A DNA stretch of 47,905 nt from a virus. The stretch covers positions 1-47,905 of IMG/VR virus record IMGVR_UViG_3300010883_018879. The stretch is one strand, 5' to 3'. Positions within the stretch are counted from its first letter, which is position 1. The number at the start of each line of letters is the position of its first letter. Below, piece by piece: positions 1-47,905 of the stretch. Below the pieces are notes generated by a model, which did not search any database, was not told the DNA's origin, and worked only from the letters and a program-made list of their open reading frames with translations. The translations under genes and the position numbers were made by a program.

Positions 1-1852
1 AAACTGTTTCGTATGTGTCCTCCAAGGTGAACTCAGAGTTATCACTATACATGTTTAATTTGACCAGATCGTGATCAACACCAAAACATCTAAAGAGATT
101 ACGAAATGACTTTTCGGTTCCCTTTGTTTTGTTGATGTAAACGAGGTTGTTGTATATGTTTTTGTAGATTAAGTTCTTAACTTCATTGAGATCTTTCTCA
201 TATACTAGACTGTCGTTCCTCGACAACAAGGACTCGATCACCTCAGTCTGAACAAAAATGTCAGATATGTCAAAACCGACGGAAGTCAGCAGTCTTCGGT
301 TATGTATGCTTGGAGTAATGCTGCTTGAAATATAAGCTGGCTCTTTGACATCTTTGATGCTTTCAATCTGACTATGAACTGTGTCAAAGTAACTTCCCAT
401 GATTTGCAGAAGTTTTTGTAAATCTTTAGATCCATTTTCATCTTCTTCTCTAATCCACGCCGGAGTGGAATTGTACAAGCTAACTGTATTGTCATTGTCA
501 TGCTCTGCAGCTATGGCTATATACTTGTCCTTTAATTGTTCAACGTCTAAGTGAGTGCTGTAGATGATTGGGTCTTTTTCTTCAGTTTTAAACCCTGCTC
601 CTACGATGGCTGATGCTGTACTTCTCGAAGCCGTAGTAGAGTATCCAACCCACGTTCCATTTGTAAGTCTGCCAGAGTAATCAAGTACGACGGAGTCCTT
701 GCTGGATGTTGTTGTTATTCCCTCGTTGAACTTGTAATATACTCCCAAGTCCTTATTCGCAACATTATCGTTTGTTCCTCCTCCAACTGGAATGAAATAG
801 TTTCGGCCAATCTGTTTAGGAGTTCTCTCGGTCTTCCAATATCTGAATTCATCGATCGAACCTGATAACTTGCCCCAGCCGATCTCAGATATGTTGTCGC
901 CTGTAAACAGCGTTCGTAGAGCCCCCAGATTCGCCTGAATCGCTCCAGACACAAAAGACATGTTACCACTCGTTGAGAGCGCTGCGTCGGACTGTACACC
1001 GTCTGTGTAGAGTTGCGTTTTAACATCGTTTGATCCTGATGATAACACAACAGCATAGTGATGCCATTTGTTATCCGCGATGGTCGTCAGTCCAGTATCC
1101 AACTCCGCAGATGACGTGGTTGAACCGGAACTAATCTGACAGAACATCTTATGATCCTGGGCTGCTCTGCCATCCACATACACAGTTAAGCGGCCATATC
1201 TGCTATCGCTTAGTGATTGACTGTTCCACAAATCAAAGATGACTTCGCGAGTTGTGCCGCCTGCTGCTCCGACAAAGCCCTCCTTCTTCATCCAGAATTC
1301 AATAGTGTTTCCCTTTTTGACATCAAACCTGAGATTTTTACCTCGATCTGTTGGCAAATCATATAGATTGTTTTTGTTTGGCCCTCCAACAACGGAGATA
1401 TACTCCAGCGTATCGGATTTTCCGAATAAAAGAGTGCTTTCGGATGAGCCGTCATCCCATGTATTTCCAATGATTGCGTGGCCATTGCTTTTAGGATATT
1501 CATTATCAAAGAACCATTTCTCTATCGGAGTCAAATCATTGCGAAATGTCTTCTTCTCCTCTAGAGTTCCGTCATATGGAAATTGCTGCTGTATTCTTTT
1601 GATGGCATTACTATAATATTCAGATGCTAGTCCATATCTAACAAAGCTTTTGGGATCGCTGAAATCAATCTCTGGAACAAATGTGTCTCTGCTATCTGAA
1701 ATTGACTTGACCAGAGCATCAGATTCTACCTCATTCGATAGATCTGCAATTGATTTCTTCTCTAATGCCCTCGCGGGAGCAAATCGATCTTTTATTAAAG
1801 ATCCCCTAGCGGTAGCAGGGCGATCTTTATCGAATAACTTTCTAATGCTCAT
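1..1852 (-). CDS. LamG/concanavalin A-like virion protein, C-terminus cut by window edge
   Basis: The frame is open without a stop from the ATG at 1852 to base 1, giving 617 codons with the stop outside the window. Residues about 140-345 look like a LamG/concanavalin A-like jelly roll: an NKWHHYAVVLSSG strand near residue 260 and GSIDEFRYWKTERTP near residue 330, then YYKFNEG near 370. These resemble the conserved strands of LamG_3-type domains, which bind sugars or act as structural modules. The remainder is unrecognised; the last 100 residues are rich in charged helix-like sequence. It starts 3 bases after the stop of the 490-residue structural gene, within the baseplate/fibre run. A tail-fibre or baseplate-periphery protein that contacts glycans is likely; the exact role is not known. 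Confidence 0.8.
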   Translation of the reverse strand, partial: MSIRKLFDKDRPATARGSLIKDRFAPARALEKKSIADLSNEVESDALVKSISDSRDTFVPEIDFSDPKSFVRYGLASEYYSNAIKRIQQQFPYDGTLEEKKTFRNDLTPIEKWFFDNEYPKSNGHAIIGNTWDDGSSESTLLFGKSDTLEYISVVGGPNKNNLYDLPTDRGKNLRFDVKKGNTIEFWMKKEGFVGAAGGTTREVIFDLWNSQSLSDSRYGRLTVYVDGRAAQDHKMFCQISSGSTTSSAELDTGLTTIADNKWHHYAVVLSSGSNDVKTQLYTDGVQSDAALSTSGNMSFVSGAIQANLGALRTLFTGDNISEIGWGKLSGSIDEFRYWKTERTPKQIGRNYFIPVGGGTNDNVANKDLGVYYKFNEGITTTSSKDSVVLDYSGRLTNGTWVGYSTTASRSTASAIVGAGFKTEEKDPIIYSTHLDVEQLKDKYIAIAAEHDNDNTVSLYNSTPAWIREEDENGSKDLQKLLQIMGSYFDTVHSQIESIKDVKEPAYISSSITPSIHNRRLLTSVGFDISDIFVQTEVIESLLSRNDSLVYEKDLNEVKNLIYKNIYNNLVYINKTKGTEKSFRNLFRCFGVDHDLVKLNMYSDNSEFTLEDTYETV

Positions 1853-1855
1853 TTC

Positions 1856-3328
1856 TTATTCAACTCTAAATTTGAATATTTCAGGTTGCTCTGTTAGTAA
1901 TCCATTGACTTGATACATAAATTTCAATCCATATTGAAAATCTTTCTCTAGCATCGACATATCAAAATCAAAGTAATTGCCCTGAGAATCATATGACATT
2001 CTAGTATGATCTGTTTTGGAGCCTGTTCCGTAATCTACAACATCCAGATCGTCAGTAACTCTATGAATCTTGTAGTATGCTTTTACTATTGGTGTCGCAG
2101 CTATGGCTGTTGATGCTACGCTGTATACGGTTGGGTTCCAATCGTGATTCCTCACAAACACTCGGAACCTAGCAGTTTCCCTGTCACTATATACTGGCTT
2201 TAGTCCAATAATACTAGTGACATACGATGTACTGAAATTGGAATTGCCTGCAGAATATGACTTTACGGTAATTGCTGAACTGCTTTGAAAGTTTGTTGAA
2301 CCGCTCGACCATACAACATACAAAGGCAATGTAGACGATCCAGTAAAGGCAAATGAAGCAGAATATATACCAGTTGATTGCCAAGCACCTGTTACATTAA
2401 CATCTCCATCACTTACAACGTCACCTCCAACTGGCAACGTAATAGCATCCTTGTTGTTTGTTAAAGCATTATAACAACTTGCGGTTATGGCTCCAGTTCC
2501 GATAGCTGGAATATCTCTTAGTTGGCCGGCTACAACATTGTATAAGTACACTGAATTCAAATTGCTTTCTGACGGTAACAAAGAACTGCTTAGAAAGAAA
2601 TTACCAGCATCGTCTCTATCGGAAGAATCCCATCGAGCTTCAATGGTTGGTTGCTTGAAGAAGAATTCTGTGTCTCTTGCAAAGAACTTCTTTGTGTAAT
2701 ACGATCTAGTTGAGCCAGTCAAGTTTGAAGAACTTGAACCCTCAAGGCTGGAAGACATGTAAATTCCCAATCCGTTGTGTGGGACCGTGCTGTCGAGCCA
2801 TCTCTCTGTAATATCAGTAATATCTAATTCTATGTCTTCTGTTCCCACAATAAAGTTTGGATTTTTGAAGACATCGGAGGTGCCATTTAGGAAATCACCT
2901 CCTGCTGTTGTCCAAGTATTATCAGTTGAAGCCGTATCCCAATTGGCTGGCCCTTTGTCCAAATACGTCTCCATATCCAGACCAACGCCTTCTGTCCATG
3001 ACTGGCTAACTGCTGCGACAGTAAGAGAGAAGTTAGATGGTAACGTTTCGCTATGCTCTGCATTGTGTAACCTTAAGAAGAATCTGACACTTCCTGATAC
3101 TGGGATAGCTGAATTGTCTCTACTGGCTGATAAATCAGACATTACTGGGAACTGAATCAAAGCTCTGGACAGTTCTATTGAGGATGTGGTTGACTGGCCA
3201 TATATGGAAAACACTTCCAAGATGTCAGAAGCGCCCATATTACTGGATGTTGCGCGGAGTTGCAGACCAGACTTAAAAGCGTTCGTTATCGTTGTATCTT
3301 TTGTTGCGTAAAATCTCTTTATTCCCAT
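1856..3328 (-). CDS. virion structural protein, DNRLRE-like N-terminal half
   Basis: A 490-residue protein of mostly beta-type, Ser/Thr/Gly-rich sequence with no signal peptide or membrane segment. The N-terminal 200 residues (ATKDTTITNAF, then SRALIQFPV, then VSQSWTEGVGLDMETY, NWDTA and DITERWLDS) follow the order of motifs in DNRLRE-type carbohydrate-associated domains, in which a parallel set of strands ends with a Trp-Thr-Glu-Gly turn. The C-terminal half ends with motifs for fibronectin-like or Ig-like strands but is not firmly assigned. The ATG shares one base with the stop of gp6 (TAATG), so translation is probably coupled. Its place between gp6 and the LamG protein supports a baseplate or fibre role; the DNRLRE call is tentative. 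Confidence 0.78.
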   Translation of the reverse strand: MGIKRFYATKDTTITNAFKSGLQLRATSSNMGASDILEVFSIYGQSTTSSIELSRALIQFPVMSDLSASRDNSAIPVSGSVRFFLRLHNAEHSETLPSNFSLTVAAVSQSWTEGVGLDMETYLDKGPANWDTASTDNTWTTAGGDFLNGTSDVFKNPNFIVGTEDIELDITDITERWLDSTVPHNGLGIYMSSSLEGSSSSNLTGSTRSYYTKKFFARDTEFFFKQPTIEARWDSSDRDDAGNFFLSSSLLPSESNLNSVYLYNVVAGQLRDIPAIGTGAITASCYNALTNNKDAITLPVGGDVVSDGDVNVTGAWQSTGIYSASFAFTGSSTLPLYVVWSSGSTNFQSSSAITVKSYSAGNSNFSTSYVTSIIGLKPVYSDRETARFRVFVRNHDWNPTVYSVASTAIAATPIVKAYYKIHRVTDDLDVVDYGTGSKTDHTRMSYDSQGNYFDFDMSMLEKDFQYGLKFMYQVNGLLTEQPEIFKFRVE

Positions 3329-5121
3329 TAACTAACAACTCCAACAATGTCCTCATCAGGAAAACGCAACTCCAATATCACATCTTCTGGCACAATTATG
3401 AACTTTTGATCTGAAGTCATGTTCGCTTCTGCATCATAGTTTGTAGTGCTGTATTTGCTTCCTCTTCTGTTGACAATCTTTACTGACTTGGTATCTATCA
3501 CTTCTGGCAAATCATTCAAAGCCTTGAACACGTCTTGTACATAAAACGGCTGCCCTAAGAATAAGACATTCGCAAACTTTGCTTTTATGGCTGATATTGA
3601 TTTGTTCAAGATCTCTGTTGTGCTCTTCTCTAAAACACCAACAACTTCAAACTCAATTCCAATATTTGCAATTCTTCCATCCAATATGTCAATAGTATCA
3701 TTGATCATCTTGTATTGATTAATCCATTTTTTAAGATTGTTCTTCAAAGTCGAAGTTGCTTCGATTAGATTGCCATCAATATTTTCTGAGACAACAAAGA
3801 GATTTAAGTTCCTTTTGAATGAATCCTTATCTTGTACAATATTAGCTCTTTTAATTGAACCAAACTTCGCGGGCATTCTATAGATGATGTTCAAGTAATC
3901 TTGTTTTGTTACTGCTCGATTCTGAGATGAGAAGTTATCTATTGCTCTCGTTCGAATCTCTTCACTTGTTATGATGTCTGTTTGACCAAGAATGGGAGTT
4001 TCGTTTGTCACCTCGATTGAGCTTGCTATTTGAGACCGCTGTGTTGCGGACACGGTGTTTGTTCCAAATGAAAAGATCGGACTAGTAACTCTGTTCAGAG
4101 AGCCGGCTGCAATGTTAACGCTTGAGTTGGTATTCACCCTGTATCTAATAATCAATTGTCCTTGTGGTGGCACAACTCCAAACTTGTCAGTCTTTAGCAT
4201 GATGTTGGGATCAAAAGAAGCATCCTTGAAATACTTCTTTGCATGTACTTGCAGAACAGAGGTTGAAGGATCTGGAAAGCTATTATCTTTCAGTGTTTCT
4301 TCCGATCCATATCCAAATTGCAAAAACGTTTCAAAGTCAGAGTTGTGTTCTACTACAAACCTACGAGGCACAAGGATCTCTCGTAACAGATACGGAACCA
4401 GTTCCTTTTCTGTAGACACTCTGTTCCGAATGGATTGGAAAATGATGTTCTGAGACAAATAATCAACTTCGAAATATTCATGTCCTTGTGAATCATGTAC
4501 TGTCAAAATCTCTGTGATATTCTCTCCTGTCAATTGTAATCTCATGAACTTCTCATAAGCCCCAACTGTGACTAACTCAGTATCAACTCGTCCTGAAATA
4601 ACTTCCCCAAATGCCTTGAGCGCATAAGATGTTGGTTGGCCATCGGCATTGACTGCTGACACAACAGTTTCAACATCAGTCTTTGAGAAATCAACATCAT
4701 CGTTCAGAGAGAACGAAGCTCCCGAATCTGATACTAACGATGTTCCTCTTTGTAAAATTGGTATCAACGATGTATTGGGGCCTGAACCTGCTGATGTCGC
4801 CGGAACTATTACAAACAATGTGACGACACCGCTAGACGATGGAGTACCTGGATATTTGAACCCAAACTGCTTAGCCAACTTGATAATGTTTTTCGTTTCT
4901 ATCGCAGAATCCAAGAACGATTCGTTTGTTTGATAATCAGAATAGAAGGAGAGCATGTCGCCCGTGTAAGCTACCAAATCTAGCATCAGGGCTCCGAAGC
5001 TTGCCTCATTGAAGTCTTTGAATGTATCAGGATAGTACACTTTCGCGTAATTGATCAAGTCTTGCTTGATCGTTTCGAAATCTCTGTTGATGTATTTGAC
5101 TGGTGGATTTTTGTTTGTCAT
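3328..5121 (-). CDS. gp6: baseplate wedge protein, T4 gp6-like (baseplate J family)
   Basis: At 597 residues it is close to T4 gp6 (660). The N-terminus carries the gp6/baseplate-J signature: INRDFETIKQDLINYAKVYYPD, then GALMLDLVAYTGDMLSFYSDY and NESFLDSA within the first 75 residues. The segment TKQDYLNIIYRMPAKFG at about 404-420 matches the conserved C-terminal region of the family. In T4, gp6 dimers form the continuous ring that ties the baseplate wedges together and drives the sheath-contraction switch. The gene lies 4 bases after gp25, as in many T4-like phages, and overlaps the next structural gene by one base. The identification is firm. Confidence 0.95.
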   Translation of the reverse strand: MTNKNPPVKYINRDFETIKQDLINYAKVYYPDTFKDFNEASFGALMLDLVAYTGDMLSFYSDYQTNESFLDSAIETKNIIKLAKQFGFKYPGTPSSSGVVTLFVIVPATSAGSGPNTSLIPILQRGTSLVSDSGASFSLNDDVDFSKTDVETVVSAVNADGQPTSYALKAFGEVISGRVDTELVTVGAYEKFMRLQLTGENITEILTVHDSQGHEYFEVDYLSQNIIFQSIRNRVSTEKELVPYLLREILVPRRFVVEHNSDFETFLQFGYGSEETLKDNSFPDPSTSVLQVHAKKYFKDASFDPNIMLKTDKFGVVPPQGQLIIRYRVNTNSSVNIAAGSLNRVTSPIFSFGTNTVSATQRSQIASSIEVTNETPILGQTDIITSEEIRTRAIDNFSSQNRAVTKQDYLNIIYRMPAKFGSIKRANIVQDKDSFKRNLNLFVVSENIDGNLIEATSTLKNNLKKWINQYKMINDTIDILDGRIANIGIEFEVVGVLEKSTTEILNKSISAIKAKFANVLFLGQPFYVQDVFKALNDLPEVIDTKSVKIVNRRGSKYSTTNYDAEANMTSDQKFIIVPEDVILELRFPDEDIVGVVS

Positions 5122-5125
5122 TGCG

Positions 5126-5506
5126 TTATAACTCCGTCACATCTATTGACAGTTCATCTCCCACTCCTAATGGATCGATCACATAACTGATTCGTATGTT
5201 CCATAAGTAATTACTCTCATCATAATTTGTTTTGAATTCTGTTATCTTTATGAACGGTATGTACTTCCTTACTTGATCAAATGTTCGTTCTCGTAGGTCT
5301 TCAATGACATCGTCTGCTAGATTCTCAAACAAAAATCGCTTGATGCCAACACCAAAGTTTATATCCATAATTCTCTCGCCTGGGCATGTTAACATCAGGT
5401 GCTTGAAATTCTGTTTGACAGTCTCCTGAAGAGTTTTTGTCAAAGCATATGGACCATCTTCTGGGTCATAACTAATTGGTAATTTGATAGATATTCCTGT
5501 TGCCAT
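5126..5506 (-). CDS. gp25: baseplate wedge protein, T4 gp25-like
   Basis: A 126-residue protein, against 132 in T4 gp25. It has the gp25-like/GPW lysozyme-fold layout: an N-terminal ISIKLPISYDPEDGPYAL strand, a TVKQNFKHLMLTCPGERIM segment, the NFGVGIKRFLFEN motif, and an ERTFDQVRKYIP helix leading to the final strands. Members of this family are structural wedge components that help nucleate the sheath and are not active lysozymes. The ATG overlaps the stop of the upstream 211-residue gene (TAATG). It is directly followed by gp6, which supports the call. Confidence 0.95.
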   Translation of the reverse strand: MATGISIKLPISYDPEDGPYALTKTLQETVKQNFKHLMLTCPGERIMDINFGVGIKRFLFENLADDVIEDLRERTFDQVRKYIPFIKITEFKTNYDESNYLWNIRISYVIDPLGVGDELSIDVTEL

Positions 5507-6141
5507 TATTTTATGCCGTCTATGATCCCGATCAGAGATCTATCTATTCCCTGTCTTTGTTTGTCCAACAAACTTCCTGGGTTCTTTTGTAACGCAATAG
5601 CATCAATAGCTTTTTTGTTTACCGCTTTAACAAATTTAAGATTAATATCTCCTGCTTTATCGGGCAGGGTAACAAAGGGCTCAAACTCGTTTGATGGAGT
5701 TCCATAGGCTTTAGGATTATTTGTCGAGTTCTTTTCTAATTCAGAAGTCATATTGTCAGATGTTGACCGAATCAACTTATGAAATTCATCTACGAATATA
5801 TCATTGAATATCGTAAACAAATTCGCTTTTGCAATTAACTTCTTTTCAGCCTCGGACATTTTTTGAATTTCTTTTACCTTGTCTAAATTAAATACTACAA
5901 AGGCGGCGAATTCGTACAAATTCAATACTTTTTGTTTCTCAAGCTCGGCCTCAAACGTTGTATACCACACAGAGTTTTTAGGCAAGCTTCTGTCATCAAT
6001 GATAAAATCTTTTGTTGGAAACGATTTTAGAACTAATCTCCACATGGCCATAAACACCATACGATCAAACAGATGAAGTCTAATGCGTTCGTTTAGTAGA
6101 ACTTTGAAGTTAGCTTTGGTGTATGGTACAAATCCAATCAT
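5506..6141 (-). CDS. unrecognised virion-region protein (211 aa)
   Basis: No family is recognised. The protein starts with an alpha-helical, aromatic-rich segment (residues 1-40, RLHLFDRMVFMAMWRLVLK), then a long charged helical middle containing KMSEAEKKLIAKANLF, and ends in a basic tail. The middle could form a coiled coil. It has no signal peptide; the hydrophobic patch near residues 28-38 is too short and charged for a clear membrane span. It is coupled by TAATG to both the 634-residue gene before it and gp25 after it, so it is probably a baseplate or tail component made with them. It does not resemble T4 gp53 as I remember it. Confidence 0.7.
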   Translation of the reverse strand: MIGFVPYTKANFKVLLNERIRLHLFDRMVFMAMWRLVLKSFPTKDFIIDDRSLPKNSVWYTTFEAELEKQKVLNLYEFAAFVVFNLDKVKEIQKMSEAEKKLIAKANLFTIFNDIFVDEFHKLIRSTSDNMTSELEKNSTNNPKAYGTPSNEFEPFVTLPDKAGDINLKFVKAVNKKAIDAIALQKNPGSLLDKQRQGIDRSLIGIIDGIK

Positions 6142-8045
6142 TATTTACATCCAGTATTATCTTTTTGCATCTTTTTAAGATCGTTCTCGCTTTCGGGTTT
6201 GTGAGTCATATAACTATATTTTTCCAGACTTTCAAGACATTTTTTCGGGTTATCCTGACTGTCGCAGACGCCCCAGAAATACAGAGCCCACTTAAGATCT
6301 TCTTTTGTTATTTCCGGGCACTTGTAGGACGAATCTTTTTCAGGTGCTTTTTTCTTTGGTGCTTTTTTCTTTGGCGCCTTCACCTTCTTTTTCGCGCTTA
6401 CCTTCTCAAGAGTTATATTATCAGTCGCGAACTCCTTCTTAAGCTGCTTGAACATATCGAAACCGCCATCATCTAATTTGGCTCCTTTAAAGCTCATAAT
6501 ATCTTCAATAGACGGAACTACTCCGTCGTGATCGGTCGCCGGACCATATCTAGGAAGGCCGAATCTATACTTGTCCCAAATATCTTGGTTGTCCTCAGAA
6601 TTATTTGCTCCGATTGTGCTGTCGTGCCAATCCTTTCTGACTGCTGGATGAATAAATGTAAATGGAGTTATATTAATAATCTGTGATTGTTCTAGTTCTG
6701 GTGCTTCCTCAAACAACACTTTCAAATAATTTTTTGATTGATTATAGAATGAATCTCCAAGAGACTTGATGCTGTCTTTAGAAATCTTATCTACTCCAAC
6801 GCTCTCAAGTATTGCCTCGATTGGTAGCTCTGGCAAGCTCGTATCTGGATTAAGAAGTCCACAAAGGATTTCTATTTGTGATATAACTTTGCTCTCAAGT
6901 TTCTTATCAAGTTCTAGGCATGGATTTGGTATACATGAAATGTCTTTAGAATCATTAATAAGTTTAAATATATCCACATAAGAAGCAATATAGGCAAAGA
7001 ATTCAACGATGTTTTCATTAGTATCCAAATTCAATGATTTAAATTGTTCTGTTAGACCAATCTTCACAAGCTCGTCTACAATGTTACAAACCTCTTCGTT
7101 CATTATCAGAAGGATAATTTCTTGTTGTGTAATCTTTTCGTTAGAATGAATGTTGTCAAAATATAGCTTGAATAGCCCGATGTCCGCATCTTTTAAAAAC
7201 TCCAATTCATTTTTTGCAGCAACGAGTGATTGGTATGTTATGACTTTATTCAAGTTTATCTTTGCTAAATCTGGGATCTTATTGTCTTCTGAAAGGGATT
7301 CTAAGAAAAATACATCAAACTTTTGCATAGCCTCTGCTACTTCTCTAACTATTCCATCTAATATACATCTTATTAGAACACAAAGAACCTCCACAAGAAT
7401 ACTCTCTAGAATCTTCAGCGGGTCCATAACCGGAATATAAGGAAGGGCTGGCAAAGTAATTGGGTCTATGCTAGGAAGCTTAATACCGTTGCATAGGGTT
7501 TCAATAGTTTCAACACCACAGACAGGATTTCCATCTGCTCCTATGAGACTCTTTGGGTCCAGCGTCTCACAATCTAACAGCAATGACTTTAAAAGCTTAT
7601 TCAGAAGCGTTCCTAAGTAAAAATGGATAGGGACTAAGTTGAAGAATTTATTATAATATGGATCAACACAGCCTAGTAGATCAGAAAATGATTTATTAGC
7701 AAGGGCAGAATCAAGCAAGAACTTTGCTATTTGCGTTGCACTTTTAACAGCATCAACATTACCATCTTTGTCTTTAGGAAAAAACTTATCTTTTTCTTCT
7801 GCACATAGCGAATTCAAAAAAGCATTTTCAGCTATTTCGACATCTGTTGTTTTTATGCAGGCAACTCCTGCACCAGACTCCGAGGCGGCTAGATCGCTAA
7901 CAAAATCATTAAATGCTTGTGTTCCTGCCGCTGCTGCGTTGTATAAACCAATGGCAGCATCGAGCTTCTGCTTGCCAGCAGTAACAACTTTGCGGGTCTT
8001 ATTATCAAGTGCTTTAACTTTTGCTAGATCTTTCTTTTCAGACAT
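6141..8045 (-). CDS. large unrecognised virion-region protein with Lys-rich linker
   Basis: A 634-residue protein of unknown family. Residues 1-70 are Ala/Lys-rich and helical. The middle is hydrophobic-helical with many Cys residues and long Ile/Leu runs around residues 205-240. Residues about 545-575 form a low-complexity linker of KKKAP units, followed by a compact Cys-containing tail (residues 576-634) with a KWALYFWGVC segment. The linker suggests two separately folded parts, or a segment binding nucleic acid or an acidic surface. It starts by TAATG overlap with the 64-residue gene and ends in TAATG overlap with the 211-residue gene. The position among baseplate genes suggests a hub or tail-interior protein, but no motif proves it. 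Confidence 0.75.
   Translation of the reverse strand: MSEKKDLAKVKALDNKTRKVVTAGKQKLDAAIGLYNAAAAGTQAFNDFVSDLAASESGAGVACIKTTDVEIAENAFLNSLCAEEKDKFFPKDKDGNVDAVKSATQIAKFLLDSALANKSFSDLLGCVDPYYNKFFNLVPIHFYLGTLLNKLLKSLLLDCETLDPKSLIGADGNPVCGVETIETLCNGIKLPSIDPITLPALPYIPVMDPLKILESILVEVLCVLIRCILDGIVREVAEAMQKFDVFFLESLSEDNKIPDLAKINLNKVITYQSLVAAKNELEFLKDADIGLFKLYFDNIHSNEKITQQEIILLIMNEEVCNIVDELVKIGLTEQFKSLNLDTNENIVEFFAYIASYVDIFKLINDSKDISCIPNPCLELDKKLESKVISQIEILCGLLNPDTSLPELPIEAILESVGVDKISKDSIKSLGDSFYNQSKNYLKVLFEEAPELEQSQIINITPFTFIHPAVRKDWHDSTIGANNSEDNQDIWDKYRFGLPRYGPATDHDGVVPSIEDIMSFKGAKLDDGGFDMFKQLKKEFATDNITLEKVSAKKKVKAPKKKAPKKKAPEKDSSYKCPEITKEDLKWALYFWGVCDSQDNPKKCLESLEKYSYMTHKPESENDLKKMQKDNTGCK
6343..6372. 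repeat. 15-bp tandem repeat encoding KKKAP units
   Basis: The unit ggtgcttttttcttt occurs twice head to tail (6343-6357 and 6358-6372) and is followed by a decayed third copy starting ggcgcc. On the coding strand it makes the repeated Lys-Lys-Lys-Ala-Pro linker of the 634-residue protein. Unit length is a multiple of three, so copy number can change without breaking the frame. Confidence 0.85.
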
Positions 8046-8239
8046 TAGTTAGTTTTGTTCCATCTGCTCAATATTGATTCGTCAGTTGCTTGTGAATGAT
8101 TCCAGTTTGCAGCGAAAGTATTATATTTCTGTGTCACCAAACTCAACATCGTATATACATCTTTTATGACACTTAATCCAGAAACAACAGCCAACTCAAT
8201 AGAAGGTACTGCGACCGGGACGCCAAGGGGTGCGACCAA
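8045..8239 (-). CDS. small virion-region protein with TTG start (64 aa)
   Basis: The frame is open from an in-frame stop at 8264-8266 and holds no ATG before residue 31. The earliest usable start is TTG at 8239, giving a 64-residue product beginning MVAPLGVPVAVPSIEL. The first 25 residues are rich in Val, Pro and Ala and moderately hydrophobic, and the rest is helical. No Shine-Dalgarno sequence is seen, so expression probably depends on coupling to the 252-residue gene 14 bases upstream. It overlaps the 634-residue gene by TAATG. Function is unknown; similar short proteins sit between tail genes in related phages. Confidence 0.6.
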   Translation of the reverse strand: MVAPLGVPVAVPSIELAVVSGLSVIKDVYTMLSLVTQKYNTFAANWNHSQATDESILSRWNKTN

Positions 8240-8253
8240 ATGTGTGTGTAGTG

Positions 8254-9012
8254 CTAGCGTATTTTAAGTATAGACATGTCTAACTGTATTTGGAATATGG
8301 TGGAAGTCAACTCGCTGATTCTGTTAGACTGGGCAAGCAACGCTTTCTGTAGATTGTCGCCCTTTACCATCGGCTGCAAACTATATGGGCTCTTTTTGTC
8401 TTTCTCAATACGATTGCCATATATTAGATTCACGCCGATGGCTTCTCTATTCGGAACACCTGAAGATAGTTTATCATCTACTCCTCCGGCATACAGATTA
8501 ATGCCGCCGTTTCTAGCAACCAACTGTATAACATCTGCATATGCAGTTACATCTGAGAATCCATCATATGATTTGTCTGCTATTTCAGTTCCTCCACCAT
8601 CTGGTAATGACGGAATAGCCAAATTCAGATCCTTTTGCGATTTGCCTTGCTGAGTGACTATGACAGAAGCTGCATTCTTAAGGGGATTGTAGTTGTTAAT
8701 TGCTTCATCTTCGGTTAGGGTTGCGCCATCTACACCCGCTATGATAGCGACTCTAGAACAGAAGTCTGAACCTTCTTTGGAGAATTCTGGATTATTATCT
8801 AGTATGATAACTCCGGCGCTGTCTGGGTTTTGTAGGATCCTTCTATCAGAGCGAAGACTGAACGTTGGCTGAATACGATGAATGCCAGACTGTCCGTGAA
8901 GGCCAGAGCCTGCGTTAAGTCTTTGATCTGCTCCTTCCGAAGCGGCAATGATAATTCTCTTATCAGAGCTTAACTTTGATTTATCAATTTGTTTGACTTT
9001 GCCGCTGCCCAT
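8254..9012 (-). CDS. unrecognised virion-region protein (252 aa)
   Basis: A Gly/Ser/Asp-rich, mostly beta-type protein without a recognised domain. The N-terminus is polar (MGSGKVKQIDKSKLSSDKR), the centre has short hydrophobic strands (VIQLVARNGGINLYAGG near residues 155-171), and the last 30 residues form an amphipathic helix of the heptad type (ALLAQSNRISELTSTIFQIQ) that could trimerise. Such a C-terminal helix fits a fibre, spike or tail-interior part. It is 4 bases downstream of the 200-residue gene. The role is inferred from place alone. Confidence 0.7.
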   Translation of the reverse strand: MGSGKVKQIDKSKLSSDKRIIIAASEGADQRLNAGSGLHGQSGIHRIQPTFSLRSDRRILQNPDSAGVIILDNNPEFSKEGSDFCSRVAIIAGVDGATLTEDEAINNYNPLKNAASVIVTQQGKSQKDLNLAIPSLPDGGGTEIADKSYDGFSDVTAYADVIQLVARNGGINLYAGGVDDKLSSGVPNREAIGVNLIYGNRIEKDKKSPYSLQPMVKGDNLQKALLAQSNRISELTSTIFQIQLDMSILKIR

Positions 9013-9016
9013 GATA

Positions 9017-9619
9017 TTAACTCACAAAAGCTTCTGAAGCTATTTTTGTTTTGTCCTTCGCATCCTGTTCTAAGAACACTGGCACGTTCTTTGGGTATCT
9101 TACAAAGAATGGTTCTCTTAGGTTCTTCTTATCTTTGAAAGAGATAATCACTTCCTCATTAGGCTGAGTTTGCCTTTGGCCCTCAATCATATCGACTCTC
9201 AACAAGGTGTGCAGCGAGTAAATGCCAGTGTTCTTGTCAGGTCCTGAATCTAATATCTTGATTAGCTTTTCGAACAATAATGGAATCTCTATATATAACA
9301 CAACCTTTGTTTTAGATCCTTTGGAACTGATTCGGCCTGCATTCATTATTCTTTCTCTGTCTTCTTCTGCGCTGTAGAACGGATCTATTGCGCTAATCTC
9401 ATCAGATAGAGGGAATACGGGATTATCACTTCCCTCTAGATTGGGTGAAATAAATGGGATAATTGCCCTAACAAACCCGGCATATTCTGTCTCGCTGTCC
9501 GGAGTTCCTGATAAGTAATCAACAATGATCTTATCTAAGACATCTGTTCTCTTAACGTTTGCTAATTCTTCACGGCCATGGGCTCGTCTCTGAGAGCTTT
9601 TGTTTATACTCTTTGTCAT
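9017..9619 (-). CDS. unrecognised virion-region protein (200 aa)
   Basis: No family recognised. The N-terminal 25 residues are basic and polar and are followed by a mixed alpha/beta body: a DKIIVDYLSG helix, a Pro-rich AGFVRAIIPFISP strand pair, and VVLYIEIPLLFEKLIKIL near residues 105-125. The last 50 residues contain alternating strands ending in FFVRYPKNVPVFLEQD. The ATG overlaps the stop of the 103-residue gene (ATGA), so the two are probably translated together. It belongs to the late structural run; whether it is virion or chaperone cannot be told. Confidence 0.7.
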   Translation of the reverse strand: MTKSINKSSQRRAHGREELANVKRTDVLDKIIVDYLSGTPDSETEYAGFVRAIIPFISPNLEGSDNPVFPLSDEISAIDPFYSAEEDRERIMNAGRISSKGSKTKVVLYIEIPLLFEKLIKILDSGPDKNTGIYSLHTLLRVDMIEGQRQTQPNEEVIISFKDKKNLREPFFVRYPKNVPVFLEQDAKDKTKIASEAFVS

Positions 9620-9927
9620 TTTTTGGCATTCGCTTTGTCTTCTTGAATTAAATCATATAGATCATTTGTATCGTCTTCGGATAGTTCATCTTCTCCAGCA
9701 ATTGGCTTTGACTTGCTAATGATTGAGATAATCTTAACCAACTGCTCGTTTGAGCGTTGTAAGGTTTCCACATACTTGGCCGCTACAGCACCATTGTAAG
9801 TATGAGGCTTGCCATCGGTGGCAGCAGTTGCGAACTCTGCTAGCAGATCAGCCAACAAGGTCTGAGTTTTCGCTCTATCGGCGCTTATGTTGTCAATGGC
9901 ATCTTCAATTAGTTTTGTTCTGTCCAT
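9616..9927 (-). CDS. small helical protein (103 aa), function unknown
   Basis: An all-helical, acidic protein: DRTKLIEDAIDNISADRAK, then AAKYVETLQRSNEQLVKIIS (about residues 48-68), and an acidic tail with LSEDDTNDLYDLIQED. The layout resembles small helical phage proteins annotated as hypothetical or as small-terminase-like. I cannot separate these by eye and make no functional claim. The gene starts 20 bases after the sigma-factor stop and is the first gene of the structural run, overlapping the next gene by ATGA. Confidence 0.72.
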   Translation of the reverse strand: MDRTKLIEDAIDNISADRAKTQTLLADLLAEFATAATDGKPHTYNGAVAAKYVETLQRSNEQLVKIISIISKSKPIAGEDELSEDDTNDLYDLIQEDKANAKK

Positions 9928-9947
9928 ACTCTAATTACAAACAAAAC

Positions 9948-10664
9948 TCAAATTTGACCCTTTTCCCAATCCTTACGGAATTCTCTGTACTTCACTTTGT
10001 ACTTCTTAAGACTACACGCTATTTGTTTGGTGTTGAGCCCTGTTAGCTCGCGGAGATACAAATAGATAGCCTTCTTGTTGAGTATATCGATATCGTCTGG
10101 GGTGTCGAATAAAAGCTTAACTGCTTTGATGACTTTAAGGTCGTTTGAATACAGCTTCTTCTTCTGGTTTTCTGTTTCTTCTTCTTCCCAGTCAGCGATT
10201 TCCCTTCTGAGGAATTCCCAGAACTCTCTTTTCTCTCGCTCATATAAGTAGGTCTTTGGTTCTCCGGAGTTCTTCTCTTCAATTTCGCCAGCAGCGTCTT
10301 CATACTGAAGCTCCCTTCGGGACTTCTTGGCATTATTCTTGGTCTGTTGAATAAACCAGTTCTTGGTTATAACGCTGAAGTACGAGAATGCCTTGGATCC
10401 CTTGTCTGGGTTGAACTTGTCCAAGATCATTGTTAGGTGAATTTTGCACTCTTCTCTAAGAACATCAATGTTTGGCAGGTTTGTGAACTTGTAGGTGAAC
10501 ACAATCTTGTCGACTAGTTGATCAAACGCTGGCTGGATTACAATGTATAACTTAGTCTTCTCTTCTTTGTCATCCGAGATGGCATATTCCACAATAGCGT
10601 CCTGGTGGACCCTTGTAAAATAGTTATTAGTCTTCCGCTTGCGCCGCCGATTCTTCTTGATCAC
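9948..10664 (-). CDS. gp55: RNA polymerase sigma factor for late transcription, gp55-like
   Basis: A 238-residue protein (T4 gp55 is 185). Residues about 65-120 show sigma region 2 as in gp55: LREECKIHLTMILDKFNPD, then KGSKAFSYFSVITKNWFIQQ, the last part being the segment that would contact the -10 element. Unlike short gp55, it has a long C-terminal part with a helix-turn-helix-like segment near residues 195-230 (YLRELTGLNTKQIACSLKKY), reminiscent of sigma region 4. The start is GTG at 10664: the frame has TGA two codons upstream, and GAGGAG lies 10 bases before. It overlaps the membrane-protein gene by 38 bases. It should direct host RNA polymerase to late promoters of the TATAAATA type. 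Confidence 0.88.
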   Translation of the reverse strand: MIKKNRRRKRKTNNYFTRVHQDAIVEYAISDDKEEKTKLYIVIQPAFDQLVDKIVFTYKFTNLPNIDVLREECKIHLTMILDKFNPDKGSKAFSYFSVITKNWFIQQTKNNAKKSRRELQYEDAAGEIEEKNSGEPKTYLYEREKREFWEFLRREIADWEEEETENQKKKLYSNDLKVIKAVKLLFDTPDDIDILNKKAIYLYLRELTGLNTKQIACSLKKYKVKYREFRKDWEKGQI

Positions 10665-10953
10665 GAATCACCATCTCCTCGGAAGCATCAACACCATGTT
10701 CCACTAACATCCTTAAATCTTTAGACAACACTTCTGTATGGCCCAACAAACCTTGTAAAGTTTCGTCGCCATAATACCTTTCTAAGCCGTTGACGAATTC
10801 CAAATGATCAGCAAACTCAATTACCTTGTCTTCTGCTGCGACAGCAAAATCAAGATAAGAATTCATCTTGTCAGTCACTCCGAGCAAAGCGATCACCAAT
10901 CCTATATTTGCAAGTACCGATAACACCAACAGCGTTACAACAACCCATATCAT
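10627..10953 (-). CDS. small inner-membrane protein with one N-terminal span (108 aa)
   Basis: Residues 2-24 are a clear hydrophobic span with Trp at its start and the signature of an uncleaved signal anchor. The remaining 80 residues are acidic and helical and should lie outside the lipid, with a coiled-coil-like DKVIEFADHLEFVNGLERYY segment. The family is unknown to me, but a small membrane protein beside the late sigma gene is common in T4-like marine phages. The ATG overlaps the stop of the FmdB-like gene (ATGA), and the 3' end overlaps the sigma gene by 38 bases. It is the only clear membrane protein in the window. Confidence 0.8.
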   Translation of the reverse strand: MIWVVVTLLVLSVLANIGLVIALLGVTDKMNSYLDFAVAAEDKVIEFADHLEFVNGLERYYGDETLQGLLGHTEVLSKDLRMLVEHGVDASEEMVIRDQEESAAQAED

Positions 10954-11195
10954 AGCTTTTTCCTCATTCTTTCTTTCATGTCTTCCAACTCCTTTTTTGA
11001 TTCTGATATGTTCTTTTCCACAACTTTGCCGGCGCCTTTGTGTGCCTTTTTCTTAACGAGAAAGCTGGGTTGAGGGATCCTTTTGAGAGTTGATTTTGAA
11101 AGACATATTGTGCAGTCTTCCAGCGATACGCTCAATGAGTGAACGACTTCAAGTTGAGTATCGCACTTGTCGCATCGGTAAACATACCTTGGCAT
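10950..11195 (-). CDS. FmdB-like zinc ribbon protein
   Basis: An 81-residue protein starting MPRYVYRCDKCDTQLEVVHS, with Cys8-x2-Cys11 and Cys28-x2-Cys31 forming a four-Cys zinc ribbon as in FmdB-type regulatory proteins. The last 35 residues are a strongly charged helix (SESKKELEDMKERMRKKL). FmdB-like proteins are common in T4-like marine phages but their function is not settled; binding to nucleic acid or to RNA polymerase is the usual guess. It is coupled to the 64-residue gene upstream and the membrane protein downstream, and so to the late sigma factor, which makes a role in late gene expression plausible but unproven. Confidence 0.85.
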   Translation of the reverse strand: MPRYVYRCDKCDTQLEVVHSLSVSLEDCTICLSKSTLKRIPQPSFLVKKKAHKGAGKVVEKNISESKKELEDMKERMRKKL

Positions 11196-11389
11196 TATTC
11201 TTCTTCCAAAACTTCTTCTACCGGAATAGCCTGCATTGTACGAATGAGTGGCGGATTCTTAATCCATAGCCCATCTTCTGTGTCTACAAACTCAAAGTTC
11301 TTTAACACAGGTACAATATCACTTTGTTCCATTAAACACTTTTGCAACGACATCATTAGTGCGTTGAGTGCTTGATCTGATAAATTCAT
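11195..11389 (-). CDS. small protein (64 aa) at head of the sigma-factor operon
   Basis: Helical N-terminus (SDQALNALMMSLQKCLMEQS) followed by a short strand-rich part ending in an acidic tail. It has a strong Shine-Dalgarno sequence, AAGGAG, 6 bases before the ATG at 11389, the best in this part of the window, and a late-promoter-like box 25 bases upstream. It is followed by the FmdB-like gene with a one-base overlap. Function is unknown; similar short proteins occur beside gp55 in related phages, by memory. Confidence 0.72.
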   Translation of the reverse strand: MNLSDQALNALMMSLQKCLMEQSDIVPVLKNFEFVDTEDGLWIKNPPLIRTMQAIPVEEVLEEE

Positions 11390-11842
11390 TTACTTCTCCT
11401 TGTTTAAGTATTCATATTTATTGACATAATCACTACATATGCCATAACAATCTTTCAAGTTTCCATCATAAAACATTTCTGGTAACACACAAATGGCATC
11501 AGGCATCAATCTTTTACCTGGATATGTCCATATCTTTCCATGAGATGTCAAAGTGGCAGGGTCTTTTTCGTGTATAAAACAATGTGCTCCAATTTGCAAC
11601 AAAGAGGCCAAAGCCGTAATGTCTTTTGCGTGGCACCATAATTGTGTTTTTCTGAGGAATTCAACTTGAATTGGTTCGATAGGATTGTCATGTCCTAGAT
11701 AGAATTCGCCATTTTGTGTATTGTACCAAACATCTACCTCAACATCATATCCGGCTGCGAGTGCTTCTTCGATATAGCTTTGAGTGTTCTCTCTTTCAAG
11801 ATTAGGACCATAAACATTTCCCCTATGTGCTATCAATTTCAT
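11390..11842 (-). CDS. GDPD-like phosphodiesterase, short form
   Basis: A 150-residue protein with the core motifs of glycerophosphodiester phosphodiesterases: IAHRGN at residues 4-9, an ENTQSYIEEAL helix, DVEVDVW around residues 33-39 (Glu and Asp metal ligands), and LGHDNP around residue 50. Full GDPDs have about 240-300 residues, so the second half of the barrel is reduced; similar short forms accompany glycan clusters. It could hydrolyse a phosphodiester in or on a glycan. The ATG at 11842 overlaps the stop of the epimerase gene by ATGA, which favours this start over a GTG at 11854. It is the last gene of the glycan island. Confidence 0.72.
   Translation of the reverse strand: MKLIAHRGNVYGPNLERENTQSYIEEALAAGYDVEVDVWYNTQNGEFYLGHDNPIEPIQVEFLRKTQLWCHAKDITALASLLQIGAHCFIHEKDPATLTSHGKIWTYPGKRLMPDAICVLPEMFYDGNLKDCYGICSDYVNKYEYLNKEK
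11415..11422 (-). promoter_or_regulatory. late-promoter-like -10 box (AATAAATA)
   Basis: AATAAATA on the minus strand differs by one base from the T4 late promoter box TATAAATA. It lies 25 bases upstream of the ATG at 11389, inside the end of the GDPD-like gene, exactly where an operon of sigma factor and structural genes would need a start. A gp55-like sigma is encoded downstream. Being one mismatch from an AT-rich octamer, it could be chance. Confidence 0.4.
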
Positions 11843-12708
11843 TTCTTGAAACACTCCGTGATACCCTTTTTAATCGAAGTTAAAGCTGTGAAACCCAATC
11901 CTTTCTTAGGCTTCTTCGTGTCTGCTTTTGTCTCCAATACTTCGCTTGGACGGTCGGGTCGTCTGTCAAACTCAATCTCCGGGTGATACTTGGTGAAAAT
12001 TGCAGCAAGTTCGTTTAGAGAGATATTCTTACCAGTTCCAATATCAAAATGTTCGCCATTAAAGTTCTCAACTCTGCTCATCGCAAGCAAATTTGCTCTA
12101 ACTGCATCGCTAACGTGCAACATATCACGACGCTGTTCTCCATCCCCAGTGATAAATGGATTGTACTTTTCTCCAACACACTTCATCCATGCAGCAGCTA
12201 CAGTCGCATACGATCCGTCAGCAGTCTGGTCTTTATGATAAACGTTGAAGTACCGCAATGATACACCGTCCAAGCCATACAATTTTGACCACAACTCAAC
12301 TTCCTTTTCAGATGTTGCCTTCTGTAAAGCATATGGGCTGGTTGGTCCATCTCCATTACCAATCACAGAAGACGAGCTAGAGTAAATAAAACGCCTTACT
12401 CCGACGACATTCGCAAAATCTAATAGTAGTGTTGTGCTTAGTACGTTGTTTTTCATTGTCTCAACTGGATTTTCAATAGAGTATCCGATTCTTGGTATAG
12501 CTGCTAAGTGAAAGATGTATTCAGGCTTCTCTCTCAAGCCTCCACAATATTTTAAACCAGCGTCTACGGTCTTGAACACTTCTAAGATATCATATCTATC
12601 GTCATCCTTAAAATCAATGCCAATCACATCGTGGCCTTGCTTTTTCAATTCAGCGAACAGATGGCTGCCAATGAATCCCAAATGTCCCGTAACTAAACAT
12701 TTACTCAT
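11839..12708 (-). CDS. NAD-dependent sugar epimerase (GalE/WbpP type)
   Basis: A 289-residue extended SDR enzyme. The Rossmann motif TGHLGFIGSH places Gly8, Gly11 and Gly14; the acceptor Asp is in IDF near residue 32; the active site has the Ser run 110-114 and Tyr126-x3-Lys130 (SPYALQK). RRDMLHVSDA follows as in GalE/WbpP. It most likely interconverts UDP-Glc/Gal or their N-acetyl forms, supplying donors for the glycosyltransferases upstream. At 289 residues it is shorter than GalE (about 338), with the loss mainly at the C-terminus. It starts 3 bases after neuB and overlaps the GDPD-like gene by ATGA. Confidence 0.88.
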   Translation of the reverse strand: MSKCLVTGHLGFIGSHLFAELKKQGHDVIGIDFKDDDRYDILEVFKTVDAGLKYCGGLREKPEYIFHLAAIPRIGYSIENPVETMKNNVLSTTLLLDFANVVGVRRFIYSSSSSVIGNGDGPTSPYALQKATSEKEVELWSKLYGLDGVSLRYFNVYHKDQTADGSYATVAAAWMKCVGEKYNPFITGDGEQRRDMLHVSDAVRANLLAMSRVENFNGEHFDIGTGKNISLNELAAIFTKYHPEIEFDRRPDRPSEVLETKADTKKPKKGLGFTALTSIKKGITECFKK

Positions 12709-12711
12709 ATT

Positions 12712-13791
12712 CTAAGAAAGGCCGCCTACGATGTCAGACGACTTAAGCAGTTCGTCCTCCTTCAAGTCTCTGCTGGCTTTGCAGCCAACTACCAAGTTGA
12801 ACAAAGCAGGGCTTAAACCTATACCTGGGCGTTTACACGATAAGTTCTTGAACGTGAACACTTCTCCTTGGGCAATATCTTTAAATGGCACTATGGAACG
12901 TCGAGCGTTTATTCTTGCCCTTATCTCAGGCTCTGTACAAATCTTCTTATTGTGGTTTCCAAGCAGAGTCCGAGCCTCGTATACCTTGTCTATAATCGTT
13001 TGTAATTCAGATGGATCTGCAGATAACCAATGGTCTGCGCTTTTCATAAGAGTCTTGTCAACTGTGAAATGTTTCTCTATAACATTAGCTCCCAAAGCAT
13101 ATGCTAGTGAAGGAGTTACAACATTCATTGTGTGATCTGACCAGCCAATGGCAAAGCGTTGGCCGAACTCTTCTTTAAGATGGTTGATCATTTTCAAGTT
13201 TGCCTGTTCGTCTTTTGACGGGTATGTTAAATTACAATGCATAATAACAATCTTATCAGTATGCTGGTTGATGATGCTCACTGCTCGTCGGATCTCTTCA
13301 ATAGTAGCTGCGCCAGTTGATAACATTACAATTTTGTTCTTACGGGCTACAAACTCTAGCAAAGGCAAATTGGTAATATCACCACTGGCAATCTTATATG
13401 CCGACACTCCGATCTTATCTAGATATTCTACAGCTTCGAAATCAAATGGTGTTGACATATAATCAATTTCATATGCATCACATATAGCACTCAACTGAGA
13501 GTGTTCAGCGTGGCCAAACGAATCAAGCTGAGAATATGAATCATATTGAGAACCGGACTCTTTCTCTTCGCCTTCCCAGTCCCAAAATCTAGGAGCGTCC
13601 TTTGTACAAAGTGTCTTTGCCTTGTATGATTGGAATTTGATAGCGTTCGCCCCTGATTTTGCTGCTGCAGCAATTAACTGTTCTCCTAGTTCAATTGAAC
13701 CCAGATGATTAACTCCAGCTTCGGCGATAATATAAGGTTTGCCGGACTTAATGTAGTTCCACAACTCTGTTGTTTTCTTAAATACGGCCAT
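12712..13791 (-). CDS. neuB: nonulosonic acid synthase (sialic/legionaminic type) with SAF domain
   Basis: A 359-residue NeuB-family enzyme that condenses phosphoenolpyruvate with a six-carbon amino sugar. Residues 20-290 form the TIM barrel with IIAEAGVNH (Glu24, Asn28, His29), IKFQSYKA (Lys52, Gln54), and the two metal histidines in GWSDHTM and EKHFTVDK. Residues about 297-355 are the SAF (antifreeze-like) domain (RRSIVPFKDIAQGEVF). Together with NeuA it would give a CMP-nonulosonate. The pathway steps that make the six-carbon substrate are not complete in the window and may come from the host. It overlaps the GT2 gene upstream by 14 bases. Confidence 0.94.
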   Translation of the reverse strand: MAVFKKTTELWNYIKSGKPYIIAEAGVNHLGSIELGEQLIAAAAKSGANAIKFQSYKAKTLCTKDAPRFWDWEGEEKESGSQYDSYSQLDSFGHAEHSQLSAICDAYEIDYMSTPFDFEAVEYLDKIGVSAYKIASGDITNLPLLEFVARKNKIVMLSTGAATIEEIRRAVSIINQHTDKIVIMHCNLTYPSKDEQANLKMINHLKEEFGQRFAIGWSDHTMNVVTPSLAYALGANVIEKHFTVDKTLMKSADHWLSADPSELQTIIDKVYEARTLLGNHNKKICTEPEIRARINARRSIVPFKDIAQGEVFTFKNLSCKRPGIGLSPALFNLVVGCKASRDLKEDELLKSSDIVGGLS

Positions 13792-14431
13792 CTTCGATAT
13801 CCTTTTTGATTTGCTCTCGTTCCTCTACCTTTGTTGACAGACTGTTGGGCCTTTTGAAATACCGGTAATATGGAAGCTTTAATCTATAGCCATCAAAGTT
13901 CTTAATATACCTAAGTATTAAATCATAATCTTCACAATTGTTAAGGTCCTCTTTGTATAAACCAATTGCTTCCATATATTCTTTTCGGAACATGACTCCC
14001 GCTCCATGATCCAGAAGTCTGTCTAAAGTGTTGATTGACACCTTCCTGGAAGAATCTTCTTTGACAACAATATGGTCGCAATAGACGAATCCAATATCTT
14101 CGTTCCACTTCAAAATCTCACTCATTGAATACAAAAAGTTACGATTCACAAAATCATCTCCATCAACCCTAACAATGTACTCGCCAGATGATTGTCTTAT
14201 CCCAGTGTTTGATGCGGCAGCAACACCAAGATTCCTTGTGTGCCGAACAGCCTTGACTAAATTACCATATGATTTAATGGTATCCCAACTTTCATCTGTC
14301 GAACAGTCATCGACAACAATGACTTCATAAGCTTCCGGGTTTAAAGTTTGGTTCAAGCAACTGCCAATTGCTCGACTAACATACTTTTCTAAATTGTAAC
14401 ACGTTATAATAACGCTTACTTTAGGGTACAT
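13778..14431 (-). CDS. family 2 glycosyltransferase (GT-A)
   Basis: A 217-residue GT2 enzyme. It begins YPKVSVIITCYN, has the nucleotide-binding VVDDCSTDES (Asp41, Asp42) and the metal-binding RVDGDD (residues 88-93), and ends soon after the acceptor region, with no membrane span. It transfers a sugar from a nucleotide donor. The start at 14431 (MYPK) is preferred because GGAG lies 9 bases before it; an ATG at 14446 would add five residues and overlap the methyltransferase more. It lies between that methyltransferase and neuB, so a role in adding or preparing the nonulosonate chain fits. Confidence 0.85.
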   Translation of the reverse strand: MYPKVSVIITCYNLEKYVSRAIGSCLNQTLNPEAYEVIVVDDCSTDESWDTIKSYGNLVKAVRHTRNLGVAAASNTGIRQSSGEYIVRVDGDDFVNRNFLYSMSEILKWNEDIGFVYCDHIVVKEDSSRKVSINTLDRLLDHGAGVMFRKEYMEAIGLYKEDLNNCEDYDLILRYIKNFDGYRLKLPYYRYFKRPNSLSTKVEEREQIKKDIEDGRI

Positions 14432-15029
14432 AAACGCGTACTCCATTCTTTTTCAAGTATCTGTCGCAAACACTATCAAACAATTCTTGTGAAATTCCGC
14501 TTGATCCTAGTTTCTCGTAGTTTACAGATGCAGTAACTACAACATCATATTTCTTGTCCAACTTCTTTGGTAAAATCTTCTCAATGTCTCTTACGTCGGC
14601 GGCAAATAGATTTGTATCGGAATTAGGACAAAATCTGTCAAGCAGTTTTTGTGCAGTATCTAGTAATCCATGACCAGTATCAACATTTCGCAGATCAAAC
14701 AAGTCAATGCCGACAAACTTCTTAACTCCATATTCTTGTATCAATGGCCAGTGCATACAAAATCCGCAACCTAGTGATAATACACTTAGTTTATCTCCTT
14801 TCTTTTCCAACTTCTCCAGGAACTTATCATTTGACTCTAACATGTTCTTCCATCGCTGGTCAACCAATGGGGTGACGATTGACCAATGCCATAATTGGCC
14901 GCCATGGTTAGTCCTCAAAAAACTAACCATTTGCTTTTCTAATTCATACAACTGATCTCTAGTTACCTTTTTCTTGGTTTTGCTAGGGCTGTTTATCTTC
15001 TTGTCTTTCTTTAATTCTTTCTTCGGCAT
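14421..15029 (-). CDS. class I SAM-dependent methyltransferase-like protein
   Basis: 202 residues with a basic N-terminus (MPKKELKKDKKINSPSKTKK) and a Rossmann-type SAM site: VLSLGCGFCMHW around residues 83-94 and GIDLF with Asp109. AADVRDIEK near residue 143 would be motif III. The last strand has VVVTASVNYEKLG. It could O-methylate a sugar in this cluster. The ATG at 15029, with GAGG 9 bases before it, is chosen; a longer frame would start at TTG (15059) inside neuA. It overlaps neuA by 47 bases and the GT2 gene by 11. Confidence 0.78.
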   Translation of the reverse strand: MPKKELKKDKKINSPSKTKKKVTRDQLYELEKQMVSFLRTNHGGQLWHWSIVTPLVDQRWKNMLESNDKFLEKLEKKGDKLSVLSLGCGFCMHWPLIQEYGVKKFVGIDLFDLRNVDTGHGLLDTAQKLLDRFCPNSDTNLFAADVRDIEKILPKKLDKKYDVVVTASVNYEKLGSSGISQELFDSVCDRYLKKNGVRVYVP

Positions 15030-15591
15030 TTTCCAAATCCTCTTGTGTGTGTACGTCAATGTAGTCGGTGATTACGACGCCTTTGTATACGCTTAGTGCA
15101 TCTTGGAATACGCACTGGCCGCGCATGACATGTATTGCCCCATCTTCGATTCCATTCTCATCAACTGTGAAAACTTCCCATAAATCGCTTTCTATTAGTT
15201 TATCAATACATTCATCAATCTTTGCAGTCTCAACTTGTGGTGAGTTTGCTTGCAGTCTGACTACAATGTCTGGCCTATATGGTTTTGATTCAGAAGCTAT
15301 GTTGATATTAATAATCCTCTGAACTGAATCTTTCAGCACATCTTGCGTCCAAACGTGGTCTTCTGATAAACGATCTGAGCGGCGATGTGTTTTGATATCA
15401 TATTCATTAACAAATCTATATATTTCTGCGTCTTCTGTTGTTACATAAATACCATCTTTTGATGCATGCTTGCTTGTCATTGCGGCTTCAATCGTCCAAC
15501 CAATCATTGGTTTTCCTAGAACTGGAAGCATGTTCTTTCGCGGAAGTCTTTTGCTTCCTCCTCTCGCTGGTATGATAAAAACAACATACAT
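14983..15591 (-). CDS. neuA: CMP-nonulosonate (acylneuraminate) cytidylyltransferase
   Basis: 202 residues beginning MYVVFIIPARGGSKRLPRKN, the hallmark nucleotide loop of NeuA/KdsB enzymes (residues 7-20), then PMIGWTIEAA, VTTEDAEI, and VRLQANSP where most NeuA have LQPTSP. It activates a nonulosonic acid with CTP. NeuA proteins usually have 220-230 residues; the C-terminal dimer part is a little short. The ATG at 15591 shares one base with the stop of the deacetylase-like gene (TAATG), ruling out the longer frame from 15630. It pairs with neuB two genes downstream. Confidence 0.9.
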   Translation of the reverse strand: MYVVFIIPARGGSKRLPRKNMLPVLGKPMIGWTIEAAMTSKHASKDGIYVTTEDAEIYRFVNEYDIKTHRRSDRLSEDHVWTQDVLKDSVQRIININIASESKPYRPDIVVRLQANSPQVETAKIDECIDKLIESDLWEVFTVDENGIEDGAIHVMRGQCVFQDALSVYKGVVITDYIDVHTQEDLENAEERIKERQEDKQP

Positions 15592-16760
15592 TATAGATCC
15601 ATTACCTTCCATGCTGCGTGGCCTGACCATGAAGTGGCAGCTACACCTATCTTACTATGTTTCTTTGATGTTTTAAACTTTGACATACCTACATAGTCCT
15701 TAGACCAATGAACCCAAACACTACCATGATACTCAATGTTATTTTCATTGTCAAGTGTAAACACAAATGGTCGTTCTTGATATGCCATATCTGAATACTT
15801 GATCAGGACAGTTCCATCTAGCGACTTTTCAAAGTCAATCTCTAATGGGAGTTCATCGGTGAGGCCGGCACAAATACTCAGTGCATTAGCTGCCGATGAC
15901 CACTCGAACCTAACACCATATTGTTCGCTAGCTTCTTTAATCATTCCAATTACATTTTTTGTTTCTTCTCGCATATCTCTGTGATCATGACTAAAGTATG
16001 ACAAAATTACAGGACGATTGAAGAATTTAGCTTCGGCAAACGCCAAATTGACATCTTTCTGAGATAATACATGGATTCTAGATACCAAATCAACACAGCG
16101 GACAACATAACGATTCATGTCTCCAGGTTGAGTCAAGTCCTCTCGTGACGGATGATAATATCCCCAATGGTCTGGCGCTCCGTGCCAATTGAAATCAAAT
16201 ATGTTCTCAGTTTTGTGTGAACGATTAGAAACTCTGTTACTGTAATCAATCATCATATTCTGTTCTAACCAATGTGAGCACTTATTGTCCTCGATTGTGC
16301 CTCCTGCTCTGAAAACTGATGGAAAGTCATTTCTCTCAAACAATCGCCTTCCCAATATCTGTAGATACTCCTGTGAGGTGCTCCAGTCGTCGCTCCATCG
16401 ATCTCCGATGCCCAAGGCGTCCGGGTGGTGATAGTGCCACTCAAACGCATCCTGCACGGTGTTGAGGGACTTTATGTGATCATATGTGTCGTGATATGCT
16501 TGGACCCTGTTCTTTGGGTTCGTTTTGAATCCCATAAAATCCATAATGAACCAATTGTACATGTATCGATAGCCAAATGAATCTAGATGTTGCTTCCGGA
16601 ACTCATGACTGGTGATGTCCCCTAATGATTCTAGAATGTCATCCCAGTTGTCCATGAACTCTTTTGAACCATCTGGTCTACGTCGTACATCGCCTCCAAT
16701 CGGACCTTCAGTATCAACACAATGCACAACAAGAACTTTGGTATCAAACAAACCAGCCAT
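15591..16760 (-). CDS. polysaccharide-deacetylase-like protein (NodB fold), tentative
   Basis: A 389-residue protein. Motifs in NodB order are visible: VVHCVDTEGP (Asp16, Glu18), WHYHHPD (His109, His111, His112), SVFRAGG (149-154), a WHGAPDHWGYYHPS block near 192-205, and ILSYFSHDHRD near residue 250. This fits a metal-dependent sugar deacetylase, though the first motif is DTE instead of DD. The last 100 residues are a beta-rich tail. Lacking a signal peptide, it would act in the cytoplasm on nucleotide sugars or lipid-free glycans. It overlaps the nucleotidyltransferase-fold gene by 17 bases and neuA by one. Confidence 0.6.
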   Translation of the reverse strand: MAGLFDTKVLVVHCVDTEGPIGGDVRRRPDGSKEFMDNWDDILESLGDITSHEFRKQHLDSFGYRYMYNWFIMDFMGFKTNPKNRVQAYHDTYDHIKSLNTVQDAFEWHYHHPDALGIGDRWSDDWSTSQEYLQILGRRLFERNDFPSVFRAGGTIEDNKCSHWLEQNMMIDYSNRVSNRSHKTENIFDFNWHGAPDHWGYYHPSREDLTQPGDMNRYVVRCVDLVSRIHVLSQKDVNLAFAEAKFFNRPVILSYFSHDHRDMREETKNVIGMIKEASEQYGVRFEWSSAANALSICAGLTDELPLEIDFEKSLDGTVLIKYSDMAYQERPFVFTLDNENNIEYHGSVWVHWSKDYVGMSKFKTSKKHSKIGVAATSWSGHAAWKVMDL

Positions 16761-17634
16761 ATTTAATCATTCCCCTCTTATATCCCTTCTCTCGGAACCA
16801 CACAAAGACTTCGTTCAGAATCTGCCAACGTTTGATCGCAAATTGTTCGAAGTCCTTATCAATAATTTGTGGTATTGTGTCATGATAAAGAAACCGACAT
16901 CTCTTTAAAAGCTCATCTGTTAGTTCACAAGGCACTGATCTTGTAACGATATTCCAATAGCTTAATAAGAACTCATATGGTTCATTTATTTGGCGTATGC
17001 TATCAACAATGTTGAATTTATAGTAATCATTAATGTCTACATCTGCGTGCAAAGTATCAGATGAAATATGCTTGTAGTAACACATATTGAAATCTTGTAT
17101 TAACATACCTAGTGAGATAATGTGGTCAGCATACTGCCTTTCAACGGATCTCTTCTTCATCATTCTTATGTCATTGATTGAACGTAAGGAAGGAGTTATA
17201 GATTGCTCGTCGATATCTAAGAATGAAGTAATGTTATCAATGCTTCGACGGACAGACTTTAAAGTCAGATGAATACTCTTTGAAGCGTTAAGGCTATTGT
17301 CACAATAACACAATCGTTCAGGAGCCCACTCAATGATTTCAACTGCTTTAAATGGTCGGACTGGCGGCTTGTCTCTGTATCTAATCTGGCCCTGTAATAA
17401 TTTTAGATTAAACTTTTCAATGTAGTCGATCTTGTGGAATAGATCGCTGGGATAGATGATGATGTTTCCACCTTTAAGATACTTCTTTACTCGTTCGGAG
17501 ATCTTTGGTTTCTCGTCTAATACTAAGAAGTCTAAGTCGGAGATGCCGGGGTGAGACACTTCACCGGCTAGGTAAATATCTAAACCTGGGTTGTCCTTAC
17601 AGAACTCTTTGATTACATCTTCGTAATGTTGCAT
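16744..17634 (-). CDS. nucleotidyltransferase-fold protein I (MNT-like), tentative
   Basis: 296 residues. The strongest motif is YLAGEVSHPGISDLDFLVLD near residues 20-39, a loop-DxD pattern like that of the polymerase-beta nucleotidyltransferase superfamily, though the usual Gly-Ser is Gly-Glu. The rest is helical, with a positively charged middle. The start is the ATG at 17634; a frame from TTG at 17706 lies wholly in the preceding gene. It overlaps a second DxD nucleotidyltransferase-like gene by 22 bases, so the pair may form a complex. Possible roles are transfer of a nucleotide or a phospho-group (LicD-like) to sugar; not shown. Confidence 0.6.
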   Translation of the reverse strand: MQHYEDVIKEFCKDNPGLDIYLAGEVSHPGISDLDFLVLDEKPKISERVKKYLKGGNIIIYPSDLFHKIDYIEKFNLKLLQGQIRYRDKPPVRPFKAVEIIEWAPERLCYCDNSLNASKSIHLTLKSVRRSIDNITSFLDIDEQSITPSLRSINDIRMMKKRSVERQYADHIISLGMLIQDFNMCYYKHISSDTLHADVDINDYYKFNIVDSIRQINEPYEFLLSYWNIVTRSVPCELTDELLKRCRFLYHDTIPQIIDKDFEQFAIKRWQILNEVFVWFREKGYKRGMIKYGWFV

Positions 17635-18623
17635 TTCTCGACCATTTCTTTCGTCAGGGCTGCTGCTCTTTTGAAATAGCCTTTGCCCAATAACTGTTGT
17701 ACCCAATCAGGTATCTCGTTGATTAGCGATGCTTCTTTAGATTCAAACGAACTTCTAACATGACTTGCTATATCAATAATCTTATAGTTCTCAGGACTTA
17801 TGTGTTTTCTACACAACTCAAACGAATCTTTCTTTTCGCAATAGACATCATTTAAGTTCATGAACAAAGATGGTAACAACATAACAACTGAAAGAAAGTA
17901 CTTCATTTGGTACATGGTGTTGACGTTTTTGAAGTTCTCTTGAAGATATTCTTCCCAAGCTGGGTGATGATGTAATATGCCAGTCTTCTGGGCTGATATG
18001 AATGTCTCCTGAATAGACAGCAATCTCTTCCTTTCTAAATCACAACTCGGGACAGACCAGAAGTTGTATTCTCCAGATCTCAACAGGCTTTTTGTATCTT
18101 TCCAAAGTTCAATTGGTAAAAACACACTAGGATACATCTCAAGATCTTTATCTATTAGAACATGGGCTCCATGATGTTGATGTTTATCAAACCTCAATAT
18201 AGAATCATTAATGTTTTCAATCTCATACTTGGCAGATCGATAATCGTACTCCGTCTTAAGCGCTTGTTCGTCTAGAATCACCATCAAGTCCAAATCGCTC
18301 CAGTTCTCAACGTAATCCAACGTGGCTATGCTGCCATGAACAATCACATCTTTAATGTAATTTGTATCACATTCGACAAACTTTCTAATATTCAAAACCT
18401 CTTTAAGATAGTCAGACTGATAATCTTCTTTTCTGATTTCCGGAACTTTAACGACTTTGTCGTTGCCATAAGGTACTTGGTCATAAAACATACATTCGTA
18501 AACACTTCTAATGTATTCAATGACCTCAAAGTTCTCGATTGGGGCTGCGTTGTACACACAATGTGGAAGCAAACACTTGTTCAGCAAAGCGTTCGTTTTG
18601 ACATGCATTTGGTTAATTAACAT
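17613..18623 (-). CDS. nucleotidyltransferase-fold protein II (MNT-like)
   Basis: 336 residues. Residues 93-117 read VIVHGSIATLDYVENWSDLD with Gly97-Ser98 and Asp110-x-Asp112, the classic hGS-x11-DxD active site of minimal nucleotidyltransferases. An acidic residue for the third ligand is possible in VLIDKDLEM near 158-165. The C-terminal half is helical and carries a HHHPAWEEYLQENFKN segment. Substrate is unknown. It overlaps the neighbour on each side by 22 and 7 bases. Beside neuA and a deacetylase-like enzyme, a sugar or lipid acceptor is more likely than an RNA or an antibiotic. Confidence 0.68.
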   Translation of the reverse strand: MLINQMHVKTNALLNKCLLPHCVYNAAPIENFEVIEYIRSVYECMFYDQVPYGNDKVVKVPEIRKEDYQSDYLKEVLNIRKFVECDTNYIKDVIVHGSIATLDYVENWSDLDLMVILDEQALKTEYDYRSAKYEIENINDSILRFDKHQHHGAHVLIDKDLEMYPSVFLPIELWKDTKSLLRSGEYNFWSVPSCDLERKRLLSIQETFISAQKTGILHHHPAWEEYLQENFKNVNTMYQMKYFLSVVMLLPSLFMNLNDVYCEKKDSFELCRKHISPENYKIIDIASHVRSSFESKEASLINEIPDWVQQLLGKGYFKRAAALTKEMVEKCNITKM

Positions 18624-19651
18624 TTACTTACAAATTCAACTATACGTTTGGAGGCGCCGATGTGATTGCCAGGGAAGTTCTTACTCTTGTATTCATTCCA
18701 ATTCTTATCAGAATCCAGACTGTCTAAGATTCTCTTAAGCAACTCATAATCATCATACTCAGTATATCCTATTTTGTAAGAATGCACAAGGTCATGCATA
18801 TTACTGTTGTAGTATTTGTCAGAAATCAGCCGAACTGGTGTCTTGAACTTATCATTGTCGTGTAGTTGTCTATATAATTCAGGATATATAGAAATGCTAG
18901 GTACTTCCAGAAAAGCAAGCTCCATCAGCGCTGAGGAACAGAAATGGAACACTCCTCTTGCTTCGGAATATAGCTTGAGGTGGTCGAATGGTTTTGTGTC
19001 AGATACAACCTCGTCAAAAGATCCCAAACTAATCAACCTAGAACCATACTTTTGTCTGGTCTTCAGAATCAACTTGAGGTCCATTTTCCTTGTATACTCT
19101 CGTAAGTTATGTAAGAACATCAACAGTGTAGCGCCGACATTTGGATACTTCTGGAAATATGAATTGTGCGGAGCCATGAAGACAACATAGTCTCCTTTCT
19201 CGCTCGACTTGAATTCGTTAATTAGTTCAAACCACGGGCTGCCAAAGAACTTGATATTCTTATACTCAGTTAAGTCCGTTAGCGCTTCTTTAGACCACTC
19301 TGAGTTCGTCAGCAAGGTCGTGTGGCTGGCAAAACCCTTTTTATGGTTGTACAACTCGTTCCAACAATATTCCAGCGCTAGCGTGTCAACAGAGTCCTTC
19401 TGGTACATGTCTTTCCAGATGTCATTAAACATGTTGATGCCAAATGTTTTGTCGTACTGCTTCTTCTCTTTCAAAAACTGTTCGATTAAAGCCTTCCTGT
19501 GCCTATATGATTTCCACTCTGAGTTAGGCATACTATCAGATTCATAAACAGCGTGCGTTACACACTCGTGTCCTAGATCAACAAATGTTCGTGATAAGTG
19601 AGCTACCACTTGATACGTTTGTGGCTTATCTATCAGAAATGCAACTTTCAT
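18617..19651 (-). CDS. GT-B-like transferase, possibly CDP-glycerol transferase-like
   Basis: 344 residues with a Rossmann-type start (MKVAFLIDKPQTYQVVAHLSR) and a late segment LYSEARGVFHFCSSALMELAFLEVPSISIYP that matches the donor-binding region of GT-B transferases, with a Ser-Ser-Ala-Leu-Met-Glu-Leu site as in CDP-glycerol or capsule polysaccharide transferases. No membrane span. It is coupled by ATGA to the GT-A gene upstream and overlaps the nucleotidyltransferase-fold gene by 7 bases. Donor and acceptor cannot be told from the sequence. Confidence 0.62.
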   Translation of the reverse strand: MKVAFLIDKPQTYQVVAHLSRTFVDLGHECVTHAVYESDSMPNSEWKSYRHRKALIEQFLKEKKQYDKTFGINMFNDIWKDMYQKDSVDTLALEYCWNELYNHKKGFASHTTLLTNSEWSKEALTDLTEYKNIKFFGSPWFELINEFKSSEKGDYVVFMAPHNSYFQKYPNVGATLLMFLHNLREYTRKMDLKLILKTRQKYGSRLISLGSFDEVVSDTKPFDHLKLYSEARGVFHFCSSALMELAFLEVPSISIYPELYRQLHDNDKFKTPVRLISDKYYNSNMHDLVHSYKIGYTEYDDYELLKRILDSLDSDKNWNEYKSKNFPGNHIGASKRIVEFVSKC

Positions 19652-20571
19652 TTGACTCCTTTGAGCAATATGATCTCGTCTGTACTAACTGGTCTATCCA
19701 AATCTGAGAAATGATGTTCCATTTCTCCCTCTTCAAAGTACGATACTACGGTTGGGATTTCATCAAAACGATCGTAATTTCTCATTATCTTATTAAGTCG
19801 TCCTCTCCAGCTATTAGGAAAATCAATGACATATGGATATTTAAGAAAGATCTTCTTTAGTCCCATGTTTTTAGATCTCTCGTTGTAGTCTTCGCAATGG
19901 TTGATACTGTGTTCCCTCTTCTTCCAGAGTGCAATTTTGTCCTTGTCAGTTTCATTTTCAATCTGAAAATATGGTCCCATCTTCTTAGACATCTTCTTAG
20001 ACATCATATGATAATCATCATAGTGTTTGTGTTGGCAAACATAATAATCAACAGAATGATCATTTGTTGTTCGTACCAATTCTGTTTCGTTGCTTGCTTT
20101 GTTGATCTTGTCTAACGACAATCCTCGATAGATAACTGATGATACCTTTTCAGTTCCCTCTGCGGACAAGACATCAATCATTTCAGTCACCCAATCTACC
20201 TTTCTTATGAACTGGTGGTCGTCTGAGATATCAATAAGGTAATCTCCCTTCGCTAGCTTTCTAACTTCGTTTCTATATTTGCCAAGTATGGCGTGGGTTT
20301 TTTTAACAATTGAATTACTGTATTTGGGACACAAACCCAATTCATCAAGTTCATCAAAGTACTTCCTCTCGTCTCCTAGAAGGATTGTTACTTTATCACT
20401 ATAGTCCAACTCTCTAAGAAACTCTCTAGTGTCATCTGTCGATCCATAATCAGCAATGATCCATTCATAATTGTCATAAACGTTACACTCTTTGAAACTT
20501 ATGAGTAAATTCTTAAGGAAAAACATATTGTTATATGTATTCGCATGGTATGTTACTAATGGATTTTTCAT
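19648..20571 (-). CDS. GT-A glycosyltransferase (GT2-like), paralog of the next gene
   Basis: 307 residues with the GT-A core: VTYHANTYNN at the start, EWIIADYGSTDDT (Asp41), a DLID-type strand DYLIDISDDHQF with DISDDH at 114-119 as metal site, and a DYHMMSKKMSKKMG acceptor-side segment. These motifs match in order those of the 253-residue gene just upstream, so the two are paralogs. A 24-bp tandem repeat codes for the SKKMSKKM. The product adds a sugar to an unknown acceptor. It starts 4 bases after its paralog and is coupled by ATGA to the GT-B gene. Confidence 0.8.
   Translation of the reverse strand: MKNPLVTYHANTYNNMFFLKNLLISFKECNVYDNYEWIIADYGSTDDTREFLRELDYSDKVTILLGDERKYFDELDELGLCPKYSNSIVKKTHAILGKYRNEVRKLAKGDYLIDISDDHQFIRKVDWVTEMIDVLSAEGTEKVSSVIYRGLSLDKINKASNETELVRTTNDHSVDYYVCQHKHYDDYHMMSKKMSKKMGPYFQIENETDKDKIALWKKREHSINHCEDYNERSKNMGLKKIFLKYPYVIDFPNSWRGRLNKIMRNYDRFDEIPTVVSYFEEGEMEHHFSDLDRPVSTDEIILLKGVK
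19978..20001. repeat. 12-bp tandem repeat inside a glycosyltransferase gene
   Basis: The unit catcttcttaga is present twice without spacer (19978-19989 and 19990-20001), plus a partial third catc. It codes for the MSKK-MSKK doublet. The paralogous gene has only one copy of the matching segment, so this is a recent in-frame duplication. Confidence 0.85.
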
Positions 20572-20575
20572 CTTC

Positions 20576-21337
20576 TTATTTCTGAATCAAATTGTGGTGT
20601 AGAGAGAGCGCTATCATCTGTTCATTCGTTATTGGAATTTTCTGATTCTCAAAATACTCCACTAGCTTGTCACTTTCGATTGTATTTACAAAACTATATC
20701 CATCATCATTGACGAATGCTACTGGGATCTTCATTATGTTCCTATGATAGCCAGCTTTTAAGGCTCTGTCCATATATTCGTCTTCTGCCTCCCGGCCCAA
20801 CTGATATTCATATTCTCCGAGTTCTTTGTACACTTCTCTTCGCATAATATGATAATCAGCATAGCCTTTGTGGCATGACCTTAATAGTCCATTGGGAAGT
20901 CTTATCATCTTATTATTTGCTTTCGCGTATCGGTACTCTGGCTGAGCAAAATGAATAATGCATCCTGCTGTATTATCATATTCAAGTAACTCTATGTTTT
21001 CAGATATCCAGTCAGATTTAACGACAAACATGTGGTCATCTGGACAATCAACAAAGTAGTTTCCCTTGGCTATTCTTCTTGCTTGGATCTTTGCGAACCT
21101 TAAACAAGAAGGATAATCATTCTTGTCATTCAAGATATACCTGTATTCGGCGCATGGTACTTCCAAATTCTTAATATAAGAAAGCACTTCCTCGTTGTCA
21201 GAACCGTTGTCCACTATGATCAATTCCAACTTAGACATGTCGTATTCACATGACGAAAAGAAAGATTCAATGCACCCTCTCAACCTCTGGGGTCTGTTGT
21301 ATGATGTGATATGCATTGTTACTTCGATATCAGACAC
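20576..21337 (-). CDS. GT-A glycosyltransferase (GT2), GTG start
   Basis: 253 residues: VTMHITSYNRPQRL start, LIIVDNGSDNEE (Asp43), GNYFVDCPDDHMFV with the metal site at 97-102, and DYHIMRREVYKELG. Its motifs match those of the 307-residue gene downstream. The start is GTG at 21337, supported by GAGGG 6 bases before it; an internal ATG at 21316 would cut away the first strand. It overlaps the methyltransferase gene by 8 bases. Confidence 0.82.
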   Translation of the reverse strand: MSDIEVTMHITSYNRPQRLRGCIESFFSSCEYDMSKLELIIVDNGSDNEEVLSYIKNLEVPCAEYRYILNDKNDYPSCLRFAKIQARRIAKGNYFVDCPDDHMFVVKSDWISENIELLEYDNTAGCIIHFAQPEYRYAKANNKMIRLPNGLLRSCHKGYADYHIMRREVYKELGEYEYQLGREAEDEYMDRALKAGYHRNIMKIPVAFVNDDGYSFVNTIESDKLVEYFENQKIPITNEQMIALSLHHNLIQK

Positions 21338-22013
21338 TAAGAACCCTCACCACAGAACATCGCTCAGCGCTTTCCACAAACTCTACATTATCCAACTTAC
21401 ATAGATTCTCCACGACCAAGTGAGGCCCACCGTCTCTAAGAACATATTGTGGATCTGGTTGAATGTTTTTTGATGCGTTATGGAAAATCAAATAGCTTCC
21501 AACTTTAGAAGACGAAATACATGCCTTCGCGTCTAGCATTGTTTGTTCATAGGTATGATTGCCGTCGATAAAGAAAACGTCGCACTTCTCCTGTAAACCT
21601 TCAACGGCTACATCTGAATGCCCCTTAACCAATGTAAATTTATGACACAGGCGCTGGTGTAGAGCCTCTTCTAGTTCTACCTTCACGGCAACATTCAGCA
21701 TATTCCATTTATTATACAAATCATGCGTTTGTGAGGTTTGTTCCTCTGCCTTTAGATTTTCAAACAAGTCGACGCCATACATGTGAAAGTCTTCTTTAGA
21801 TTCTTGTAAGCTTTTGTATACTTTCAAAAAATTGCCGCCGAAGTAAACACCAATCTCACAATATCTAGGACTATTAAACTCACTCAACTTCTCGGTAATA
21901 CAATTTGTCTCGACGGTGGTTAAATCACTCCACTGCCCGTACAGCTTACTGCGTAATTCTTCTTCGCTATTTGCATTAAACATACTAATAGATAATTCCC
22001 TGTTAAATGACAT
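21330..22013 (-). CDS. class I methyltransferase (Methyltransf_24 type)
   Basis: 227 residues: RYCEIGVYFGG (53-60) as SAM loop, YGVDLF with Asp82 as ribose ligand, and FFIDGNHTYEQTMLDA (147-162), the IDG-x-H-x-Y motif of the Methyltransf_24/macrocin-O-methyltransferase group that O-methylates sugars. The gene pairs by TAATG with the GT-A-like gene upstream. The same family occurs again at 31881-32645. Confidence 0.83.
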   Translation of the reverse strand: MSFNRELSISMFNANSEEELRSKLYGQWSDLTTVETNCITEKLSEFNSPRYCEIGVYFGGNFLKVYKSLQESKEDFHMYGVDLFENLKAEEQTSQTHDLYNKWNMLNVAVKVELEEALHQRLCHKFTLVKGHSDVAVEGLQEKCDVFFIDGNHTYEQTMLDAKACISSSKVGSYLIFHNASKNIQPDPQYVLRDGGPHLVVENLCKLDNVEFVESAERCSVVRVLSV

Positions 22014-22798
22014 TATAATTCCTCCACAATGTAATCAGTATCGATGTTTTCTTCCTTGAATATCCGATGAAGCTCTTTTAGATCATCGCAATGCAATAGC
22101 TTTCGTCCTCTGTCGAAATTCACTGGTGGTAAAGTTCTATGAGCAATCCCATCATCATACCTTGAGTCTCTCTTTTCACTTGGTAGTACTTCGCACTCAC
22201 TCATGTCCGAGTAGATGTAAATCTTTTCTTGAGAAGTGACGCGTTGTACAAGATTTGACAACATACCTTCAGAACATACTCCAGCTTCAGCAAGTTGGCG
22301 AACATAATCATAATATGTTTCTTCTTCATTCCGTGCGAATACTTCCTCAGCCTTATCAGAACGAATAATGAAAAAGTGATCATCCAAATCTCCATCAGGG
22401 ACCTTTTGACATCTGTGTGTCTGCCACAACCCTCGGGCTGCAAAGCAACAACCGCTCAGAACCATATGTCTAACAATGGACTCAATTTTACTCTGGTCTA
22501 AGGCAAATGCATCAGCGTGCCAATGAATAACGTAATCGCAAAAAGGGGCTGCTCCAAGTACTGAAGTGCGAATACAATCGTTTTGTCTGGTTCGCAAAGC
22601 TGGCTTCGTGTCGAATGGGAGATCTCTTCCGCTACTTAGAGAATCAATGTCAAGCAATCTTAACTTTTCAAACGTATTCGGATCATTACAACAGACTGAA
22701 ACATGTGGCTTCGGCGACCAAAGATCCTTAAGAATTCGTAAATTGGTGGCCACGAAATGGCCCTTGTTATAAACCGAAATGGCTACACCGATTCTCAT
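22013..22798 (-). CDS. GT-A-like glycosyltransferase
   Basis: 261 residues with MRIGVAISVYNKGHFVATNL as the GT2-type first strand and CDYVIHWHADAFAL (residues 87-100) as a probable DxD variant. The middle part lists CCFAARGLWQTH and a DDHFFIIR strand. It is shorter on motifs than the neighbouring GT2 genes, so the fold is likely but the catalytic site is less certain. It is coupled by ATGA to the bifunctional nucleotidyltransferase gene and by TAATG to the methyltransferase. Confidence 0.65.
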   Translation of the reverse strand: MRIGVAISVYNKGHFVATNLRILKDLWSPKPHVSVCCNDPNTFEKLRLLDIDSLSSGRDLPFDTKPALRTRQNDCIRTSVLGAAPFCDYVIHWHADAFALDQSKIESIVRHMVLSGCCFAARGLWQTHRCQKVPDGDLDDHFFIIRSDKAEEVFARNEEETYYDYVRQLAEAGVCSEGMLSNLVQRVTSQEKIYIYSDMSECEVLPSEKRDSRYDDGIAHRTLPPVNFDRGRKLLHCDDLKELHRIFKEENIDTDYIVEEL

Positions 22799-23856
22799 TC
22801 CAAAACTCCTGATAATTTGCTGTTCAATTCGCTATAGTTGTCCCTCTCAATATTAATAGCTTCACATGACGGATATGTATTTGATGCAGCGTAATCATTG
22901 ATAATCGTGCGTTTACAGTGCATTAGGTCATATATGATTCGATGATATCCTACTCCAAGCTCTTTAAGCTGATGCTCGCTGATATGAGAAAACTGAGAAC
23001 TTCTAGATGTGGTCAGGATAATTTGTGTCCGTCCTGAATTATATAGTTTATTGATGGCGTCGATATTGTTCTGGATTGGGCCTGTTGTTCCCCAGAATGG
23101 AGAGAAGAAGCGGCCAGAGTTCTCGACCAGAAGACCATCGATATCAACAAAGAATGTTCCAAATGCTGATTTGTACTCGTCCCAATCTTTTTTTGTTCCC
23201 CAATCAAAATACTCTTCGACGGGTGATGTAGTAAATGCGATATCATTTAATATCATTTGGAATACAACGTGAGAGAGATAAAGATCGTCGTGGTGCTTAA
23301 TCTCCTCAAAATTCTTCTGGAACTCACTCGGAGAAGCAAACGAATAACCTCCACAACAAAACTCAGATGATATGATTTGCTTCTCTAATATGTTTGTTAT
23401 CAAACCTTTCTCATTCTTCTCGACATAGCTTTTGTTGCTAGCATTAACATTGTTCATGCGCATCAGATCGTAAGTCATGATTGAGTTTGGTATAATATCT
23501 TTAGATTCAAAGTAGTTGTCTGTATCTTTGATAAGAAACGATACTTGTCGACCAGTGATAGAAAGACATTTACTGACAGTTTCTGGTTGATTTTTAGTAG
23601 GTTCTTCCAGTATTACCAGCCTCAGTTTACCACGGATTCCCAGAATTCCAAATGCATCTTTTATACCTGATTCACAACCATATGTTTCTAGGTGTTCTTT
23701 TAGAACAACCATGTGAATTTCTTCAAAGTCGTCGTAAGGAAGTCCTTTGATCGACTCAGCCACCATTAGATTGCCTTGTGGGTGAGTCAATAACCATTTT
23801 GGACGTGAATCTGGGAATCTAGTTGACTGGCCTGCTGCAGTGATGATTAAGTCCAT
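22795..23856 (-). CDS. bifunctional sugar nucleotidyltransferase + HAD-like domain
   Basis: 353 residues with two parts. Residues 1-225 form an NTP-transferase domain: LIITAAGQSTRFPDSRPKWL at the nucleotide loop and LIKDTDNYFES (Asp111, Asp113) for the metal. Residues about 232-353 form a HAD-like domain: FFVDIDGLLVENSG (Asp238, Asp240) with LTTSR near 281-285. The first half would couple a sugar-phosphate to a nucleotide, the second would act as a phosphatase or capsule-type hydrolase. This order (NTP-transferase then HAD) is the reverse of the gene at 29643. It overlaps the APH-like gene by 10 bases. Confidence 0.8.
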   Translation of the reverse strand: MDLIITAAGQSTRFPDSRPKWLLTHPQGNLMVAESIKGLPYDDFEEIHMVVLKEHLETYGCESGIKDAFGILGIRGKLRLVILEEPTKNQPETVSKCLSITGRQVSFLIKDTDNYFESKDIIPNSIMTYDLMRMNNVNASNKSYVEKNEKGLITNILEKQIISSEFCCGGYSFASPSEFQKNFEEIKHHDDLYLSHVVFQMILNDIAFTTSPVEEYFDWGTKKDWDEYKSAFGTFFVDIDGLLVENSGRFFSPFWGTTGPIQNNIDAINKLYNSGRTQIILTTSRSSQFSHISEHQLKELGVGYHRIIYDLMHCKRTIINDYAASNTYPSCEAINIERDNYSELNSKLSGVLE

Positions 23857-24689
23857 TCTTTCACCATATCATTTAGTTCCCTAGCGACGAAGTCTCTCTT
23901 TGTTCCTGTCGCATATGGCAATATTCTTAGAAAATTCATAATTTGGAATGGTCGATAATACAATTGATACCACCTGAAACCTGACATGAAATTCTCCACT
24001 TGTTTATCAATATACGACATAACAATCTTGTATCTAGTAGAATCATACATAGAGTTATAAAATAACATCGACCACAAGTACTTCGTGTCTTGCCTCAATT
24101 TTACTACATCTTGCAAAGGAGTTTCATAAAATGTGTCTAAGAAGTCAATCAAACAAATCTTCTTCTCTAACCTGTCAACAAGCATATTTGTTAGTGAGAG
24201 ATCTCCATGGCATATGCCATGTGGTATGTTGTCCACTGGCAAAGCATTAAAGTATCTCTCGATCCTTCCAGCGTTAAGTGTGGTCAATTCTGCCTTTATG
24301 GTGTGAAACTTGTTTAAGAACATATCCTTACGGAAGTCTTCCACTTGAGAACTATCAATTTCAAACTGGATCAATTTGAAAATTCTACTACAGAAATCAT
24401 CAATAGAATCTACACCACAAGAACTGAAATGAGTTACCATGTCCTTACCATAGAAGAATCTCATATCAAAATGATCTTTCTCTACCGCTAGAACCTTTGG
24501 TATGTCAAACTCCTCTTCATGTATGATGCTTCGAAAGCGTTCTTGTTTAGCAGCTTGAAGTCCAAGCCTCTCATTGTATGAATCCTCCGATGAATGCTTT
24601 CTGACTGTGGTTTCTCCATCTTTCCGGGAAACCTCAATCTTGCAACCTGAATGGCCATTGAAACAAAAAGATTCCAAAACAATTACCAA
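23847..24689 (-). CDS. APH/choline-kinase-like phosphotransferase, TTG start
   Basis: 280 residues of the aminoglycoside phosphotransferase/choline kinase fold: GICHGDLSLTNMLVD (catalytic His161-x-Asp163 and Asn168), then CLIDFLDTF with Asp182 as the metal ligand. Lys31 is a candidate for the ATP-binding lysine. It may phosphorylate a sugar, choline or ethanolamine. No ATG exists before residue 75, so TTG at 24689 is used; it overlaps the end of the upstream glycosyltransferase by 7 bases. A similar domain is fused to a nucleotidyltransferase at 25859-27442. Confidence 0.75.
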   Translation of the reverse strand: MVIVLESFCFNGHSGCKIEVSRKDGETTVRKHSSEDSYNERLGLQAAKQERFRSIIHEEEFDIPKVLAVEKDHFDMRFFYGKDMVTHFSSCGVDSIDDFCSRIFKLIQFEIDSSQVEDFRKDMFLNKFHTIKAELTTLNAGRIERYFNALPVDNIPHGICHGDLSLTNMLVDRLEKKICLIDFLDTFYETPLQDVVKLRQDTKYLWSMLFYNSMYDSTRYKIVMSYIDKQVENFMSGFRWYQLYYRPFQIMNFLRILPYATGTKRDFVARELNDMVKEWT

Positions 24690-25519
24690 CGAGTAAGATA
24701 CTTCAAGCCTGGATTGTCTTCAAAGAAAGTTTCGTAATGTGCTTGGACCAAATCTCGCATTCGGTATTTGTTCTCAAATCCATATTTTCTTTGTAGCCAT
24801 TCTAAACCCTCGTTGAACATCAAGTCTTTGTGTAAAGAGAATGGTTCAGTTTTCATCCTCTTATAGTTCTTTTCGGTCAAATCATAGATCTCGTGATGCT
24901 TAACCTTGTTGGTGATCCCAAAGAACCAATTGTTCTGATACGCTTTGAGGATCAGTTCAGTGTCTGCGTCATACCCTCTAAAGTTAGTCCCGTCATAGAA
25001 ATATCCCATATATGTGTTATCAGCGTTCTCTTTGACGACTTCATCCAGATATTCTCTTCGGAACATCCAAAAAACATGTGGCATTAACCAATGAGAAATG
25101 ATTCCTTTTCCATTCAAGCTAAAGTTCGGTTGACTGTCTACATCGTGGAAAGGAGAGATAGGAGCTAAAATGCCCATTCTCTCATTCTTATCCATTAAAT
25201 TGACCATGACTTCTATAGTTGGCTCGTCATACAGCACCGTATCTCCCATAGCCAACACGATATAGTCATATTCTCGTTGAAGCTTTTTAAGTTCTAATAA
25301 TCCGAAGTTAAGGCCCCTGGGGAAATGCATGCCAGCTTTTCTTGCTTCCGCCCAGTCGGCATGGAACGTTGGGTAATTTGTTAGCTTGTCGTCGTCCGAT
25401 CCGCTTTCAATTACATAAAAATCAGACACATGTCCGTTCCATTTTTCAAAATGCTTAGCAAATTGATTCGTAATGTCTGGTAAGTTTCTCTGCAGAAACA
25501 GTGTAGCGACTCTTTTCAT
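24683..25519 (-). CDS. GT-A-like glycosyltransferase
   Basis: 278 residues: YVIESGSDDDKL (38-45) as nucleotide loop, DYIVLAMGDTVLYD (85-98) as the metal-site strand with GDT in place of DxD, and a WMFRREYLDEVV segment as in GT2 proteins. No membrane span. It is joined by ATGA to the HAD gene downstream. The sugar cannot be predicted. Confidence 0.72.
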   Translation of the reverse strand: MKRVATLFLQRNLPDITNQFAKHFEKWNGHVSDFYVIESGSDDDKLTNYPTFHADWAEARKAGMHFPRGLNFGLLELKKLQREYDYIVLAMGDTVLYDEPTIEVMVNLMDKNERMGILAPISPFHDVDSQPNFSLNGKGIISHWLMPHVFWMFRREYLDEVVKENADNTYMGYFYDGTNFRGYDADTELILKAYQNNWFFGITNKVKHHEIYDLTEKNYKRMKTEPFSLHKDLMFNEGLEWLQRKYGFENKYRMRDLVQAHYETFFEDNPGLKYLTRW

Positions 25520-25878
25520 GTAATGTTCTCCAATATGTCCTCGTAGTTTTTGATCTCTTCTGAGAAGATGGCTTTGTCGTCAATCAAAATATCATAATAT
25601 TGCTTACCCATCACCAATCTGTTATATTTGATTCCCCATTCGTGTAGTTGATTCTTAGTCAAATTATACAACTTTTTGTGTATGATGTCAACATTTCCAT
25701 CAAAAACCTTCATGCCGCGAGCTGTATAAACTATCACGTCATGACCAGCATCATAGCATTTATTAATGATTTCAATCATTTCTGGTTTTGGTGTGCAGTG
25801 GGAATACTTCTCGATTCCTCCAGACTCAGTGGGTCGTTCACACAAAACATCGTCTAAATCAAATGCAATTATCTTCAT
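25516..25878 (-). CDS. small HAD-family hydrolase (capsule-biosynthesis phosphatase type)
   Basis: 120 residues: IIAFDLDDVLCERP with Asp7 and Asp9, HDVIVYTARGM as motif II, and DILIDDKAIF as motif IV. The lack of a cap domain and the length fit the small capsule-biosynthesis type HAD proteins (about 110-130 residues), which act on sugar phosphates. It overlaps the upstream bifunctional gene by 20 bases and the downstream GT gene by ATGA. It may supply the phosphatase that the neighbouring NTP-transferase/APH fusion lacks. Confidence 0.82.
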   Translation of the reverse strand: MKIIAFDLDDVLCERPTESGGIEKYSHCTPKPEMIEIINKCYDAGHDVIVYTARGMKVFDGNVDIIHKKLYNLTKNQLHEWGIKYNRLVMGKQYYDILIDDKAIFSEEIKNYEDILENIT

Positions 25879-27442
25879 TTGTGGCCTCGTTTAGGTAGTG
25901 TCTGGCAACATAATATAGCATCTTGTCGAATGGGTATTTATGAAGCGGAGACATGTTAAGATATATTAGCGCTCTAATCAGCTTAATACGTGGTAAATCA
26001 AAATTACATTTCTGAACGAACTTCTCAAATACTTCTCTACTTGAGTTCAAATTATTACTAGTTTCAAAGTTATATTTGATCTCGCCATTGTTTTCTGAGT
26101 ATTCAAACTTGTTATCCTTGATTAGTCGGTATGGCATCGTAAGTCCGCCGTATATCTTAGCGAAATCATAATAAAGATCTCCAACATCTAATCCAAAAAA
26201 GTCTTGTCTCCAGTCGATTAGCTTATAGCCATTTTGGATTTTCACCACATTGTCATACTGCAGATCTCCATGAAAGTGTACAGGAATAGCACCGTGCAAT
26301 AATTGTTCCCAATCTATTTTCTCCAACAAAGATCCCAACGAGGGTAACTCTAAACCATTGACCATCACAGACTCGTCTATCAGTGACGGGTATTTCATAT
26401 AGAACTTAGACAGCCTATCCTTTGTTTTGACTTTATAGAATCCCTCGCACGCCAATTTGAAAGTGAACTTATCAACTTCAACCTTCTTCCACAGATTTTT
26501 AACGCACCACATTAAGAAGTCCTTTGTTACTCCAGAGTCATAACAATCATACAGAACGTCTCCAGGGACTATATCATATGAGAAGAATGAATCCGTTTTC
26601 AATGTGATCTTTGGGACCATATTACCAAGTTGTAGCGCTCGTTGATATCTCTTTTCGACGATATCCTTATCTTCGAAGTATTTGATCAATCGCCCATCGA
26701 CTTTATATGTGTATTCATTAGCCTTTGAGAAGTCAAACTGTTCGGTGCCTTCCATCTTCTTCTTAGCTTCGTGATACTTATCTCTCATTCCGGTGTCTAT
26801 CCAGTCGCTAAAGTATACAGCATGAAGCGGTTTACGAATCAATCCTTTGAATGCGTTAATTAAGTTTCCATCCGATTCTAAACTATCCCAAAATGGCGCA
26901 TAATCATAAACACAAGCTAACCCTATAAAAGCACAGGGCATATTGCTATCTATTTTGTCATATAACGAATCCACACGAGCTTCACCAAGAAGATGATTCA
27001 CGCGCATTGTGCAATAATCTTTGATATCTTTGTAGGGTATGAAAGAATGTCCCATCCAATTGTAATGCTCGTATTGTATCGAAAGTTGCCTCTGATATAG
27101 CTCTGTTATCGTATCTGCCGTACACATCACAAACCGACACTGAAGCTCATCCTTACAACACAACAACGAATGACCTGGACCTGAGCCCTCACCTTCAAAG
27201 TTCTCCACGAACACGCACTTGATGTTTCTATCTGGATGGGCATGTTGAAGATACTCCTGCACCTTCTTGCCCTGATATCCTACGGCAACAACAATCTCAA
27301 TATGTTTCGGGTGATTCTCAATAATATGCGTTATGATTGCTTTCTCGTTGATAGGCAATAACGCTTTATTGAAGTTTTCTGTCAGGCATCCAAGTCTAAT
27401 ACCCTTGCCAGCAGCAAGGATACAAAGCTTATACTGATTCAT
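25859..27442 (-). CDS. bifunctional nucleotidyltransferase + APH/choline-kinase-like fusion
   Basis: 527 residues from the ATG at 27442. The first 230 residues form an NTP-transferase domain: LCILAAGKGIRLG near residues 7-18 and KALLPINEKA, with VMCTADTITEL as the DxD-like strand. Residues about 300-527 are APH-like: VHFHGDLQYDNVVKI near 386-400 (catalytic His-x-Asp and Asn) and LIDWRQDFFGLDVGDLYYD. This is the LicC-LicA style arrangement: a kinase and a cytidylyl- or uridylyltransferase in one chain. The longer frame from 27502 lies in the cupin gene and is rejected. It may make a CDP-choline- or NDP-sugar-like donor. Confidence 0.82.
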   Translation of the reverse strand: MNQYKLCILAAGKGIRLGCLTENFNKALLPINEKAIITHIIENHPKHIEIVVAVGYQGKKVQEYLQHAHPDRNIKCVFVENFEGEGSGPGHSLLCCKDELQCRFVMCTADTITELYQRQLSIQYEHYNWMGHSFIPYKDIKDYCTMRVNHLLGEARVDSLYDKIDSNMPCAFIGLACVYDYAPFWDSLESDGNLINAFKGLIRKPLHAVYFSDWIDTGMRDKYHEAKKKMEGTEQFDFSKANEYTYKVDGRLIKYFEDKDIVEKRYQRALQLGNMVPKITLKTDSFFSYDIVPGDVLYDCYDSGVTKDFLMWCVKNLWKKVEVDKFTFKLACEGFYKVKTKDRLSKFYMKYPSLIDESVMVNGLELPSLGSLLEKIDWEQLLHGAIPVHFHGDLQYDNVVKIQNGYKLIDWRQDFFGLDVGDLYYDFAKIYGGLTMPYRLIKDNKFEYSENNGEIKYNFETSNNLNSSREVFEKFVQKCNFDLPRIKLIRALIYLNMSPLHKYPFDKMLYYVARHYLNEATNEDNCI

Positions 27443-27803
27443 GCTCTGAGGCAATACGTCCATTGCCTCGATGTGAGTCGTCCTCAAGACGAACAACGTC
27501 ATCCACTTCAGGAGTTGATACTTCCATCATTACCAGATTGGTTACTGCTGCTACACGATGCTTAATCATCGGAGGCACTGTGAAGAAGTCTCCAGCTTCA
27601 AGCTCATGTCGCTTGATTTCTCCAACGTTGTTCTCCAAAAACACAATAGCTTTACCTTCAACGATAAAGTTAGTTTCCGTTTTCACTCGGTGAAACTGAT
27701 AAGATGTCCTGAACCCTTCGTTCAGAAAGACCTGTTTAAAACAGTACTTATCATTTAACTCAATCCAAATCTCTTTGCCCCACGGCTTAGTTACTACTTT
27801 CAT
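27429..27803 (-). CDS. cupin, mannose-6-phosphate isomerase type II-like
   Basis: 124 residues of a single cupin barrel: KPWGKEIWIEL at the start, FHRVKTETNFIVEGKAIVF as motif 1 (His38, Glu43, Gly50), and FTVPPMIKHRVAA as motif 2 (His82). It matches the C-terminal cupin of type II phosphomannose isomerases; with GDP-mannose dehydratase also in the island, an isomerase or epimerase role on mannose-like sugars is plausible. AAGGAG 6 bases before the ATG is a strong ribosome site. It overlaps the carbamoyltransferase by 17 bases. Confidence 0.84.
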   Translation of the reverse strand: MKVVTKPWGKEIWIELNDKYCFKQVFLNEGFRTSYQFHRVKTETNFIVEGKAIVFLENNVGEIKRHELEAGDFFTVPPMIKHRVAAVTNLVMMEVSTPEVDDVVRLEDDSHRGNGRIASEHESV

Positions 27804-29517
27804 TGTTATCTCCTTTTTTTATTTTAAGACTGTTCAAATATAAAATATCTATAGAAGTGCTTAAAAAACACCTAATTGCGTCTTGTGGAGTTTCAACAAT
27901 CGGCTCGCCGGCCACGTTAAAACTAGTATTCAACAAGACTGGTGTTCCAGTCATTCTATAAAAATGATTTAATAAGTTGTAAAAAGGTTGATTATCGCTC
28001 GTAACCGTCTGCATTCTCGCCGTGTCATCAACATGGATCACTGCCGGAACTTCCCGCTTGGCGCGTTCAGTTGCTTTCGCCACAAACAACATATACTCAG
28101 AATCATCAAACTCAAAAAAATCTAGAGCATGTTCTTTGAGAACAAATGGCGCAAATGGTCTATAAGCTTCTCTAAATTTAACTTTTGCATTTAGAACATC
28201 TTTCATTTCAGGACATCGTGGATCCACAACAATGCTTCTATGCCCCAACGCTCTAGGTCCGAATTCAGAAGCACCTTCAAAAATCGCAACAATCTTTTGG
28301 TCCACAATGGATTTAGCCATATCAATTCCCAAAGAATCAATACTATCAAACTCCTCATAATCAACATTAAATTCTACTGCAGCATTTTTGCACTCATCGA
28401 CAGTGTATGAGTATCCTAAGAAATCATCTTTAATCTTTTGTACTGGAGATGGATTGCTCAAATTACTATAATACAATGGGGCGCCCAGTCCATGGCCTCC
28501 GTCGTGAGATGCTGGACCAGCGAAAGTAGAGTTATAAATTTTAGACCTTCGAATCAATCCATTTAGACAGCCATTTAAGGCGACTCCACCTACTAGACAT
28601 AGGTTCTCTTCATCAGTAAGTCCCTTGAGTTTTCTTGCATAATACATACCAGCCTCTTCAATTGAGTTTTGGGCAGAAGCTGCCAAGCTAATATAAGCTT
28701 TATCCGACGGGTCATCAAAATCCCACTCTTTTCCTTTTGTTCTCTGTGGTATGTTACCTTGTCTTAACCCAAAAACACTATTATATGGATGTACGCCTGC
28801 ATATGGCATTTTCGTGGTATTTGGATATGTTGCAACAAACATATCTTCTTGTTGTATCAACATTTTCAAATTAGGATTAGGGACTCCATACGGAGCCAAG
28901 CCCATAGTTTTGCCTTCTTGGCCGTCAGATTTTGGGCCAAATATTCTATCTGTAGTATTTGAATAAATGTGGCCTAGACTGTGTGGTACATGATACGAAA
29001 ATAGCTTTGTATAAGAATGATTATCTACGTGAAAGCCGGCGACGACTTCCGGTGGCCAACCACAACCAGATCCATCATATGATAATACATCACATGACTT
29101 ATATCCAGAATAATTATATACATATGCAGCATGTGAAAGTTGATGATTGACAAAGACCACCTTTCCAGAAAATCCTTTTGATCTAATATAACTCAAAACA
29201 ACATCGTTATTTGGATCAATGTTATTATTTATCACCTCGTCGACACTTTCAAAAGCAACCACATCTAAATGATCATAATCTTTAACAGTTCTAGGAATTG
29301 ATGGAATTGTGACTACGTCGCAGTTTGATATATCAAATTCCAAACCATTAAACAAATAATCTATTCCCAACGTCATCGGATATTTCTGCAAATCAGTATA
29401 ATAAGGATAGTGTTTAATCCTATTAAGCCTCTCTTCTTGAATTGCTCTTACTACCTTTCCATCCTTGATTAAACCCCAACCACTGTGGTGAGGCGACGGC
29501 AAGCCCAATACAATCAT
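27787..29517 (-). CDS. carbamoyltransferase (NodU/CmcH family)
   Basis: 576 residues. The N-terminal Kae1-like part has VLGLPSPHHSGWGLIKDG, NHQLSHAAY (His125, His129 metal ligands) and LSYDGSGCG (146-153). The C-terminal carbamoyltransferase part has FEGASEFGPRALGHRSIVVD near residues 405-425 and FREAYRPFAPFVL. The enzyme uses carbamoyl phosphate and ATP to carbamoylate a hydroxyl on a sugar or antibiotic. Full length for the family (about 560-580). GGGAG lies 6 bases before the ATG, and a promoter-like site lies 28 bases upstream of it. It is the first gene of the second part of the island. Confidence 0.92.
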   Translation of the reverse strand: MIVLGLPSPHHSGWGLIKDGKVVRAIQEERLNRIKHYPYYTDLQKYPMTLGIDYLFNGLEFDISNCDVVTIPSIPRTVKDYDHLDVVAFESVDEVINNNIDPNNDVVLSYIRSKGFSGKVVFVNHQLSHAAYVYNYSGYKSCDVLSYDGSGCGWPPEVVAGFHVDNHSYTKLFSYHVPHSLGHIYSNTTDRIFGPKSDGQEGKTMGLAPYGVPNPNLKMLIQQEDMFVATYPNTTKMPYAGVHPYNSVFGLRQGNIPQRTKGKEWDFDDPSDKAYISLAASAQNSIEEAGMYYARKLKGLTDEENLCLVGGVALNGCLNGLIRRSKIYNSTFAGPASHDGGHGLGAPLYYSNLSNPSPVQKIKDDFLGYSYTVDECKNAAVEFNVDYEEFDSIDSLGIDMAKSIVDQKIVAIFEGASEFGPRALGHRSIVVDPRCPEMKDVLNAKVKFREAYRPFAPFVLKEHALDFFEFDDSEYMLFVAKATERAKREVPAVIHVDDTARMQTVTSDNQPFYNLLNHFYRMTGTPVLLNTSFNVAGEPIVETPQDAIRCFLSTSIDILYLNSLKIKKGDNNESSN

Positions 29518-29544
29518 ATTTTCTCCCTAATGTGCATTGTGTCT

Positions 29545-29574
29545 ATAATACACCACATACATTATTTTTGTAAA
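29545..29574 (-). promoter_or_regulatory. sigma70-type promoter for the carbamoyltransferase
   Basis: On the minus strand TTTACA (29574-29569) and TATTAT (29550-29545) are 18 bases apart, close to the host sigma70 consensus, with transcription expected to start near 29538 and the gene at 29517. This is one of only two non-coding gaps in the window. The -35 box lies inside an inverted repeat (29570-29586). Confidence 0.6.
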
Positions 29575-29586
29575 CTCGTGGTTTAC
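29570..29586. promoter_or_regulatory. inverted repeat overlapping the -35 box (possible operator)
   Basis: gtaaac-tcgtg-gtttac is a perfect 6-bp inverted repeat with a 5-base centre. It covers five bases of the TTTACA box of the 29.5 kb promoter and the stop of the 17-codon mini-ORF. With no U-run behind it on either strand, it does not look like a terminator; a repressor site is possible. Confidence 0.45.
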
Positions 29587-29636
29587 TTCTTCGTAACATC
29601 GACAAAAGCCCAATAACCATGCTCATCAATAATCAT
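29583..29636 (-). pseudogene. 17-codon remnant, possibly start of a lost sugar-methyltransferase gene
   Basis: An ATG at 29636 opens a 17-codon frame (MIIDEHGYWAFVDVTKK, stop at 29583-29585), 7 bases after the stop of the HAD/nucleotidyltransferase gene. By memory, IDEHGYW is the start motif of a group of glycan-cluster methyltransferases. It may be the remaining head of such a gene, or a leader peptide. No other methyltransferase motif follows before the promoter. Confidence 0.35.
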
Positions 29637-29642
29637 ATTTTC

Positions 29643-31019
29643 TTATTCTCCATTATAATTTTCTACAAACGTTCGCAATCCTTCCGGATCTCCAATACCC
29701 CACATCTTTTTGATGTTGAAAGTCTTGATTTTCTTTCCATCCTTGATTGCTTCATTAAACACGGGACATACATAGAACTCATTATTGGTTCTAATATCTT
29801 TCTTAATCATTTGCTCAGCGTACTTAACATAATCAGATCCCTTAGCATAGTAATAGATACCAACTGTGGCAAGGTCCGAGATAGGCTTCTTCTCTGCGAC
29901 CTCTGCGACATATCCATCTTCATTTAACCTTGCAAAGCTCCACTTAGGGTGTGTTGCCTTAAATGTCAGAATTCCGCCATCAATGTTCTCACCAACCATA
30001 GAATACATGAACTCGTTACTATCCCATTCAATGAACTGATCAGAGTTGGCAATCAATAGTTGCTTATCGTTGTCGATGTATTCCTTGGCTAACAGTGTCG
30101 TACAAGCTGCTCCTTCTGTAACTGAATCAACTTGGACAATCTCACAGTTATGGGCAATCAAGCTGAGAAGATACTTAAGGTTGTACTTCTCATAATGTTC
30201 CTTCTGTACGATGAAGATGTGCTTAGCGTCCAGATTCAGGTTCTCGACAACCAACTGAATCATCGGTTTGCCGTTCACTTCGATTAATGGCTTCGGAAAT
30301 GTATATCCGGCCTGCACAAAGCGAGTTCCTGCTCCGGCCATTGGTATGAGAACGTTCATATCTTTGCCTTGCCACTTGGGCTTAATCTTTGACACTTTAT
30401 CAACCTCTCTTATCGAAGACATAACCTTCTCGAATGTTACTGCTTCAGGATCCTCAACTGCACATAGATGAGCGCCGGAGCTTAAAGCTGCTGCTCTTCC
30501 GACGTGTGAATCTTCTATGATTAATGTTTCTTTGGCGCTCACTTCTGCTTTGATCATACATTGAAAGTACATCTCTGGGTTTGGTTTGGGATTCTTAACA
30601 TCTTGATTAGATACATAGAAGTCAACGTATTCCAGCAGGCCCTTTTTGAGTAGCATCATTTTGAGCGACTCACGGATTGAATTTGAAGCTACACAGATCT
30701 GATACCCTTTTCTTTTGAATTGTTCTAGAACAGATCTCATCCTTTCATCATATGACATCTCACGCATAATAATGTCTTTAGTAGCTGCTTGTTTTTGTAA
30801 CCAAACTTCATTGTAAAGTGGAGGAGGCAAGCCTTTGTGCTTTGTAAGTAATTGACATTTCTTGCTGGTCGGCAATCCATCATATGTAGACAAGTGTTCT
30901 TCTTTGCTTATAACATATCTTTCATCAACAGTCCTAAGCGCTCTGTTCATGGCCTCATAATGCATATCTCTAGCATCTACTAAAACACCATCTAAATCAA
31001 AGCACAAGAGCTTAATCAT
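29643..31019 (-). CDS. bifunctional HAD phosphatase + sugar nucleotidyltransferase
   Basis: 459 residues in two parts. Residues 1-205 are a beta-phosphoglucomutase-like HAD: LLCFDLDGVLVDARD (Asp8, Asp10), VASNS (110-114), NPKPNPEMYF (Lys145), and IIEDSHVG (Asp170). Residues 221-459 are an NTP-transferase: VLIPMAGAGTRFVQAGYTFP and KPLIEVNGKPM, with LIANSDQFIEW as DxD-like strand. It may take a sugar-phosphate to an NDP-sugar. The order is the reverse of 22795-23856. The start is the ATG at 31019 (ATGA overlap with the GT4 stop); a frame from 31055 is rejected. Confidence 0.84.
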   Translation of the reverse strand: MIKLLCFDLDGVLVDARDMHYEAMNRALRTVDERYVISKEEHLSTYDGLPTSKKCQLLTKHKGLPPPLYNEVWLQKQAATKDIIMREMSYDERMRSVLEQFKRKGYQICVASNSIRESLKMMLLKKGLLEYVDFYVSNQDVKNPKPNPEMYFQCMIKAEVSAKETLIIEDSHVGRAAALSSGAHLCAVEDPEAVTFEKVMSSIREVDKVSKIKPKWQGKDMNVLIPMAGAGTRFVQAGYTFPKPLIEVNGKPMIQLVVENLNLDAKHIFIVQKEHYEKYNLKYLLSLIAHNCEIVQVDSVTEGAACTTLLAKEYIDNDKQLLIANSDQFIEWDSNEFMYSMVGENIDGGILTFKATHPKWSFARLNEDGYVAEVAEKKPISDLATVGIYYYAKGSDYVKYAEQMIKKDIRTNNEFYVCPVFNEAIKDGKKIKTFNIKKMWGIGDPEGLRTFVENYNGE

Positions 31020-31897
31020 AGCAACTCCACGTATTGTTTGATGCATTCGTCCCACGTCGTTACGCTTGTTTTGTTCTTCTCGAATGTCTTCTTGTTTAGG
31101 ATATCTACTAACTCTTCAAAGCTATTGTAAACATGGTCTGTTCCTGCAAATTCACAAGCTCCTCCGCCATCTACATAAGAGTATGTTGGCAATTCACAAG
31201 CTATAGCTTCTAGAATGTGATTTGGGCCAGGATCGAATCGACTTGCAGAGACATATACATCATATTTTCCCAATTCATCCCCAAGTACCTTACCATGTAA
31301 TGGCTTAATGACTTTAGTATTTCGGAAAGCGCCATGTTCTCGCCCAATGTAAGTGAATGTGTATTCATCTTTGTTTTCTCCAATCCAATCATCAAGTTTG
31401 TTATAAATATCAAATCCCTTTAAATAGTTATCTGACCAGTGATGTGCTACTATGTTGATTTTCTTATTATGTTTCTCGTTTGAACTGAATATGTCCAAAT
31501 CAACTCCATTCTTGATAACCACTCTTTCATCACAAGACCATTGATCTTCAAAGTACTCTGCGATCCAATCTGATACAAACACTGTGACATCCGTAAAGCT
31601 GCTGCACCATAGAAGTGCTCTGTCCATATCCGTTGTGCCTTTTCGGGCATCACACTCATTAACCCTATGAATGATTTTCACATTTGGATATTGCTTCTTA
31701 AAGCGATATACCTCATTCATTGATATACCAAGTTCATCAAGTCTAGGATCCTGGAGATGAATTACATCGACATCAGGTTCCAACTTGTGGACCACGGTAT
31801 GTCCCTCATCATGAAGAACTCTGCAGTATGCCTTGAGGAATTGATTTCCGCCTCCCCATGGTCCTTCTACTGGTTTTCTGTTAATACAGATTTTCAT
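31016..31897 (-). CDS. family 4 glycosyltransferase (GT-B)
   Basis: 293 residues: KICINRKPVEGPWGGGNQFL as the glycine-rich N-terminus, VIHLQDPRLDE, NGVDLDIF as the linker of GT4 enzymes, and YVSASRFDPGPNHILEAIAC near 215-235 with the E-x7-E-type donor site (Asp-Pro-Gly in place of the first Glu). No membrane span. It transfers a hexose in retaining mode. It overlaps the methyltransferase by 17 bases. Confidence 0.82.
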   Translation of the reverse strand: MKICINRKPVEGPWGGGNQFLKAYCRVLHDEGHTVVHKLEPDVDVIHLQDPRLDELGISMNEVYRFKKQYPNVKIIHRVNECDARKGTTDMDRALLWCSSFTDVTVFVSDWIAEYFEDQWSCDERVVIKNGVDLDIFSSNEKHNKKINIVAHHWSDNYLKGFDIYNKLDDWIGENKDEYTFTYIGREHGAFRNTKVIKPLHGKVLGDELGKYDVYVSASRFDPGPNHILEAIACELPTYSYVDGGGACEFAGTDHVYNSFEELVDILNKKTFEKNKTSVTTWDECIKQYVELL

Positions 31898-32645
31898 GTT
31901 TTGTTAGCAACACCTGTCCGTAATCAATTTCATTGTCAGCATACCCACGATCGTCCAAAAAGATTCGCCTGTCCATGATGATTAGTTCTTTTGTTTTGTC
32001 TTCGATTTGATCAATTAATCTAGCACAATCAATATCATGATGAGTTTTGCTTGGCAAATGATAATCATCAAACAGCAGAAATTTATTGAACTTATCCTTT
32101 GTGCCTTCCCAATCTTTGCAAACTCCATCGTATGTGTGATCACCATCGATATAAACCATATCAAAAGTTTCTTCAATCTTTGGCAATACATTCTCTGATC
32201 TATTCTTGATGAACTCGATCTTGTCAAACCACTCCTTTGGGAATACGTTGGCTAGCTGTTTTAAGTATTCTTCATCAATACTCGGGTCAACTGTGACAAT
32301 TTTGCCATCGATACCAGCGTCAATCATGGCCAGCGCTGCGCAGAACGTCGAATACCCTCTACCAAATCCAATTTCTAAGAACGATTTGATGTTGTATTTT
32401 TTAATCAAACTATAGATTAGAATACCACGCTCATAATTTGGTCTGTAAAAGCAGCCAACTGACTTGTACAACTCAGTACCACGCGTCCTTGTTCTTTTGG
32501 CAGTATATTCCCCAATAGAATCAAAATCACCCAAATTGATATCTCTGTCTAGTTGTACACCAATCTCTTCTAGTTTATCTTTAATATGAATAATCTTGGA
32601 CAATTTTGAAGAATTTGAAGTTGTGCTCTTTAGTGTGAAATCCAT
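31881..32645 (-). CDS. class I methyltransferase (Methyltransf_24 type)
   Basis: 254 residues: SFLEIGFGRGYSTFCAALA (SAM loop 91-97), IVTVDPSIDE with Asp120, MVYIDGDHTYDGVCKD near residues 162-176, and FLLFDDYH. This is the family motif set seen at 21330-22013, so the island holds two members. It would O-methylate a sugar. It joins by TAATG to the GDP-mannose dehydratase, which suggests that the methylated sugar comes from the deoxy-hexose path. Confidence 0.84.
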   Translation of the reverse strand: MDFTLKSTTSNSSKLSKIIHIKDKLEEIGVQLDRDINLGDFDSIGEYTAKRTRTRGTELYKSVGCFYRPNYERGILIYSLIKKYNIKSFLEIGFGRGYSTFCAALAMIDAGIDGKIVTVDPSIDEEYLKQLANVFPKEWFDKIEFIKNRSENVLPKIEETFDMVYIDGDHTYDGVCKDWEGTKDKFNKFLLFDDYHLPSKTHHDIDCARLIDQIEDKTKELIIMDRRIFLDDRGYADNEIDYGQVLLTKHENLY

Positions 32646-33610
32646 TATTTATTCTCCAACTTCTTCAAATCGTTAATAACCATACGTGAAACAAGCTCTT
32701 TGAATTCTACCATAGGTTCCCAACCCAACAGTTTCTTTGCTTTTGTTGAATCCCCTCGGAGTACATCCACTTCCGCTGGTCTCACAAATCTAGAGTCTTG
32801 TTTAATGTGTTTGGGCCAATTCTGTATACCAGCAACCTTGAAGGCTTCATCCAAAAACTCACGAATCGAGTGTGTTTTGCCGGTTGCAATCACAAAATCA
32901 TCTGGTTTGTCTTGCTGCAGCATAAGCCACATTGCTTCAACATAATCTGGAGCATATCCCCAATCGCGGCAGGATTCAAGATTGCCAAGGGTAATATATT
33001 CTGACATACCCAGCGCAATACGAGCAACTCCATCTGAAATCTTTCTAGTTACAAATTCAATGCCTCGTCTTTCGGATTCATGATTAAACAAAATACCCGA
33101 ACAAGCATACATTCCGTATGATTCTCTATAATTCTTTGTGATCCAATGCCCATACAATTTAGATACTCCATACGGACTACGTGGGTAAAATGGTGTTGTT
33201 TCTTTGGCTGGATTTTCTGTCATACGACCAAAAAGCTCGGACGAACTGGCCTGATAAAACCTAATACCAACATTATACTCTCGAATGGCTTCAACCATTC
33301 TTAGTACTCCCAACCCCGTAACATTTGATGTCTGCTCGGGCGTGTTCCAACTCTCACCAACAAAAGACTGGGCACCTAAATTGTACACTTCTTGAGGATC
33401 ACTTGTTTTTAAGGCGCGCACCAATGAATTTTGATCTGTCAAATCTCCAGTTAGAAATGTTATACTATCCGCCAAATGCTCAGTATTAACTCTATTTCTG
33501 GAAGATGAGCGGCGCTCCAAACCATAAACCTCATAATTCTTTTCTAAAAGAAAATCAGCCAAATGGCTACCATCCATTCCATTAATCCCAGTTATCAAAG
33601 CTCTCTTCAT
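32645..33610 (-). CDS. gmd: GDP-mannose 4,6-dehydratase
   Basis: 321 residues: RALITGINGMDGSHLADFLL (Gly8, Gly11, Gly14), LERRSSSRNR as the NADP site, NLGAQSFVGESW, ASSSELFGR (active Ser/Glu 122-125) and SPYGVSKLYGHW with Tyr147-x3-Lys151. This pattern is that of GMD, which makes GDP-4-keto-6-deoxymannose, the precursor of fucose, rhamnose and perosamine. No dedicated downstream reductase is obvious in the window. GGAGG 5 bases before the second of two ATGs fixes the start at 33610, overlapping the GT stop as TGATG. Confidence 0.93.
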   Translation of the reverse strand: MKRALITGINGMDGSHLADFLLEKNYEVYGLERRSSSRNRVNTEHLADSITFLTGDLTDQNSLVRALKTSDPQEVYNLGAQSFVGESWNTPEQTSNVTGLGVLRMVEAIREYNVGIRFYQASSSELFGRMTENPAKETTPFYPRSPYGVSKLYGHWITKNYRESYGMYACSGILFNHESERRGIEFVTRKISDGVARIALGMSEYITLGNLESCRDWGYAPDYVEAMWLMLQQDKPDDFVIATGKTHSIREFLDEAFKVAGIQNWPKHIKQDSRFVRPAEVDVLRGDSTKAKKLLGWEPMVEFKELVSRMVINDLKKLENK

Positions 33611-34512
33611 CATGCCCTCCAAAACATCATACCATAATTTTGTACATGTTGTTTGAGATTATATTGTTGCACATTCTGGAATGCTTCTTCAACATCCTCG
33701 GTAGTTGGAATGTAATCGCCCTTTGTAACATCGAACACACATTTCTCTGGTAATATGGCAGAAGCCATTCCAACGTCAGTTGAGATGATTGGCACCTTCA
33801 TTGCAGGTGCCTCTAGAACTGCCTGTGGGCCGCCCTCGTGGCGAGATGACACAACATATAGGTCACAGGCCGCGTACATCTTCTTAAGCGTCTCACGCTG
33901 TACCAGTGGCATCATAGTGTACTTGATATATTCCTTCTCTAGTTCATTGATGATGTACTGGCGCCGCCAGCCTCCAAGAAGAACGTGCGTGTTCTCTTTC
34001 CTGTTCTCTTTCACATACTGTACAAATAAGTCAGGGCCTTTCTCTAGCTTGGGAGTTTTCAAATCATGTCCTTCTGTATCTCGTTGAAATGATCCAATGA
34101 TATAGTCAGATGGATCTAGATTCAAAGCTCGCCTTGCTGCCGTCTTGCTCTCTGGCTTCCAGAAATCCAAATCAATCCAATAGCCAATAATATCAATAGG
34201 TTTGTTGGTGTACTGAGAGATAAAGTCCTTTGTCTTCTGACACGGGACATGATATAGATTCACATAATGATCTCTCACTAGGAACTCTTTGAGATTGAAC
34301 TTCTCTGGAACAATATGATGAATTGTCATAACAACCTTCTTTTGCTCCAGCATCTTTAATGGTACTGAATTCCAAATCCATGGCGATAATACCCAAATGA
34401 CATCAGCTTTCGCTGGATCAACTGTGATAAAATCTAGATTCTGAGAATTAAACTCAGCAGCAACTCGATCTATTACCCAATTTTCTCTAGCATAATGTGC
34501 GTATACTCTCAT
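33610..34512 (-). CDS. family 4 glycosyltransferase (GT-B)
   Basis: 300 residues: MRVYAHYARENWVIDRVAAE at the start, IIGYWIDLDFWKPES as the GT4 linker, GSFQRDTEG and LYVVSSRHEGGPQAVLEAPAM (about 216-240) with the E-x7-E-like donor site, and PIISTDVG. No membrane span. It is coupled by ATGA to the gene upstream and by TGATG to gmd downstream, so it may add a 6-deoxy sugar. Confidence 0.82.
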   Translation of the reverse strand: MRVYAHYARENWVIDRVAAEFNSQNLDFITVDPAKADVIWVLSPWIWNSVPLKMLEQKKVVMTIHHIVPEKFNLKEFLVRDHYVNLYHVPCQKTKDFISQYTNKPIDIIGYWIDLDFWKPESKTAARRALNLDPSDYIIGSFQRDTEGHDLKTPKLEKGPDLFVQYVKENRKENTHVLLGGWRRQYIINELEKEYIKYTMMPLVQRETLKKMYAACDLYVVSSRHEGGPQAVLEAPAMKVPIISTDVGMASAILPEKCVFDVTKGDYIPTTEDVEEAFQNVQQYNLKQHVQNYGMMFWRA

Positions 34513-35453
34513 CTTGATACAACCTCCATAAATCGTTCTGCGTACTTTTCCTGTGTGAACTCTTTGGCATATTTCAAACCAATAGATGTATTCCGTTTCA
34601 ACAGGTCTTTATTCTCCAGATATCCCTCTAATAAGTCAATGATCTGTTGATCAGACATTGAGTCTTTGAGTTCAATCACAAACGCACCCAAAGCTAGTTG
34701 TTCTTGATTCGGTAGATCGGCAGCCAGTGCTGTTCCGCACATTGGAACTTCAACATACTTACCAAATTTAGATTTTGGTTGTCCGGAACATGTTATGCAG
34801 ATTCTAGCCATTCCAATAGCTTGTGCGAACTCAAAGCTATTTCGTTCTGATGGGGCGTCGTATAGAACACCTCCTGGGTGTTGAAGTACGACGCAGCGAT
34901 ACTTTGGGTTGATCTTTGGTAGAATATCTCTTGCTATCCTGATTCTCAAAGGATAGTGATCTCCTAATATTGACTTTGTGCGAACTGCTCCAATCAACAT
35001 TAAATCAACCTTTTTCTCAACCTTGTGGTCTTTGTAGATAACCTTCTCTGCACAATGTCCAATGTAGTCGAAGTGTCGATTTTTCATTAGCTTGCTGTAC
35101 TGTATTTTGTCATTCTCGTGATGACAGATGATAATATCCGGATCAGCTTCCTCAATCTCTTTGACAGTCTTTGTAATATCAAACATCTCATTGTATCGAA
35201 TACATGTTTTATGAGTTACCTTACCAAACTCTCTGAGAAGTAATGGTTTGTAAGCAACAACCAAATCAGGATTAGGATATATCTTATCAATGTTCTCTTG
35301 TGTTGTCAATGCAATATCGTAATCAGGCCAATTAAGTCCGCTCCAATGTACCTCAATGTCAGGTAATCTACCGATTGCTAACATACCATGAAACCGTACA
35401 CGGCTCATTTTTGTATCATATTCATGCTTATCGACTAGGTACAAAATTCTCAT
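34509..35453 (-). CDS. GT-B glycosyltransferase with Glyco_trans_1_2-like end
   Basis: 314 residues: MRILYLVDKHEYDTKMSRVR at the start and a C-terminal part with KSKFGKYVEVPMCGTALAAD, then DLLEGYLENKDLLKRNTSIG and YAKEFTQEKYAERF, as in glycosyltransferases with the Glyco_trans_1_2 end. No motif reports the donor. It is coupled by ATGA at both ends. Confidence 0.72.
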   Translation of the reverse strand: MRILYLVDKHEYDTKMSRVRFHGMLAIGRLPDIEVHWSGLNWPDYDIALTTQENIDKIYPNPDLVVAYKPLLLREFGKVTHKTCIRYNEMFDITKTVKEIEEADPDIIICHHENDKIQYSKLMKNRHFDYIGHCAEKVIYKDHKVEKKVDLMLIGAVRTKSILGDHYPLRIRIARDILPKINPKYRCVVLQHPGGVLYDAPSERNSFEFAQAIGMARICITCSGQPKSKFGKYVEVPMCGTALAADLPNQEQLALGAFVIELKDSMSDQQIIDLLEGYLENKDLLKRNTSIGLKYAKEFTQEKYAERFMEVVSR

Positions 35454-36169
35454 AGATACTTCTTCTTCATTCTCTCATAGAATGAGTTAATATGAAACTC
35501 TTCATTCTTCTCAACATTAGATCGGCGCCACATCTCATTCCATAAGTGAGCAGCATACACATTGTCTGAGAATTCTAGCTTTTGTTCATTGACATACTTC
35601 CACCATAATGCTCCGGGGATTGGACAGAATACTTCAGGCTTCTCTACGAAGAACCTCATACCGAACTTATCAACAGTTTTCTGCACTAGTTTAGGACCAA
35701 CTGTTCCCCATTTGAGTGTCTCTTTATCTTGTATAGTACAGTATTCAAACATCTCTTTGGCTAACATGCTGCCCTTTGGTAGTTTTATTACACAAGATCC
35801 AACGTGATGATTGCCAGTTCCAAATGGAGGAATGTCTTCGCTGCAAAACACATTCATTCCATCGAAGTCAAATGGTCTCAAACAAACAACGTCTGTATCA
35901 ACCCACCAGTTTCCCTTCTCATACAGTAGCTTATAACGAAAGTAGTTTGAGAAAGCTGAGAAGCTCTTATGATCCTTATATTGGAAGATCATGTCTTCTG
36001 GAAGAATCTCGTTGGCATCGCGGATATTCACTCCGTCTGGAATGCCAGATACATCTTCGTATGTATATAAATCAACTGGATGGTCATGATAAACAAACGA
36101 GGCTAGCGATAGTCTTTCCATTTCGGAAAGCTCTGAGCCTATCCATAATGTTTGGATCAGGTCGCTCAT
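35450..36169 (-). CDS. GT32-like glycosyltransferase (DxD sugar-binding)
   Basis: 239 residues: LIQTLWIGSELSEMERLSLA, VDLYTYED, and FSNYFRYKLLYEKGNWWVDTD with Asp91-x-Asp93. This matches the Gly_transf_sug region of GT32-type enzymes (hW.G..., then a Gly-x-Trp-x-Asp-x-Asp loop). Donor unknown. It is coupled by ATGA to the gene downstream, and follows the two-domain GT gene by 3 bases. Confidence 0.85.
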   Translation of the reverse strand: MSDLIQTLWIGSELSEMERLSLASFVYHDHPVDLYTYEDVSGIPDGVNIRDANEILPEDMIFQYKDHKSFSAFSNYFRYKLLYEKGNWWVDTDVVCLRPFDFDGMNVFCSEDIPPFGTGNHHVGSCVIKLPKGSMLAKEMFEYCTIQDKETLKWGTVGPKLVQKTVDKFGMRFFVEKPEVFCPIPGALWWKYVNEQKLEFSDNVYAAHLWNEMWRRSNVEKNEEFHINSFYERMKKKYL

Positions 36170-36172
36170 TTG

Positions 36173-38266
36173 TCACGCAGCGGAGTTTACTCGACTCCAG
36201 AACAGTAGCTGAGAATGTTTAAGATAGTTTGTCATATCTTCTAGATTCTCTGTATCAAACCACTCTTCTTCTTTATGTTGCACGAAGTCGTTCAGGACTA
36301 ACTCGCATCCCAAAAGCTTGGCTTCGATGACCAATCGTGGGCAAGTGTCTTCGCCTGCTGGCAGAAAACATAAGCCTTCAGCTTGTGCTAATTTCTTCAA
36401 TGTTTCAATATATGGTAAGTCAACAAGCTTTTCATATCGTTTGTTGTTGGCTTTACACCATTCCTCAGCTTGATCAGCACCCTTCACCCAGAAAGGTGAA
36501 CCGGGAATCAACCACAGGTCTGTTTTCTTCTCTGCATACCTTTGACGTAGCTGGTCGATAATTTGGAAAAATTCATTATCAAACGATGAAGACAAAACAA
36601 GGCCATTGGGATGTTTGTTCGCAAGCTTATCTTCTGTGAAGTTCATTTGTTTGTCAGACATATAGAACACATAGTTGGCGGCTTCATAAAAGCTACGAAT
36701 GTTCTTGCCATGTTCTGAGTCGATGCAATCGCAGTCTTTACCTTCCATGGTCAAATGCAATTGAGGATTCCTGTACTTGCAGTACTTATAATCAAACTCA
36801 ATAACGCTGTAATCAATGCTCTTCTCTTTGAATTTGCTAAGTAAGCTTGGGTTCAATTTCGTGAAGTTACCAAAGATCCATGTCTTATCTTTATATTGAT
36901 CAATCAGGACATCGGTAACGTGGTCAGAATTGTACTTGATCAAACCATCTGTACAAGATCCAATCAATGACTCCAATGTGAACTCTGCGCCGCCTTGAAA
37001 CTGTTCAGCAAACATGTCTGACACAACGACGTACTTCAATTCAATCTTTTTAGGAACTTCGCCGAATACCTGTGTGATATAATCATCATAGATCTTCTCA
37101 GTAGTAAAGTTCTTCAACACATGCTTCTGAAGCTTCTTTGCTGTCGATTTGTGTCGTCCATAGTCCTTATATACTTCCCGTAGCTTTCCCTTGTAGCTCA
37201 TCTCAATGGGGAATGCCCAGCTAGAGTCCTTCTCGACAACTCCCGGCCACACAGCTTTGTCCTGGACTTCTAAGAGTTTATAATCGACTTTAGAAAACAT
37301 ACCCGTTCTTTTATGCGAACCATTTTTCTTTTTGACATCACAATATAGGAAATCAGTTTGACCGCCCCATGTATGAGTAATAATTGGCATTCCGCAATAA
37401 GCAGCTTCGAATATCGGCAATCCATAGCCCTCTCCGTGTGATATATTAACAAAAGCTTTGATTTGTTTGTGGTGATATAATGAGTGTAGCTCATCATTGT
37501 TCATATAACCATGGACTAGATGTACATGACACTTCTTGTCTGGATATTTGCTGAGAAGACCTGTGAGTTCTTTCTCAACTCGTTCCTTGTCCATAATAGA
37601 GTTGTTAACTTTTGAAAGCTTAAGTACCAACCCTACACTTTCATTTTGGAACTCTTCGACAAACCATTTGATTGTGTTCTCGATGTTCTTTCGTGGTCCC
37701 CACTGAGATACAACTAAGAAGTTGAAGTCACATGGCAACTTGATTCCTAAATCGACCCTCTTGTAGTCCAGGACCGGATAACTGACATAGCTAATAGGCT
37801 TGTTGAGTTTGAGTCCTATCTGTTGGTCAGTTTTAGGATCTTTTGAGAAGTGAACTGTGTTCTGGATCCCTCTCATTCCAAACTGTGATACTGTTACAAC
37901 CTTGTTCACACTCTCGTTGATTTTCTCTAGCCACTTAGCGGATACTTTACTGCTTTCAATACCCGCTGTGCAACCAATTGTTAGTGGTGCTAGCTTTTGA
38001 AATTCATTTGGGATGGTTACATGAAAGGCTACGTCATATTGACCTTTCTGTTGTGAATGCATGTGAGTCTTTGCAATAAGTTTGTCAATCTCTCGACGTT
38101 CTTCTGTGTCTTCCCACAACCACGATGTATGTCCCCAACGAAGGGCTTCAATATAGATGTCGAACAGATCTGGCCGGGAGGCCAATGCTCGGTAAACAGT
38201 TCGGGCGTGATGTCCGTATCCGGAAGCTGTTAGGATAGGTGCTTTTAGTAGTACTTTTTTAGTCAT
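36173..38266 (-). CDS. large protein with two GT-B glycosyltransferase halves
   Basis: 697 residues in two parts. The first (residues 1-400) is a GT4 enzyme: LTASGYGHHARTVYRAL, VVSQWGPRKNIENTIKW, and ISHGEGYGLPIFEAAYCGMP near 267-290. The second (about 410-697) has a further GT-B-like C-lobe: WLIPGSPFWVKGADQAEEWC and CFLPAGEDTCPRLVIEAKLL, where a Glu near the donor site matches. The second half lacks a recognisable N-lobe donor loop, so one active site is sure and the second is likely. It could add two successive sugars. It is 3 bases upstream of the GT32 gene. Confidence 0.8.
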   Translation of the reverse strand: MTKKVLLKAPILTASGYGHHARTVYRALASRPDLFDIYIEALRWGHTSWLWEDTEERREIDKLIAKTHMHSQQKGQYDVAFHVTIPNEFQKLAPLTIGCTAGIESSKVSAKWLEKINESVNKVVTVSQFGMRGIQNTVHFSKDPKTDQQIGLKLNKPISYVSYPVLDYKRVDLGIKLPCDFNFLVVSQWGPRKNIENTIKWFVEEFQNESVGLVLKLSKVNNSIMDKERVEKELTGLLSKYPDKKCHVHLVHGYMNNDELHSLYHHKQIKAFVNISHGEGYGLPIFEAAYCGMPIITHTWGGQTDFLYCDVKKKNGSHKRTGMFSKVDYKLLEVQDKAVWPGVVEKDSSWAFPIEMSYKGKLREVYKDYGRHKSTAKKLQKHVLKNFTTEKIYDDYITQVFGEVPKKIELKYVVVSDMFAEQFQGGAEFTLESLIGSCTDGLIKYNSDHVTDVLIDQYKDKTWIFGNFTKLNPSLLSKFKEKSIDYSVIEFDYKYCKYRNPQLHLTMEGKDCDCIDSEHGKNIRSFYEAANYVFYMSDKQMNFTEDKLANKHPNGLVLSSSFDNEFFQIIDQLRQRYAEKKTDLWLIPGSPFWVKGADQAEEWCKANNKRYEKLVDLPYIETLKKLAQAEGLCFLPAGEDTCPRLVIEAKLLGCELVLNDFVQHKEEEWFDTENLEDMTNYLKHSQLLFWSRVNSAA

Positions 38267-38268
38267 CT

Positions 38269-39528
38269 TTAAAACTCCTTTGCTGTCCAGCTCTTATAGT
38301 TCTTTCGTGTATCCCACGATCCATAGCGTTCATGAATGTCCTGCAATAGCACAACCCATTTCTTCGTATAGTCGTTGAAGCTGTAGTTCTTTTCGATATG
38401 TTCTCTGCCTTTGCGACCCATTTCTTTCAGTTCTTCTTTGGGAGTTTCAAGCATCTTCTTGCAAGCTGCAATAAAGTCTTCTTTACAAATACGGTCCTCA
38501 TAGATGAAGGGAACTAATTGAGAGCCAATCACTGCTTTACTGGCTGGCTTAATGCCGATGCCAAACCAGTCTTTGCCATCTGTGACTTGCTCCTGTAAAC
38601 CGCCTGTCATGGTTGTAATAGTCGGAGTTGCACAAGCCAAACTCTCATTTTGACTTAGACCAAATCCCTCAGCGTCTGCAATGTTAATCGTGCAATCTGA
38701 CATGTTGTACATCAGTGCTAGATCATCAGGATTGACCTTGTCTCTAGAGAATATGATTTCACCATTTGTCATTCCGAGTTCTTCTACAATCGCAAGTAGG
38801 TTCGGCCCATTCTCGTCTTTGGGGTCTGTGTGCATCATTAGACAAGCTTTATCATGGCCAACTTCATCTAAGAACTCCTTAAACCACCAAACGAGAGAGC
38901 CGCTCATCTTTCGTCGTGCATTCCGATTGTTCCAGAAGAATAGGAACTTGTCATTTTCCCAGTTATCAAAGTTCTTCTTTCTGTTCTGCTCAATGATATC
39001 ATCTGGATATTTCTTAAAGACTTCAGGGTCCACGGCGTGTGGTAGATACAGATTCTCAACTGTCGGAGCTACTGTTTTCACAATATCTTCTGTTACTTTT
39101 GAGATTGTCGCAATCACATCAGTTGATTCATAATATGCTTTGTTGAATTTGGGATATGGGTAGTTATCCCATACATGGTAATAAACCATTGGAAGCAGTG
39201 GCCTAATCTCATCTTCCATCTGCCATAGCCACGTATAGAACCTGGGATCTGTCATGAACCACAACATGTCTGGCTTTTCATTCCTGATAAATGAACGAAT
39301 GATGTCTGGATTCCCGAAGTTATCAACCGGGTGAATGGTCCAAAGGTCTTTGTACTTATCAGTTCTGATTGGTTGGTAGCTTTTATGTTTAATTGCTCCG
39401 CCGAGGGATACTACTTCAAACTTACCACTCTGCAACAGAGCTTCAATCATATACTTTGTTTGTAATGCCACTCCGGATGCACTCAACGGCACATCTGAAA
39501 TGGTCATAATCTTAATACGCTTTGTCAT
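38269..39528 (-). CDS. family 4 glycosyltransferase (GT-B)
   Basis: 419 residues: IMTISDVPLSASGVALQTKY, YHVWDNYPYPKFN, LPHAVDPEVFKKYP as the linker, FFWNNRNARRKMSGSLVWWF, and DAEGFGLSQNESLACATPTI with the donor-site Glu pair. It resembles the first half of the 697-residue protein just downstream. It starts by TGATG overlap with the nuclease gene, and marks the 5' border of the glycan island. Confidence 0.85.
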   Translation of the reverse strand: MTKRIKIMTISDVPLSASGVALQTKYMIEALLQSGKFEVVSLGGAIKHKSYQPIRTDKYKDLWTIHPVDNFGNPDIIRSFIRNEKPDMLWFMTDPRFYTWLWQMEDEIRPLLPMVYYHVWDNYPYPKFNKAYYESTDVIATISKVTEDIVKTVAPTVENLYLPHAVDPEVFKKYPDDIIEQNRKKNFDNWENDKFLFFWNNRNARRKMSGSLVWWFKEFLDEVGHDKACLMMHTDPKDENGPNLLAIVEELGMTNGEIIFSRDKVNPDDLALMYNMSDCTINIADAEGFGLSQNESLACATPTITTMTGGLQEQVTDGKDWFGIGIKPASKAVIGSQLVPFIYEDRICKEDFIAACKKMLETPKEELKEMGRKGREHIEKNYSFNDYTKKWVVLLQDIHERYGSWDTRKNYKSWTAKEF

Positions 39529-40304
39529 CAACACCACTCTGTATGTTTGTATTCACAGTATTGGCATTTGAGTTTGTTTCGAATGCACACACCACTTTCC
39601 ATATTGTATAGCGAGTCGTTCAAAAGCTTAAGTGCATTCTGTGTTTTTTTCTCTCCACTTGTCACCCTAAAGATCTCAATGGGGTTCTTCTTTGCTGTTC
39701 GTTTGAGCAAACCAAAATGAGTTTCAATGTTCTTTGGGTCAATCTTATGTTTCTTAGCAAAGTAATGCTTATACAGAGTTAGCTGATAGGTTGTCAGCTT
39801 GTCACTCTTCTTTCTAGCCTTCCAGCCCCAAGTAGATGTCTTCCAATCGATAATGTGATATTTATCACCTTTTTTCAGAACCAAATCAATATAGCCCTTG
39901 AATTTCATACCGTTCTTGGTGATAGGTTCAAACAACTTCTCTTCGACTGAGAAGACTTCACAATCTCCAAAGTAACTTTCAACTGCTTCGAAAACATGTT
40001 CAACAAGAGGTCTTCCTTGTTCGTTCAAGGTTACAAGCAAACGTTTGTCATCAATACTCAAATCTTTACCAAGTGTTTCCACAATCATTGTTGCGAAATT
40101 CTTAGTGAAGTGGTTGGGCAAATCAGACCGATCTGTGCCAGTCATAATGTCTTCACAAACACTATGAACTGACTTGCCGAACGTAGCAAACGGACCAGTG
40201 CTATCAAGATATATCTTCTCGATATACTTGCGCTTGTGTTTCCATCTACATTGTAGGAATGTTGTTAACTCAGAGTAGCTGACGTGCGGACGTTTCGATG
40301 ACAT
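39528..40304 (-). CDS. PD-(D/E)XK nuclease, Cas4/RecB-like, with Fe-S cysteines
   Basis: 258 residues: YSELTTFLQCRWKHKRKY (Cys19), FGKSVHSVCEDI (His46), FKGYIDLVLK (Asp140), YHIIDWKTSTWG (Asp153-x-Lys155), TTYQLTLYKHYF (Gln174), and a C-terminal CQYCEYKHTEWC with Cys247, Cys250 and Cys258. This is the Cas4/AddB-type layout: a nuclease core stapled by a 4Fe-4S cluster formed from one Cys near the N-terminus and three at the end. It probably acts as a 5'-3' or recombination exonuclease in phage DNA metabolism. No other Cas protein is nearby. The start at 40304 is preferred since the PHVSYSEL core begins right after it. Confidence 0.85.
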   Translation of the reverse strand: MSSKRPHVSYSELTTFLQCRWKHKRKYIEKIYLDSTGPFATFGKSVHSVCEDIMTGTDRSDLPNHFTKNFATMIVETLGKDLSIDDKRLLVTLNEQGRPLVEHVFEAVESYFGDCEVFSVEEKLFEPITKNGMKFKGYIDLVLKKGDKYHIIDWKTSTWGWKARKKSDKLTTYQLTLYKHYFAKKHKIDPKNIETHFGLLKRTAKKNPIEIFRVTSGEKKTQNALKLLNDSLYNMESGVCIRNKLKCQYCEYKHTEWC

Positions 40305-40650
40305 TAATATCTCTTGTTGCTTTTTCATAACCAATCTTAACTGCTTTCTTCTCAAGAGCTTCTAATAGTGCTGTTTTCTTGATCATATGAAGATTCTTAA
40401 TCTTCCACTTCTTTCCAAGATGTTTGAGTTCTTTCCACTTCATGCTGTTGAAATCAATGGAAGGCTCGACTGCTGTAAAAGTATTAGTTTCTGTCTCTGG
40501 TACTTCTACATCACCTGTAGTTACTGTCCATTCGATATCCAGGATATCATCATCAACAACTTGAATATAATCAACTGTTGCTTCTTCTGGTTTAACCAGT
40601 TCTTTTTCAAGCGTTTGGTTCGCAAGCCATCGTCTCTGTCTAGGATTCAT
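40270..40650 (-). CDS. small protein with Rho-N/SAP-like motif
   Basis: 126 residues. Residues 1-70 are acidic and low complexity (DYIQVVDDDILDIEW, EVPETETNTF). Residues about 74-105 (MKWKELKHLGKKWKIKNLHM, KKTALLEALEKK) look like a Rho_N/HeH/SAP helix-extended-helix, a nucleic-acid-binding motif. GGAG 6 bases before the ATG at 40650 fixes the start; the longer frame begins with TTG. It overlaps the nuclease gene by 35 bases, so it may be a partner of the nuclease. Confidence 0.7.
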   Translation of the reverse strand: MNPRQRRWLANQTLEKELVKPEEATVDYIQVVDDDILDIEWTVTTGDVEVPETETNTFTAVEPSIDFNSMKWKELKHLGKKWKIKNLHMIKKTALLEALEKKAVKIGYEKATRDINVIETSARQLL

Positions 40651-40651
40651 T

Positions 40652-41332
40652 CTAATCTCCGTTTGCAAGGTATTCTATCTTATTATACGCCACAGGGCTC
40701 AATTGTGCAAGCTCTTCCTTGTTTCCTAAGAAGTATTCTTCGAAGGCTGAACCAAAGTATTCCCTTACAGATGTAACAGCATATGGACTTAAGAACAGAT
40801 TCATAACGAAATGCTCAAGTTTATCATATCCAATCTGTTGGTACAGGAACTTGTCAAATGCTTCATCGTAGTCCATGTTCTTGAACTGATCTATGTCGAC
40901 TTTGTGATCATAGGCTAAAAGTACATGGTAAAGCTTGATTCGTTTGGCATAGAACTCATCGATAATCTTTTGGTCTTCGTATATCTCTCTGCTGTATCTT
41001 TCTTCAACTGCATGTGATATTTCATGAACAATGTCTTCTGCTAAATCAGATTCATTCTTCTGGAGATTGAATATGTATAATGCTCCATCCATGTACACAG
41101 CATTGATTTCCTTTTGTCTCATGAACTCAAAGTCACCGATATATATTGAGTCAATGTTGTAAACCAAATGCTTTGGAATCAGCTTTTCAATGTATTCTAA
41201 GACCTTAGCCAGTGATATATGTTCTGGAAGGGGATCTTTGATTATCACATTGATATTTTTATGAAGGGTTGTTTCTTTCCTCTCCATATAAACTTTTCTG
41301 CTTTGATTGATGTAATTCTTAATGTTGTCCAT
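40652..41332 (-). CDS. HExxH metallopeptidase-like protein
   Basis: 226 residues. EDIVHEISHAVEERY has a HExxH zinc site at His103-Glu104 and His107. A third ligand may be in GSAFEEYFLGNKEEL near the C-terminus. The rest is helical and charged. Phages carry such proteins, and their target is unknown. The start at 41332 is favoured because it overlaps the previous gene by 14 bases; an ATG at 41350 would add six residues. Neither has a clear Shine-Dalgarno sequence, so translation is likely coupled. Confidence 0.7.
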   Translation of the reverse strand: MDNIKNYINQSRKVYMERKETTLHKNINVIIKDPLPEHISLAKVLEYIEKLIPKHLVYNIDSIYIGDFEFMRQKEINAVYMDGALYIFNLQKNESDLAEDIVHEISHAVEERYSREIYEDQKIIDEFYAKRIKLYHVLLAYDHKVDIDQFKNMDYDEAFDKFLYQQIGYDKLEHFVMNLFLSPYAVTSVREYFGSAFEEYFLGNKEELAQLSPVAYNKIEYLANGD

Positions 41333-41522
41333 GGACTGCTTTTGTATCATCTAATGCTGATCTATAACCATTGATGTAATTCTCTTGAGCTAACAAGCTA
41401 ATAAGCTCTGGGAACTCATTCGCTAGAACCTCTGTTACCATCTCTACTGTGACATTATCATCTTCTGGATCATAATGAGTACCTACATATTCTACTATCA
41501 ATTCTTTCAAGTTCTGAGACAT
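41319..41522 (-). CDS. small protein (67 aa), function unknown
   Basis: Helical acidic protein: ELIVEYVGTHYDPEDDNVTV, then MVTEVLANEFPELISLLAQE and NYINGYRSALDD. Many phage small proteins of the early region have this EFPE-then-Tyr pattern, without known function. GGAG 8 bases before the ATG at 41522 supports it. It overlaps the HExxH gene by 14 bases. Confidence 0.68.
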   Translation of the reverse strand: MSQNLKELIVEYVGTHYDPEDDNVTVEMVTEVLANEFPELISLLAQENYINGYRSALDDTKAVHGQH

Positions 41523-41525
41523 ATG

Positions 41526-41861
41526 TCATTCTCCTTCGAAGTACTCTTTCAGCTTCTTGTTGTATTCGATCTTCTTAACTCTCTGATATGAGATACCAAG
41601 AAGTCCTGCTACTTCTCTTCTATTCTTACACACTGAGAAAGCATATTTAACCACTGCATCTTTAGCAATGTATGGTATGGAATCATATAATCTGAGACCA
41701 TACAACTTTCCTTTAGTAATCTTTGAAGCTAATTCTAATTTGAGTGATATTAGATCTTCTATAGATATCAAACTCAATAGGAGTTCTAGATCTCCTGAAG
41801 ATAATCCATTTGATCTTATCTTTCTCAGCATACTATAATCTTCTATTGTATTCTTCTTCAT
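41526..41861 (-). CDS. small helix-turn-helix protein, first gene after the promoter
   Basis: 111 residues. The C-terminal half has a candidate helix-turn-helix: NRREVAGLLGISYQRVKKIE near residues 80-99, with basic helix residues. The N-terminal half is helical (LELLLSLISIEDLISLKLEL). It is the first gene behind the strongest promoter in the window, and its ATG lies at the edge of a 12-bp palindrome. Together these suggest that it could be a regulator of its own operon. No Shine-Dalgarno sequence is visible before the ATG. The function is inferred. Confidence 0.7.
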   Translation of the reverse strand: MKKNTIEDYSMLRKIRSNGLSSGDLELLLSLISIEDLISLKLELASKITKGKLYGLRLYDSIPYIAKDAVVKYAFSVCKNRREVAGLLGISYQRVKKIEYNKKLKEYFEGE

Positions 41862-41871
41862 ACTATAGTAT
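41860..41871. promoter_or_regulatory. 12-bp perfect palindrome at the start codon
   Basis: atactatagtat reads the same on both strands, and its first two bases belong to the ATG of the helix-turn-helix gene. It takes the place where a Shine-Dalgarno sequence would be expected. It could be a protein-binding site or a translation-control element; AT-rich chance cannot be excluded. Confidence 0.4.
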
Positions 41872-41880
41872 ACTAGTCTT

Positions 41881-41900
41881 ATTTAGACATCATTCTAAAT
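41881..41900 (-). promoter_or_regulatory. leader hairpin between promoter and first gene
   Basis: atttaga-catcat-tctaaat is a perfect 7-bp inverted repeat with a 6-base loop, lying in the expected 5' leader (about 80 bases). It is too AT-rich and lacks a U-run, so it is unlikely to terminate. It could affect mRNA stability or translation. Confidence 0.4.
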
Positions 41901-41949
41901 GTACTTACTATTACATATTACCATATATCATTCTGATCTAAGTGATCTG

Positions 41950-41978
41950 ATCATAGCATGGGAAAAATCAAAAGTCAA
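41950..41978 (-). promoter_or_regulatory. sigma70-type promoter of the early/glycan operon
   Basis: On the minus strand TTGACT (41978-41973) and TATGAT (41955-41950) are 17 bases apart, one mismatch from each consensus hexamer. The -35 overlaps the stop codon of the 1567-residue gene. TGATCT occurs at 41934-41939 and 41943-41948, and TGATCA at 41948-41953, giving spaced GATC sites at the start point. Expected transcription starts near 41943. It should drive the helix-turn-helix, nuclease and glycan genes using host RNA polymerase. Confidence 0.7.
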
Positions 41979-41992
41979 GTCGCGCTTTTGAT
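41962..41992 (-). terminator. weak hairpin with U-run at end of the 1567-aa gene
   Basis: atcaaaag-tcaagtcgcg-cttttgat is a perfect 8-bp inverted repeat (41967-41992), followed on the minus-strand transcript by UUUU. Only two of eight pairs are G-C, so it is weak. It overlaps the stop codon of the 1567-residue gene and the -35 of the next promoter, so it may act as a boundary between transcription units. Confidence 0.4.
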
Positions 41993-44900
41993 GGTCTTAA
42001 TTATTGCTTGTCGAATATCTTCTTGTAATGCATCACCAGCGAATCTATCACGATCTTGGACGATGTTATCATATTCTGGAGTGGAAATATCACCTAGATT
42101 AGAAGAGATGTCGTTTTCCCATTTATCAAAATAAAGCTTCAAGTTCGTAACTAAGTAATCTTTGAAGTGTTTCTTATCTGCAGCATCATGTAATCGACGG
42201 TATGTCCGGATAATCGGATCAATTACCTTCTTGTACGTGTCAACAGCTTCATCTCGGCCAGTCTCGTCTAATCCAGTGATAGTAGGGAATGTCTGCTCTT
42301 GGTCCCCAACGTCTGTGATTTTCTCAGCAGGTTCTTCAGCGGACTCTGCAGCCTTCTCATCATCTGCCATTGCTGCCTGCCCGAATGGATCGTCAATGTC
42401 AATGAATTTGTCAGGATCGGGATCAATATCAATATCAACTTCATCATTGGGATCATCAATGATTTGTTCCTGTTCCTGTAGCATGTCATCTTCAACACCA
42501 GGAGACTCAACATCTTCTGGAGCAATTTCAGCAGCATCGTCAACATTAAATGGCCCAGCCAATGCATCCTGTGGCGATAGAGTGTCAACAATAGCTTGAA
42601 GCAAGTGCTTCATGAATGATTCGCGCTGGGCTTTGGAAGTTGTTAGACCTTTATACGCGGTTTCAACGATCGGAATAATAATCTTCATTGCAACAACGAG
42701 TTTATTGATACCTGTTGAGTTGGTCGGAGTGTCTTGAATCTGCGCCTCACTGACTAGCTTACGAATGACCATACGAAGCTTGTTTTCTTCTTCTAAGTGA
42801 GCAGTCTGTGAGCGCAGTTTCTTTCGAATTGAGTTGCGTACATGCCGTCTTAGCAATATCTCATCAATCTTTTGTCGTTCTCTGATTAGTTTGTCGTCGC
42901 TCATGTGTTCCTTCTCTTCATCGCTGGTATATGTATAACTAGTTAAATCATCCCCTTTCTTCCTGCCAGCCCCCATTGAACCTTGGACAGAACCGCCTGC
43001 CATGCCTGACATTTCATCTAGTTCTTCATCTTCTTCGTTGACTGTCTTTTTAGCATGCTTTCTGGAAGCTGACTCTGCCGATTCAGCAGCTTCTTTCTCA
43101 GAGTGCCTGCCTGCTGAAGTTGTTCTGTCTTTAGTTCGACGTTTACCGAACTTCTTTCTGATGTAATCGAAAGCTCCCTCTTCAAGGTTAGTACCCTCTG
43201 AATCTCTATACTGTTTAAGATTCTTCATTGCGGCACTCCAGGCTCTCGGCGGCCTGCCAGTTGCAGTGGTTTCTCCTAGATAGTTATTGTTTAAAAACCA
43301 CATTTCTGCTCCATGAATACGAGCCGGCCCATGTTCATTGTGATATTCATTATCAACTTGCCATGCTCGGTATTCGCCACCGCTTTGTGAGTCATCTGCC
43401 GCCCTTTCTTCCCAATATTTCTTTTCTTTTAGTTCCTCTGGAGAACTAGTGTGAATTTTTAAATAATGCTTAAACACATCAGTTACGTCCGACGTAACAA
43501 GGTTGGTAGTTTTAATTTCCAATTTCTTCATAAATCCGCCAAAGTATTTCCAATACTTCTTGTCTGGGGATCTATTCTGTTTGCCAACTGCTTGAGTGAT
43601 CGCGTTTGCTTTCTTACTCCATGTTATCGTTCCATGTGGTTCAAATCTATCATCGAATAGGATCTGAAGATGGCCGCTTGAATCGCTCCCGCAATGGCCC
43701 ATCTTGTTAGAAATCCATCCCTCACATTCGTTTGATTTAGTATCATGCCAGAAGAAACCATCATCGAATGTTAGGATTGCTCCTTCTTTGAACTTTTGAT
43801 TTTCATATTGTCTCCTCATATAAGCTAAAACTTCATCATGATGTGTTAAATCTTTGATATTTCGGAATTGATTTGGATCTTTTTCGAGAAAACTATGAAT
43901 CCACTCTACATTTTTGACTGCCCTTTCTCTGGGGTTCGGATCATTTCCCTCATAGCTCTCGATGGCGTCTTTATACCACTTGCCCAAAGTAAAGCTCCAT
44001 TTGGGATGCAACGAATGCAGCCAATCTGCAATTTCTTTATCTAATCCCAACAGTCTAACAATATTCCCACGCTTATCTTCCTGTAACAATCCGCCACAGT
44101 TCCCATCAGCATCATAACACGAGTTAGCATAACCATCAAACTTAATGGGTGGCTTAGCAGCACCCTTCTTAAGTTGAGCTTGCTTTCCGTGGACATTGCC
44201 ATTCGATGCAGCACTCATTTCCTCGATAGCCTGTTCTTTTGCTAGGTAATTGAAGATCTCTGCTTTATCCTCAGTTGACAGATTGGGATGCATGTAGTTA
44301 TAAACTTGTTGTCTCTCTTCCTCAGATGGTTCCGGAGCTTCTAGAACAGTCCTCATATCGCCAGCAGATAGTGCCACGTCTCCGCTAAGCATCTGCGTGG
44401 GTAACACCAGGGCTTCGACGTTTACGCCCTCTGGAGCGTATTTGGAGGGGTTTATCTGATTCCAACGTTCAGCGTCTTTCAGAGACGCTGCCAAGTAAAC
44501 AGTATCTCCTGTCTGTGACCATTCAGGATTGCCAGCTTTGTTCTCAATGAAATCTAGTGCTGCTCTAACAGGACTAGCCTCTGAGGAAACAATGATATCC
44601 ACAGGTGATGCAATGTTTGTTGATGCTAACTTATACTTTTCGAATACATCTGCTGCCATATCTGCAGTAATATGGCTTCTAACCTTTTTGACTGGATTTG
44701 AGATAATGACCATTACCTTATCAATACCTTCTAGTTCTGAGAGATACTCGATGATTGAGAAGTGCCCATAATGTGGTGGTTTGAATGAACCTGGGAAGAT
44801 GGCAATGTTTCTGGAGCCTTCCATTTGTAAGTCAGGCTCCAAAGCTTCTCTCATAACTGCTCTGTTGACTCTCGTGAATCCAGCTCTGTCGACAAGCTTG

Positions 44901-46678
44901 ATATCGCCTCGCTGATCTGCCATTACATAACCTTCGCCACCGTCCATTTCTCCGATTGATGCTTTAATGGGTGTATCTTGTGAGTCTAGTTGATGAATAA
45001 TATCATCTTTCACCGACATGGTTCCTTGAACTACCTGCCATACAACTGAGAATACATCTTTATATTCTGAGACATAGCTGATAATGTTTTGCTTTTTAAT
45101 GTTGCTTATTCGAGGCTGGTTTTTGACCCATTCCAGGAAGTCATGCCCCAAGTTGTCTAGTGACTCGCCAACCTTGGAATTGAGATACGTGTACAGTAGA
45201 ATGGCAAAGTTACTCATCTTTAAGATTCGTAAGCTGTCTAAGTTGAGGAAGCTGTCAATTTCTGATGCTGAATTGTTTACAACGCTTCGAAGCGAATTAA
45301 TAGCTTCGTGTTTGACGGAGACAGATCCCTGGATAGTAACCGGAGGCATAACGAATAGATGCCCGCCTTGGAATACATCGAAGTTCTTAATTGGAGTCTT
45401 GTTCTGATTTAGATCGATTTCCCTGTGAATAACAACACCTGCGATGCTATTTGCTATGTTCTGGCCAACTTCACTATTTGGTTCTACTCTGTATGTTACG
45501 ATGTTCGGAGTGAACTCATATTTGTCATCAACAATCTCTGGTGTTCGGTAATACAACAGATCCCCGAAGAAGAAGCCTCTGTAGTTCTCTGGGATTGAAG
45601 CTTCGAAGTGCTGGAAAGCTTCTGCCATACTATTGGCGAATTGCTCATAAGCTGGCGTGACCTCTTTCTGTTTCTCTTGCTTTCGGATCTTAACAAAGAT
45701 GTTTCTAAGTTGCTCTGGGCTCTTTGCCCAACCATCGTATCCCTTTGCGGTGAATCCACTCTTGTCTGTGAATACAAAGTCACCATTTTCGTCTCTACCG
45801 AACACAACTGCTGGAGAACCATCCCATTTAATAGTTGTTGATAGCTTTCCCTTGTCTGATTCGATATTCGATAGCAAATCAAGGACTCTCAACGCTCCTT
45901 GAGATCCTTCCCAAAAGATGACATCTTCTGCATGTTGGATACGTGGTCCGCCCATGGCTTCGTTCAGTGGTTTAATTCGATCTGGGAATGGAACGTTGAA
46001 CTTCGGGAATGTTTCAACAGCCATAGCTACCAATTGATCGTACTTTTCCCTTCCTGAAATCGCCTTCATGATTTTGTCAATTGATGTTAGTTCGTCTGGG
46101 TTATGCCCATCACCTAACAAGATATCACTGATTCGTTGGGGATCTGTTATACGCTCACCCGTCTCTCTGTGTGTTAGTCCTGTGAATCCCTGCCACTTAT
46201 AGCCATGCGCAGTCGCGATTGAATTAAGAAGAATCATTCTGTGTTGTCCACGATAGACATCACCCATTTCACCAACAGAACTCCACTTCATAAAATCGGT
46301 ATTGCCGAACATTAGGTCTGTTTGAACATAGCCGTTGCTTTCATCACCATTAATCGGAGTTTTGAAATGAACTGAGATACCACTCTTTGCAATCCATGTC
46401 CTTAACTTGTCTTCTGGATGATATTGTTGAACCCACTGTTTGAGGACAGCAATGAGCTTGTCTTTATCTGCGGTTTGATCATCGACCGCAATGTCTAAGT
46501 CACCTGATGTCTCTTTCTTTCCTGTTGTACCAAGTGTGTTATCCAATAGTGGTAAATTGATGATTCGTTCTAACCATTTTAGGGTGGGAACTACATCTGC
46601 ACGATTGATTCGCTGCGTTAGTGTCTGCTTGTTGACATCTTTGAAGATGTTACCACCTTCTAGCAGGAGCTTAGTCAT
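41975..46678 (-). CDS. giant multidomain protein with three nucleotidyl-transfer modules
   Basis: 1567 residues. Residues 45-125 are a polymerase-beta-like nucleotidyltransferase (SGDLDIAVDD, Asp60-Asp62; VQTDLMF, Asp121). Residues 240-600 resemble a covalent ligase/nucleotidyltransferase (IKWDGSPAVVFG with Lys284-x-Asp-Gly, FFFGDLLYY, EGYVM at 582-586, IKLVD at 593-597). Residues 624-780 are an HxGH cytidylyltransferase/NMNAT-like domain (FPGSFKPPHYGHF, ISNPVKKVRS). About 880-1055 is a separate domain with MGHCGSDSSGHLQILFDD, followed by a YHNEHGPARI unit. The final 400 residues are low complexity with a very acidic stretch (1395-1450). The ligase-like part recalls DUF6267 of marine T4-like phages. 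Function is unknown; RNA/nucleotide end modification is a guess. Confidence 0.85.
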   Translation of the reverse strand: MTKLLLEGGNIFKDVNKQTLTQRINRADVVPTLKWLERIINLPLLDNTLGTTGKKETSGDLDIAVDDQTADKDKLIAVLKQWVQQYHPEDKLRTWIAKSGISVHFKTPINGDESNGYVQTDLMFGNTDFMKWSSVGEMGDVYRGQHRMILLNSIATAHGYKWQGFTGLTHRETGERITDPQRISDILLGDGHNPDELTSIDKIMKAISGREKYDQLVAMAVETFPKFNVPFPDRIKPLNEAMGGPRIQHAEDVIFWEGSQGALRVLDLLSNIESDKGKLSTTIKWDGSPAVVFGRDENGDFVFTDKSGFTAKGYDGWAKSPEQLRNIFVKIRKQEKQKEVTPAYEQFANSMAEAFQHFEASIPENYRGFFFGDLLYYRTPEIVDDKYEFTPNIVTYRVEPNSEVGQNIANSIAGVVIHREIDLNQNKTPIKNFDVFQGGHLFVMPPVTIQGSVSVKHEAINSLRSVVNNSASEIDSFLNLDSLRILKMSNFAILLYTYLNSKVGESLDNLGHDFLEWVKNQPRISNIKKQNIISYVSEYKDVFSVVWQVVQGTMSVKDDIIHQLDSQDTPIKASIGEMDGGEGYVMADQRGDIKLVDRAGFTRVNRAVMREALEPDLQMEGSRNIAIFPGSFKPPHYGHFSIIEYLSELEGIDKVMVIISNPVKKVRSHITADMAADVFEKYKLASTNIASPVDIIVSSEASPVRAALDFIENKAGNPEWSQTGDTVYLAASLKDAERWNQINPSKYAPEGVNVEALVLPTQMLSGDVALSAGDMRTVLEAPEPSEEERQQVYNYMHPNLSTEDKAEIFNYLAKEQAIEEMSAASNGNVHGKQAQLKKGAAKPPIKFDGYANSCYDADGNCGGLLQEDKRGNIVRLLGLDKEIADWLHSLHPKWSFTLGKWYKDAIESYEGNDPNPRERAVKNVEWIHSFLEKDPNQFRNIKDLTHHDEVLAYMRRQYENQKFKEGAILTFDDGFFWHDTKSNECEGWISNKMGHCGSDSSGHLQILFDDRFEPHGTITWSKKANAITQAVGKQNRSPDKKYWKYFGGFMKKLEIKTTNLVTSDVTDVFKHYLKIHTSSPEELKEKKYWEERAADDSQSGGEYRAWQVDNEYHNEHGPARIHGAEMWFLNNNYLGETTATGRPPRAWSAAMKNLKQYRDSEGTNLEEGAFDYIRKKFGKRRTKDRTTSAGRHSEKEAAESAESASRKHAKKTVNEEDEELDEMSGMAGGSVQGSMGAGRKKGDDLTSYTYTSDEEKEHMSDDKLIRERQKIDEILLRRHVRNSIRKKLRSQTAHLEEENKLRMVIRKLVSEAQIQDTPTNSTGINKLVVAMKIIIPIVETAYKGLTTSKAQRESFMKHLLQAIVDTLSPQDALAGPFNVDDAAEIAPEDVESPGVEDDMLQEQEQIIDDPNDEVDIDIDPDPDKFIDIDDPFGQAAMADDEKAAESAEEPAEKITDVGDQEQTFPTITGLDETGRDEAVDTYKKVIDPIIRTYRRLHDAADKKHFKDYLVTNLKLYFDKWENDISSNLGDISTPEYDNIVQDRDRFAGDALQEDIRQAIIKTIKSAT

Positions 46679-47499
46679 TAGTCTTCTTTCTCCCTAATCA
46701 CATATGGTTTCGGCCTTTGGCGAATAGTAAATGGAGCATATGACGAGAATGAAAACGGCATTTGTGGTATGCCTGTTTTGGTATAGTTGTGTTCTTTTAG
46801 GATATGTCTGATAATGACAGGATCATTATCATCCGGCCCACTTGAAGCTGTCAAATATCCCATCGGTGTAACACCTTCTGGGAATTGAATACTTCCGGGG
46901 TCTGTTGGGAACGTGTCTGTCATTAAAGCATCTGAACTTGCGGCAATTTCTCCCAAATCGTTGTCTTGCCACTTAATGTCTGACACGTCTGGAACTTTGG
47001 GACATGACTCTGAACATTGAACAACCTCAACATCTGTTCCGGAGTACGTAGCTTCCGAATCATCAGTTAATTCAGTATCTCCTGGGAATATGTCCTCTTG
47101 GGTTGTCCACTCAATTTTGAATCCAGTGCCAACTGTGCCACTGTTCGATACCCAACACATCTTAACATATGGACGCCCAATAACAAAGTTCTCAAAGGTT
47201 GCTAGGTCACTTGCGTTGTACTCTTCGCCGCCAAGCCGAGCGACGAAGTCCCAATCGTTTTCGGTATTCTCGTTGGAACTCCAGACATCGATATAGTCAT
47301 AACCTGAAGAGTCAGTATCAACGTCTTCTACGTTCCACTCTTTTATTGTGAATTTATATACAGTTTTGCCGGGATGTTTGAGGACAAAGTACTCTTCTTC
47401 GTCGTTGGTATATGAACCAGTTGGGCCGCCCGGGTCATAGAGAGTACCTCTATCCTCAGTTACACACTTCCTAGTCTGTCCGAACCAATACTCTGCCAT
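46678..47499 (-). CDS. structural-looking protein with a CUB-like domain
   Basis: 273 residues. Residues about 12-132 resemble a CUB beta-sandwich: Cys12, GTLYDPGGPTGSY, a YKFTIKEWNVED strand, YDYIDVW (66-72), LATFENF, YVKMCWVSNS, and GTGFKIEWTT at the end, matching the conserved Gly-Phe-x-Ile strand. Only Cys12 and Cys115 remain of the usual four cysteines. Residues 133-273 are acidic and polar with a Pro-rich end. CUB domains are common in animal extracellular proteins and rarer in bacteria and phages. No signal peptide is present, so it is a likely virion part. It overlaps the giant gene by TAATG. Confidence 0.7.
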   Translation of the reverse strand: MAEYWFGQTRKCVTEDRGTLYDPGGPTGSYTNDEEEYFVLKHPGKTVYKFTIKEWNVEDVDTDSSGYDYIDVWSSNENTENDWDFVARLGGEEYNASDLATFENFVIGRPYVKMCWVSNSGTVGTGFKIEWTTQEDIFPGDTELTDDSEATYSGTDVEVVQCSESCPKVPDVSDIKWQDNDLGEIAASSDALMTDTFPTDPGSIQFPEGVTPMGYLTASSGPDDNDPVIIRHILKEHNYTKTGIPQMPFSFSSYAPFTIRQRPKPYVIREKED

Positions 47500-47503
47500 T
47501 TAT

Positions 47504-47905
47504 TCATTTGTTTAAGTTTTTCATCATATGCTCGTTCAGAATGTTAAATCGTTCTCTAATGGGGGCAATATGAGTAGATGTTCTGTCGAAAATGGACTCT
47601 TGTATAGGCATTTTCCCGCTTGTGAAGTCTTCTTGATCTTTTGCCCTTTCTGCTTTACTTATTAGTTTCTGTAGCATTTGGCTGACTTGCTTAGCGTTGA
47701 GGGCCTTTCTTCTTTGAGAATTATATACTCGCAAAGCAATTCTTTGGACCTCGTTCGCGTTCAAAAAGCTTTTTATGTTTTGCGCCTCTCTTGCAATAGC
47801 TGCCTGAGTCATGCCACCTTTGTGAGCAACTGTGCTAGCAACATCAGCTTGTGGTTTAGTGGTTACATCAGAACCATGTTTGCCAACCTTTTGAAGCATT
47901 GCCAT
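47504..47905 (-). CDS. small helical protein (133 aa) at the window edge
   Basis: The frame is open to the end of the window at an ATG (47905). Whether this ATG or one upstream is the true start cannot be seen. Basic, helical protein with KALNAKQVSQMLQKLISKAE and a final ERFNILNEHMMKNLNK. Function unknown; it starts 4 bases upstream of the CUB-like protein gene, so it may belong to the same structural or head-associated set. Confidence 0.6.
   Translation of the reverse strand: MAMLQKVGKHGSDVTTKPQADVASTVAHKGGMTQAAIAREAQNIKSFLNANEVQRIALRVYNSQRRKALNAKQVSQMLQKLISKAERAKDQEDFTSGKMPIQESIFDRTSTHIAPIRERFNILNEHMMKNLNK

Follow-up and report, generated by a model that had tools for sequence, protein, structure and literature searches.

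Locus and gene content

We investigated an ORF of 1567 codons in the window, that is, the whole 47,905-nucleotide stretch analyzed here, which derives from a viral record of 47.9 kb that is probably a fragment. A sequence-only reading of this DNA had reported the ORF, three sites for nucleotidyl transfer within it, a domain with an MGHCG motif, and an acidic tail. The ORF is indeed uninterrupted, and we add that it lies on the minus strand (Table 1). The motifs named in that reading were also in place, namely D60/D62/D121, K284 (KWDG), EGYVM at 582, IKLVD at 593, H636/H639, and MGHCG at 993.

Table 1. Features of the 1567-codon ORF (NT, segment 1; LIG, segment 2)
Feature	Residues	Position in window	Strand	Basis
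Whole ORF, NT-LIG-HxGH-insert-tail fusion	1567 aa	41975..46678	minus	1567 stop-free codons
LLE just before G8-G9, in disordered leader; candidate prohead-protease site	5-7	46658..46666	minus	[LI]xE conservation
Segment 1, predicted polymerase-beta/Pol X-like nucleotidyltransferase; D60, D62, D121	1-240	45959..46678	minus	AlphaFold, Foldseek, and conservation
LNE, NT/LIG linker; candidate prohead-protease site	238-240	45959..45967	minus	LxE at every NT/LIG junction inspected
Segment 2, DUF6267, putative ligase-type covalent nucleotidyltransferase; K284-W-D-G, GDLLY (D373), E582-G-Y-V, I-K594-L-V-D-R	247-608	44855..45940	minus	Pfam PF19782 and motifs
Segment 3, putative HxGH nucleotidyltransferase; H636, H639, S771, A772, R776	~624-800	44279..44809	minus	Pfam PF01467 and profile matches
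Insert, MGHCG (993) and NEHGPA-type motif (~1115)	~867-1165	43184..44080	minus	Absent from nearest relative (L001)
C-terminal tail, acidic stretch and conserved end	1166-1567	41978..43183	minus	Reused in L247

A baseplate-wedge gene of phage tail families is located at 3328-5121 of the window and, together with the T4-type genes of relatives, points to a T4-like myovirus. The window also contains a large surface-polysaccharide cluster (11839-40355, minus strand) encoding a NeuB-like synthase, GDP-mannose dehydratase and epimerase, a carbamoyltransferase, an HAD-NTP transferase fusion, and several glycosyltransferases. At 17613-18623 (minus strand), there is a second nucleotidyltransferase of the NTP_transf_2/Polbeta type, which is unrelated to segment 1.

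The nearest relative is a protein of 1271 aa encoded in an 84-kb contig (L001), with 69% identity over 865 residues (residues 3-862) and 67% over the final 400. Non-synonymous differences per site between the two ORFs amounted to 15-21% across the three domains, and synonymous sites were saturated; per site, non-synonymous differences were approximately 4-9 times rarer than the (saturated) synonymous ones. The ORF is under strong purifying selection relative to this relative, and these differences indicate that it is a functional gene. The relative's genome also has an adenylosuccinate synthetase-like ORF (L001:1568-2575, by eye), which might relate to modified purines.

Three enzymatic segments

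We modeled segment 1 (NT) with AlphaFold from 37 aligned viral-contig sequences. The mean pLDDT was 93.3, with residues 1-6 disordered (pLDDT <50), and the best 50 Foldseek matches in the PDB were all DNA polymerases beta or lambda (E 2e-5 to 1e-4, probability 1.00; query-normalized TM-scores 0.39-0.51). The aspartates D60, D62, and D121, previously read as a polymerase-beta-type DxD site, were invariant in all 37 sequences. Based on these matches and the invariant aspartates, segment 1 is, as modeled, a nucleotidyltransferase of the Pol X-like type that lacks the N-terminal 8-kDa domain. No family in PHROG or Pfam (checked to E 1, Pol X models included) matched it, and a profile search against PDB sequences gave nothing meaningful. 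At least 550 stretches of viral contigs matched segment 1; a search of bacterial and archaeal genome contigs found no relatives, on which basis the family appears to be viral.

Segment 2 (LIG) matched the Pfam family DUF6267 with an E of 7.5e-31 (108.3 bits against a gathering cut-off of 27). Motifs I, III, IV, and V of covalent nucleotidyltransferases are kept in ligase order and are nearly or fully invariant across 69 DUF6267 sequences: K284/D286/G287 (motif I), E582/G583 (motif IV), and K594 (motif V) occur in 69/69, and D373 in 68/69. From sequence, we infer a ligase chemistry for DUF6267, and the structure model (pLDDT 94.8) suggests a ligase fold. The best PDB match of the model was the adenylyltransferase domain of fungal tRNA ligase (rank 1-2), at a non-significant E of 0.1-0.2; ligases recurred among the top 25 structures, none being a significant match to a solved ligase, and a profile search against PDB sequences returned nothing meaningful. 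Among predicted viral structures (BFVD), DUF6267 relatives ranked first, and the first annotated outsiders were RNA ligases of phage Atu_ph07 (E 8e-3, probability 0.89) and Tunisvirus (E 0.02). This 324-aa Atu_ph07 entry is probably the product of L004:7013-7987, because the lengths are equal; the ORF lies directly upstream of the NT gene and has a weak Pfam RNA_ligase match (E 0.002). In a profile comparison of DUF6267 with ligases of the Atu_ph07 type, motif I alone aligned (E 0.0013, prob 18.5). The ligase-type Lys-x-Asp-Gly site claimed previously therefore stands as to its motifs, their order, and the invariance of K284, whereas the support from fold is weak.

Segment 3 matched Pfam PF01467 (CTP_transf_like) at 22.1 bits, barely over the cut-off of 21, and a profile of 11 sequences matched PDB entries for adenylyltransferases of NaMN, NMN, and pantetheine-phosphate (E from 1e-4 upward). 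It thus belongs to the HxGH nucleotidyltransferases and resembles the NMN/NaMN-adenylyltransferase type, profile similarity suggesting the putative substrate. G630, P634, P635, H639, S771, A772, and R776 were invariant in 11/11 sequences, and H636 was replaced by Thr in 3/11. The sequence-only reading had placed both histidines correctly, but its second motif, ISxxxKxxR at 659-667, was rejected, as R667 was Arg in only 3/11; the true motif of the ISxxxxR type is LSAGDMR at 770-776. The Pol X-like fold of segment 1, the ligase motifs of segment 2, and the PF01467 and adenylyltransferase profile matches of segment 3 support the claim that one chain unites three separate superfamilies of nucleotidyl transfer; a nucleotidyltransferase fold was not missing from two of the three segments, and the catalytic residues proved to be conserved.

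The MGHCG motif is in place, but the region around it (~867-1165), read previously as a domain of the protein, is an insert lacking in the nearest relative, and a stretch related to it is found in another protein of that relative's genome. By eye, an open frame of 1166 aa upstream of the L001/L009 relative (L009:1-3501) joins a domain of the MGHCG type to recurring HREDGPA-type motifs and ends in a lysozyme-like part. The window protein, L001, L010, L012, and L247 have their C-terminal tail in common; in the window protein, it is acidic as previously claimed (D+E 39% over 1378-1460). The tail of L247 is 29% identical to that of the window protein over 298 residues (E 9e-30) and follows a different KxDG-HxGH pair.

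Gene coupling and fusions among relatives

We found that, in marine loci where NT and LIG are separate genes, the two were adjacent in 84 of 93 distinct pairs and overlapped by 4 bp in 47. They are also fused in several lineages, in either order; the fusion types were NT-LIG, LIG-NT, HxGH-NT-LIG, and NT-LIG-HxGH, and HxGH/DUF6267 fusions were found in both orders. A DUF6267 tree of 150 sequences contained eight architecture changes; for the unfused label, well-supported branches require at least six. In this tree, the window protein groups with L001, L010, and L012 (support 97), beside which L125 is a fifth, truncated case. Our search for partial architectures in other phages thus yielded NT/LIG and LIG/HxGH pairs, and DUF6267-cytidyltransferase pairs were already known from cyanophage records: DUF6267 matched 469 phage records and the neighboring ‘cytidyltransferase’ 556, mostly of cyanophages.

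An HxGH gene was nearby in few NT+LIG loci. Other KxDG motifs also share a chain with HxGH domains (L217, L247, L248, and L253; L211, L212, and L225), as do, by eye, HAD-like or protease-like parts (L219, L213). In the first four of these chains, HxGH is fused to another uncharacterized KxDG family (GGxxGHMxH...EKxDGQN). A KxDG protein outside DUF6267 is encoded next to NT, or no more than three genes away, in Agrobacterium phage Atu_ph07, Sinorhizobium phage Phosso, and Pseudomonas phage PA5oct, indicating that a ligase-type gene accompanies NT also where DUF6267 is not its partner; the Pfam RNA_ligase matches of these neighbors were weak in both Atu_ph07 (E 0.002) and Phosso (E 0.085).

HAD phosphatase and P-loop kinase partners were present at some loci. 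A helical-looking partner, X305, is common to Atu_ph07, Phosso, and 80-odd marine ORFs. Marine as well as rhizobial phages encode this conserved protein of 230-305 aa downstream of NT/LIG (L029:10219-11136, L004:8653-9561, L005:8800-9501), with an E of 1e-68 between the groups; it had no convincing match in Pfam or PHROG. Candidates for a PD-(D/E)XK-like upstream gene in S-WAM1, HTVC008M, and PA5oct looked alike by eye; we do not claim a conserved gene, because they missed each other in HMM searches.

Leader and junction motifs

The cleavage site of the T4 prohead protease follows L/I-x-E, and the internal proteins of T4 are directed to the head by a leader of 10 residues (PMC9026906). We found a strict [LI]xE ahead of the domain-opening GG in 80 of 84 distinct NT proteins. 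The motif was also present in 61 of 69 LIG leaders (19 expected on shuffling) and in 21 of 25 junctions of fused proteins (11.6 expected), and its frequency within the first 20 residues was 77-80% for NT and LIG ORFs, against 28% for all ORFs in the same loci. Between LIG and HxGH of the window protein, no strict L/I-x-E was found. The S77 prohead protease was detected in all six cultured phages tested (S-WAM1, HTVC008M, Atu_ph07, Phosso, PA5oct, and a Flavobacterium phage) and in the genome of L001; it went undetected in the window, G002, G004-G006, G008, and G016, which are possible fragments.

In cyanophage S-CREM2, the HxGH protein gp154 was detected in purified virions by MS (3 peptides), and its authors consider carry-over possible (PMC10665884). 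This protein belongs to the HxGH family described here (E 2e-34) and has the leader MKNFSSFLTE. A loose leader pattern reached only p 0.06 in S-CREM2. When the T4 IPIII leader described in PMC9026906 was used to define a pattern by position (4, 7, 8, 10), this pattern fitted 4 of 19 virion-detected proteins of non-structural or unknown type and 0 of 93 undetected ones (p 6e-4), a value that is indicative only because the pattern was chosen after the outcome of the loose pattern was seen. The strict IPIII-type pattern fits few NT/LIG proteins. In PA5oct, NT is labeled ‘structural protein’ by MS; this label is weak, since the MS set also includes ribonucleotide reductase. Overall, the L/I-x-E sites before domains, the T4-type protease in 6/6 cultured phages, and the virion-detected HxGH relative suggest that the window protein may be packaged in the virion.

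Interpretation

We tentatively interpret the protein as a fused end-repair enzyme of a T4-like marine phage, with RNA as the most likely substrate and the HxGH segment in cofactor support, which is packaged and cleaved; taken whole, this reading has, in our estimation, somewhat less than an even chance of being right. Segment 1 would extend a broken 3′ end by at least one nucleotide, and segment 2 would move AMP from ATP onto Lys284, activate the 5′ phosphate, and seal the ends in the manner of RNA ligases. Segment 3 would assist by producing a nucleotide cofactor, for which NAD+ or a dinucleotide related to it is the likeliest candidate. The most likely substrate would be host or phage RNA (e.g., tRNA) cut by host defense; the main alternative would be phage DNA with nicks. 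The chain would probably enter the prohead during packaging and be cleaved between its domains by a T4-type prohead protease. What the data show is the predicted fold of segment 1, the conservation of the catalytic residues and of the L/I-x-E sites, and the coupling and repeated fusion of the genes; substrate, cofactor identity, packaging, and cleavage are what we infer. The adjacency of NT and LIG in dozens of other ocean phages points to a kit for repairing nucleic-acid ends. The sequence-only reading had proposed either the modification of RNA ends or the making of a cofactor; the former would be the most likely role, and the latter fits segment 3 only.

If the kit acts on DNA instead, the Pol X-like domain would fill gaps and DUF6267 would close nicks or breaks, so that the phage genome is protected or recombined. 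Pairs of Pol X and ligase in some large DNA viruses are an analogue. The fold matches of segment 1 are to DNA polymerases beta and lambda, and primase or helicase genes lie near the NT/LIG blocks of several unrelated phages (S-WAM1, HTVC008M, Atu_ph07, Phosso, and PA5oct). Several genomes, however, already have a DNA ligase: ATP-dependent beside NT and DUF6267 in contigs G004, G006, and G016, with DUF6267 in Vibrio phage 2.275.O, and with NT in PA5oct; and NAD-dependent with NT in Atu_ph07, Phosso, and Lak. Since several contigs with NT and DUF6267 also carry a normal ATP DNA ligase, DUF6267 is not simply a replicative ligase, and we rejected it as the missing replicative enzyme for such genomes. 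S-WAM1 and HTVC008M are exceptions that speak for DNA, having DUF6267 and no detectable DNA ligase of either Pfam family. The closest outside structures of DUF6267 are RNA ligases, and we consider the DNA explanation rather unlikely. Within end repair, the DNA ligases already present in several genomes, the likeness of DUF6267 to RNA ligases, and the precedent of RlaP with RNA ligases tilt the balance modestly toward RNA.

The three activities could also serve small-molecule or protein modification, in which DUF6267 would adenylylate or nucleotidylate a metabolite or protein, HxGH would make an activated cofactor, and segment 1 would nucleotidylate a protein or small molecule, all within a polyvalent protein injected for host takeover. 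HxGH enzymes usually act on small phosphorylated molecules, their domains are fused here to several different KxDG families and a protease-like domain, and the polysaccharide-synthesis cluster shares the window. Nevertheless, the pairing of a Pol X-like with a ligase-type protein across phages fits nucleic-acid ends better, and HxGH is a neighbor in few NT+LIG loci, so that we regard such a role as distinctly unlikely. The same scarcity counts against a self-contained recycling ligase, in which DUF6267 would use NAD+ with release of NMN and HxGH would regenerate NAD+ from NMN. The match of the HxGH profile to NMN/NaMN adenylyltransferases and the origin of LIG/HxGH fusions in both orders would suit this scheme, but Pfam recognized no NAD-binding Ia domain before segment 2, and we consider it highly improbable.

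Comparison with known systems and implications

Segments 2 and 3 belong to or resemble DUF6267 and a phage ‘cytitidyltransferase’ (PHROG 455, 395), whose genes are neighbors in S-WAM1 and similar cyanophages and form a fusion in S-PM2 (591 aa), among others; relative to these pairs, the window protein adds a Pol X-like domain in front, the insert, and the acidic tail. RlaP is a Pol-beta nucleotidyltransferase that works with the Rnl1/Rnl2 RNA ligases of phages (PMC7824862). The window protein likewise has a Pol-beta-type nucleotidyltransferase beside a KxDG ligase-type partner, whereas segment 1 has no Pfam match (E up to 1), its nearest folds are DNA polymerases beta and lambda, and its partner is DUF6267. 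As for an RlaP-style ligase association, most loci couple NT with DUF6267, and in Atu_ph07 and Phosso its partners are genes that resemble RNA_ligase weakly. Segment 1 resembles DNA polymerase X (beta, lambda) in its predicted palm/thumb-like fold and metal-binding aspartates, but has neither the 8-kDa domain nor a Pfam Pol X match, and the TM-score is ~0.4-0.5. Segment 3 shares HxGH and S-x-x-x-x-R with NadR/NadD/NadM (NMN/NaMN adenylyltransferases), although its motif is SAxxxR and it is fused to ligase-type domains. Polyvalent proteins and packaged proteins of the T4 Alt type (PMC5512222, PMC9026906) also combine several unrelated enzymatic domains per chain, with L/I-x-E at the leader and junctions; in the window protein, no autopeptidase domain was found, and its packaging is putative.

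As far as our tools show, each part is a member or relative of a known superfamily, and the novelty lies in the complete combination, in a Pol X-like family that is unclassified, and in how closely this family is linked to DUF6267. The literature searched made no mention of DUF6267. A bolder proposal, which we think improbable in its entirety, is a virion-carried, protease-matured polyprotein that delivers an unrecognized repair kit at injection. The kit would consist of a Pol X-like nucleotidyltransferase and a DUF6267 ligase, each of a new family, and an HxGH enzyme that makes a cofactor, and it would be widespread in ocean phages.

DUF6267, a family without assigned function, is now tied to a Pol X-like enzyme outside all Pfam and PHROG families. 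The fusion yields a prediction that can be assayed, namely adenylylation of the KxDG lysine, nucleotide addition at 3′ ends, and sealing. If true, phages would have a further, new end-repair system in the conflict over broken RNA or DNA, and the findings suggest that it may be carried in the particle.
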